Source of the DNA: Hyaloscypha bicolor E
Lineage: Eukaryota; Ascomycota; Leotiomycetes; Helotiales; Hyaloscyphaceae
Reading direction: 5' to 3'
Length of the DNA: 64,000 nt
Assembly: GCF_002865645.1 (NCBI RefSeq)
Contig: NW_020194549.1
Location: 393,021 to 457,020 of the forward strand
Part shown: positions 1 through 64,000 of the stretch, piece by piece
Position numbering within the stretch: the first letter of the stretch is position 1
How the letters are laid out: each line of letters opens with the position of its first letter
The notes under the pieces: generated by a model
What the model was told of the DNA's origin: nothing
The model's database searches: none
What the model saw: only the letters and a program-made list of their open reading frames with translations
Position numbers and translations under genes: made by a program

Positions 1-3000
1 AGTTTAATAGCTTAAATAGTAATTAATAGGTTATATAAAGCTTCTAGTTAATAGACTAATATAATATATACTTCTCTAGTATATTAGGTAATATATTGGT
101 TTTTAATAGAAAGATCTTAGTAAATAGTGTTTTTATTACTTGTAATAATAGTATTCTTTATAGAAATAATTCGGAGGCTTTTATACTAGTATTCCTATAT
201 AAGAGTAATTCTAGTAGTATCCGTATAGATAATATCTCTATTAAACTTGAGATTATAGTCAGAAGTAAGGTATTTATACTCTTTAGCTAAGAACTTAGCC
301 TTATAGAGCTTTAGTTACTCTGCTTTTATAAAATTATTAGTTTTAATAAACAGGATATTATTAGTTTAAAGGCTAATAATTCTGAAGAGTTACTTACTAT
401 AAAAAAGGCAAGAGTTATAAGTTAACTGTTCTATAGAAAGCTTATTAATATAATAAGAATAATAAGTCTTAAACTAGTAGTTTCTAGCTTCCGGTATATT
501 ATATAGTAGTTTTATAACCTTTAGAACTGAATTATTATTCAGATTTAGCTCTCTAGTAAGCTTATAAAATAGGTTAATATAAAAATTATAATTAAATAAG
601 ATTATTAATTAAATATAAGCTTATAAGATATTATATAAATATAGTTCTATAATATCTATTATTATAGTAGTAATACTAAAAATAATTCTCTAGCTAATAT
701 ATTAAATATTAAATAATTATATTAATACTATATATTTCTTACTATTATTATAAGTTTAGATAACTAGTCTCGACTTTTTAAACTCTCTCTCTATACTCTT
801 ATTCTTAATCTTATTAATAAACCGGGAATTAAAAATATATATTTCCTTTAGTATCTGAGATCTAAAAGTAACCTTAAATATATCCTTTTCTAAAAAGCTA
901 GTAACTTTAACTTAATAGAAGTTCTTATATAGGTTATTATTCTATAGAAATATTATAATATCCGGGTTCTTATAAGAATATCCTCTATTATACTTTAGTA
1001 GAATAGCAGAAATAATAAGAGGAATTATACCTATATTATTTTTAGTTTTATTATAAGATTCCGAAACAGATTCAGGTTCAGGTTTAGGGTTATTAGTAAT
1101 AACCTTAATATCTTCTATATAAAAGGGCTTTATAGAGGTTAAATAGAAGGTAGTATTACTATATAGTAAAGCTAGTATATAGTTCTCTCTATTAATAGCT
1201 ACTAGCTTGAAGCTTCTGAATTTCTACTATTACTTTCTTAAGTACTACTAATTACTATAATATAGTTAGTAATAAAGTATTATATTCGGTTATTCGAGAT
1301 AAAATACTATAAACTAAGAGAATTGAAATAATACTATTAGATCTAGCAGAATTATTAATAGCCTTAAAAGCTATTTAGAATATAATATTCTTATTAATTC
1401 TATTAATTTCGGCTATAATAATAAGATAAATATATTAAATCGGGTTATAATAGTATTCTATAATTCTAATAGAATTATAAGCTTCTATAGGAACAATTTT
1501 AACCTTAGTTTCTATAGTATTTGCAAGCTAAGTGAATTTCTTACTAGTAAACTACTTTCTAGTATTTACTAAGATTTAATTAAAAAGGCCTAAATAGATA
1601 TTAATTCAATACTACTTTAGAGTATCCCAAGTATATAATATACTAATATTTTAAAGCTATTAGCTAGCTTGATATCAAGTACCTTCATTAATAATATAAA
1701 ATATAGACTTACCGGAAATATAGAAAATATTAATAATAATAAAATAGTTAAAGTTAATATTATCTTTTAGGTTAAACTTGAATTATTCCGGTAATTATCC
1801 GAATTTCTAGTATTACTTATAGTACTTTATAAAATATTTAAGGGCTTCTATATTAATATTATAGCCTGCTTATTCTAGTATATTTCAGAGCTTACTAATA
1901 GATAGATAACTAAAATAGTAATATAGATATTATAATTCGACTTTTATAAGAAAATAGAAGTTATATATAAAGAATTCGGAAATAAAGCTTTATAGAATAG
2001 TATTTTAAAGCAAGAAAAAGTATTTAAAACATTATATTATAAATATAAAACATTTATTAGAAATAATAAAATAATTAGTAAGATTATTAAAATAAATTTC
2101 TAGTTTATCTATATTAGCTAAACTAAATAGAAATAGAGTTTTTATAAGTATAATATATAATTATACTTACCTAATTAGTATTTTTATTATTATAGATCTA
2201 ATAGAGAATATAGATCTAATACTAAACTAGATATTAACTTAATCTTTAATAGTTTTATTAAGTTTAATACTATTATTAGTCTATTATAAAGCTTGGAATT
2301 AGTTAGAACTAGTAATTAAGAATCTAAAAGCTCCGGTATTAATTATAATTCTATAAAAGTAATAAGTATTATATCTTAATATATTATTAATTATAAATGT
2401 TTGAATATTCTCTATTTATTTAGTAGGCTTTAAAATATAGTTTTTACCTATTATCTAGTATATAAGGGAAAGGGAAATAAGATTATCTATAAAGGTATTA
2501 GTTATAGAGATAGTAGGAATAAAAGCTATAGAAATAGCTAAGAAGCTCTTAATAGAAGTAAAATAGAAATTAGAATAATATTTCTTTTTTTTATCTGTTT
2601 CTACTAGTAAGACTTTAAAAGCATTACCTACTAGTTTATTCTTATTACTTTTATTATTCTCTTCTCCTTCGAATTCGGTAATATATTATATATAAGTATT
2701 ACTAAAACATTTATTAAAGTTACAGGTATTTCGGAATCTAAATTAGTAAATATTTCTACCTTTAAATCGAGCCTTCTTAGCCTCTTATTTCTCTAGTATA
2801 TATTTTTATAAGTAGTATTTAGGTCTCTTATATATAAAATATAACTTCGAGATATAATTATTATAATTATAGGGCTTGAAGTAGTTATTATAGATTCCGA
2901 AATTATAGCTAGATCTATATTAATAATTTCCGGACAGATAGTAGTTTAGATAGTTTTAAGAATAGTATTATTAATTAATAAAATAGGTTTTAGTAGTAAT

Positions 3001-5073
3001 TTATTACTTTTTCTTATAGGTAGTAATAGATAATTAAAGCTTATTAATAAGCTAGCCAAGATTATTAAAAAAGTCCGAAACTATATATTAGTATACCGGT
3101 AAGCCTTAATAGGAAATAATAATCTTATTATATAGGAATTCGGTAGTTTATAAAATAAAAGTAAAGTTATATTATAATTTATATAGATTATTAATTAGTA
3201 ATTAAACAAGCTCAAATATTGTTTTTTTAGAGTTTTTTATTATTATAATTACTAAAGTAATAGTATTTTATTTATCTAAATTTCGATAATAGTAACTAGA
3301 GCTTTTAAAGAAACTATAAATATATATATAGGCTTCTTTATATATATATTAAGAGAGCTAGTTATTATAGAAGTAGTCTTATACTAGTTCCTTTAATATA
3401 GTAGGAAAAGCTTTTACTAATATCTTTTCTAAGAGCTTTATATATTAGTAAATATTTAGAAAGATAATAAGTTTTTAGTTAAAACTATTATTAGTTCTAT
3501 TATATTTCTATATTTTAGTATATATCTTTACTACTTTTCTAATAAGCTTTCTAGTAATAATAATAGAAATTAACTAAGTATTTTTCGGGTATAATAGATC
3601 TAGTAGTAGTAATAAAGATAAATATAGTAGATAAGTTTAATTTAAAGAAGGTAAATAGATATCTTAATTTAACTAGCTAGTTAACTAAGAATACTTGGTT
3701 TCCTTCTATCTAGTTTCTTTTAAAGTAAGATAAATTAATATAATAGGTTTTTTTAGAAGATCTATTCTAATTAGGCTATCTTTAATAATATTAGTTTTAT
3801 ATTAAATATATATTATTTCTTTCTAAATAATATCGAATAAGAATTATATTATAGTAAAATATATATAGTTCTATTTAATATAAATATTACTATATCAAAG
3901 ATATTTTCGAAAGGTTTATAGTTTAGTATAGCTATATTAACTAAAAGTTATATTACTAATGTTCTTAAAGTTATTCTTAAATAGATTTTATAGATTCTTA
4001 TTAGAAGTTCTATATAAAATATACTAATATAGCTTAATATTTAGATATTCCCGAAAATCTACTTTTATAATATTATTAGTATTAATTCTATTTTTCTATT
4101 TCTTAATTAATTTCTTCCTCTTTTTATTATCTATACTAAATTAAATTTAGGCTCTTTCTAGTATATATATATATATATAGTTTATAATAAGAGGTATTTA
4201 AAAGTAAAATAGTTTATAATAGGTTTATAGAAAGAATTTAGTAGTAAAGATATTTAGATATCTGGTTTAGATATCTAGTTCAGATACTAGATATCTAGTA
4301 GGATATTAAAGTAAATATTTTACTCTTAAATATTTTGTTTATAATAAGAAATTTAGGAAGTGAAATATTATAATTCCGGAAGAATCTAAAGCTCTAAAAA
4401 CTCGATTTGATAGTAAAATCGAAGTAGTAGTTAAAGAGCTTTAAGGATATATATAGGGTATATATTTCGGAAAAAAGATTCTATAAATATAAATATTATA
4501 TAAGTAGAAAAGATAGTTTTTAAGAAAATAGTCTTAGAACTAAAAGAAGTTAGTTTTAAAAGATAATAGAAATTAAATAGATAGATAAATAGTTAAATAG
4601 CTAATTACTTATTAATTAGTAAGAGCTAGTATTTTTTCTTTAGGCTATTAAATACTTTTCCGGAGTTAATAGTAGTTCCCTCTTTTAACTAGAAGTAAAC
4701 TACTTGTCTTAAGCTATTAAATATTTTTCTGACTAGCTGAGTTTTTCTCTAATCTATATATATAAATTAATTAGTATTAGTTTACTAGTAATATATAGTA
4801 CCGTTATATAAATTATAAAATACTATTTATATATAGTTAGTAAAGTTATTATTTAGAAATAAAGATTATAGTATTATAGTATTAATATATAATTCCTAAA
4901 TCTACTAAGCCTAAAGGAATCTAGTTTACTAGTTAAGTTACTAATAGGATATAAGGTTATATAACTATATTCTATATTCTATATTCTATTATTTATATTC
5001 TATTACCTATATTCTATATCTTATATCTATATATATAACTTCTAAAGAAATAGCTATACTAATAATCTTCTAT
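1..5073 (-). mobile_element. RIPed Copia-like retroelement, left copy
   Basis: AT-rich DNA with almost no CA or TG dinucleotides and no usable reading frame. From about 1975 to 5073 it is the inverted counterpart of 6085-9265. The mirror image of a degraded Gag zinc-knuckle region lies near 2790-2910, so this copy is read on the minus strand, with its 5' end near 5.07 kb and pol running off the left edge of the window. The pol identity of 1-1975 is inferred from position only. A (TA)n run lies near 4160-4180 and short GATATCTAG-type repeats near 4260-4310. No intact gene remains; the 64-aa frame at 96-290 is a chance opening. Confidence 0.6.
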
Positions 5074-6084
5074 AACTTCTATAATATTAAGCCTAATTCC
5101 CTATATTAATAAGTTTTCCGAACTTTAATACTTTTATTATATAATTAATATAGGCTAACTAGTAATTAAATATTAATAATATAGTTCTATAATTATTTCT
5201 TATTTCTGTTTTATATATATATATCTTATTAAGAATTAAGCTTTTTATTTTAGTTTTTTAGAATATAATACTTTTATTTATAAAAGATTATATTAGATAA
5301 AAGAAAATATATTATATTTTAGTTTATTATATTAATTATAACTATTTTCCAGAATTTAATAAGAATTATTATTAATAGAAACTTTATTATATATATAATA
5401 TAAATAGAATTAGATATATTATTTAATTATAAATATAAAAATAATTTTATCTAAAATAAAGTTAGTTTTCCTTATTTTAATTATATTATTATAATTAATT
5501 TATAATATTAATATTTTCTTATAAAGAAATTACTATAGAATTAATAAAAATATAGCTTTCTTATATAATTAAATATTAACTAATTCGGTTCTTATTATAT
5601 TTTCTTTTATATATTAAGATATTTAAAATTAAATTCTTTTAAATTAAATAATTAAAGAATTATAATATAATTAATTCAAATATTAAGATATTATAAAGAA
5701 TTATTTATAATCTTAATATAATTAAATTAATTATATACTATTATAAATAATAATTAATATTTTATTAATACTTTATTATATTCTATAATAAACTATATAT
5801 AGTCTAATATATTTACTAAAATATTATAATATTTAAAGGCTTTAGGTTCTAGTAAATAAAAATAAAAATAAAAGTAATTCTAAAAATATATTCTTATATT
5901 TTTATCTAATAACTAGTACTAGCTATTTGAGTTTTATAAAAGTATTATAAAATAATTAGAAGTTTATAGAAAGTTATAATATCTTATTTAATATTAATAA
6001 TAATTAAGTTTTAAAGAAATATATCTTATATTTTATTTTAGTATATACTTTTAAAAAAGTATAATTAATAATTCTTTACTATAG
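5074..6084. other. Spacer between inverted Copia-like copies
   Basis: About 1 kb of extremely AT-rich sequence that separates the two inverted arms and is not itself clearly palindromic. No gene, RNA or recognisable terminal repeat is seen. It may hold remnants of the 5' ends or of older DNA into which the elements inserted. Confidence 0.4.
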
Positions 6085-9000
6085 TATTAGTATAGCTATT
6101 TCTTTAAAAGTTATATATATAGTTATGGAATACGGGATATAGGATATAGATAATAGAATATAAAATACAGGATATAGTTATATAACCTTATATTCTATTA
6201 GTAACTTAACTAGTAAACTAGACTTCTTTAGGTTTAGTAGATTTAGGAATTATATATTAATACTATAATATTATAATCTCTATTTCTAGAATAATAACTT
6301 TATTAACTAATATAATTAGTATTTTTATATTTATATAATAATATTATATATTACTAATAAACTAATACTAATTAGTTAGTATTTATAGATTAGAGAAAGA
6401 CTTAGCTAATTAGAAAAGTATTTAATAGCCTAAAACAAGTAATTTACTTCTAGTTAAAAGAGGGAATTACTATTAATTCCAGAAAAGTATTTAGTAGCCT
6501 AAAGAGAAAATATTATCTTTTACTAATTAATAAATAATTAGTTATTTAATTATTTAATTATTTATTCAACTTCTATTATTCTTTAAAACTAACTTCTTTT
6601 AGCCCTAAAATTACTTTCTTAGAAATTATTTCTTTTACTTATATAATACCTATATTTATAAAATTCTTTCTCTGAAATATATATCTTATATATATTCTTA
6701 AAGCTTTTTAATTATAACTATAACTTCGGTTTTTTTATTAAATTAAGTTCTTTAAGCTTTAGATTTATCCGGAATTATAATATTTCATTTCCTAAATTTC
6801 TTATTATAAATAAAATATTTAAGAATAAAATATTTACTTTAATACTCTAATATTTCTAGATATCTAAGATATCTAGTATCTTAATTAGATATCTGGTATC
6901 TGAACTAGATATCTAGTATCTAAATTAGATATCTAATATCTTAACTAGATATTTAAATCTAATATCTAAATTAGATATTTAGATATCTAGATACTTTTAT
7001 TACTAAATTCTTTTTATAAATTTACTATAAATTATCTTACTTTTAAATATCTCTTATTATAAAGTATATATATATATACTAGAAAGAAACTAAACTTGAT
7101 TTAGTATAGATAATAAAAAGAAAAAGAAATTAATTAAAAAATAGAAAAATAGAATTAATACTAATAATACTATAAAAATAAATCTTTAGAAATATCTAAA
7201 TACTAAGCTATATTAGTATATCTTATATAGAACTTTTAATAAGAATTTATAGAATTTATTTAAGAATAATTTTAAGAATTTTAGTAATATAATTTTTAGT
7301 TAATATAATTATACTAAATTATAAATTTTTCGAAAATACTTTTAATATAATAGTATCTATATTAAATAAAACTATATATACCTTATTATAATATAGTTCT
7401 TATTTAATATTATTTAAAAGAAAATAATATATATTTAGTATAAAGCTAATATTATTAAAAATAGCCTAATTAGAATAGATCTTTTAAAGAAATCTATTAT
7501 ATTAGTTTATCTTATTTTAGAAGAAACTAGATAAAAGAGAACTAAATATTCTTAGTTAATTAGCTAGTTAAATTAAGATATCTATTTATTTTCTCTAAAT
7601 TAAAATTATTTACTATTTCTATTTTTATTATTATTATTAGATCTATTATATCTAAAGAACCTTTAGTCGATTTCTATTATTATTACTAGAAAGCTTACTA
7701 GAGAAGTAGTAAAGATATATTCTAAAATATAGAAATATAATAGAACTAATAATAGTTTTAATTATAAACTTAATATTTTTCTTAATATTTACTAATATAT
7801 AAAGCTTTTAAAAAAGATATTAGTAAGAGCTTTTTCTATTATATTAAAGGAACTAGTATAAGACTATTTCTATAATAACTAGCTTTTTTAATATATATAT
7901 AAAAAAGCCTATATAAATATTTATAATTTCTTTAAAAGCCCTGGTTACTATTATTAAAATTTAGATAAATAGAATACTATTATTTTAATAATTATAATAA
8001 TAAAAGACTTTAAAAAACGATATTTAAGCTTATCTAAATACTAATTAATAACCTATATAAATTATAATATAGCCTTATTTCTGCTTTATAAACTACTAAA
8101 TTCTTATATAATAAGATTATTACTTCTTATTAAAGCTTATTAGTATACTAATATATAATCTCGGATTCTTCTAATAATCTTGGCTAGTTTATTAATAAGC
8201 TCTAATTATCTATTACTACCTATAAAAAGAAATAATAGATTAATATCTAGATTTTCTTTACTAATTAAAAATACTATTCTTAAAATCCTTTAAATTATTA
8301 TTTATTCGGAAATTATTAATATAAATCTAGCTATAATTTCGGAACTTGTAATAATTACTTTAAGTTCTATAATTATAATAATTATATTTTGAAGTTATAT
8401 TTTATATATAAGAAACCCGAATATTATTTATAAAAGTATATACTAAAGAAATAAAAGATTAAGAAGGCTTAATTTAAGAATAGAAATATTTACTAATTTA
8501 GATCCCGAAATATCTATAACTTTAATAAATACTTTAGTAATACTTATATATAATATATTACTAAATTTTAAAAAAAGAAGATAATAAGAATAATAAGAAT
8601 AAACTAGTAAATAATACTTTTAAAGCCTTATTAGTAGAAATAAATAAAGGAAAAAAATATTATTCTAATTCCTATTTTATTTCTATTAAGAGCTTTCTAG
8701 CTACTCTTATAGCTTCTATTTCTGCTATTTTTATAACTAATACTCTTATAAATAATCTTATATTTCTTTCTTTTATATACTAGATAATAGGTAAAAACTA
8801 TATCTTAAAGCTTACTAAATAAATAAAGAATATTTAGATATTTATAATTAATAATATATTAAGATATAATATTTATTATTTTTATAGAATTATAATTAAT
8901 ATCGGAATTTCTAGATTTTTAATTACTAGTTCTAACTAATTCTAAGCTTTATAACAGACTAATAATAGTATTTAATTTAATGAAATTATTAAAGATTAAG

Positions 9001-9265
9001 TTAATATCTAGTTTAGTATTAGATTTATATTTTCTATTAAATCTATAATAATAAAAATACTAATTAGGTAAGTATAATTATATATTATACTTATAAAAAC
9101 TCTATTTCTATTTAGTTTAGCTAATATAGATAAACTAGAAATTTATTTTAATAATCTTACTAATTATTTTATTACTTCTAATAAATGCTTTATATTTATA
9201 ATATAATGTTTTAAATACTTTTTCTTGCTTTAAAATACTATTCTATAAAGCTTTATTTCCGAATT
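6085..9265 (+). mobile_element. RIPed Copia-like retroelement, right copy (5' part)
   Basis: Inverted copy of about 1975-5073. Matching stretches include 9061-9140 against 2099-2165, and 8771-8870 against 2381-2470. On the plus strand it carries a degraded Gag: a Cys/His-knuckle-like stretch near 8330-8450 followed by a Lys/Glu-rich segment, an order typical of fungal Copia Gag. Tandem GATATCTAGTATCT-type repeats lie at 6855-6975. Similarity to the left arm stops at about 9265, exactly where similarity to Gypsy element A/B begins, so pol is missing here. All frames carry multiple stops from CpA-to-TpA changes. Confidence 0.6.
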
Positions 9266-12027
9266 CTTTATTTATTTTTTACGGAATTTATATATAATAA
9301 TTCAAAATATTAGATTTTATAAAATATATCTTTTAATATATATTATAGATATTATTCTTAATTTTTATAGAATTCTAAAGATAGAATTATAAAAAAAGTA
9401 TTAGTTATATATAAGAGGTTAGAAACCCTTAAAGTAAAATAGAAAAAGCTTAAGAATTTATAGTATTATATATAAAATAACTAGTAAACCTATTATAATA
9501 GGTACTAGTTAGTTTAATACTATTTTAAAGAAGCCTGGATAATATTATTAATAAAAAACATTAAACTTAAAATAGAAAAGCTTAAGCCAAAATTTATAAG
9601 TCTATTTAGAATCTTTAAATATATTAGTAATTTAATATATAAGTTAGAATTACTAAATATATATAATTATTTATATTTAACTTTCTATATTTCTTTCTTT
9701 AAAAAATATATAGTAAAAAAGAATTAGAAGCTATACTTATATTTCTTTAGAGAACTTCCGGAATTAGTAAATAATAATAAAGAATAAGAATAGAAAATAG
9801 AAGCTATTATTAATTACTAATAAAATAATAAAAGTAAGAAGTAATAGTATTTAATTAAATAGAAAGCCTAGCCTAAAGATTATAATATCTAATTATTTAC
9901 TTTTTCTAACCTTGAAAATTCTAAAGAACTTTTAAAATTATATAACTAAAACTATAACTTAAAATCCGAAATCACCTTTTAATAATTTCTTAAGATTAAA
10001 AAGAATTCTAAACTATTAAGAAAAAGGCTACTTAAAAGAAAGAGAGGACCTAAATAGCCAAGAAAAGGCCTAGAATAATAATAGAAATATTCTTTCTCTA
10101 GGTTTTTTTATTTATAAAGGTTTTCTAGGGTTTTATTAAAGCTTATAAGAATTATATTTAAATTATTAGAAAAAGATTTAGAATTAAGAAAGGTTTATTA
10201 TAGATAAACTAGCTATAAGTATCTTAAATAAGTAAACTCTAATTCTTATAAATTCCTAATTTCTAAAGCAAGAATACTAAATACTAGCCTTATTTAGAAC
10301 TTAATAAAGAATTAGCTAATACTTTCCGGAATCTGCTTATTTTTTAATAAGATATAGTTATACTATAATAATATTAGTATTAAGAATATTAAAAGAAGTA
10401 AGTAAGAAATTTATAATAGCTATATATACCTTATAAAAGGCCCGAATTTCTAAAATCAGATCTCGAATAATTATAAATATTATATTATTAGTACTTAAAG
10501 TACTAGTAATAAACTATTTAGTAATCTCGGTAGTAAGCTTAATAATAAGATTAATACCTTAAAAATAAATATTATAGTATTTCTTTAAGAAATTAATAAG
10601 TATCTAAGTATATTAGAAAAAACTTATTTTTAGGATACTAACCTAAATAATATTATTATCTGCCTTATTAAGACAGGAAAAAGAATTCCGAAGCTTATTA
10701 GAGTTCTTCTAGTTTTCGAAAACCTAATTAATAGTATTATTTTTATTAGTATAATACTATTTAAGATATACTTTAAGAAATTTCTTAAAAGTTATAATAA
10801 TATTTTCCTAGAACTAATAAGCCTCTAATAAATAGCAAGAAATCTGAAATCGCATTAGCTTTAATAAATATTAAAGCTAAAGAACTTACTAATATATAAG
10901 ATTTAGAACCCTTATTATAATAGTTATAATTTTTCTTATTAGATACTATAGTATATAAGATAAAGGAATTAATAAGTAAATACTTAAAATATTTCAAGTA
11001 TTTACTAGTAATAGAAAGAAAAGCTATAAAGTTACCTTTATACTTATTATTATATAAACGAATAATAAAGCTAGAAAAAGATATTATAGAATTAATTAAA
11101 AATAATTAAAGAAGACTTGAAAAAGAATAAAAGAAGAAATTAGAAAATAATAATAGGAAAAGTTATTATATATATAGTTATTAGAAAAAAAAAGAATATA
11201 TAATAATATAAAGAGATTCTTTTATAGAAGTAAAGAACTACCTAAATTAACTACTAGTTTTTATATTAGTTCTAATTAGAAATTAGTATAACTAATTAAT
11301 ATATATTTCCAGAAGTCTATAAATAATCTCTAGAATCTCAGAAATATTTATATAGGTTTCTTATATAAATATTTATTAAATTCTTTCTATATAGCTATTT
11401 AGATTATTTTAATATAAGATCTAATAAATAGTATTAATTTTATAGAATAATATTTTAGTATTTTAAATTAAGCTAATTAGAATATTTTAATCCTAAATAA
11501 AATCGCAATTACTAGCTAGCTCCTATATCTGAAATATAATTATTCTTCTCTTTTACTTACTTAGCTCTAATCTAATTAGATAAATTTTATATCTATTATT
11601 TAGATTATATTAGTAAAACTATTTCTTAAGATACTAAAAGTTTATCTTAATTAAATAAATAATTAATTAAATATTTACTAGAATAGATTAATAGATCTTG
11701 GGAATAAGATTCTAGAAGAGAAGTATAGTTATAATATATATAGGGTTATATATAACTTAAGAATATATAATAAACCTCAGATATTACAAGTATTAATTAG
11801 AGAAATCGGTAGCCCTTTGACTTTATAACTAATTACTATTTATATTATATATAGTCGGCTTATAAATTACTAATTATATATACGTTATCGGGGCCCTCTA
11901 TTTAGAGGGGGCTTCTCTAGACCTTATAGGAAAGACAGAGATTAGTTCTATACTAAATTTAATACTATAGTTTTATAACTTACTAATTCATTCTATTATC
12001 TTATTACCTACTAATAAATACCTTATA
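9266..12027 (+). mobile_element. Truncated Ty3/Gypsy element B (3' part plus LTR)
   Basis: Reverse-complement relative of the 3' third of element A: 10020-10120 matches 40000-40110, and 9280-9370 matches 40740-40830. It is truncated on the left at the Copia-like junction, so reverse transcriptase is absent. An antisense open frame of 70 codons at 10785-10997 has a close counterpart (39123-39335) in element A. It is not known to be a gene, but it confirms the relationship. Heavily RIPed. Confidence 0.75.
11730..12027 (+). repeat. 3' LTR of Gypsy element B
   Basis: 298 bp, reverse complement of the two element A LTRs (38096-38393 and 45625-45922), which have the same length. It starts TATAATATATATAGGG and ends CCTTATA, consistent with TG...CA ends changed by RIP. 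The run ccctctatttagaggggg near 11893 is a short inverted repeat inside the LTR that is also present in the other copies. Confidence 0.8.
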
Positions 12028-12479
12028 GTATTATTAGTATTATAAAGCTTTCTAATATAGGTATTATTACAAATATTTTTCTTTTTAAAGGTTATAATAT
12101 TAAGTATCTTTTACTAATTAAGTACCTAAAACGGAACCGGATTTAAGAGGTAATATAGATAGGAACTTTTAGGGCTTTTTATACTTCTAGAATTCTTATA
12201 ATATTTAAGGATATCTAGATTATTTTATATCTCTATTATTCTATTTATAAACTATATAAAGGCCTTATTAACTGGTATTAAGTAATTTGAGTTTAACTCT
12301 CTATCTAGAGTATTTATTACAAGCCCAAATAGAGTATATAACTTATTATTTAAGTCGGATACTTTATATATCTGTAATTAGTCAAGAAGTAAAAGAAGAT
12401 CCAGATCTTTATCTTAGTTAATTTGGCTTTGTCTAATGCTATATAAGCTTGAGACTTTCTGGAAGTATATAAGATCTGG
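12028..12479. other. Transition from RIPed repeat to gene island
   Basis: Base composition rises gradually rather than sharply. CA and TG dinucleotides reappear from about 12.3 kb. No gene start is visible. The right part may hold the degraded C-terminal region of the HET-domain pseudogene. Confidence 0.4.
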
Positions 12480-13276
12480 AGTTTCGGAGTTAAGATATAA
12501 TACTTGCCGTACCCTATAGTATAATACTTGAATTATAGTTATAGTAACTCTTGTAAACTCTGTCTTATATCTGCTATATATGAAATAGGTTTATTCGGAT
12601 ATGTAGCTTTTTTGAATAACCTAGATCCGAGTCTACTAGTCTCGGTTAAGAAGCAGATCTAGTGCCTTGAGAAATCTGTTACTAAAAGTAGGAGGTACTA
12701 AGTCCGGAGGGTTACCAGATTTTGATCCTAACGTTATCTAGCTATCGTATACTATATTTATAGCTTCTATTATAAAGCTTCTGTTATTTATATCCAGACC
12801 TAGCCAAATAATTACCTTCTGGGCCTAATTATAAATGGCTTTCATATATTGAACCTGTCGCTTCGCTCCCGAGTATCCTCCTAGTCAATACAGACTGCAT
12901 TTATCCAGAAGCTAATAGTCTATATATAAGACGGAATGTATTAGAGGGCTGTTATAAGATTTCGAGTAACTGGAAATAAGAAGCCATTGAGTAATATATT
13001 TGTTATATCTGCAGGATTGCCTCAGGTATATAAAAGCGCCTTATATAGTGGGAAAGTGAGTAATGAGGTATGTCCAAGACTGTACTCTATTTCAAATGAG
13101 GAGTTCGGCTGGATTAAAAGAATCCGTATTTCTCTCAACTCGCTGTCTAAAGCTCGATATCCTAACTTCGATCGTTTTTCGCGAACTAGCGGCTTATTTA
13201 TGACTCTAATAGTTAATGAAACGAGTTTTCTATGACAGAGAGCTGAAAAATGATAATTTGTCAGCAAGTAGGACAA
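12480..13276 (-). pseudogene. HET-domain (heterokaryon incompatibility) pseudogene
   Basis: On the minus strand the conserved blocks of the fungal HET domain appear in order. A YxxLD...REIRIL start lies near 13170-13110. A YxALxYxWG-like block at about 13050-13015 has its Trp as TGA (13022-13024). A WINAVCID block lies near 12911-12884, followed by TAG (12881-12883) where Gln is usual. A QVxYMxxIYxxAxxVIIWLG block lies near 12865-12805, with a TAG for Trp at 12825-12827. A RIxVIQ block near 12630-12608 also has TAG stops. A one-base frame change lies at about 12855-12870. Most stops are TGG-to-TAG or CAG-to-TAG, the CpA-to-TpA changes made by RIP. HET domains trigger cell death after non-self recognition in filamentous ascomycetes. 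Start and 3' end are not definable; this copy cannot make a full domain. Confidence 0.8.
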
Positions 13277-13497
13277 TTACCGAAAAAAGTATGTAATAAC
13301 AAGTGGCAGATATGAAATAAAAGCAGTTCCCCTAATTTACTTTCAGCCATTTGACTCCCCTTATTGAGTTATAACCAGACATACGCCCGACTACGGGGTG
13401 TGTACCCCAATACTCGGGCAACAGCTAAGACGTTAGATATACCACTTGCTGCCTTGCACCAGGCTGCGCCACTCGTACCTCCCTAGCTATTTACTCC

Positions 13498-13577
13498 GTA
13501 GGCTGCTAAGGCTATCAAGGCTACTCAGGCTACTCAGGCTGCTCAGGTGAGCCTCGCGAGCCTCGGATGAGCCGAGG
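13498..13577. repeat. GC-rich imperfect tandem repeat (GGCTACTCA-like)
   Basis: About seven imperfect 9-10-bp units of the type aggctactc / aggctgctc, running into inverted GCCTCG...CGAGG units. It stands out from the surrounding DNA by its high GC content and is not RIPed. Confidence 0.6.
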
Positions 13578-14409
13578 GTGATTAGCACCTGAGTTAAAGC
13601 AGCGAGCTTACTAACCAACCTTAGGGCAAAGGAAGAAAAGTTGTATTCAACTACCTAGATAGTTGGGCTATCATGTAGAAACCAAAACCTGGTGGGTCGG
13701 TACCATTGTATTAAGCGAAAATTGAGATACTTCACATTTTATATAATCATAACGGGAAACAGATTGGAGTTTGGGTTAATTAAATTAATCGTTCTCCAAT
13801 TTACTTTCATACCTTTTAGCATGGTGTAAAGAACGTCGTCTCATTGGTGCAGGAGTTCTGAGGAGTCCAAAAGCAGTAAAGCGCCTGGAATACCACACTG
13901 CCTCGCGCGTTAATAGGTCCAGCAGTAGGTAATCAGGAGTTAAATTGAAGTTACGTCCTAAACCAGGCTAAGTAAGGCCAAAAAGAGGGTCAAAGATCAC
14001 GCAAGTGTCGGCCCGCTATAGCCCATCTCATGGCTTGGCGGAAGGTCTCAAACATTCAGGTTGAATAGGATGTGAAGGCTTCGGGTTAAATTTATTCCCA
14101 AGGGGCATTTTTTCAAGACAATTCGTATGGGATGATAGCATACAGCATAAAAATGAGAAGTTGAGGGCTCCGGGTGTTCCGTTACACGGCTGAGAAGTGG
14201 TTTCTCAGAACGAAGGACTCAAGTCCGCAGCTTAATTTCCATGCATGATTATCGTGAGCTTCAGACGGGAAGAATCACAGGATCCTATTTATAGAATGGT
14301 GGCATGCGATATTCCTGGGTCCTCGAATGAGCAGGTTGCGAGTGCCGGTGACATGCTGTGTTGTTCAACCAACTGCTTTAAGAGGCGGTCAATAAGTTGA
14401 CGTTGCTTG

Positions 14410-14583
14410 TCACTCGCAGTACATATCTGCAATGGCCACATTTGCATCTGCGACAAGCTGTTCCAAAGTATCAGCTGCGACAGGTCTATACTGAATTTTG
14501 TAGGCCTTGTTTTGCTTCGAACGAAGGATTTGCATGAATTTAGTGGTTGAGATGGTATGGAAAATCACAGAACGACACTGCAT
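14410..14583 (-). CDS. Possible small ORF or gene remnant, unrecognised
   Basis: A 57-codon ATG-to-TGA frame on the minus strand. It is followed, in the +1-shifted frame, by an open run continuing to about 14298 with an amphipathic Lys/Gln/Leu-rich stretch. Both frames read like protein rather than noise. That could mean a frameshifted remnant, an unspliced exon, or chance. No family is recognised and no start context decides it. It lies just downstream of the gasdermin-like gene on the same strand. Confidence 0.2.
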   Translation of the reverse strand: MQCRSVIFHTISTTKFMQILRSKQNKAYKIQYRPVAADTLEQLVADANVAIADMYCE

Positions 14584-14852
14584 CAAATTCCACGAGTCAT
14601 TGATGCCCCGTATAATTGCATACCAGTAGACCGTTTGTATATTAAATCAGTGACACGTTAACAATTATGGGCAAGCAAAGGAGACTGTCTCTGTTGTATT
14701 TAAGAATTGAAATTAGTGACTATTGTACTTTCTTAAGTTAGTGGATTCCTCGAAAAGGGTTGAGTTTGATATACAAAAAGTAATAACCTTAGACGCTTAC
14801 CCGGATGTTCTGCTTGTGAGCTCCCAGTAAGCAGCAGTTTATTTTACAAAGG

Positions 14853-15677
14853 TCACTCATCCGGAAGGTAGAGGTCGTACTCTCCCTCGGTGAAATCATC
14901 CTGGATCTTCTCGGCTTGCATTCCGTCCACGTCATATTCATCCAACTCGGCATCGAATTCGACTTCATGCTCGACGGGCTCATCATCGGTGCCGAAATAC
15001 GCTCCGTGCTCTTCATCCGTCGCCGTCACCTTGTCGTCCTTTAGCTCCAGCTTCTGCACCTTGAAGGCGAGCAAGGTCGGCCCGTCGTCCTCCCAGTCAA
15101 TCTTCAGCGTTCGCTTCTTAGACCGCTTGCCGCTGGGGCCGAACGAGACCCCATTGGCGTTGATGCCCAGGCTCGCCTCGTTCTCTCCGTCCTTGATGTC
15201 GGCTGACTTGAAGACAATGCCCGACGCCACCACAATACCTGTGATGAGGAAAGCGCATGGTTCTGAGCCGTCCTTGAGGATGTCCATGATAGGCTTTTGC
15301 GCCTGTAGTCCTGCGAGGAAGTCTGGAGTCGGCTCGAAGGCCTTGAAGGTCATGCTCTTGATCTCGTAGCGCTCCGAGACATCGGTCCCGGACGAGTGGG
15401 AGATATTGGCGCCGATACCGAAGAAGTCAAGAATCTTGGCAAAGAGGCCATACTTGGAAGACTTGGCGTCGACTTTCTCGATGTTGTACTTCTTAAGCGT
15501 CTTTGGAGAGGGTAACTCTCCGAGTGCAAGAGGTGGGACAGCCTTGTCTGGCCGGAAGAGCACCACGTCGGGTCGTTTTACTTGATAGATGACATTTCCA
15601 AGCTGGACTGTGGAATTGTAATTCTTCTTCTCGTCCGGCACAAGGAAGAAAGACGGCGGAGCTTTTGTTGATGGCAT
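14853..15677 (-). CDS. Gasdermin-like pore-forming protein (HET-Q1-like)
   Basis: Intronless, 274 aa. The start is the ATG at 15677 (A at -3); the frame stays open 35 codons further upstream but without an ATG. In sequence order: a beta-hairpin-like start (residues 20-43); a Gly/Ser-rich segment ending in an amphipathic strand pair (84-116); a helix with KPIMDIL (128-134); strands FLITGIVVASGIVF (143-156); a basic stretch (182-192); then a strand pair ending LLAFKVQKLELK (202-213). This order, especially the AFxVxxLxLK strand closing the N domain, fits gasdermin N domains. The last ~60 residues (214-274) are strongly acidic and would be the short autoinhibitory tail. Fungal gasdermins such as Podospora HET-Q1 are of similar length (about 280 aa) and kill cells by membrane permeabilisation once a protease trims the tail. 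Phe228 and Phe241 lie where such a cut would fall. The protease gene upstream on the same strand supports the call. Family assignment is inference; an unrelated fungal beta-rich protein is the alternative. Confidence 0.68.
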   Translation of the reverse strand: MPSTKAPPSFFLVPDEKKNYNSTVQLGNVIYQVKRPDVVLFRPDKAVPPLALGELPSPKTLKKYNIEKVDAKSSKYGLFAKILDFFGIGANISHSSGTDVSERYEIKSMTFKAFEPTPDFLAGLQAQKPIMDILKDGSEPCAFLITGIVVASGIVFKSADIKDGENEASLGINANGVSFGPSGKRSKKRTLKIDWEDDGPTLLAFKVQKLELKDDKVTATDEEHGAYFGTDDEPVEHEVEFDAELDEYDVDGMQAEKIQDDFTEGEYDLYLPDE

Positions 15678-16384
15678 TATGATTATCTTCAAACAAGCTG
15701 TGGAGGAGGCCTGTTCTCGTTGGACGTTCGATGTCTTAGGTGTCCTGAGAGTGAAATATGCCGCACGGTCGAAGCATAGCAATCGGGCTTATGATCATAC
15801 CAAAATCCGCGAATGATCCATCATCTATATGAGCCTGGTGTCCATTCGGCTAACTGGAAAGGGTCTAGGTTTTTGACTTCAACTTGCATTGTGCAGAAAA
15901 GTTGCATATGGCTTCTCCAATCACTGGCCAAGCGCTGGATCCATCCCAGCCAGCGGCCAAGAAATAATTTACTCAGTGGACAGCCACACTTACTACATGC
16001 ACAGCTTGCCGCATAAACTAGCCACGTATAGCTGCATCTCGCGTAAAGTAACCCCAAGGAAACAAACAGCCAAAGAGCCTCAAGGCAACGCATCCATCCT
16101 ACCCTGGACCCACTATGCCACAAATTATAGTGACTGCCTACCAGAAGACAAACACTATGGGAGGAGCTATACTTGGAACTATAGTATGCTTGGGACTTGG
16201 GACTGCACCGACTAAACCGCACCCCTGACTCACTAACACTCTATGAGGCAGACTGTGAAATTTCTTTATAACCTTGTTTAAACGGTAATATTGCAGGTGA
16301 CATTAAGAACGCAAGTAACTGCGGGTTGTGTATCGAGTACTTCTCTTTCTCGACAACAGAGCGTGCAAGGTCTTCCTTGACATA
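15678..16384. promoter_or_regulatory. Upstream region of the gasdermin-like gene
   Basis: Base-balanced 0.7 kb between the start codon and the transposon. Frames up to 133 codons are open on both strands (15813-16222) but resemble no family and overlap each other, so they are not called. Before the transposon inserted, this region plus 19896-20032 formed a single spacer of about 0.84 kb after the protease gene. It presumably holds the promoter; no specific element was recognised. Confidence 0.45.
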
Positions 16385-16412
16385 CAGTCGGTCCGATCCA
16401 AAAGCGACAAAA
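16385..16412 (+). repeat. Left terminal inverted repeat
   Basis: 28 bp beginning CAGTCGGTCCGATCC, an exact reverse complement of 19866-19893, and preceded by TA. Confidence 0.92.
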
Positions 16413-17271
16413 CGGTCGCTATTTTACGCCCATAATAACTTTTTAACTATAACCCTAATTAATTCTTACTAAGTAATGTAATTATAGAATAGAATCAGGC
16501 AAAAAATACCTATTAATTAGATTTTTAATATAATTTGTAGTTTATTAATAATCGAGGCTTAAAGTAAATAGACCCTTTTTACTTTTTTGATTTTTCCCTA
16601 TATAAAACACAAATATATTTGCTTGCTAAGATTATATAAGCCCGGGCTTTAGAAAAAGATTATAGTATCTTACTAGCTTTATTATTAATATAATAATAAT
16701 AATTAAGCCTTATAAGCTCAAGTAAGCCTTTCTAAATACTAAATATAGCTTTTTCTAATATTATATATATTATATATATAGTAGGGCCCTAATTATATAG
16801 GTTTCAAGCTAATTTTTAGCTAAACTAAATCTATAAACCTTATTTATTACTTAGCTACTTTCTTTCTCTTACTTTTATATATTATTTTATTTATTTATTA
16901 CTTTTTTAAATATTATTCTATAGTATTTTTGCTTCTATATATACTAAATAGATTATTTAATACTTAATTTCTTCTAATATATATTTATCTAGTAAAATAT
17001 ATAATTATAAAACCTCTATATAATCTTAATTAAATAAGCTTTAAGTATCTCTATTACCTTAATCTTAGTATCTAGAAAGCTAGTCTTTTTTACTTAATAA
17101 TATCGAGTTTTACTATATCCCTAATATATTTTAATTAGATTAATTTTATAATAGAACTTTAGTAAAAATATAGCCTTATATTTCTAATCTATAATAAGCT
17201 TTTTAATTTGGGACTTCTTTTTAAAGAAGTTTTAGTAATTCGATAATATATAAGCTAAATAGTATATTTAT

Positions 17272-17575
17272 TATAATATAGTAGGCTATATTCTCTAAAA
17301 ATTATATTATTTTAGCGGTTTTAAGATTTTAATTATATAATAAAAGCTATAGCCTTTTATATATAACTTATAGAAATTATATAAGAAAGCTGGTTTTTCT
17401 ATAATTCTAGAGAATAATTTCTTTTTAGTATTTAATTAATTAAGCTTTTATATACTATATACTATTTATACTTTACTATTTATATTTTTAATCTTATTAT
17501 TTTACTATTAAGTTATATTTTATACTCTAGTATACTTTATATAGGTTTTTGTTTTATTATAGTTTCTTTCTTATA
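17272..17575 (+). repeat. Solo LTR of the Gypsy E family
   Basis: 304 bp, similar over its whole length to the LTRs of element E at 29258-29546 and 49899-50235. Shared marks are TTATTTTAGCGGTTTT, the A/T-rich TATTTATACTTTAC units and the ending TTATTATAGTTTC. It is flanked by the 4-bp direct repeat TTAT (17268-17271 and 17576-17579). No internal region is attached, so it is a recombination remnant that inserted into the DNA transposon. Confidence 0.8.
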
Positions 17576-19865
17576 TTATTTAATAATAGGAAAGTATTTA
17601 AGAAATATAGTATATTTAGTATTCTTTAGATACTTAAATCTTAAGCCAGAGATATTATAATCTTATTTAATAAGAATCTATTCTATACTTTTAGGCTTTC
17701 TTTCTCTATTTAAATTAAATTACTAAAATACTTAAATAATATCTTATAATCCCGGAATTATATATTCTAATAAAAAGTATATATCTCTTTTATAAGCCTT
17801 AATATTATTCTTTTTAATTCTTTCTAATTCCTTATTTATATAAAAAATATTTAGTATATCTTTACTATATAAAGTATATATAAAAAATTAATTAAATATT
17901 AGAATAGCTATATAATTTAGGTACTTCTATTTAAATATATTAAGTATTCTAGTAATCTATACTAGTAGCTATTTTATATTCTACTAGGGATCTCTATTTA
18001 AGCCTAAATATATAATTTAATAGATATTTAAATTAGAATTATCTAAAATAAAAATACCTTTATTATTTAGTACTCTAATATATCTCTTAAAGCCTATAAA
18101 TTCAAAATTATAAATTAGCTTTCTTTTACTCTTTCCGGGCATTTTTTACTAATTATTTACTAGCTAGAGACTCTTTTTATAATTAAATCTATAGAAATAG
18201 CTCTTATTATAAAAATATATTATATATATCTAAACTTTAATTAGAAGTAAAAATTAAATTATATACTATATACTAGTTTTATTTCTCTTATATTAAACTA
18301 TATATAATAAAACCTCCTTTATTAAGAATAAAAATATCTCTTAATAATACTTAATTATATTAGATTATTTATATTTATTTATATAAAGCCCTTTCTTAGT
18401 TTTATAGTAATAAAAGCCGAGTTTAGAAAGCTATAAATAAGCTATACTATAAATAATAGTCTTTTCTATTATTAATAATAATAAAGGTAAAATCTTCTAA
18501 TTAATAGTATTTAGGAAATTATTTAATAATATTATTTCAAACTCTTAATTAATTAATTAAGTATAACAGGCTAAAAAAATATTTCTATTATCTAAATGAG
18601 AGATAATCTTTCTTTTACTATCTCTAGTTTCTTATAGAATATTATACTACTATTAATAGTAATTAAATAGCTTTTTAATTTACTAAACTAATATCTTTCT
18701 ATTATTTAAATAGTAATTACTAGAAGCTACTAAAAGTAATATATTAATTCTTTTAAGTTAATATTATTCTAGCTTTAGAAGCTATTAAATATATTACTAA
18801 AATAAGTATAAGTTAGTAATTATATATAAAATATATAGTTCTTTAATTTAAACTAGCTTAATATTTATATTATTAAGAACTTCTTAATAAGTTATTTATA
18901 TATTTAGAGCTTTATTATCTCTATAAGTATTTCTAATAAAAGTATCTAAAAGTAGCTTATTTATTTTATTATTTTTATCTTTAAGCCTTTACTTTTTCCT
19001 TAATTATATATCTCTAGAAATATTAATTAATTCTCTAATAATATTAAATTATAGCTTCTTTTATTTAAAAAATAATATAATTATAGAAGTTTTAAGCCTA
19101 CTAGATTACTTTATAACTTAATATCTTTTACTCTCTAATTATATATATATATTTATTAAGTTCTTAATAGCTTTACTAATTCCTTTATTAATTTGGGAAT
19201 ATATAAGCCTCTAGAAGCTAGAAATAATATTAGTATACTTATATTATAATATAAAAATAAGAAAATAAGATAAGAAACTTACTAGCCTATTCTATAAGTC
19301 TTTACTCTTATTATATAAATATAGGCTTCTTTAAAATAATTATCTTATTACTACTAATAATAAGCTTTTATTAAGCCTAAAAGAGAGTCGAATCTTTAAG
19401 CTCTATTTTATTATTTTATTTAATATCTGATTTATTAGAATCGTCCTCTATATTAGAGGGTTTCCTATATTATTTATTAATAAATACTTAAATTATAGCT
19501 TCTTTAGCTATAGTAAGAACTATAATTGAATTAAGAGTCGAATTAGCTTGCTTATATTTCTAAAGGCCTATAGAGATAGCTATTAGAAGTATATAAAAGG
19601 GGTACTGAATTGGGTTTATAGTTATTAAGATATTAATATAATTATAGAAGAGCAGTCAATTAAGGGGGGCAGTCACGTGACAACCAAAGTAAAAAACGAT
19701 TATATAAAAAGCAAAAATATTTACTCGCTTAATTACGTGCATTATAACTTCCTTAATAATAAAGATATTATAATTTTGAGAACATAGAATTAATTCCTAT
19801 AGTATATAGTATAGTTTTAATTAATACGATTTATATTAATTAGTATTGTAGTGGGTTTTATTTTT

Positions 19866-19893
19866 TTTTGTCGCTTTTGGATCGGACCGACTG
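19866..19893 (-). repeat. Right terminal inverted repeat
   Basis: 28 bp ending GGATCGGACCGACTG and followed by TA. Exact inverted match to 16385-16412. Confidence 0.92.
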
Positions 19894-20032
19894 TATTCTT
19901 CTAGGCCTTGCTCATTCAAGCGACGAATACCGACAGGGGACGCGATGCTATTGTGTTTCAGGTACCTGAATATTCTATACTTAGGAACTGTGAATCAAGA
20001 AATCGATTACTCTGAGCTGCTTATTTCCGACT

Positions 20033-23000
20033 TCAGGCATAACCAATGCGGCGCTTGATTGCGTCGCCGATATCTTTCTTGGTGTTATACCCATTCCGCG
20101 CAAGATGCCACGGTGCCAGGTAGGTGAAATCTTCACTGTCCCCTTTCATACACATGAGATGAAGAACGCCTCTCATCCCTTTGAAAGATGAAATATGCCT
20201 CCACTTATAGTCATCTAGATTTAGGTTCCGCCGCGCAAACTCTATTATGTTGCCCGCAATTGCAGCGGCAATTGGAGCCGCATATGAGGTTCCGGTCAGC
20301 CACACTTTCTCTCCTTTCCATTCCGATTCAATGGCGACTCCCAGGGTCGCAAAGGGCGGTAGCTTGTCAGGGTCTGCTTCGTTGTGCGTGGAGTACTTCG
20401 GAGCGAATTTTCCATCAAACCCAAATCCATTCACAGAATAAACACAAAAGACGCCGTACTTGCAAGCCGGGAATGCTAGTGGGAAGTTGTAGCCCCAGTT
20501 GGATGCCGCAGCAAAGACGACCCTAGGTCTAGTGTTTTCGTTTCCTTCTTCTGGATTGATAGCGTCTTCAAGTTCAGCATCAATCACGGGGATGTCTCTC
20601 TTGAACCCCAAGGAGAGAGAGATTATGTCTGCATCCTCCTTGACTGCCCACCGGATAGCCTACATTGGAAAGATTAGATCTGTAGAGCTAAATAGGCCCT
20701 CCTTCGAGCCTTACCTGAGCTATCTTCAGTGAATCTCCTTCCTTGAACTCTTTATCCTCCGAGACCTTGGCCACCATGATGTCTGCTGTCTTGTTGACCT
20801 GGAGAACTAATCGCACAAGATGCGTGCCATGGCCACAGGAGTCGCTGAAATCATTAGGGTTAGACCCAACCCAGCTTTGCCCCTTGATTCTTCCATTGAC
20901 ATGCTCTGGCAGTATGAGGGGATCAGAAAGGTCTACACCGGTATCGATCAAAGCAATCTTTATTTTCCGGATCTTTTCAGGCTCCTCTTTAGATTTAGGG
21001 GCGATGATTTGGCGCCGCAGTTTCGGTAAATGTGTCTTATTGAACTCCCTTATTAGCTCCCAGTAGTCATTAGCCCACTTGGCTAGTCTGTAATAGTATT
21101 CAGGTTAAATGGAATATTGTGATGCTTTTGCAGGGTCACTTACCTCTTATTCTCACCTTCCAGCTCAGTATTTTCTATTTCGAAGAACTGCCACGGTTCT
21201 TGAGAATTTAGATGAACTGTATCGTTTGGACCGTCTAGACCAGCAAACCACCGCGACATGTGGTAGTTTGGTGTTGCTTTCGTCATATCTAGAGAGTTGT
21301 CCCCTTGATTGTCGCCAGACATGTACTGCTGGGATTTACTAATCTTACTTGGTGCCGAGTTTTGATAGTGGTGGACTTCACTGACTGAGGAGCTAGAGCT
21401 CGAGCTGGATTGAGGAGGCACAGAGAAAACAGCAGATGCTGAGGAAGTGTTGTCTCTCGATCCACTCCCCTGAGAGTTAGAGGTCCGAGGAGAATTTCTA
21501 GGTCTGATTGAGAACAGATAAGAATGTTTCGACGTATCCTGAATCGTCTTTTGGCCTCCGTGGTGGTCCACCTTCGAAGTCGTTGTCTTCGCTGCTGTAG
21601 GAATACTTGTGGAAGGTACCACAAGCTTCTCGACCACATCCTTGATGTATCTTCTGTCCCACTCGCACCACTCCCCAGGATCTCCAGTTAACTCCTCTGC
21701 CTCAAATTTTATCTTGCGAACCTTGTGGAACCTGAGACACGCGTCGATTGCATCGCCGTACTCGAGATGACCCTTAGAGTTTTTGTAAATTCCCGATAAA
21801 AGTAACCAGACGGTCTCCTTTGTATCTTTCTTCAACTCCTCTTCAATATGGCTGTCCAAACTTCCGCCAAGATCGATCTCTAATAGTAGCTTTCCAAGAA
21901 AGAGGAATACGGGTGGCTTTGTATTTGCAAGCTTTGATTCCCATTTAACATAGTCAGCAAGGTAGGGGCCAGCCGGAGAGCACGATATGAATGGTCCAAC
22001 AGGTATGTCTGATTCACTTTGGCCATCTTCATCGGCGAGAAAGAGCATGTCTTTGGCGCACCATCCTTTCCCAACCCATTCCGAGCCCAGTAGACGACAG
22101 AGGGAGGAGGCGATACTTGTGGCAAGAGTCCTCTTCTGGCCTCTACTAAATCGATTCGAGGTCATGCTATTAAGATCGAACCCCTTGAAAGCCCCGCTCT
22201 CAAGTAAGGTGTGGAGAGACTTCCTAGGAAATTTGTTACTGTGGAGTGTAGTTTGTGTTGCTTGTGAGAGATTCTGAATCTGGTCCCCAGTCACATGTAA
22301 ATGCAACCCCTCTCGGTCTGACTGGGAGTCTTTAATCTTGCTACAAAGGTCCATATTTCGTACTGTTCGAGGGCCAACGTCGAGATTTCTTGGGTTGATC
22401 AATTAACGCTAAGCACTTTCTCGGTGGGTTCTTGCTGAGGGACACAGAAAAAGCAACTTACTCGCGCTTGCCACATTGCGTCTCTTGCCAGTCGCAATGA
22501 TCAGGGCAGACAGAAATAAACATATCCAGCAATATCTTCGGTGCACAGTCACTACTATCGTGTTGCTTAGGGAGATAAAGCATGAGCTTGTGTTCCGTTT
22601 GGCAGTGCTGGAGGTGACTGAAAATGGCGCCAAAAGCCGACGTTGCATAGTCTCGTATACTGGAATCTTGAATTTCGACGGAATCGGACGACTCCAAAGC
22701 CGCTGGAATCGATTTGGTCTGCTGGGGGAGTGGTACTGAGTCGAGAAAGTGGTTGAGATCCAGAACTGTCTCCAGGTTGGCTGCAACCGAATCGTCTGGT
22801 GGCAGATTAAATGCAGGGCCCAAAGGGCCGTTTATGAGGTTGAAAGGCACTCGTGACGTTTCTAGGAGTTCTAGCAGCGCCCAGAGCCTCTTGTACTTGG
22901 TGTCATGACTGAAAAGATGTCCAAACTTGTTATCGGGCTCTTGTCCCGTGAACTTTTGGTTATGACTTGGGTTCACCAGTGACTCAAGCAGTAAAATGAC

Positions 23001-23234
23001 TTTCACCAGCTTTTCTTCGCAGGTAGCAATCCTTTCGGGAGGTATATCACAAGGCAATCTGGGCCGAACAAAGACTCTGGTCAGTTCAAAGTCGAAATTT
23101 TCCTTTGAGTTACCAATGAGGATAGCAGCCTCGTCCAGACAATCAAAATCCTCAACTGTCTCAGGCAGGGTGAATATCAAGTAGCCACTAAGGGCACTGA
23201 TAATTCGCCATGCTAAGATGCTGTTTAGGGACAT
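20033..23234 (-). CDS. Intracellular subtilisin-like protease with DUF7580-like N region (HET-Q2-like)
   Basis: Four exons: 23234-22462, 22388-21144, 21087-20715, 20659-20033. All introns are GT-AG (73, 56 and 55 nt) and keep frame, giving 1005 aa. The start is the first ATG in the open frame; no signal peptide is evident, so the protein is probably cytosolic. Residues 1-257 are largely helical. About 259-515 resemble fungal DUF7580 (SEWVGKGWCAKDMLFL at 360-375, then LGKLLLEIDLG). Residues 563-598 form a Ser-rich linker with eight consecutive Ser. The S8 domain starts near 713 and keeps the full catalytic set: Asp721 in LIDTGVD, His759 in CGHGTH, oxyanion Asn851 in AAASN, and Ser922 in GTSYAAP. 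There is no inhibitor-type prodomain; the N region probably senses or regulates. In Podospora the comparable HET-Q2 protease cuts the gasdermin-like HET-Q1, and here the gasdermin-like gene lies downstream on the same strand. Protease activity is well supported by the residues; substrate and role are inferred. Confidence 0.9.
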
Positions 23235-23857
23235 GTCAGACCAAGGTCGCAAAGTCGAAGGCGAGGGCGAGGGCGAGGAGCGAGAGCTGTGAGACTTTGA
23301 ACAAATTACCCGATTCTGTAACTATTGGAGATGGGAGATATTTCAGTCTCGGCCCGCGACCGAAAGGTGCTTGCGGGATGGCGGGGCAGGAATAAGCGGC
23401 ATTGCACGCACCAGCGCCATTGAATGCATGCCAATTGGTGGCTGAGTCGGCTGAGATACTTTTGCTTTTGCACAGGGAGGACTCCACCACCAGTTGGCAG
23501 AGACTTTAGCCTATCAATCGCTGAGGTGATGGCGAGCCGGGCAACGCCATGCAGCAGCTGAAAGTTTTACTTCGAGGCACCCACTGTAGGGTTGTTGTGT
23601 TCATAGATGATTCGTTGGATCTCTCATCATCACGTGTGTGGCTTTTGTCTGCAGCAGAAGGACCTTGACCTGCCTCTTTGCTCTTCGAAGCAGGCAATTG
23701 AGGTTGTGCAACTATCACACAATCATTCAAGCAGATAAGACACTTTAGAGGAAGGTCCCGATTCGAAACAGTAGTGCCATATCTGTTGAGGAGCTTACTA
23801 TTCCTGCTTGTCTCAGTACACCCACAAGGCTCAGGCCGAAAATTCCGGCGCCAGGAA
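23235..23857. promoter_or_regulatory. Shared divergent promoter region
   Basis: 623 bp between the two divergently oriented start codons, so the protease and the kinase/GTPase genes may be co-regulated. It contains a GAGGGC-type short repeat near 23260-23280 and one CACGTG (23631-23636), a common bHLH-type site; its use is unproven. Minus-strand frames at 23236-23490 and 23506-23730 were not accepted as exons. A start codon upstream of those chosen cannot be fully excluded. Confidence 0.5.
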
Positions 23858-26800
23858 ATGCTTAATTTATCGGATTTAAGACAAGATGTCCCCCAAGCTC
23901 CAACCCCGCCTCAGCGAGCGGAGCTCTATATATTTTCAGTGGCAACTGATTGCTGGGAATCCTTTGCCAACCTTCTTGCTGAGCTAGACAACAACGTGCC
24001 CCTGACATGGCGTCTTGTCACTGAGTATCAGCAAAGATACGAAGCCTGGATCGGCTTCCTCGGAGTCTTTGCCGATGGGAATCTCAGCCTTGACCACAGG
24101 CTTAGGAATAGTGCTGAGGTCAAGAGTCTTGTGATACAGCAGCTTCATTTAGCTAAGAAAAACCTAGTCGCAGGTACGTTTAATATACCTGTTGGTGGTC
24201 ATGTGGCATGCTCAGCGCTCGTTGCCAATAACCTTCGAACGTAGCATTTGAACTTGTCAAGAAAAAGACAGCGGACGATGATCCCGCCACTCATCTGGTC
24301 GAGGAGAACCACAATGTTCGTCTCTCACCGCCTCTGAAAGCTACCTTCAACGGGGTTGAAGGCGCTCTCGATCGGCTTCATCGGCTGGGAGTGGCAATAC
24401 GCCAAGCTTCAGCTGGGCAGCTTATGTCCCGAATCAAACCTTTCGACCAGGATGAACGAGTGGGTTCATTTGAGATGTTGGCCTACTCTCTCCTGGAGAG
24501 CCTATACCCCAGCACTAATCCTCGGCTTTTGGAGCATGTGAGTGCATCATTGTCCCAGAAGTACAAGGTGTTTCTGTACCTGCAAGAACGTGGCACACAG
24601 TATCGTCCGTCTCCCGGGCGTTTTAAACCGAGAACGATCCAGGTGCAGTCAGGTTCAGAGGTAGACAGTCAGAAAAAAATCGAAGCAAGTTCTTCGACCA
24701 ACCCCAAGCCAGAGACTCATCAGCGACCAGGCTACTTCCGAAAGTATATCCAGCCGTCTGTAAGATCATCCGCCTTCGATGAGGACGAGTTTATGAGGAA
24801 GCAGTCGCAGACGACTCCGATTCTGGAACAATCTGCCCCACCAACAACGTCGGTCGCAAAAGGCCTTGCTGGCTACCTTCCCCTTCAGGCCGTCCCCGAT
24901 AAGGCCATGTATGCAGACTGTGAGTGGTGTCGCGAGAATCAGCTAGCTAAGGTGTTTACTACACCATCTCTGTGGAAGTATGCTCAAACCGAACGAATTG
25001 AAATCCTCGACTTCAGATGGGACTTACTAACAATTCTTCCCAGAGAACACGTGAAAAGGGATTGGAAACCTTATGTGTGTATCGCTGAGGACTGTGCCAA
25101 GCTTCATCCAGTTCCCAGCTTTGCGGGATCTAGACAGTGGGAAAGGCACATGAGGAAGACACATTCAGCAAGGTGGTCCCGAACAATATACAAGCAGCCA
25201 ACATGGATCTGTGACATCGATTCCAAACCCCCGGCCGGACATATAAAAACTCTTCGCTTTGCCACGGAATTGGAATTTTTGGAGCACATCCAAGAGTCTC
25301 ACGGGCCTTTCACTTCTCAACAACTGCAGACCATGGCCCATCAGAGTATAGTCTTTCTCAACCGAGCTGAAGATATCTGTCCGTTCTGTTGTTTTCTAAT
25401 CGAAGACGATAGCAGCCCCGAGGAAGCCAAAGCCGGAAAGAGAAATGATCCCAACCTCGGCAAGGATTTACATGACATACCCGAAGAATCCACGGATTCA
25501 GATGAACAGGATCCAGACATGAAACCCGAGTTGTCGGCTTCAAAACGGATGGCCAAGCATGTTGCACGTCATATGCAGACCTTCACATTTCTTGTGGTTC
25601 GACTTCTCTCTTTGCCCAAAAGTACGGAAAAAGAGAAAAAAGAAGAAGAAAATAATGATTCAGTCACTTTTGCTGATACCAACCCATCGGAAGCTGTCCA
25701 CTCCGACTATCAAAAATGGGCCAAGGAGGACTTACCACCTGATTTACCATTACCACATCAAATTATACGAAAGTACGTCGACAGCAAGTTTGATCCCGAA
25801 GTGAAACGGTTTCTGCCTGCGAGCTGTATGGATGAACTGATAACGTCGGATACCGTCATTAAAGAAATATTTGGGAAAGACGAATTGGCACCTGAAGATT
25901 TAGATCTGCGAGAGGGGCCAACGATATCAGAACTTGTTGGATTCGTGCTCTCAAAAGCAAAGAAGGTGTTTGCGATCACTATTCTCAGTGGTCTCCGTGG
26001 TAAGGAAATAGAGAGGGCGGTATTCACTTTCATGAGGGCAGACTTCACCGATAGCTCCCTACCCGTTAAAGAAAAGAGCGCAGAGGAAGATATTGGGTGC
26101 TTCCGCGATACAGTCTGGTCGAAAGTGCGGATCCACAACTTTTGTCGAGAGCAATGGAGCTTTTTGGCACCGATCTTTCCTCAACAGAACTTCGTAATCG
26201 ATCTCGAACCAGAGCATATTCTGCCCTTCACTGAGAGGAGCAGCGCATTGAAAGAGGGAGCCTTTTCCCAGGTTTTCCAGGTGGAGCTTCACCGTGCTCA
26301 TTGTAAGGATCCATACTTGAATGTAAGATCTCTCGAAACCTCAATCATTTCTTCCTACTTCAAATGGTCGAGCACTTACATAGAAAATTTATTCAGGGCA
26401 AGGGCAATCTTGCCAAATTTGCCATTAAGCAATTCATGCCTCCCCCGGATTCCAAATTGGAAGACGACATTGATTGGATCTGGGAGCCCGAAGTCATGCT
26501 GTTGGAGGAAATACGTGGCCTAAGTCACCCGAATCTTACTCAAGGTATTGCTGCAATAAGAAGAGGCAGAGAACGCTATGTAATGTTTCCATGGGCAGAC
26601 GGTGGTAATTTGCGAGATTTATGGATCGATAACCCGGAACCAAAGGTCACAGCAGGTCTAGTCCGTGACATTATTGAGCAACTTTTGGGGATGGCCGAGG
26701 CATTAATGCGATTACATTTTTGGACAGACCAGCCTCATGTTCGTCATGGAAACATCAAGCCAGAAAATATCTTAGTCTTTCCGACAGGAGACAAGTCATG

Positions 26801-28469
26801 CATAGGAACCTTAGAGCTATCCGATGTGGGGTCAGTCCGAGATCATTCTGCTCGCACTCAACTTCGATCACGAAATTCAGGAAATTCTTATGGGACTGTG
26901 AAGTACGAGCCACCGGAGTCTGTTACCAAGAAACTATCTCCAAGGTCTAGGCTGTCTGACATTTGGTCCATGGGATGCGTTACTGTAGAATTTATGGTAT
27001 GGCTTCTGTATGGCTATGAAGAACTCAAAGAGTTCAATGCACACATCAGTGGAAAGCTAGAGGAGCCAAGCCGTTTCTTTGTGGTCGACCAGATAGAGGA
27101 CCAAGGGCAGCAAGGCACCTTTCCACAACTCGTTGCCAACGTTCACCCTGCTGTCCAAGCTTGTATTGATCATATGTCAAAGGACAAAGAGTGTGTAGGA
27201 GAGACGGCATTAGGAGATCTCCTTAATATTGTCAAAACGAAACTTCTAGTTGTCGAACTCCCCAATCAAACAGTATCGGCCACCGCAATGATGGAAAATC
27301 CTTCTGTCACGATAACCAATTATAGCTCCAAAGAACCGAGATTTGGACGGGTTCGCGCAAATGCTTCACAACTCGTGCATGCACTGGAAGAAATCATGCA
27401 ACGTGGGATTGCATCTAACGAGCGCTACTGGCTCACAGGTCATGATCGAGATAATGTCCGCCTTCCTCGAGTAACTTTGAGAAATATTACCAAAGGAAGA
27501 TCTTATTACTTATCTCCTGAACGGACGCTAGAACAGCACATTCCGGGTCAATTTGACCCCCTTGTTGATGAAAATGGACTTAACGAACAAGGAGAGCGAG
27601 AGGTTGTGATTGCCGTTATGGGAGTCACAGGGGCTGGAAAAAGCTATCTAATACGTCAGGTAACAGGACAGGATGTTGTGGTTGGCGATGGGATAGCGGC
27701 GTGTAAGTCCCCCAATAAAAATATTGCGTCCCTTGCTACTCCCAAAATCTGACGGAACAATATAGCTACCCAGAATGTTTTTGGAGTCCGAGTAAAGTAC
27801 AGGGGAGTCAAGTTGACCATGATCGACTCTCCTGGGTTCGACAATACCTACCGCACTGATACCGAAGTACTCTCTGATATCTCGACATATTTGTCTCGAA
27901 CATATAGCCAAGGATTCAAACTCTCTGGCATCATATACCTACACCCCATCTCTCAAGCAAGAATGGACGACTCTTCACTGCGAAGTCTTCGCATGCTCAG
28001 GGAACTGGTTGGAGATTATGCCTTGGGAAATGTGGTTCTTGCCACGTCACACTGGAGCAGAGTCTCGTCCGAAGAAGGAATTAGACGGGAGACCGAACTC
28101 AAGAACACTTTCTGGAAAGATCTTATCAGTCGAGGTGCTATCATGACTAGATACTCTGGAGACCAGAGATCCGGCAACGCGCTCATAGACTTGCTCATCG
28201 ATAAACGCCGGATTGTTCTCCACATCCAGCGTGAGCTGGTCGATGAAGGCAAGAAGCTCATCGAAACGACTGCAGGCCACGTCCTTAACGAAGAAATAAT
28301 CAAGCTGCAAAAGAAACATGAAGAGGAATTGAAGAAATTAAAAGAAGAAATGGATGCAGCAATGAGAAATCGTGACAAGAATGCCCAGGAAGAACTAGCA
28401 GAATTGAAGAAGGAACTGGAGCGCCAAATCGATTTGACGAAGAGAGAGCGAGAGAATGTTAAAGAGTAG
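23858..28469 (+). CDS. C2H2 zinc finger / kinase-like / AIG1-type GTPase / coiled-coil fusion
   Basis: Four exons: 23858-24173, 24245-26322, 26397-27702, 27766-28469. GT-AG introns of 71, 74 and 63 nt join in frame to 1467 aa. The frame before 23858 has only a GTG, so the ATG at 23858 was chosen. Domains in order: an N-terminal helical region with the SLDHRLR motif common in fungal signalling proteins (1-160); Cys/His fingers (C331/C334; C384/C389/H407/H412; C484/C487; HVARH at 544-548); a protein kinase-like domain with a GAFSQVFQV loop (777-785), Lys809 in AIK, HGNIKPEN (915-922), DVG (941-943) and PPE (970-972); a GTPase with P-loop GVTGAGKS (1207-1214) and DSPGF (1254-1258), closest to AIG1/GIMAP-like P-loop proteins; and a Lys/Glu-rich coiled coil (about 1395-1467). 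The catalytic HRD Asp is Asn917, so the kinase may be inactive. Likely role is signal sensing or scaffolding next to the protease; the substrate is unknown. An annotation split into two or three genes is the alternative, but the clean in-phase introns favour one. Confidence 0.85.
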
Positions 28470-29253
28470 AGGGAGAATCACATTTCGAGACCAGCAACAG
28501 ATTTAATCTCAACTGCAACTCATTCAAATGAATTTGGGGAAGCAGCAAAAGGAGAACAAGATGTTACAGGAAGATCACGCGAAGCAATCAAAGGAGATAT
28601 AGAATAAAAAATTGACCTGAAAGCTCAGATCGCTAATCAATCCACAAGTTCAATATCAGATGTTCTTTCCTATATTACACTTATTGCGAATATTGCTTCA
28701 AAATGCTTTTATTATGTAGCTACGCGCAAGTGATCGGTGAGCAATTTGTATGTAGCGAGTAGTATAGTATAATGGGAGCAGCTGTTCCCAGTAGCGTGAG
28801 CTTGACTTCATCTCCAAGAAAGCTCTAGAGGTAGCCAGATCCGCCTATATCAACAGAGTTTTCTTCTGGCTTTCCATTAGCCTCAAATAAGCCGAGACGT
28901 ATAAGAGTGGTAACGAATAAACGTTAAACCTCTATTTCCCGTTGAGAAAGACATCTATTCGGTTCCTTATCCTCTACTGCAAGGCTATAAAATGCTATAG
29001 TTGCAAATCGATTCGCCTGTTTAAGATTAACTAGGGGTGGACGCTTGGTTATATAGTCTAGTTCAGAGATGCTATTGGATATACTATTTAAAATCAGCTA
29101 TTATCTACTTGCCGGAGGTCGGAATAATTATGCTTCCCAGCTTTTATATATAAACTAAAGTTTTAATAGTAGACGTTTTAGATTATATCTTATATTACTT
29201 ATATATACTAAATAGAAGTAGTAAGTCTAGTTAATAAGTAGTTCGATATATGC
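28470..29253. other. 3' flank of the kinase/GTPase gene grading into RIPed DNA
   Basis: No gene called. From about 28.5 to 28.9 kb the composition is normal and must hold the 3' untranslated region; after 28.9 kb AT content climbs. A minus-strand stretch near 28910-28710 reads as protein-like with one TAG and may be the tail of a degraded gene, unidentified. Confidence 0.4.
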
Positions 29254-29257
29254 CTAG

Positions 29258-29546
29258 TATAGTATAGCAGGCTGTACTTGTCGAAAATCACGTTATTTTA
29301 GCGGTTTTGAGGTTTAGGTCATATAGTAAAGGCTACGGCCTTTTGCACGTGACTTGCAGAAATTATATAAGAAAGCTAGTTTTTCTATAGACTTAGAGAA
29401 TAATCCTTTATAAATATTTAATTAATTAAGCTTTTATATACTATATACTATTTATACTTTTGATTTATTATTTTACTATTAAGTTATATTTTATACTCTA
29501 ATATATTTTATATAGGTTTTTGTCTTATTATAGTTTCGCTTCTATA
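29258..29546 (+). repeat. 5' LTR of element E
   Basis: 289 bp from TATAGTATAGCAGGCTG to CTTCTATA; TG...CA ends are presumed altered by RIP. This copy retains more GC than the other two (for example GCACGTGACTTGCAG near 29345), so it was mutated less. Confidence 0.75.
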
Positions 29547-32500
29547 TATTTTATAATAAGTAATATAAGAAGAATAGAAACTTTATAATTAAGGTAATAC
29601 TCTTATAAAGTTCTAAGGAATATTTATAAGGCGGATTATTAGCTTAGTAAGTTAGGAAAAAAAAGAACTATTATAATACTTTAAACCTAAAGCCGGAATA
29701 TTAAGGATATATAAATATTAATTTTAGTATCTTATATTAATTTCTGATATATCTAGTAACTTAAATACAGATTAGCTATAAAATATAGTTACTAGTATAG
29801 TATATAGAAATAGTAGAAATAGAGACTAATTATAAAAGGAAAAAAAGTAAAGGAAATAGAATAGAAAAAATTATACTAAAATAGTATAAGTTAGATCTTA
29901 GTTAGAAATAGACTTTAGTATTCGGAAATAAAATTATATTATTAATTTATATATTAGTTTTAGTTATAGTAAAAACAGAAATAGAGATAGTATTAATTTT
30001 AGTAGAAAAGGTTATTTCTAAATCCGGAAAAAATATCTAAAAGAAAGAATATTCTTAAATTTAAGTAAAATAGTAAATAGAAATCAGAAATAAGAATTAA
30101 AAAGAAATCGGAAATAAGAAATTATATAAATAAACTAGAGAAGCTTCTAGAGAAAGAAAAGAATACTAAATAAAGAAAAGAAAAAAAATTCAGAAAAATC
30201 AGAAAAATTAGCGAAATTATATTTATTATTTTTATTATTATCTTTAATAATATTATTAGATATATCTAGTTTAGTAAAAATAAGAAGAAATATTATAGAT
30301 ATTAAGCTAATAGAGCAGAAAAGAGAATATAAGTAATAGAAATAAGACTAAAAAAGCTATTATTTTATTATTACTAATACTAAAACTCGAACTCTAACTA
30401 TATTTATTATTATTAACCGGGTTTTCTCTAATTCTAGTTTCTAAATTAAAAGATATACTTAAATAGAAAATTAGTCTTTTAAAAATATTATTAATAAAAG
30501 TCTTAAATATAGAAACTCTATAATTAATTATAGAAGAAATTATTAAGATTAATATAGCTAAAAATAAGTATATACTAGTACCGGATTTAAATCTACTATT
30601 TATAGAAGCTTCTAAAATATTATAGTTTTAAGAAAGTAATATTTTTATATTTTTAAAATAATATATAAATATATATAAAAACTATTATATTTCTAATAAT
30701 ACTAAAAGAAAGAGAATTATTTATTATATCTTATCTATTTATAAGAATTAGATTAAAGCTATACCGGAATACTATATTAATAACCTAAGAGATTACTAGA
30801 AAACTAAGTTCTTTAAGGCCTTACTAAAGGAATTCCGAGAATATAACTAGAAAATATTTAAAATTAGCTATAACTTTTTTAATTAGATTATTATATAAGT
30901 TTAGAATAGAGGGATTTCTTCTAAGTTCTATATTAATATATTTAATAAAGTATTAAAGAAATTACTAAAAAGAAAAGAAATAGATAAAATTATTTAATAC
31001 CGAGAATTTATAAGGGAATTATTTATTCTAATAAGAGATTATATTTTTAAAGATATAAACTTCGAATTTATAAATATTTCTATTTATAAATATAGTAAGA
31101 TATATAAGAAAATAATAATATTCTATTAGTATAAAAAGAAGAAATACTATTTTAATATTACTAATAATTCAAATATATTTAGATTTAGATAAAAATACTT
31201 GAATATAGTAGTCTATAATATAGTTTCTAAACCAGAAAATAAGTATTTTTTACTAGTTTCTTCTATTATATTTCCTAAAGCTATTATAGATATAAGTAAG
31301 AAAAGAACCTAGCTTATAGTTAATTATATAAAGCCTATAAAAAGCAGTAAACCTAAGAAAAATAATATTAACTAGCTAATAAAAAGTCTAAAAAAACTAT
31401 CTATTATTATTATAACTTAAAAGAACTTATAAAAATAACTTAATATAGCTACTATTATAATTCAAAGAAATATCTATAGCCTACTTATATAACTCAGTTA
31501 ATTATAGTAAATATAGCTAGTATAATAGTATTAATAGCTTAATAAATATAATTCAAGTTTTTAGGAAAAATATACTAGAATTTATAATAAAGAATATAGA
31601 AAATATTATAATAGTTATAGTAATTAAGCTAGAATAAATAAAGAGTCTAAATAACTATATTCTAGAGAAAGTTAGTCTTAAGTATAATTAGAAAATATTA
31701 TTTAAGTTAATATAGCCTATAATATAGATTTAAAACTAAAAGAATAAATTTGTTATAGATATTATAATAGAAATAAAAATAATAATATTAATCTAGAATA
31801 TATTTATATCTTTTAGTTTTATTACCTACTAATAAAAGAACTTATAAATTATAAATATATTTACTAATTTAATAGAAAATAGTATAAAGAACTATTTAAG
31901 TCTAGATAAGAAAGTATTTCTTTTTTCCTTACTAGTAAGTATTAATAGTTTAATTAAATTATTTCCTAAGTTCGAAAAAGAGAATTTAACTATAACTTAA
32001 ATATTTAACCTAAAAATATCTAGAAATTAATAGAGGATATCTAGTTTACTAAATAAGAGAGGAAAAAAAGAACTAGCTAACCGGAATCTATATATAGAAG
32101 TAAGTAAGTTATATCTAGGGAATCTAAATAGCTACTTTACTTTAGAGAAAATTATATTGAAATTACTAATATTTTGGATTCTGGAATTAATAAATAATAC
32201 TAAGATTTAATTATAAATAGTATTTCTATTAATACTATAATAAGTTCTTTATTAAAAAGAAAGAGAAAAGAGATAAAAATAGTTAAAGAAGTTTTCCGAA
32301 AATAAGCTAGAGTAAAAGAAAAGCTATTTTATATAAGAAACTAGAAGAATATTATTTCAAGAAGTAATAAATAAAGAAATAGCTTAGCTAAAAATATAGA
32401 TATTAATAGTTCCGGAAATAAATAAAATAAATTAGAAATCTAATATATATTTAACTATAATAAATATAGAACTTCTAAAGTTAATAATATTCTAATAAGA

Positions 32501-35500
32501 TTACTAAAGAAAGTAATTATTTTACTTCCGAAAACTTAGAAAGAAATAAAAATACTTATTAATATTTTAAAAATACTAGATTTAGCTATTTTATTTTAGA
32601 ACTAATAAATTAAAAATAATACTCTTTATTTTATTATTTTATAAATAGGAAATACTATTATATTAAATATAGTTAGATATACTAGAAAATCTATAAAGCT
32701 AATAGTTATAGCTTATATAATAAATAGAATATTTAAGAAACTAGAAATACTAGCTTAGATATCTAATACTAATAGAATTATTTACTTTAAAAGTAATAGT
32801 ATTAATATTCGGATATTACTAGCTTATAAATATATTATATAATCTTTATATCTTTAATTTATATTTTAAGAACCTTAAGAAAGTATTAAATATAAAGAAA
32901 TAATTAATATTAGAACTAAAGTTAATATTTTTCTCGAAAAGATCTCTAGAAATATTAGTAAAATAGTATATAATATTATAAATTATTAAATATTTACTAT
33001 TATTAGAATAGAATTTAGATTTATAAAAATAGTAAAACTCAGAGCTAAAATTATAAATAAAATAGAATATAAAGATATATTTTTCCTAATTAAAGAAGCT
33101 TTAAAAATTCTACTTAATTAACTATTTTTAGTAAAAATAAAAATAAATATTATATATAGAAATAATAGTTTATAAAATAGAAGATTTATTAACTCTAAAG
33201 ATAACTAGAATATCTATATTATTATAATTATTTTATTTTTAAAGAATACCGGAAAATAGAAGAAAGTAATAGTTTAAAAGTACTAAGCTTTTAGAATTAA
33301 GAAATTAAGTAATATAAAATAGGAAACTAAAAGTAAAGAAGAAAAATAGAATCTAGTATTATAACTAGTAATAATACTAGAGGAAATAAGAAAATACCGG
33401 AATTTCTTATAGATTCTTTTATTTTAGGTTTAGAAATTTAGGAAATTAATAATATTTTTAAAGAAACTAAAATAGAAAAGGCTCTAATTAGAATATTATT
33501 AAGAGTTATTCCGAATTTAATAAAAAATAAAATAAAAAGAATATTAAGTAAAGATATTTCTAAAGAAGAAATAAAATAATATTTTCTAATAATAAAGAAA
33601 TATATTTCTGAAGCTAAGAAATATTAAATCTAAAACTAAAAAGAATTCTGGAATATATAAGAGCTTAAAGAAAATATATTAAAATACTAGATAAAAAAGT
33701 ATTTTCTATATCTAATTAAGAAGAAGCTAAATAGAAAAATTATAAATTCCGGAAATTAAATAAAAAGAATACTAGAAAGAATAGCTATAGCTTTTAAAGA
33801 AAAAGATAATAATTATAGTCTATTTCTAGTTATAGAAATATATAAAATAAAAAATAAAAAGATTTAACTAGTAAATATTAATAATAGAACTAGAAAAAGT
33901 TATAATAAATATCTAGACTAGTTTAAGAGATCTAAAGCTAGAGAATATTTATAGAAATATACTAGAAAGTATAAGAACTATTTTTTATTAAGAATATTAG
34001 CTATTTTAAAAGATTTATAACTTATTTTAAAATGCTTTAAATAATTAGATATTAGTAATTAGTTCTAGAAGAAAAATAATAGCTATATTTCGAGAATTAA
34101 TAATTAATTAAAAAGATATTATAATAATTAATTAGAAAGAAATAAGAAAAATCTATAAAAATATTAGTTCTTTTATTCTAATTAAAACTATTAAATATAA
34201 AGCCTAATAAGAAAAGAATTTCCTATATTTTAAAGTACTAGTACTAGTAGTAGTAAAAATATTATTAAAATATCTAGATTATAAAGTTCTTAAGAAATAT
34301 AATAGATTTTACTAAAATCTATAATTTTTAGTTATAAAGAAGGTTACTAGAGCTTATAAACTAATTAATACTACTATAAAAATAAATTTAGTAATCTTAT
34401 AAAATATTAATCTATTTCTATTTACTAATAAGATTTCGGAAGAATTTATTAGATATATTTATATTTCTCTAATTAATTTCTTTTCTAGATATAATTAACT
34501 TATACTAGATATTTATAATAGAGATTTAACTATATTTATAATATCTCTAAAGCTATTAAGAATAATTATATTACTTTAAAAAGCTACTAATTCTGTTATA
34601 TAGTTTATATAGATTATTATAACTATTCTAAAGAATCTATTTCCTAAAATTACTATATTATTTATTAATAATATCGGAATTAAAAGACTTTATATAGATT
34701 ATAATAGATAGTTTATTTTATCTGAAATTCGGTGTTTTATATTTAAATATTTTTAAAATCTAGATATAACTTTAAATAAAGTTAAATAAACCGGAACTAG
34801 TATTAGAGAAAAATTATAGTTCTATTATAATAGTATAGTTATTATTAGCTTTATTTATAAAATACTTAAAAGAAGCCCTTTAAGTTTAAATATTACTAAG
34901 ATCTTAAAATAGAAATATTATAATAATATAACTAAAGGTAAAGTATTTATTAGAATTATTATTTATTATTATATTTGAATTAAAGACTTTATAATTATTA
35001 CTAAATCCATTTACTATTTAATAAGAAAAGATATAATATAGAACTAAAGTAATAAATAAATATTAGCTATATAAATTCTTTAAGAAAAGCTTATTATTAT
35101 TCTAATACTTTATAAATTATACTATAATTTATTAAAAAGTTAGAAAATAATTATATTAGTAATAGATATTAGCCTAGATAAATAAAATAGAATTTTTAGT
35201 TAATATAATAATAAAAGAAAAAAGAAAGTTATATAATATAAGTCTAAAATCTAGAATAATATTAAATAAAAATATAATATTATTAAAAGAAAATACTAAG
35301 AGCTAGTAAAATATTTATAGAAAGTATAATTTTAGCTATATAGAATTTACTTTATTCTTGAACTAGATACTAATATACTTGTTATATAGCTAAATAATAT
35401 AGCTATAGATTTTTCTAGAGCTCTAATTATTTATTAGCTAATATAAATTTAACTATTTAATTTTAAAATCAAGTATATTAAAGAAATCAAGTATATTACT

Positions 35501-38090
35501 ACTAATAAATTATTAAGATATTTATAGCAAGAAAGTAATACTAAAGATAATAAGAATATTAATAAATAGTTAATAATAGAGCTTAATACTATTAGAATAA
35601 TATCTATTAAGTAGAAAGTTTAGTTAAAGAAAGTAGTTCCGGTTTAGTTATATAATATTATTTTAAGAAATTAGATTTCTAAGACTTTTACTAGATATTT
35701 AAATAATAGTATTTAGTTACTAGAGATTAATAATTAAAGCTTTATTATATCTGGAAGCAAATTAGTAATATTAAAAAATAATAAAATCCGGAAGTTATAT
35801 AATAAAAACTATAGCTTTTTATATATAATCTTTAGTAAAATAATAAATAATAATACTAATTTATATATTTTATTTAATAACCTAACTATTTTACTAGACT
35901 TTTTAGATAATAGCTATTTCGAATAATATTAGAATATTATATAATATCTTATAATACTTTCTAGACTAGAAGAAATATCTAGAATCAAGTTTCGAAAATT
36001 AAGTAAAGAAGCTTTAAATTATAGTATAAGAAATTAATTATTCTAGAAAATTATATCTAAAATATACTTATTTTAACTTATTATTAATAATTAAGAATAA
36101 AGGGAAATTATTATTAAAGAGCTATATAATAAGATTAAATATACTAGAAGAAAGAATACTTTTTATTTAGTAACTAGCTACTATTACTAGGAAGATTACT
36201 ATAACTATATATAGAAATATATTAGTATTTATAAAGTTTATTAGTATAAAAGTAAAAAAAGACAAGAAAAAGCTCTATATCTAATAAAAGTTATATTTCT
36301 TTTCTATTATATTAGAATTAATATAATTAAACTATTAAACTATAAAAGATATAATTTATTAATTATTACTAGAAATAACTTCTCAAAATAGGTTAAAGCT
36401 AGACTTTTAAAGAACCTAACTAGTAAGAAGATTATTAAATTTATTTGAGAAAAAATTATTTATAAGTATAGTTTATTTAGATAACTTAAAATAAATAGCA
36501 GATTAGAATTTAAAGAAATAGTAATTTAGGAACTTAATAAACTAAAGATTAATAGAATTATTATTTTAGTCTATAATTTTAAAAGAAATAATATAATTAA
36601 AAGAAGATATTAACTAATTATTTAAATACTTATTATATTTATAATAAATAAAAAAAAACTTTAGATAGATTTACTATTATATATTCTATTTACTAATTAA
36701 ATTATTATATATAAACTAACTAGATTTACTTCTTTTTATATAGTCTATAATAGGAAAGTTATACTATTTATAGAAAGATATTTTCTAATCTAGAAAATAC
36801 TTAAATAAAATAAAGTTTATAATAGAGAAATATTTCTAGAAATATATATAAAGCAAATATAAATAAGAAATAAAGATATTAAAAAAGCTAGAATAAAAAA
36901 GAATAGATAATATTAAGAAAGAAAAGAGTAATTTAATATTATTTACTAGATTTATATAAAGTTTATTTCTAAAAAGAATCTAGTTCTTATATATAATATT
37001 AAATTAATAAATTAAAACAGGTTAAGAAATATAAAGCTACTATACTATTAGCTTAGCTTATATAGAATAAGATATATAGACTAATTAAAAGAATACTATA
37101 TACTAGAAAAGCTTAATAGTACTATATTTTAAAGAATATATACTAGAAATTAATTTAAGTAGTTTATTAAAAGAAATAGATTCTAATATTTCTCTAAAAA
37201 TAAAGTTAATAATAAATATATATTTATAAATAAATATTTTAAAACAGATATAGAACTAGAAAAGAAAGTAGTTATAAAATATTATAAGTAAAATAGTACT
37301 TAGAAAATTAAGAAAGCTACTAATATTATTATATATATTCTAGAGTTATTAGAATTAGAAAGAATAAAATATATTTTCTTTATAGAGAATTAGAAGAAAA
37401 TATCTAATAATAGAAACTTTTCTTAAGATAAAATAAAATCTATTACTTTTAATTTTTTATATATCTTTTATTTCTTTTTTCTAACTATTATTTATAACTT
37501 TTAGAGAATATTATTATTAAATTATTATTCTGGAAATCAAATAAGTTTTATTATTACTTATTTTCTATTATTATCTAATTATTATTACTAGATAGTATTC
37601 TTAATATAAAATTCTATTATTAGATCTTAAAAATCAAATATAAAGAATTCTTTTTAATATAAAAATAAATAGGGAATTAAAAGATTATTTTATAGACTCT
37701 GAATTCCGAACTATAATAATAGATAATAATTATATTTGAAATTAAGGAAAAAAAAAAGAAGAAATATAATTTTTTATATATATTTTATTAAAATAAAAAC
37801 TTTTTAGAAGCTTTATTTACTTTTTTAACTAGCTATTTTTATAGCTTATACTAGTTTAAAGCTTAACTATAATATCTATAGATCTTAACTTTAATTTAAA
37901 CTATTATTATAAGTTTTTTTTAAGATATTTAAATAAACTTCCTAATTAAAAGTTATATATAGATAAAATAGCTAAACTAGAAGTCTTATAAAAGGAAAAA
38001 CAAACCTTATTAAATCTAATAAATATTTCCAAAAGTATTTAATAATATATAATTCTAGAAATCTTTTAAATATTAGATAAACTAAATTTA
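29547..38090 (+). pseudogene. Gypsy E gag-pol remnant
   Basis: Plus-strand coding remains, read through many stops. A CYR-type zinc-knuckle remnant lies near 31755-31800. A reverse transcriptase block (LPQGATNS-like) lies at 34571-34609. The catalytic aspartate pair near 34656-34690 now reads Asn-Asn, a G-to-A change fitting RIP. Integrase-like sequence lies at about 36360-36620, with Arg-Asn/Trp-Lys-Ala and Val-Tyr-Asn blocks in the expected order. The order RT before integrase marks Ty3/Gypsy rather than Copia. Confidence 0.65.
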
Positions 38091-38095
38091 TTTAT

Positions 38096-38393
38096 TATAA
38101 GGTATTTATTAATAAGTAATAAGATAATAGAATAAATTAGTATATTATAAAACTATAGTATTAAATTCAGTATAGAACTAATCTCTGTTCCTCCTATAAG
38201 GTCTAGGGAAGCCCCCTCTAAATAAGAGGCCCTAATAGTATATATATAATTAGTAATTTATAAGTCTAATATATATAATATAAATAGTAGTTAGTTAGGA
38301 TATTAAAGGGCTACTAAACTCCCTAATTAATACCCGTAATATCTGAGGTTCGTTATATGCCCTTAAGTTACGTATGACCCTATATATATTATA
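38096..38393 (-). repeat. 3' LTR of element A
   Basis: 298 bp, direct repeat of 45625-45922. Terminal TATAAGG...TTATA derives from TGTAAGG...TTACA. Confidence 0.85.
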
Positions 38394-41300
38394 ACTATAT
38401 CTCCCTTCTAGGATCTTATTCCCAAGATTTATTAATTTATTCTAGTAAATATTTAATTAATTATTTATTTAATTAATATAAACTTCTAGTATCTTGGGAA
38501 GTGGTTTTACTAATATAATCTAGATAATAAACATAAAAATTATCTAATTAAATCGGGGCTAAATAAGCAAGAAAGAAAAGTAATTATACCCCAGGTATAG
38601 GGGCTAGCCGGTAATTACGATTTCGTTTAGGATCTAAATATTCTAATTAGCTTAATCCAAAATACTAAGATACTATCTCATAAAACCAATACTACTTATT
38701 AGATCTCGTATTAGAATAATCTAAATAGCTATATGGAAAGTATTTAATAGATATTTATATAAGAAACCTATATAAATATTTCTAAGATCCTAGAAATTAT
38801 TTATAGGCTTCTGGAAGTATATATTAATTAGTTATACTAGTTTCTAATTAGAACTAGTATAAAAACTAGTAGTTAATCTAGGTAATTCTTTACCTCTATA
38901 AAAGGACCTCTTTATATTACTATATATTCTCTTTCTTTCTAATAATTATATATATAACTTTTTCTATTATTACTTTCTAGCCTCTTTTTCTATTTTTCTT
39001 TAAATCTTCTTTAATTATTTTTAATTAATTCTATAATATTTTCTTCTGGCTTTATTATTTATTCCTATAATAATAAGTATAAAGGTAATCTTATAGCCTT
39101 CTTTCCTATTACTAGTAAATACTTGAAATATTTCAAGTATTTGCTTATTAATTCCTTTATCTTATATATTATAGTACCTAGTAAGAAGAATTATAACTAT
39201 TATAATAAGGATTCTAAGTCTTATATATTAGTAAGTTCTTTAGCTTTAATATTTATTAAAGCTAATATAATTTCAGATTTCTTACTACTTATTAGAGGCT
39301 TGCCAGTTCTAGGAAAATATTATTATAACCTTTAAGAAATTTCTTAAAATATATCCTAAATAGTATTATACTAATAAGGATAATACTATTAATTAGGTTT
39401 TTAAAAACTAAAAGAATATTAATAAGCTTCGGAATTCTTTTTCCCGTCTTAATAAGGTAAATAATAATATTACTTGGATTAGTATCCTAAAGATAAGTTT
39501 TTTCTAATATATTTAGGTATTTACTAATTCCTTAAAGAAATACTATAATATTTACTTTTAAGATATTAACCTTATTACTAAACTTATTACTAAGATTACT
39601 AAGTAGTTTACTACTAGTATTTTAAATACTAATAATATAATACTTATAGCTATTCGGGACCTGACTTCAGAAATTCGGGCCTTTTATAAGATATATATAA
39701 CTATTATAAGTTCCTTACTTACTTCTCTTAATATTCTTAATACTAATATTATTATAGTATAACTATATTCCGTTAAAAAATAAGCGGATTCCGGAGAATA
39801 TTAGCTAATTTTTTACTAAGTCCTAAATAAGGCTAGTATTTAGTATTCTTACTTTGGGAATTAGGAATTTATAGGAATTAGAGTTTATTTATTTGAAATA
39901 CTCATAGCTAGTTTACCTATAATAAACCTTTCTTAATTCTAAACCTTTTTCTAATAATTTGAATATAATTCTTATAAGCCTTAATAAAATTCTAGAAAAT
40001 CTTTATAAATAAAAAACCCAGGGAAAGAGTATCTCTATTATTATTCCGGGCCTTTTCTTAGCTATTTAGGTTCTTTCTTTCTTTTAAGTAGCTTTTTTCT
40101 TAATAGTCCAGAATTCTTTTTAATCTTAAGAGATTATTAAAAGATAATTTCGGATTCTAAGCTATAGTTTCAGTTATATAATTTCAGAAATTCCTTAGAA
40201 TTTTCAAGATTAGGAAAAGCAGGTAATTAGATATTATAATCTTTAGGCCAGGCTTTCTATTTAATTAAATACTATTATTTTTTACTTTTACTATTTTATT
40301 AGTAACTAATAATAGCTTCTATTTCCTATTCTTATTCTTTATTATTATCTACTAATTCCGGAAGTTCTCTAGAAAAATATAAATATAGCTCCTAACTCTT
40401 TTTTATTATATACTCTTTAAGAAAAGAAATATAGAAAATTAGATATAAATAATTATATATACTTAGTAGTTCTAACTTATATATTAAATTACTAATATAT
40501 TTAAGGATCCTAAATAGACCTATAAATTTTGGCTTAAGCTTTCCTGCTTTAAGTTTAATATTTCTTATTAATAGTATTACCTAGGCTTCTTTAGAATAGT
40601 ATTTAGCTAACTAGTACCTATTATAGTAAGTTTTCCGGTTATTTTATATATAATATTATAAATTCTTAAGTTTTCTTTACTTTATTTTAAGGATTTCTAG
40701 CCTTTTATATATAGCTAGTATCTCTCTTATAATCCTATTCTTAGAATTCTATAGAAATTAAGAATAGTATCTATAATATATATAGAAAGATATATTCTAT
40801 AAAACCTAATATTTTAAATTATTATATATAAATTCTATAAAAGATAACTTCTTAAACTAGTTATTTTTTTAGATATTATAATAATATTTCAGGTAATATT
40901 CCAGGACCTAGTTTTGCCTTTCTATCTAATTATTTATCTAAGAATAATAAGCTATATTTAAATACTATTTATATATTAAATAGAAACAGAAAGCAGACCA
41001 GAACTAGCTAATAAATACCATTCCTCGGTCGGAAATAATTCTATTAGAGGAGCTAAAGATTAAGAAAACATATTCCTATATAATCTTAGTAAGCTCCGGA
41101 GAGTTAATAGTCTTATAATATATAATATATCTTATTATTTTAGAATACTAGTTAATAATTATAAGAATTATATTAAAATCGGGATTTTTTACTAGGTTCT
41201 TATATAGTAGTAAACCTATAATAAAATTTATAGAGATCTTATTCTAGGGTCTTTTAGGCTATAGTAAACTACTAAGTAGACTATATAGTAAATGCCTCTT

Positions 41301-44300
41301 TGCCTTAACTTTCTAGTAGATATTATATTCTTAATAATAATTACAAATATTTCTTTCTATATTTTCCTAATACTAGGACCTTCTAAGAAATTCGAGAGTC
41401 TTTTTTATTTTATAATATCTAGCTATTAGGTTATTATAATAAAGCTTTATGACTTCTTAATATAAAGCGGAATTATTAGGTATAATAATTCTTGAATAGT
41501 ACCTAAATAGGCCTAAATTATTTTTCTAGATTTCTTTTCCCTTAGTATTTTTCTTACTAAGCTTTTATTTTATAATATTCTAATATCGAGAATTATTTCT
41601 CTAAGCTACCTAAATAATATCTAGAAAGGATTTAGATAAAGGGGCTAGTACTATAGCTCTTTTAGTAATCATATATATTTATATATAGGGAATTAGGTAT
41701 TTATAATTATCTAATTTAAAAACTCGGGAAACTAAGAAGTCTTTAATTCTATTAAGTAATATAGTTATAGATACTCTTATTACCTTAGCTATAGTAATAG
41801 AGCCTTTAAGGCATCTCCCTATACCTTGCTTCTTAACTAATTTTATAATTAAGGGATCTATAAAATAATCTATTTATTTGTTTTATAGCAAATATTTCTT
41901 CTTGGCTATTATAGATATAGTAAGTATTAAATAATACCTATTTTAAAGAGGAAATTCTTTAGATATTTATAAGGACCTCTAAATTATAATTATAAAAGCT
42001 TTTTTTAACTTATTCTAAAAGGTTAGAAGCCAAGTTATATTAATAGGACCTTTTTTATAATCAGGTCTTCTATTAGGTCTATTTACTGGGTTTGAGGCGC
42101 CTCTATAATAAATAATATTAAAATTATATATTATAAGATATATTACCTAATATACTTAATAGCTCTCTAAATACTTTATTTCTATAAAATATTAGAGATT
42201 ATTATAGTCTATAATAACCTCAATTATAAACCTGGACCTTTTAAGATAATAGTACTAATACTTAAAGGCTTTAATAATTATAAGTAGCTTCCTATTATAG
42301 GTACTATAGTTATATTTAGCTCCGGAAAGTTTCCAGGACTAGAATACTATTAGATACTAGTATTTTTTTAGGCTATTACTAGAATTAACTTATTATAAAA
42401 TAGTACTAGTAATTACGAATTTTAATATATTAGTTTTAATATAAATCTTCTTAAAAAGGTCAAAATAGATTAGGATAGGCATTATAGTAAAAGCTTTTTT
42501 TAAAGTCTTAAAGCTTTTAGTTACTTTATTTATCTATATAAAGGGACCGGATTTCCGGCTCTTTTCTATTCCTTTTAAGAGGTTTATTAAGCCTATAATT
42601 ACCTGAGAATAATAGTAAATAAACCTATAGTAGAAATTAGTAAATCCAAGAAATACTTAAATATTATAAAATAATTCTGGTTCTAGCTATTTAATAATAT
42701 TACGGACCTATTTAGGATCCGTATAAATATTTTCTATTCTAATAAGGAAGTTTAAAAATTCGACTTCCTTAATATTAAACTTATATTTACTAAGTTTATA
42801 AAACAGGTTATTTTTATATAGCCTAGTAAGTACCTAGCGAATATAATTATAGTATTTATCCTTATTTCGGGAATAAATAAGAATATTATCTAAATAAATA
42901 ATTATAAAATAATTTAGGAGCCCTATAAATATAGTATTAATATATATTTAAAATATGGCTAGTATATTAACCAGCCCAAAAGATATTATAAGATATTTAA
43001 AATGGCTATAGTAGGTCCTAAAAGCCGTCTTTTACTTGTATTCTTTACGAATTCTTACCTAATAATATATATTCTTAAGATCTAGCTTTATAAAGATCTT
43101 AGCTCTTCGGAGCCGGTTAAGGGTCTTATTAATAAAAGAAAGCAAATACTAATTCTTAATTATAACTTAGTTAAGTCTATAATAATTAATATAAAAATAT
43201 AGTTCTCTATTCTTCTTAGGAATAAAAAAAATAGGTATTCCTACTAGGCTTTTACTAGGCCTTATCTAATATTTATAAAGTATATCCTGCAAATATAGAT
43301 ATAATACTTCTAGTTAGGTCTCTAATAGATTATATAAAGGCCTATATAGGACCGTACTATTTATATTAATAAAGTATTTAATACTACCAAGATTAGGAAG
43401 TTCCGAAGCTTTATTAGGGTTAAAAACCTCTAAGAAGTCTTTATATTTATTATTCCGGAAATAAATAGGTACTTTTAAGGCTCCTTTCCGGAAAGTATTA
43501 ATTTACTATATTAAAAACTCCTATTTAGTATTACTAGAACCATATAATAAAGTAGAGATCTAGTAACTATTATAAATATATAAAGCCTACTATCTAGAAT
43601 AGTTATATTTGCCTTTAGTTAAGAATAAGACTTAAGATACTAGCTTAGGGTACTAGTTAAGCTCCTTACCAAATTCTTTTGGTATTAGGATCTTAATATT
43701 ATTAGGCTATATAGATATATATACTTATTATTTCTTAATATAGTCTATATATTATATAAGGGTTACTTTATAAAATTTCATACTAAAGACAAGGCTATAA
43801 GAGCTAATATTCTTATACCTATAGAACCAGAGCTTAAAAGGATATATCTCGCTATAATTATCTATAATAAATACCTTAAAATTATAGGCTTAATAGACCT
43901 TAAATCTGTTCCTATAAAAGGTTATAAACTCTTAGTTATATTTAGCTAAGGTAATAAAGCCCCGGCTTTAAACCCAATTATTATTAAGGAAGTTATAGTC
44001 TAATCCGGTATTACCGAGTTTGCTATATATCTCTAAGATATTTATTTCTGGCTATATTAATCTTACTTAAATAGTTATATAAAGTAATATACCTTTTTTA
44101 TTATAGCCAAAATTATTAATATTTAAGATTTGGCCTTCTCTTTTCCCTATTTCTTAGGAGAGTCTCCTCTGGAATATTTTTCTATAATAATAGTATTAAC
44201 CTGCTTTTGTAAATACCTTAACTTTTCTATAGTTTTGGCCTTATTAGGGTTTTACTAAGCCTATTTAATATACTTAAAATACTTTATATTTCCTAAGAAA

Positions 44301-45624
44301 TATTCTTTTTATTTATAAGTCTAATAAACTATACCTAAAGTGGATCTGGTATTCTATTAAGGCCTTAAAGGGGCCAAAGTACTACCTAAGGGTTTCTTAT
44401 ATGATTTTCGGAACTTATCCTTTCTTTTTTAATAGTCTTACAAATTAGAATTTGCTAAGTCAGAGTTCTTAGAGGCAGAATTACTCTTACTAGATTCTCT
44501 TGCCTTTACTTTCCTTGATTTAGGGTAAGTAGTATATTCTGCTTTCTGAGCTTTCTTAAGCTATTTAGAAATAGATACTATCTTATCTCCTAAGAGAATA
44601 GATATAAGTATCTAATAAGTCTTATAATCAGATAAAGTAGTATTAAGAGTCCGGACCCGGTTCTTCTCAGGATATAGGTCCTAGTTAACTTTAAGACTAA
44701 TTATCCGAGTATATAACTCGGTAACTATCTCGCTATTCTTCTAATAAAGATCTCGGAATTCCTTAAAGGTATTTTATTAACGGGTTTAAGGTACTTGGAG
44801 TATATTAGCTAAGTAGGCCTTAAATTGCTTCTAATAGACCTTATATAATAGTAGGCTTTGCTTTATTATAGTCTCCTAAGTATTATAAGATTTGTTCCTA
44901 AGGGCACTTATAGTAAAGTTAACTCTAGAAGAATATCTATTATAAATCCAAGGCTAGGTCCTAAAAACCGCCTTTTAGGAAAATACGAATATTCTCTATT
45001 CCTTAAGGGACTTTCTATAATATAAATCAGGTATCCGGACCTTAAGAAGCTTCTCTCGGTCTAAATATATCTTTAGGATATTATATAGTAGCTCCTAATA
45101 AATAATATCGAGATTACTCTCAAAGCTTATTATATTAGGAAAGGGGGTAGGTTCTAATCCCATTTCAGGAAGTTCCCTAGTAGGAATTACTAAAGAAGAG
45201 AGAATAAACTTACAAATAGAGTTTCTATAAGATATAGTAAACCGCAAGGTATCCCTAAGGGTACTCTTATATTACTCTAACTATAGGATATACTAGTTAA
45301 TTACATCTACTAATTCTTGCTTTTATTAGAGCGCTTCGACTTTAGTATATAAGCCCTGTTCCGTAGCTTGGGCGGTAGCGACTCGGGTATTAATCTCGGT
45401 ATCTTAATTATTACCGGGATTATTTCCATTATTATTACTAGCTCTCGGAGGCTCCTGAGGGGCCCTATTAAAAGTATTAGACAAGCCTTTGCTATTACCC
45501 ATATTGGGGTTAATCTGGTCGACTTCCTCTATAGGAATAGCTTTGGTAAGGGATTATATATTTCGCAGATTTCGAGATATAATTACTTATTAAACTATCT
45601 CCTTTAAGGATAGAGAGATTAGCT

Positions 45625-45922
45625 TATAAGGTATTTATTAGTAGATAATAAGATAATAGAATAAATTAGGATATTATAAAACTATAGTATTAAATTCAGT
45701 ATAGAACTAATCTCTGTTTCTCCTATAAGGTCCAGGGAAGCCCCCTCTAAATAGGAGGCCCCGATAACATATATATAATTAGTAATTTATAAGCCTAATA
45801 TATATAATATAAATAGTAATTAGTTAGGATATTAAAGGGCTGCCGAATTCCCTAATTAATACCTGTAATATCCGAGGTTCGTTATATGCCCTTAAGTCAC
45901 GTGCGACCCTATATATATTACA
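45625..45922 (-). repeat. 5' LTR of element A
   Basis: 298 bp and ends TTACA, so the CA terminus survives on this side. It contains the CCCCCTCTAAATAGGAGG inverted-repeat motif shared by all three LTR copies in the window. Confidence 0.85.
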
Positions 45923-45927
45923 TTTAT

Positions 45928-48900
45928 TTAAAGCCTATCTTATATTAGAAAACCTACTTTCTCTTTAATATATTTATAGCTACTCTTAAAACTTATATTA
46001 AAGCTTAATTAATATATTATATATTTCTATTTTTATAAAGAACTTCTTTAATATAGAACTTATTCTCTAACTATAATACTATTTTATTACTAGAAACCAA
46101 TTACTTCTTTAAAAAGCTAGTATAACTTATTAATTTTTACTAATAATCTATTTCTTACTATTAAATATTATCTAAATAATTTCTATATTCTTAATACTAA
46201 TTTAGAATACCTAATTTCTCTATATTCTATATTAATTTTAATATTAACTATTTCAAACTTAATAATAGTATTATAAACCTTATTTATACTATCTTATAGT
46301 TCTTTTTTCTATAATTTCCGAAGTATTTAATATTACTTTTATAAATATAGATATTACTTTAAAATTCTAACTAACTAAATAGTTTTATATTATATAAAGC
46401 TAGCTTTAATAAATACTAAATAAATATAATTAGCTTTTAGAAGAGATATAAATTAGTTTCGGAAAAAGTAATATCTTATTCTAAGTTATTTTTTAATCTT
46501 ATTATTCTGATTTCTTTTCTATTAATACTTATTTTATATTTTCCTAATATTTTTAATATTTTTAATATTTTTAATATTTTTAATATTTTTAATATTTTTA
46601 ATATTTTTAATATTTTTATATATCTTATTTTTTATATATTTCTTATATTATTTCCTTTCTTTTATACTATTTCTTAAGTTAATAGAAATATCTCTAAATA
46701 AATAAAGAATTAGAATATATTTATATTATAAAATTTTTATTATTTCCTTTTATATTCTAATACTTTAGATACTATTATTATTATATTTATATTTCTATTA
46801 TATTACTTTCTTATTTCTCTATTATTACTATTTAGTTTAATTTACCTTAATTATTTTCTAGATTATATTTCTTTAAGTATATATTTTTATTTTTTATTTT
46901 TTATATTTATTTCTAATTTATAATTATATTATCTTAAATATATCTAATTATTATATTTATTTTCTCTATTATATATATTACTATTTCAGTTTTATTTTCT
47001 TACTAAAAAGAAAGAAAAAAAGAAAAAAAAAAACTCGAATATATATAATACCTTTATATAATCTAAGACTATTTTAATTTACTTTTTATTTTGAAATATA
47101 TTTAAAAGAAATCCTTATAATTTATTAAAAATAATAAAATAGCTAAAGAATAGATTTCTTAAGTTAGTAAAATATAGTAGCTAGTTCTTATAAGCTATAG
47201 TATTATTAAAAGCCTATAGATTAATAGTATTAAAGTTTAGAGTATTAAAAAAGTTTAGGCAATTATAGAAGCTTTATTAATACTAGAAAAAATAACTATA
47301 ATTACTGAATTTAATATAAATATTCTAGATAAACTAAGTAATATATATAATAAGCTCTTAAAATAGAAAACCTTTATTAGAGATAGAACTAGACTAGAAT
47401 TAACTAAGGAAAAACTAAAGAATTACTAAGCTAATAATAGAGAATTCGAGAATATTATTAAAGGCATTTCTAAAAGCAAATAAGAGAAGCTTAATAAGAT
47501 TAAGACTATAGTAAATAGTTTAAAAACTAAAAGTCAGAATAGAATTATATTATATAATAAAGCTTTTAACTAATATATTAATAATATCTATAATAACTTT
47601 AGTAAAAATATTTATAAAAAGTTATATTCTCTCTTTAAAATAAAAGCTTTAATATATAAAGCTATTTAGTTAATTAATAAAGCTACTTTAAAATATATTA
47701 AAAATAAAAAGTATTAAAATACTAGTATATTTACTAAATTAAATATTACTAAGATATTTAAATATATTAAAGCTATTTCGGAATCTATAGAATTAGAATT
47801 TAAGCTACTATTAGCTAATAATTTTAAAACTAAATAGTATATTTTTAATACTTTCGGAATTCTAATTAAGGAAGCTTATAGTAATAAGCCTTTTTCTATT
47901 TTCCGAAATAAGCCTAAAAAATAGGCCTTTATTATAATTTTAACTTCGACTTAATTAGATCTAGCTAAGAAAAATAAAGCTAATTTAATAAAACTTAGTA
48001 AGAAAGCTACTAGTAAAGCTAGTAGAACTAGTAAGACTAGTAAAACTAATATAACTAGATAAGAAGAATCTAGTAAAAATAGAGAGTAAACTAAACCTAA
48101 AACTTTTAATAAATAGTAGAGATCTGAATACTAGACTAAATATAAAGTTTATAAAATAGAGGAAAGTAAAAAAGAGCTCTTTATATTAAAAGGAAAAATA
48201 CTATTTAAAAAGACTCTCTTAATTATATTTAGAACTAAAAAGTAAAAGACTAGAAATATTAAATCCGGAGAACTTAATAAAGGCATTTAATATATTTATA
48301 AGATACTAGCTAAATAGAAATTAATACTTGCTTAATAGAATAAATATATCTTTAAAAAATATATATATAATAGTATTATAGGTTCTATTTATAAGCGAGA
48401 TTACTATAGGATTAATAATAGATTCTTTAAAGCTTTTTATATAATATATATTTAGTAACTTATTAATACTTTCTCTATTAATATATAAGAGATTAAGAAT
48501 ACTTTAAAAATAGTTACTAAAATCTATAAAGTTACTAAAGGCAAGAAATATATTTCTATTACTTGAATAAATAAGAAAATACAGGATTTTTTCTTTAAAA
48601 ACTAGAAAATTAAAAAATATAAATATAAGTACTATATTTCTAATTAATTCCGCTCTAATCTATAGCTTTAATTCGATATTACAATCTCTATTTCTAAGTC
48701 TAGTACTACTAATTTAGGTATAAATGGCTATATTTATAAGAAGAATTATCTAAAGTAAATTAAAAAGTTTAATATTCGAGAACTCTTAATAAAAGAGATA
48801 GAAATATTATAGTTCTATTTTAAAAAAATATATATTAATATATAGAGATCTTAGTAATAGCTATTTTACTTTAGTTTCTTAACTTTTAATAATAGATCTA

Positions 48901-49898
48901 TTAATATAGCTTGAATTTCACGAGATATTAAATAAGTATTTTATTTATCTAGTTATTTATTTTTAGCTAGTCTAATACTTTACTTCTAGAAATATTAATT
49001 ATAATTAATATAAAGGCAATATTAAAGATCTAGCTATTACTAAAGCTTTAAATAGCAAATTCTATCTTAGTAAAAAGTATTAGAATATTAGCTATATTTT
49101 CCTTATAAATTATAAAAAGCTATTACCTTTAATAAGAAGTTCTTTAAAGATATTAATTACTTTTCTATTTCTAATAAATTTAAGCTAGAAATAGCTAAAG
49201 AATTAGGCAAATATTTACTAAAAGTAGTAAAAGAAAAGACTTCGAGTATAATTTATATAACTAGATAAATAAATACCTTTAACTAGATAATTTATAAGTC
49301 TGGAATTATAGGAAAGTATTAATTCTCGAATAATATATAAGTTAAAAAATAACTTAATAATAATTTGCTATTTAATAAGCCTTTTATTATAGTTCTAATA
49401 AGTCTAGTTATTATTAAAAATAGAATATATAAAAATAAAATCTCCTATAAAGTTATTAAAGCCTCTTATCTAGAGCTTTCCTCTTCTATTAAAGATTAAT
49501 TTAAAAATATAGTAAATAATATAAAATTTAAAGAAGTTATCTATTTAGAGTATATTAGTATAATTTATAATATAATTTACTATAATAAGCCTTTTTAATA
49601 CCCTATAATAAAGGCAGAAATTAAGTAATAATTAAAAGTAAATACTAATTAATATAGAGAACTATATTGGATTTAATATAAGAATATAACTAAATATATT
49701 CGGATTACCTTTAAGCAAGTTCAGAAATATGAAATAAGACTATTTAAGGGTAATAAGTCTTATTTTAGATATATAGAAAAGAAGTTAGATTAACTAATAA
49801 AGGAAGATTCTAAATATTTTATTATTTCGGATTCTGAATAGAATTTTTCTATTATTTTTAGTATTTAGGAAATAAGTATAAATAAATAGAGAATCGGA
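45928..49898 (+). other. 3' accessory region of element E
   Basis: Sequence between the element A insertion and the E 3' LTR. From about 47.0 to 49.9 kb the plus strand is purine-rich like the gag-pol strand and reads, through stops, as a Lys/Glu-rich coiled-coil-like stretch (47.2-47.5 kb). A Lys/Ala/Ser/Thr low-complexity run follows (about 48000-48065), then unrecognised sequence. It may be an additional element ORF or an older nested insertion. 45.93-47.0 kb is T-rich and unrecognised. Confidence 0.35.
46546..46618. repeat. TAATATTTTT tandem repeat
   Basis: About seven nearly perfect 10-bp units of TAATATTTTT, a simple AT minisatellite. Confidence 0.85.
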
Positions 49899-50235
49899 TA
49901 TAATATAATAGGCTATATTTATTGAAAATTATATTATTTTAGCGGTTTTGAGATTTAGGTTATATAATAAAAGCTATAGCCTTTTATATATAACTTGTAA
50001 AAATTATATAAGAAAGCTAGTTTTTTATAGACTTAAAGAATAATTCTTTATAAGTATTTAATTAATTAAGCTTTTATATACTATATACTATATACTATTT
50101 ATACTTTACTATTTATACTTTACTATTTATACTTTACTATTTATATTTTTAATTTATTATTTTACTATTAAGTTACTTTTTATATTCTAGTATATTTTAT
50201 ATAAGTTTTTGTTTTATTATAGTTTCCTTTCTATA
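49899..50235 (+). repeat. 3' LTR of element E
   Basis: 337 bp, longer than the 5' LTR, partly because the TATTTATACTTTAC unit is repeated about three times near 50094-50150. It ends CTATA followed by CTAG. Confidence 0.75.
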
Positions 50236-50239
50236 CTAG

Positions 50240-53200
50240 TTTAACTTAACTAAAATTGAGAGATAATAAATTATTTAATAAATATTTAATAAATATACTT
50301 ATTTTCTTAACTTCTTTCTAATTACCTTCTATACTTATTTAGTATATTTATAAATACTAAAAAGCTTTTTACTATATCTTAAATTTAGTAAAATAGAATA
50401 ATTTATCTTTTATTATTATATATTTTTTTTATATATATATTATATATCTATATTACTATCTTTATATATTAATATAAAGTATCTTTCTTACTAAAAGTAT
50501 AGTAATAAAAGTTCTATAACTTGAATTCGAATTTTATTTTATATAATAAAATAAAAGATACTATTTATTTATAAATTCGAAAGCAATTTCTATTAAGAAG
50601 TAATTAAATAATATATAATAAAGTAATTAATAGATCTATTATAAAATCTAATAATATAATAAGTACTATTAGTTCTTAGCATACTATATATATAATTTTA
50701 TAGATTTCAGATTCTAATAATAGCTTAATAGCTTATAATTATTATTATAAGTATCTAGAAATCTATAAATAAAAAAAGAAATAATTTATTTATATCTTAA
50801 AGTTTCTAAATATATATCCTATATACTAATTCTTATATAGAGCAAGATCTGCTTTTTTCTTTAAGATTTCGAGGCTATAATTATATAGTTTTTTAAAATA
50901 TATATTACTTTTTTTAATAAGATCTATAGATTCTATACTAATAATAAATAAAGAAATAAGAGAATTAAATCTGGATATAATATTAACCGGCAGATTTATA
51001 TAAAGCTATTAGTAGCCTAAAGTAATAATATTTATAATATATAAGAATTCTTTAAATACCTTTATTTAAAATATATTATTATTTTATATTTCTTTTTCTT
51101 TTACTTTTACTTATAAAAAAATGTATTTTACTATATATAATTATATTTAAATTAAATTTTAATACAGGTATATTTATTATATAATTCGAATATAATATAT
51201 TAATTATAAGAAAACTTATAAATATTATTCTTCTTTAGTTATTATAATTGAATTCAGATATATTTTATTACTCTAAGCTAATAACTACTAACTTACTATT
51301 ACTAGATAAAACTAAAAATAAAGTAATTATTATTTATTAGTTATAAATCTTATTTAAATAATCTATTAAATAAATAATTCTAGTATCCAGATATAAGAAA
51401 TAGAGAAAGAAAGTATAAGAGGTTATTTATAAATAAAGAGAGTAATTATAAAAGTAGTATTAGAAGAATAGTATAATATTTGATTTTTTGGGAAGTAGTA
51501 GCTAGTAATAGAGCTAATAGATAAATTCGAGATATATTTCGAGACTATTATAAGATTAGTAATATTTTAATAAACTTTATAGTAGCTTCGTTTTAATTAA
51601 TAAGTTTTAGTACTATAGAATACTTTATAATAAGAATATATAGTTTGTAAAGAATTTACTATATTAAATTCAATATCTTTATATAGTAATCGGGTATTAT
51701 AAAGCCTCAAGTATTTTGCCTTTTTAAGTTCTAATAAACTACCTTAATTCTGACTTCTATCTCTTATAATATTAGATCTAAAGAATATTATCTATTAGAA
51801 ATAGAGAACTTAGCAAATTTGTAACTACTTTAGAAAAAGGTACTTTACTTGAATAAAAAACTTGAAGAACCTGTAATTCCCTTATAGAGAAGTGCTTTAT
51901 TTAAATAAAAAATTCGGAGAATCTATAACCCTCTTATAAAGAGGTACCTTAGCTAAATAATAAACTCAAAGAATTTGTAATCTTCTGGCTTCTCTTTATA
52001 AACTAGTACTTCTAATTCCGAGAGTCTTCTAGTCTATATATATATTACTACTAATTATAGTATCTTATATATTTATTATATAAATATTTTATTACTTGGT
52101 TTTATTAGAGAAATTACTTTCTCTTATTATTCTGAGCTATATTATTTGCCTTCTTTACTTATACTAAATTATAGAAGAGATATCTATAGCTACTTCTTTA
52201 TTACTACTTCTAATTTAAGAAGTTACTAAAAATAACGAAATTTTAATTATATTTGAGATTAAGTAAATAAGGCTCTCTAGAAAGCTCTTACTTAAGAACC
52301 TATACTAATTTAATAGATTTTTAAGTAAACCCGATTTAATATTAATAAGCTTATTAGTATATCTCTAGATAATAAGCTATAAATATCTTAATTTATATTA
52401 ATAGTATAAATAGAGCCTAAAACTTCTAATTAGAATTAAAGAAAAATAGTATTAGAAATATATATTATTAAGAAAACCTATAATAGTAAGTTTTATAAAA
52501 TTACTATTTATAAGTTATATTTTCTATAGCTTCTTAGTTATAGATTTGAGTTTGAGCTTAATGTTAATTATAATTAGATAAAACTAATAGATATAGAAAT
52601 ATAGGTTTATAAAATATTACTAGTAAGAAAAAAAGCTTAAGCTTATTTTCTTAAAAATATTATTAGAGAAATCTCATTTAAATAAAGGCAAAAATTCGAA
52701 TAATATTATTATTATATTATATTATATAAATTATAAATATTATTTAAATAAGCTATTTTAAACTATTATATTCTAGTAAATTTAATATTTACTATTTTTA
52801 AATATTTTTATTAATTTTCTCGGAAATCTAATTTTTAGATCTATAATAAACTTTACTAGTAGCTTATATTTATTAGTTTAAGTTTAGACTCTAATTATAG
52901 TCTCATTTCTGAACTTTTTAGAAAGAACTAAAATTATATAAATCTTTTTAAAGATATATTAAAAAATTAATAAAATATAAAATCTTATTATATTTTACTT
53001 TATTAGTTACTATTTATATTATATAGTATAAAGTATAATTTTAGACTATATAAATTTAATCCGAAATATATAACTAATAAAAATATTAATATAATTAGTT
53101 CTTTTATTAGTATTAAAGAATTAAACTATTTTGGGTACTTTAATTTATAAATAATAGCTAATACTTTTTTATATTTTAAGGTCTTTATTAAGTATAATAG

Positions 53201-54612
53201 TAGTATATTAGATATTATAAAATTAGCTAATAAAATAATAATATCTTTTCTAATTAGTTTCTCGGAAAAATATTTAATATAATATATCTAATAACTAATC
53301 TGGAAAATACTAATATGCTCTAGAATCTTCTAATTAAAATATTATATAAACTTAATATAGAAGTAGTAAATAAAGCTTATATATACTAGTTATATATTTA
53401 TTATTAGTAATTTTTCTTTAAAAAGTCAGATAATAATATATTACTAGTTCTAATTTAGAGTTTAATAACTAGTAATATTATTTGAAACTTTAGTAAATAA
53501 GTAATCTCAAATAATAGTTTAAATTTATATTAATAACTTCTTAAAAACATTCAGAAATCTTAAATAATAGAATAGCTTATATTAATTCTAGCTATCTAGC
53601 TATATTTTTAATAGCTTTTTTTTTACTTTTCTAATATTATATAATTTATTAAAGGCTCTTTTCTAGCAGATTTTAATACTTTTCTAATAGGCAAGCGATT
53701 TAGTAATAAGTATATAGTTCTTAAATATATAATATTTTTATTTTCTTAGGCTTTTAATAATTTAAGAAATAATTATTAAAATATATATTAATTTCTTAAT
53801 ACTATATTTAATATAGAAACCCTTGCTTTAAAATATTCTAATAGAACTTTAATTTAATATTAGATATATAAAATAAAGAAAAGGCTAGCTTATAAAGCTA
53901 CTAAAGTATAAATATATAAGTTCTATATATTTCAGAATTCTAAAAGGTTTTTAACTAGTATTTTAGCTATTATATTTTCTATAAGATATAATCTAATTTA
54001 TTAAATTCAATTATTTCTTTATTTTATTTTCTGGTATTACTTCTTAACTATTATTTTAGCTATTATACTTTATATAAAATATAATTAAATTAGTAAAAAT
54101 ATTTAATATTTAGTTAATATTACTAATAATATTTTTTTAATATCTTAAGTTATTTTTGGTTTATAAAATTCTTCTTTTTTCGATTTATAAATTTTATTTT
54201 ATTTTATTTATACTTATATATATATATATATTATAGTCTCTATTAACCGAATTAATAATTTCTATTTATTTATATTTTTATATTTTTCTTAAAGTTTATT
54301 CTTATTTTTCTTTCTTTATAAACTAGAGTAAATTAGTTAGAATTAGTAGTTTATTAGCTTTTTTTATATTAGTAAATTAGAAGCTTTTTTTTAATAAAAA
54401 AAAAGAACTAGACTAATACTAGATAAAAATTACTTATAGCCTTTAGAATACTCTTTTTTAGATTTACTATTTAGTAGCTTATTTAAATTCATTTATTATA
54501 TAATATAAAATATAGAACTTAAAAAAGATATTTAATATAAATATAGAAAATAGAATACTTAACTTGAAGTTAGAATATTAATATTTAAGAAAGAATTCTC
54601 TTATTATATTAT
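50240..54612. other. Unresolved RIPed repeat DNA
   Basis: Strongly AT-rich, stop-filled DNA. Some stretches (51.6-52.1 kb) keep slightly more GC, and similar short blocks recur at 51840, 51895 and 51955 (TACTTTACTTGAATAAAAAACTTG-like), which looks like a degraded tandem repeat of about 55-60 bp. No coding family was recognised. Confidence 0.4.
51835..51990. repeat. Degraded tandem repeat, about 55-60-bp unit
   Basis: Three imperfect units with the order AAAGAGGTACTTTACTTGAATAA, AACTTGAAGAATCTGTAA, CTTATAGAGAAGT. They recur at about 51835, 51892 and 51947. Confidence 0.55.
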
Positions 54613-54940
54613 TATAGATCTATAAAAGAAGCCTATAAATAAGGCACTTATAGAAGAACTATTTATTAAAAAAAAACTAAACTAAAGAGAAAAGAAAGTC
54701 TCGAGCTAAAATCCCTTAAGTATTTATAGTTCCTTACTTATAGCTCGGCCTAATAAGGCTTAATATTCTAAATTTCCCAAAGTATAGCTTTCCTTAGCTT
54801 TATTATATATAACTATTATATAACTTCAGATATTAGATATTAAGCTCAGATACTAAGCTTAGATATTAAATACCAGATATTAAGCTTAGATACTAAATAC
54901 CAGATACTAAGCTAGGTAAAGTATTAAATTATAATATTAC
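54613..54940 (-). repeat. 3' LTR of element D
   Basis: Direct repeat of 60650-60946. It shares CTATTTATTAAAAAAA, CTCGAGCTAA and TATAGTTCCTTACTTATA blocks. It ends in a tandem GATATTAAGCTCAGATACTAAGC-type repeat (54826-54912). The exact right end is uncertain. Confidence 0.7.
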
Positions 54941-57900
54941 TTCTTTTTTTTTTTTTAGAAAAAGCTTGTTTTTAAACAAATAGATATTATAGAATTATTA
55001 TTTAAATTATTATAATTCTTTATTTCGTTTTTCTAGGCTTTTATCTAGTTAACTAGCCTCTTTAGTAGACCTGGTTATTATTAATTAGCCAAGTAGTAAT
55101 CTTATAGCTTATAGAGAAAGTATTTCAGATTAGAAGCCAGATACTAGTTAAGGTCTTTATTATATCTAATCTAACTAATCCTATATAAAAGCTTGCCCCA
55201 CTTTGCCTTTAATACTAGAATATCTTATACTTTATATTTTTAGTCTATTATTACTTGAATTAGTAATAGTAGTTTATTTTTCTAGCCAGATAGTAGATTA
55301 TTAGTAGCCTTATATAAATAGTTAGAAGAAAATATATTATAAATTTTAATACTTTTAAATAGTTTAATTTTATAGAAGTTACTAACTTAATATAATATTA
55401 AATAAAGCCCGGTTATTTAGTAGTCTAGCTTATAGCTAGAGTATTATATTTTCTATTTATTTATTAATATATATATTTTATTTCTTACTTTAAAGTCTAT
55501 AAAATAATATTTAATACTAATATATTTCTTTATTCTCTTTTATATTTATTCTATATTTTTCTTATTTCTTTTTATAGTATTCTCTATTTAGCTAATAATC
55601 TATTAAGCCTTTATTTTATTTAGCTTGTCTTAAAGTATATATAATAGATATATATAATAATATATAAATATATATTAGATATTATAGATCTAGTTTTCTA
55701 TTTTAGATAAAGCTTATAATTAGAATTATATAAATTATATAAAATTGCATTTTCTAGTTAAGTAAAATACTTTATAGGCTTAGCTAAATACTAGAAAATA
55801 TATAGGGAAATATTTCTAGCTTTAGAAAAAGATATTAATTAGTTTTTTATTAGAATTAATTCTTGAAATTAGTTATATTTATAAGTATTATTTTATTACT
55901 TATATATTACTTTATTATTATATATTTTATAATATAGTTATTAGAGTTAATTAGTTAAAAGAGGCTTATAAAAGTATATTATTAAGGAGTTTATATAAAG
56001 ATATACTAATAAAGCTATATAGAAAAATAAGTTAAATATAATTAATTATTAGTAAATAGTTATTTTAATTATTTTAGTAATATATAATATATAGATATAA
56101 TTATTAATTAATATATTAGTTTATAATTTCTATTTATCTATTAGTTTATAAATAATATATTATTAATAGCTTTGGCTTTATATCTAGAATTCTATTAAAC
56201 TTCTTCTAAAATACTAATATAAATTACGGATTATAATTAGAAATAATAGAGGCTAGAAGGCTATAATAATAGTAAATAGTTTATAGATATATCTTTATTA
56301 TATTCTTTATTATAATTATCTTATAATAAGATATAGAAATAGCTTACTTACTTAATTAGTTAATTATAATATATATAGTATTATAACTAAACTTTAAACT
56401 AGATATTAACTTGAAATCTATTATAATATATTATTATAAATAGTTCGGAATTAATAAAGAATAAAATAAACTAGAGGTTTTATTTTTTGAAATATTTACT
56501 TATTTATATAATTAGTAGTTATAAATATATTAAATAATATTATATTATATATTTTTCTAGTAATACTATAGCTATAATAGTTTATATATCTTATTTTTAC
56601 CGGGATATATTATAAAGACTTAATTATAAGTCTTATAAATTAAATCTATATATAATTATTTTTCTAATATTATAAGTTATCTATAATATAGTAATAATCT
56701 ATTCTTTATAGTAAAGTCGGTATTATTCTATTTAGTCTATTTATAGAGGACTTATAAAAAGAAAACTTTATAGTTATTTTATAGGATTTATTTAATTAAA
56801 TTATTTATTTTATTAAGGTTATTATTATTATTTTAAAAAGAAAAGAGAGAGTTAACTTTAATATTAAGGTCCTAAAATATCTTTAAATTAACTTAATTTT
56901 AAGAAAGAAAAGCTATAGTATAGTATTTATTTTTTATTTTATTTTATTAGATAATCTTATTATTTTAATATATTAAAGTATTAACTTTTATATTCTATTT
57001 ACTAGATCTATATTAAATAATAAAATAATATTTAACTAAGACTTTAGTTTATCTAGCTTATTTACTTACAAGCTTTTTATTATTATAAAGTATTCTAATA
57101 TATAATAGTTTATATAAATCTAGATTTAATAAATAATTCCCTAAAATTTCGAATATTATTAATTCAAAAATTATATAATAGTAAGTATTTCTTTATTATA
57201 TATTTTATAGTTATATTCTATAAATACTATTATTTTTAAGAAGAATATTATAGGATATTATTTATTACTATATTATTAGAAGAAAATACTAGTAATAATA
57301 TTATTTAATATATTAGTTTTAATTATTAATTATTATTTTAGATTATAGTAATAGAATAGAGCTAATAATATAAAATAAACTTTAGGTTTCTTAAAAGTAT
57401 TCTAATAAATCTTATTAAATAAAAAGAGAATATCTATATATATAAGATTTAATAGAGGCTTAGTAATCTTACTATAATTATAAATAAATCTTTTATAAAA
57501 GTTATAGAATTCTAGAAAGGCTTATATATCTTTTATAATTTAAAAAGCTTTCTAATTCTTTATAATAGTAATCTTTTTAGAGCCGACTTTAATACTATCT
57601 ATAAAGATAATAAAGCCAAGATATTTCATATATATAATATAAAATTTGTATTTCTTAATATCTATTTATAAGTCTATATTCTAGAGTTACTAAAGGATCT
57701 TCTTTATATAGAATTTATATTCTAATTTATTATTAGAATAAATAAGGATATTATCTAGATAAGCTATATAAAAGTCGTCTAGGTAATTAAATAAAATCTC
57801 GTTTATATAGTATTAGTAAATAGCTAGTCTATTAGTTAATTTAAAAAATAAAACCTTATATTTATATATTCTATAATATATATAAAATATTATTAATTCT

Positions 57901-60649
57901 TCTAATTCGGGATCTATACGAATTTAAAAAGCCTAATAAATATTAAGCTTTATAAAGATTTTAGTTTTACTAATTCTAGCTAAGGTTTTATTAATAAAAG
58001 AAAGAAAATAATAGTTCTTATAAATAATCTAGTTAAGTTTCTAATAATTAATATAGAATTATAGGCTTTTATTAGACTTTTTTATAAAAAGAATAAAGGC
58101 TATAAATAATAATTAGCTAGAAATAAGAAAGCTCTTATTAAGGTTCTTTAGAAAATATTTCTTTATAGCTTCTAATTCGGCTATTATTATCTAATATAAA
58201 AGGCTATATTTCAGATATTTCTCTGCTTTATTTTCTAATTATATCTTATAATTATATAACTAGTAAAAAAGTAAAAAATTAGAGGCTTTTTTAGAGAAAG
58301 TATTATTAAACTTAATATATTATTCGGAAATAATAGGGTTTTTAATATTAGCTTTTAAAGAAGGCTCTTTTTATTATTTAAAAAAGCTATTAATCTTATA
58401 AAGGCTTATAGTAAAGGCTTTATTCTCGGATTATTAAAGGTAATAATATATATTTATAGAACTAATACTAGTAATTTTAATAATAGAAGCTTTTACTAGC
58501 TTTCTTTTTATATATAGTCTCTTCTAATATAAGGTATTTATATAATAAATAATACTAGCTAGAGAGTTTTCTATTTAGTAATAGCTATTTTAAGTATTCT
58601 ATTTATAGAAGTATTTAATTTTTGGCTTTCAAGAAATAGAAGCAACTAATATTAGTTTTAGCTTTTTATTTAAATCTAATTCAGAATTAGTAGAATTATA
58701 TCTAGAGGTAGTATTATTATTAGAACTAGTATATAGAAAGAAGTTAGTAATAAAGTTATTCTTTATATTATAATTTTTAATAAAAGCTTATTTTCTAATA
58801 ACTTATTATTAGTTCTTGTTATTAAATATATAGTTTCTGACTTTAATATTTATTTAATAATTAGAGTAAGAGGTATATCTCGGAGCAAGAAGTAAAGCTT
58901 TTCAAGATATAGAAATCTCTTATATAACCGAGAGTAATAAAAAGAGAAGTTCGGGCTATATTAAATATTAGTTTCAAATATTAAGAAATAAATTAAAGTA
59001 TTTTAGCTATTTGTGGCCAAGAATAAAATTATAAGATTTAAGCTTAAGAATTAATAAGGAAATATTATACTATTATCTCTAATTAATAATAAGATATATT
59101 TTTAAGAAGTAGGTAATATAGGTTTCTAGCTTGCTATTATATCTCTTAATATTAATAGGCTTAAATAAATACTGGAATTTGAGATTAAAGAAAGTAGTAA
59201 TATCTATAATAAAAAAAGTATTAATAAATATAAAACTATTTACTCTAGAGTTAGTAAGAAAGGAAATATTAATTAAATATCTATTATAAAATAAGCTATA
59301 AGATATAGTTAAGTATAGTTCTTTTATTAACTAGTTTAGGTTAATCTTTATAAAATTAATTTCAAGTTTACCTAAAAAGAAGTTTTTTTCTAGGTATTCT
59401 TATTTCCCGGTATATTATTTATATTAGCTTTTATAAGCTTATTATCTTTCTCTAATTCCTTAATATTAGTAATATACTTTAATACTAAATAGTTATAGGC
59501 TATATAACGAGTCTAAAAGTAGTTAAAATAGATTAAAATTAAAGTAAAAGTGCTTTTTCTTTTAATAGCTAGCTTACTAATAATTAGAAGTATTCGGGCT
59601 AGTATAAAAATATAAGAAGTTATTATATAGAGCTTAGAAATAGCAAATATAGAGGTATTAGAAATAGTAAAAGTTAGAAAAATAGTAATAGCTCGAGCTT
59701 TAATATATTTTCTAAGATTCTTATAGGTTTATAATACTTTTATCTCGGAATTAACTAATGAGGCTATATAGTATAAATTATAGAATATATAAATAAAGTA
59801 GTATTAGCTTATAAGTTATTTTAAAAAAGAAAGATTAGCTTATTATATAGCTTATTAATATAGTTCTATAAATAGATCTAAGCTTTATTTACTAAATAAA
59901 TAAACTTAATCTTAAATTTATAAAAGATCTAAATATTATTTATTTATAGCTTCTTATATTTATATCTAGCTTTATATATATAGCAAGAGTTAATAAAGTA
60001 TTTACTGAGATAGTTAATTATCTCTATAGCTATCTTAAAAGAATTAGTAATATTAGGCTTATATTAAATATATAAGTAATATTAGATATTACTAAGCTTT
60101 AAGGAATTCGGAATTTTTATAAAATAAAACTTACTATATTTAGAAACTTCTCTAGCTAGATATACTTATTTAATAAAAGAAACTAGAGAATTAGATATTA
60201 TATTATAGTATTTAGATTAGAAATATATATTATTTAAAGTATAATTTCTATTAATAAAATATTTTCGGGAAATCTTTTCTATATTAAGTAAGTAAGCTAG
60301 ACTAGTAGCCAAGCTATTCAGGATTATATAATTAGTCTGAGTATTTATCTGAATTTTAACTTGAGCTTATTATAATACAAATATATTAGAATAGATATTA
60401 GATAAAATAAAAAATTCTTTTAGAATAAAAGGTTTTACTTTAAAAATATTTTTAGTACTAGATATAAGAGGTGAAATTACAGGATATAAATAAAGATTCT
60501 TAGAAGAGCTATTAGTATAAGAGGCTATATTAAAGGTATTAGATATATATAATTTATATATAGAGAATTATTTTTTAAAAATAAATAAATATTTTAGAAA
60601 AGATATTCTAGAATCTTTTTAAGCAGAAAAAATAAGCTTAGTTTAGTAT

Positions 60650-60946
60650 TATAAACCTATAAAGAAAGCCTATAAATAAAGTATTTATAGAAGAACTATT
60701 TATTAAAAAAACTAAGCTAAGAAGAAAAGGAAATCTCGAGCTAAGATCTCTTAAATATTTATAGTTCCTTACTTATAACTCGGCCTAATAGAGCTTAGTA
60801 TCCTAAATTTCCCAGAATATAGCTTCTCTTAGCTTTATTATATATAACTATTATATAACCTCAAATACTAGATATTAAGCTCAGATATTAAGCTCAGATA
60901 TTAAATACTAGATATTAAGCTAGATAAAATATTAAATTATAATATA
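60650..60946 (-). repeat. 5' LTR of element D
   Basis: Direct repeat of 54613-54940 with fewer copies of the GATATTAAGCTCA tandem unit (60868-60922), explaining the length difference. Confidence 0.7.
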
Positions 60947-63900
60947 TATTATATTTAAAGTTTAATTATATATTATATATATTTATATAATTATCTAATC
61001 TAGGAAATTATAAAAGAAAAGAGATATTTATAAAGCTAAATAAAGTTAAGAGGCTCTATAAAATCTCTAGTATATTAAAGTTACTAGATAAGTTCTAAGA
61101 AATAGTTATACTTAAATTATATCTTTTAGAACTAGAAATTAAATTAAGCGAGATATTTTCTGGTTATTACTTTTATTTGACTTATAATTCTATAAAGCCT
61201 AATAAAAAAAATATAAAGTATTTTCTTATTATAACTAAAAATTCGAAATTATTAGCCGAGCTAGAAAAAATAGTTATAAAAGTAAAGTAGTATTATATTA
61301 TAATAAAAATTCTAAAGATTAATATATTTTCGAGTAAAGTAATAGTTATAATAAAAGAAAAATACTAGCTTATAGTAGTTATATATTATATTTATTTACT
61401 AGAATATAAAATAATCTAGTTAAAGAAAAATATATTATATAATAAAATTAAAATTAAATATTATTAAGTAATTTAAAAGTAGAATTAGTAAAGATTCTTA
61501 TTTCTTTTTTCTAATAAGTAATAGAGTATTATTCTTTTATAAAAAGATATTTATTTAAGAAATATATTCTAGTATTTAAGTAATTTAGATTTCTTACTCT
61601 TAATTTATTAGAATAGAAACTTATTATTTTCTTTTAAGCTTTAATTATATATTATATTTTAGTAACTTTAAATAATATAGTTTTACTAAAAGGAAATATT
61701 TTTATAAATTAAATTACTAATATAAGAAGCTATATATATTCAGGTATTTTCTAATTAATTAGAGGATTTTTTTATAATATATAATAAAACTAGCTATCTT
61801 ATATATAGTAATATAGTTTCTTTTTAGAAGTAAAATTAAAGTAAAATAAAGCAAATAAATATTAAATTAAAACTTCGAGCTTTTTACTCGAGTATATATA
61901 ATTAAATATATTATATAATTTATATTATATATTAATTAAATATACTATATAATTTATATTATATATTAATTAATTCTATATATAAAATATTAGCTCTAAT
62001 ATTATATAAAGGCTAATATATTACTCTATATAACAGGCTATATTATTAGACTATAAAAAGGCTTATTTATAGTAGGGTTTAATATATATATATATATATT
62101 TTATATATTTTTCTTTTATAAATAGTATTTTAAAGCTGCTTTAGCTTCTTTTTCTATTTTATTATAAATATTTAAAATACTATTAAAATATAAAATATAA
62201 AGAAATCTATATATTAAGTTTATTTATATAATAAAAGATATATAAAATACTAAAGCGAATTTATTATACTTATAAAATTAAATTAAAAGTAGCTATACTT
62301 TATAATAAATATTACTTGCTTTATAGAAAAAGAATAACTTCCTTTCTAATATAGTATATAATATCTATTTATCTAATATACTAACTAGTTATAATAATAA
62401 TAGTTTTTTATAACTAGTATTAAGCTTTTTTCCTTATATATATTATTTCTATAAATTACTATTAACTATTAAAATATTAAATATAAAGTTACTAAATTCT
62501 ATTAAATATTATAGTTATTTTTATACTAATTAAGTTTATTAACTTATGAAATTACTTTTATAAATATAATAATATTACTAGTATTATAACTTATATAAAG
62601 TTAATAAATAATAAAAAATAAGAAACTAAAATATATAAGAAAAATAAGAATATTATTTAAGGAAATTATATAAGATATAAATACTATATTTATAAAAAGA
62701 ATTATTAACTAATTTCTTATAATATTTCAGAAGTTCTCTATTATTCTATAAGATTTTTAGTAGTTTTATATATTTTAAATAAGAATATATTAGTTATTAA
62801 AATAGAATAAATAGTAGATAATATTTATATATAAATCTATAGTTTATTTTCTACTAAATACTATTAAGAATTACTAGATTTAATATTTAATTAATAGATT
62901 TAAGATAATATAATTCTAAATATAAATTCCTTTATATTTATATTTTTTATTTTTAAAAATCGGCTCTTTTATATTTCTGTAATTTCAGAGAAATTCTTTT
63001 ATATTAGTTAAAGCTAAACTTATTATTTCTAATTTATATTCTTTATATTATTATCTAGAAAATCGAAATTTATATTCTAATAAATATAAAACTTTATTTT
63101 AATTTATTTCTTAGAAATAAATCCGGTTATTTTCTAATTAATAAATCTAATTTTATAGCTTTTAATTAAATTAATAATAGTATTCTTTAGTTTTATATTA
63201 TAATAATATAATATAAAAATATTTTATTTTATCTTAAGTTCTTTATAATATAGAAGTAATATTTTATATAAATATTTATTAGATATTTAAAGAGATTTTA
63301 TTTAATTCTCTAATAAATTACTTTTATTAATACTATATATCTTATTTTTCTTTTTTGTATTAATTCTTTATAAATTTTTATAATATATCTAATATATATT
63401 TTCTTTATTACTTTATTTATATTTAACTAAGCCTTTTCTAAAGTATTTTCTAATATTCGACTTATAAAGAAATAGTATTAATTATTATATTTTTTATAAT
63501 ATAGAATATAAGAAATTAGAAATATTAGAATAGAGCTATTTATAAAATTATATAAATAGCTTAGTATAATATATTCGGGTATTTTACTTGAGGTTTTTAG
63601 AACTTATACTTTTAGAAATACTTTACTAATTTATTATATTATATTATAATTACTAGTATTATAAATTAATTATACTAGACTAGTAAAAAAAAGTAGACAA
63701 GTTTAGTTCTTTAAATAATCTAGCTTAAATAAAATATAAAATACATTTCTATTATTATTTCAAAAATAACTAAATAATAGTCTAATAATTATATATAAAA
63801 AAAGAAGTATATTTCCGATAATTTATAAGTTATAATTAATTTCGCAAACCGACTATTAAACTAGTTTCGGTTTATATATATTAGTAATAAATTCAGAATA

Positions 63901-64000
63901 GAAAAAGAATTTCAGGCTAAAGTAAAAAATTTAAAAATAATTTATATTTTGACTATAAGTATAGCTTAGTATTTAAAGCAAATTAAGCTATATCTAATAG
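60947..64000. other. Unresolved RIPed repeat DNA at the right edge
   Basis: Extremely AT-rich and stop-filled on both strands. It contains a 44-bp unit repeated twice (61902-61972) and a (TA)n run (62080-62097). No gene or element family was recognised. Confidence 0.4.
61902..61972. repeat. AT tandem duplication
   Basis: The unit TTAAATATATTATATAATTT followed by ATATTATATATTAA occurs twice in direct succession with one mismatch. Confidence 0.7.

Follow-up and report, generated by a model that had tools for sequence, protein, structure and literature searches.

A fungal gasdermin gene linked to a DUF7580-subtilisin protease gene in Hyaloscypha bicolor E, a probable cell-death unit

The window analysed here, a 64,000-nucleotide stretch of the Hyaloscypha bicolor E genome (contig NW_020194549.1, positions 393,021 to 457,020), carries a fungal gasdermin gene and, on the same strand, a gene that joins DUF7580 to an intact S8 subtilisin domain (Table 1). 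We consider it likely that this gene pair constitutes a self-contained, pyroptosis-like cell-death unit made up of a latent sensor-protease and a gasdermin. In the mechanism that we propose, the 1005-aa protein would be a latent intracellular sensor-protease, whose N-terminal region and DUF7580 would sense a trigger and restrain the C-terminal S8 domain. On triggering, the S8 domain would cleave the flexible linker of the gasdermin, with F228 of the motif GAYF as the most likely cut point, and so remove a 46-residue acidic tail; the freed part (about residues 1-228) could then oligomerise in the plasma membrane and kill the hyphal compartment.

Table 1. Features of the gasdermin/protease locus (positions in the window)
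Feature	Position	Strand	Basis or remark
Gasdermin gene of fungal type (274 aa, one exon)	14853..15677	-	ORF, profile against PDB, Foldseek/VIA
Acidic tail at the C terminus (residues 229-274) with stop codon; putatively inhibitory	14853..14993	-	Composition, mass, predicted strands
GAYF motif in the linker (residues 225-228); cut predicted C-terminal to F228	14994..15005	-	Conservation, linker disorder, recurrence
Degenerate DNA transposon between the two genes	16384..19894	.	TIRs bordered by TA, AT-rich
Protease gene, 4 exons, 1005 aa	20033..23234	-	Splicing of ORF pieces
Protease exon 4: remaining S8 with N851, S922 and stop codon	20033..20659	-	PF00082
Protease exon 3: first S8 part with D721, H759	20715..21087	-	
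Protease exon 2: most of DUF7580 and variable linker	21144..22388	-	PF24476; deposited model P0030
Protease exon 1: N-terminal region, first part of DUF7580	22462..23234	-	
Third gene, ORF pieces; possible partner	23702..28469	+	Divergent; start and exons tentative

Both homology and fold identify the 274-aa protein as a fungal gasdermin. As a single sequence it had no Pfam match at E<=1 and matched only RCD-1-2 in the PDB, at E 0.78; because this evidence is weak, the assignment required an alignment. A profile of 28 family sequences gave five PDB matches at E<=10, all of them HET-Q1 or RCD-1, with the HET-Q1 pore 9uv9_A at the top (E 7.7e-6) and RCD-1-2 8jyz_B among them (E 5.3e-4), and a paralogue from the same genome (C73) matched HET-Q1 as a single sequence (E 5.8e-6). 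The predicted structure is a moderate model (mean pLDDT 63.7), with which the best 29 rows of a Foldseek search and the best 24 rows of a VIA search were all gasdermin entries; the best fold match was RCD-1, at a Foldseek query TM of 0.25-0.38 and with a large rmsd. The pore-forming domain covers about residues 8-213, with AFKVQKLELK at residues 204-213. An earlier, sequence-only reading of the interval 14853-23234, whose limits proved exact, had picked out this 274-aa protein with its AFxVxxLxLK strand and had guessed at a gasdermin-like strand order; the profile and fold searches, including the structure prediction and Foldseek comparison that it had proposed, uphold that guess.

Removal of three GT..AG introns (73, 56 and 55 nt) from the protease gene yields exactly 1005 aa, with DUF7580 at residues 189-480 (PF24476, E 1.1e-58) and the S8 domain at residues 714-944 (PF00082, E 2e-15). 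The catalytic motifs are DTG at 721, HGT at 759, AASN at 848 (N851) and GTSYA at 920 (S922), and the four catalytic residues are identical in nine of nine homologues compared. The splicing and the PF00082 match confirm the 1005-aa subtilisin-like protease of the same reading, on the strand of the gasdermin gene, and its intact Asp721, His759, Asn851 and Ser922 are all present. In a fold search with the homologue P0031 (model mean pLDDT 52.3), the matches listed were subtilisins, which supports an S8 fold in this homologue; the result bears on its S8 part. A kinase-like fold of DUF7580 was considered, but an hhalign comparison with the kinase piece of the window gave no match, and we do not claim it. 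The protease carries a long N-terminal part and shares a genome with its presumed target, and would therefore have to be latent.

The pairing of the two genes recurs within the host genome. With the C73 paralogue as the query, five of the six gasdermin-like loci adjoin a DUF7580-S8 gene; the number of such loci varies with the query, from two for the window protein to six for C73, with three and four for two others (self included in each case). Conversely, a search for DUF7580 returned 20 loci, five of which carry a window-like S8 domain by tblastn, and the same five have a gasdermin match; the other 15 showed neither in the approximately 10 kb examined. At one of these 15, C4, Pfam detects S8 separately, 3.2 kb upstream. 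Not every pair is well preserved: that at C67 appears decayed, with only a gasdermin fragment (E 9.4e-4), and at C70 the gasdermin contains an in-frame stop or an intron and the S8 pieces have no Pfam match, S8 being seen there by tblastn only.

Linkage is also found in other fungi. Judged from species names, longest contigs of equal length and gene numbers, gasdermin and protease homologues were assigned to same-sized contigs in eight other species, in five of which their gene numbers are one or two apart, and in a ninth species the two homologues form one gene model. Five of the 13 named gasdermin homologues (Nemania, Leptodophora, H. variabilis, Neocucurbitaria and Apodospora) had no linked protease among the 7991 candidates scored at E<=1e-20; since only these candidates were scored, the five are no evidence of absence. 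Two of the 11 non-self proteases (P0036 and P0041) had no linked gasdermin match. Chance adjacency can be rejected, as the linkage recurs across species and paralogues; the pairing, as first read from the window alone, is real. In a gasdermin tree of 40 rows (omitting P0001, P0021, P0029 and P0054-P0057), the window protein falls in a 17-row clade (100/99) that includes copies from Xylaria, Nemania, Gaeumannomyces, Conoideocrella, Chaetomidium and Cylindrodendrum, apart from the Hyaloscypha variabilis and Leptodophora copies, which sit in a clade of five rows (99/98). This topology would be compatible either with transfer or with old paralogues and loss.

The likely cut site is the GAYF motif. 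G225 and F228 are invariant in all 45 aligned gasdermins (the window copy included), the surrounding residues 216-235 have pLDDT below 50 in the predicted model, and G-A-x-[F/L] occurs in three other S8-paired gasdermins. Cleavage there would free a tail of 5.36 kDa, whose 46 residues comprise 20 D/E and a single K/R, in agreement with the acidic tail noted earlier, and in which the model places short strands at 238-243, 253-259 and 266-272. For HET-Q1, a P1 Phe and the removal of about 5 kDa have been reported in a review (PMC10989679), close to the 5.4 kDa predicted here. However, counted from where the matching strand begins, F238 of HET-Q1 is about 33 residues away (provided that 9uv9_A is numbered from 1) and F228 is 24 away, and the two sites are therefore not equally spaced. 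The invariant linker residues may mark the cleavage position in gasdermins of this family.

Other explanations of the locus have to be weighed. In het-Q1/het-Q2-type incompatibility, the protease and gasdermin of different strains would come together when hyphae fuse, and the fused cell would die. Among solved structures, HET-Q1 is indeed the nearest to the gasdermin family, and the protease belongs to S8, like HET-Q2. However, idiomorphs are alternative occupants of one locus, whereas both genes are found together in this one genome, and likewise in other linked species; an unregulated protease should be suicidal in such a setting. In addition, HET-Q2 is given as 388 aa (PMC10989679), against 1005 aa with DUF7580 here, a length that would leave no room for a comparable N-terminal part. 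We therefore regard this explanation as improbable, and the label HET-Q1/HET-Q2-like given by the sequence-only reading goes too far in the incompatibility sense. It is more improbable still that the gasdermin acts as RCD-1 does, activated by a divergent allele and left uncut, with the neighbouring protease directed at another target: RCD-1 is the top fold match, but the tail is conserved, the linker residues are invariant and linkage to one type of protease recurs.

The pair might also be a relic, with a protease deprived of its catalytic domain or a gasdermin promoter silenced by a transposon. The deposited 697-aa model P0030, which is identical to our prediction up to the end of exon 2, does stop after DUF7580 and lacks S8; and the gap between the genes is mostly a dead transposon of about 3.5 kb, one end of which is 706 bp away from the start of the gasdermin gene, on its upstream side. 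This element has a GC content of 19%, a 31-nt perfect inverted repeat (16382-16412 and 19866-19896) and related copies spread over the host genome; the intergenic distance of 4355 bp falls to 844 bp when it is subtracted. Against a relic, S8 has an uninterrupted reading frame and retains the full set of four catalytic residues, the predicted sequence beyond intron 2 resembles, by eye, eight of the nine linked homologues (the P0032 model lacks this stretch), and neither gene has a RIP-type composition (index 1.17 and 1.28, against 0.26 in the transposon). We consider a relic the most improbable of these explanations, and infer that the pair is functional, as a latent sensor-protease/gasdermin pathway rather than a het-Q idiomorph system.

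The divergent third gene may bear on the trigger; a review names the nature of the activating stimuli as a major open question (PMC12881547). It encodes C2H2-like fingers (by eye), a protein kinase (PF00069, E 2.9e-17) and a P-loop GTPase-like part. All five genome matches to its N-terminal piece (self included) are head-to-head with a DUF7580 gene, three at gasdermin/DUF7580-S8 loci and two at DUF7580 loci without S8; neither the genome search nor the search of DUF7580 loci found the piece at C70 or C67, and the latter search gave a sixth, weaker match at C16. For the large middle piece, the genome search gave 16 matches, mostly away from DUF7580 genes, and this part thus belongs to a wider family. 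A three-gene module, in which a DUF7580 sensor-protease, a gasdermin cut at G-A-x-[F/L] and this head-to-head gene act together, the last in sensing or control, is a speculative extension that we think rather unlikely. If it were true, DUF7580 would serve fungal immunity as a sensor chassis that swaps output domains, often with this divergent partner. The head-to-head arrangement of some DUF7580 genes with a kinase/GTPase gene offers a lead on the activator of such proteases.

Gasdermin/S8 two-gene clusters are already usual in fungi, according to reviews of the Q2-L (HET-Q2-like) protease clusters of Clave et al. 2022, in which approximately 80% of fungal gasdermin genes are clustered with proteases and fusions of protease domains with domains predicted to be kinase-like occur (PMC12881547, PMC10989679 and PMC10197012). 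The pair described here is another example of these published clusters, whose proteases are of the S8 or CHAT type, and not the new sequence context that had been suggested: an S8 protease with an intact active site and a gasdermin gene lie within 10 kb, and a short gasdermin with a small C-terminal tail stands beside a multidomain protease. It differs from the clusters, as reviewed, in its DUF7580 subfamily, in being split by a transposon and in the conserved linker motif proposed here as the cut site. Compared with the Podospora system, the gasdermin is similar in size (274 aa against 278 aa for HET-Q1; PMC10989679) and an S8 protease is present in both, but het-Q1 and het-Q2 are described as idiomorphs, whereas here both genes coexist. 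RCD-1-1 and RCD-1-2 of Neurospora crassa, for which control is described as the meeting of two alleles with no proteolysis (PMC12881547), are unlike the protease-paired gasdermin here. Bacterial gasdermins, by contrast, are described with a dedicated activating protease and a short inhibitory C terminus (PMC10989679), as we propose for this pair. It adds, from a Hyaloscypha genome, a unit of sensor-protease and gasdermin that is probably complete.

The pairing of gasdermin and protease genes is real. In the 82.0 Mb host assembly, searching with the gasdermin paralog of contig C73 as query returned six gasdermin-like loci (two to four with other queries), and a DUF7580-S8 gene lies within 6 kb of five of them: the locus in the window (contig C17), two on C73, one on C70, where the S8 part was detected by tblastn with no Pfam match, and one on C67. 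Among the 20 DUF7580 loci of this genome, a window-like S8 domain is present at five and a gasdermin match at the same five; at the sensitivity used, neither was found at the other 15. The pair on C67 (stretch L029, G000:C67:1-10000) looks decayed; its gasdermin match is a fragment only, the DUF7580 match contains three stops, and a GTPase-like ORF resembling the third gene of the window lies about 2 kb beyond the S8 part.

The pairing extends to other species. Taking as linked those genes that come from the same species and from contigs of equal length, with gene numbers considered where given, we found a protease homolog for 8 of the 13 species-named gasdermin homologs. The gene numbers are one or two apart in five of these eight species: Gaeumannomyces (RB595_003680/003681), Xylaria multiplex (g10693/g10694), Chaetomidium (32425/32424), Conoideocrella (000503/000505) and Xylaria arbuscula (310972/310974). 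Cylindrodendrum hubeiense has a single predicted protein (P0039) in which the gasdermin follows the protease, with the order and strand seen in the window; it is either a genuine fusion or the product of two gene models having been merged. Nine of the 11 non-self protease homologs have a linked gasdermin, and for the other two (P0036 and P0041) none was found among the matches listed. The window gasdermin is 61-74% identical to the Xylaria, Gaeumannomyces and Cylindrodendrum copies, compared with 55% for the congeneric Hyaloscypha variabilis copy, from which it is separated with strong support in the tree.

Features of the gasdermin/protease locus and of related loci in the host genome (window positions unless a contig or stretch is named)
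Feature	Position	Strand	Description
Gasdermin gene	15677-14853	-	274 aa, single exon
AT-rich element	16384-19894		3.5 kb, 19% GC; 31-nt perfect terminal inverted repeats, TA included
Protease gene	23234-20033	-	1005 aa, four exons; introns of 73, 56 and 55 nt
Third gene	23702-28469	+	ORF pieces: C2H2-like fingers, protein kinase, P-loop GTPase-like part
Third-gene/DUF7580 stretches	L011/L012, L014, L015, L017		matches to the third-gene N-terminal piece
Sixth gasdermin-like gene	L034:7606-9901 = G000:C38:287605-289900	+	one frame

The catalytic motifs that the sequence-only reading had placed at Asp721, His759, Asn851 and Ser922 are indeed present in the translated protease at those residues. 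The deposited model, K444DRAFT_316875 of Hyaloscypha bicolor E (Helotiales), is identical to our prediction over its first 674 residues, departs from the frame thereafter and ends at 697 aa without an S8 domain; the entire catalytic domain (20033-21143) is missing from it, probably because another intron 2 acceptor was used. The four-exon splice is supported because similar sequence continues past intron 2 in eight of nine linked protease homologs, as judged by eye (the P0032 model lacks the stretch), and because the S8 domain is alignable throughout in all nine. A short motif lies directly N-terminal of S8 (F639/E643 in the homolog P0031, about F661/E664 in the window by the columns of the protease alignment A2), with the F invariant in 12 rows and the E conserved in at least 90%. 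Intracellular subtilisins have an inhibitory pro-segment at a comparable position; the titles of 6f9m and 2x8j, entries in the fold search of a protease homolog, may be compared.

The two genes are 4355 bp apart, or 844 bp after removal of the AT-rich element. With an RIP-type index of 0.26, the element lies below both genes (1.17 and 1.28). A genome-wide scan allowing up to three mismatches gave 175 copies of its repeat end, compared with none for the reversed control; the listed pairs of ends are often spaced about 3.2, 1.1 or 0.6 kb apart, and long genome matches have 77-91% identity (40 of 1593 candidates scored). From the inverted repeats, the genome copies, the low index and the short remainder, we conclude that a normal tandem pair was most likely split by a dead DNA transposon. 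No empty insertion site was seen. The interior of the element is AT-rich and RIP-degraded, with terminal repeats that are still perfect.

Ten columns are invariant across the window gasdermin and 44 relatives, among them G225 and F228, which follow the final strand of the pore-forming domain and fall within a linker (residues 216-235) with pLDDT below 50 in the predicted model. The motif G-A-x-[F/L] occurs once per stretch read in the window gasdermin (GAYF) and in the three other S8-paired gasdermins with a readable linker region (GALL, GALF and GATF), 21-23 residues past the point where the last core strand starts; the protease set, with 11,449 residues, contains it 5 times. The C67 fragment ends short of this region. 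This conserved linker motif is the predicted cleavage site; a cut behind F228 would release a segment of 46 residues (5.36 kDa), 20 of them acidic and one basic. The C38 gasdermin, beside which none of the S8 matches lies, lacks the motif.

This sixth gasdermin-like gene, with no S8 or DUF7580 match beside it, encodes in one reading frame a gasdermin-like domain, an acidic linker and the start of a patatin-like phospholipase (CLDGGGVRG), and pieces downstream contain GTSTGG and a Patatin match (PF01734, E 7.1e-9). This arrangement resembles a fusion of gasdermin and patatin; no description of one was found in the available portions of the fungal gasdermin and patatin literature searched.

In the third gene, the kinase domain matches PF00069 (E 2.9e-17), the C2H2-like fingers were identified by eye, and Pfam matches to the P-loop GTPase-like part are weak and below the cut-off. 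Its N-terminal piece has five genome matches at E<=0.01, itself included (weakest E 0.008), and in all five it is head-to-head with a DUF7580 gene, the match ends being 1.0-1.7 kb apart. Three of these are the gasdermin loci on C17 and C73; the other two, on C54 and C56, have no S8 or gasdermin found nearby, and the piece was not found at C70 or C67. Therefore, the third gene is associated with DUF7580 and not with the gasdermin. The middle piece is part of a larger family; most of its 16 genome matches are distant from DUF7580 genes.

Because both genes are present in one genome, the DUF7580 sensor-protease would most likely be latent until triggered; its S8 domain would then cut the gasdermin linker, and the freed gasdermin domain would form pores in the plasma membrane, leading to death of the compartment. 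In the Podospora anserina het-Q system, as far as the available portions of the sources describe it, the two genes are idiomorphs and the protease has 388 aa, whereas the window carries both genes in one genome and a protease of 1005 aa. HET-Q1 is reported there to be cut at F238 of 278, with loss of about 5 kDa (PMC10989679, PMC12881547), so that the Phe at P1 and the size of the removed fragment would be alike in the two gasdermins. However, core strand and site are about 33 residues apart in HET-Q1, provided that the numbering of 9uv9_A begins at residue 1, and 24 apart in the window, and the likeness of F228 to F238 is therefore one of residue type and fragment size, not of an aligned site. 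No use of the name DUF7580 was found in the literature searched. The gasdermin/S8 pair is of a kind already known; what may be new is the motif in the gasdermin linker, together with the third gene in its head-to-head position.
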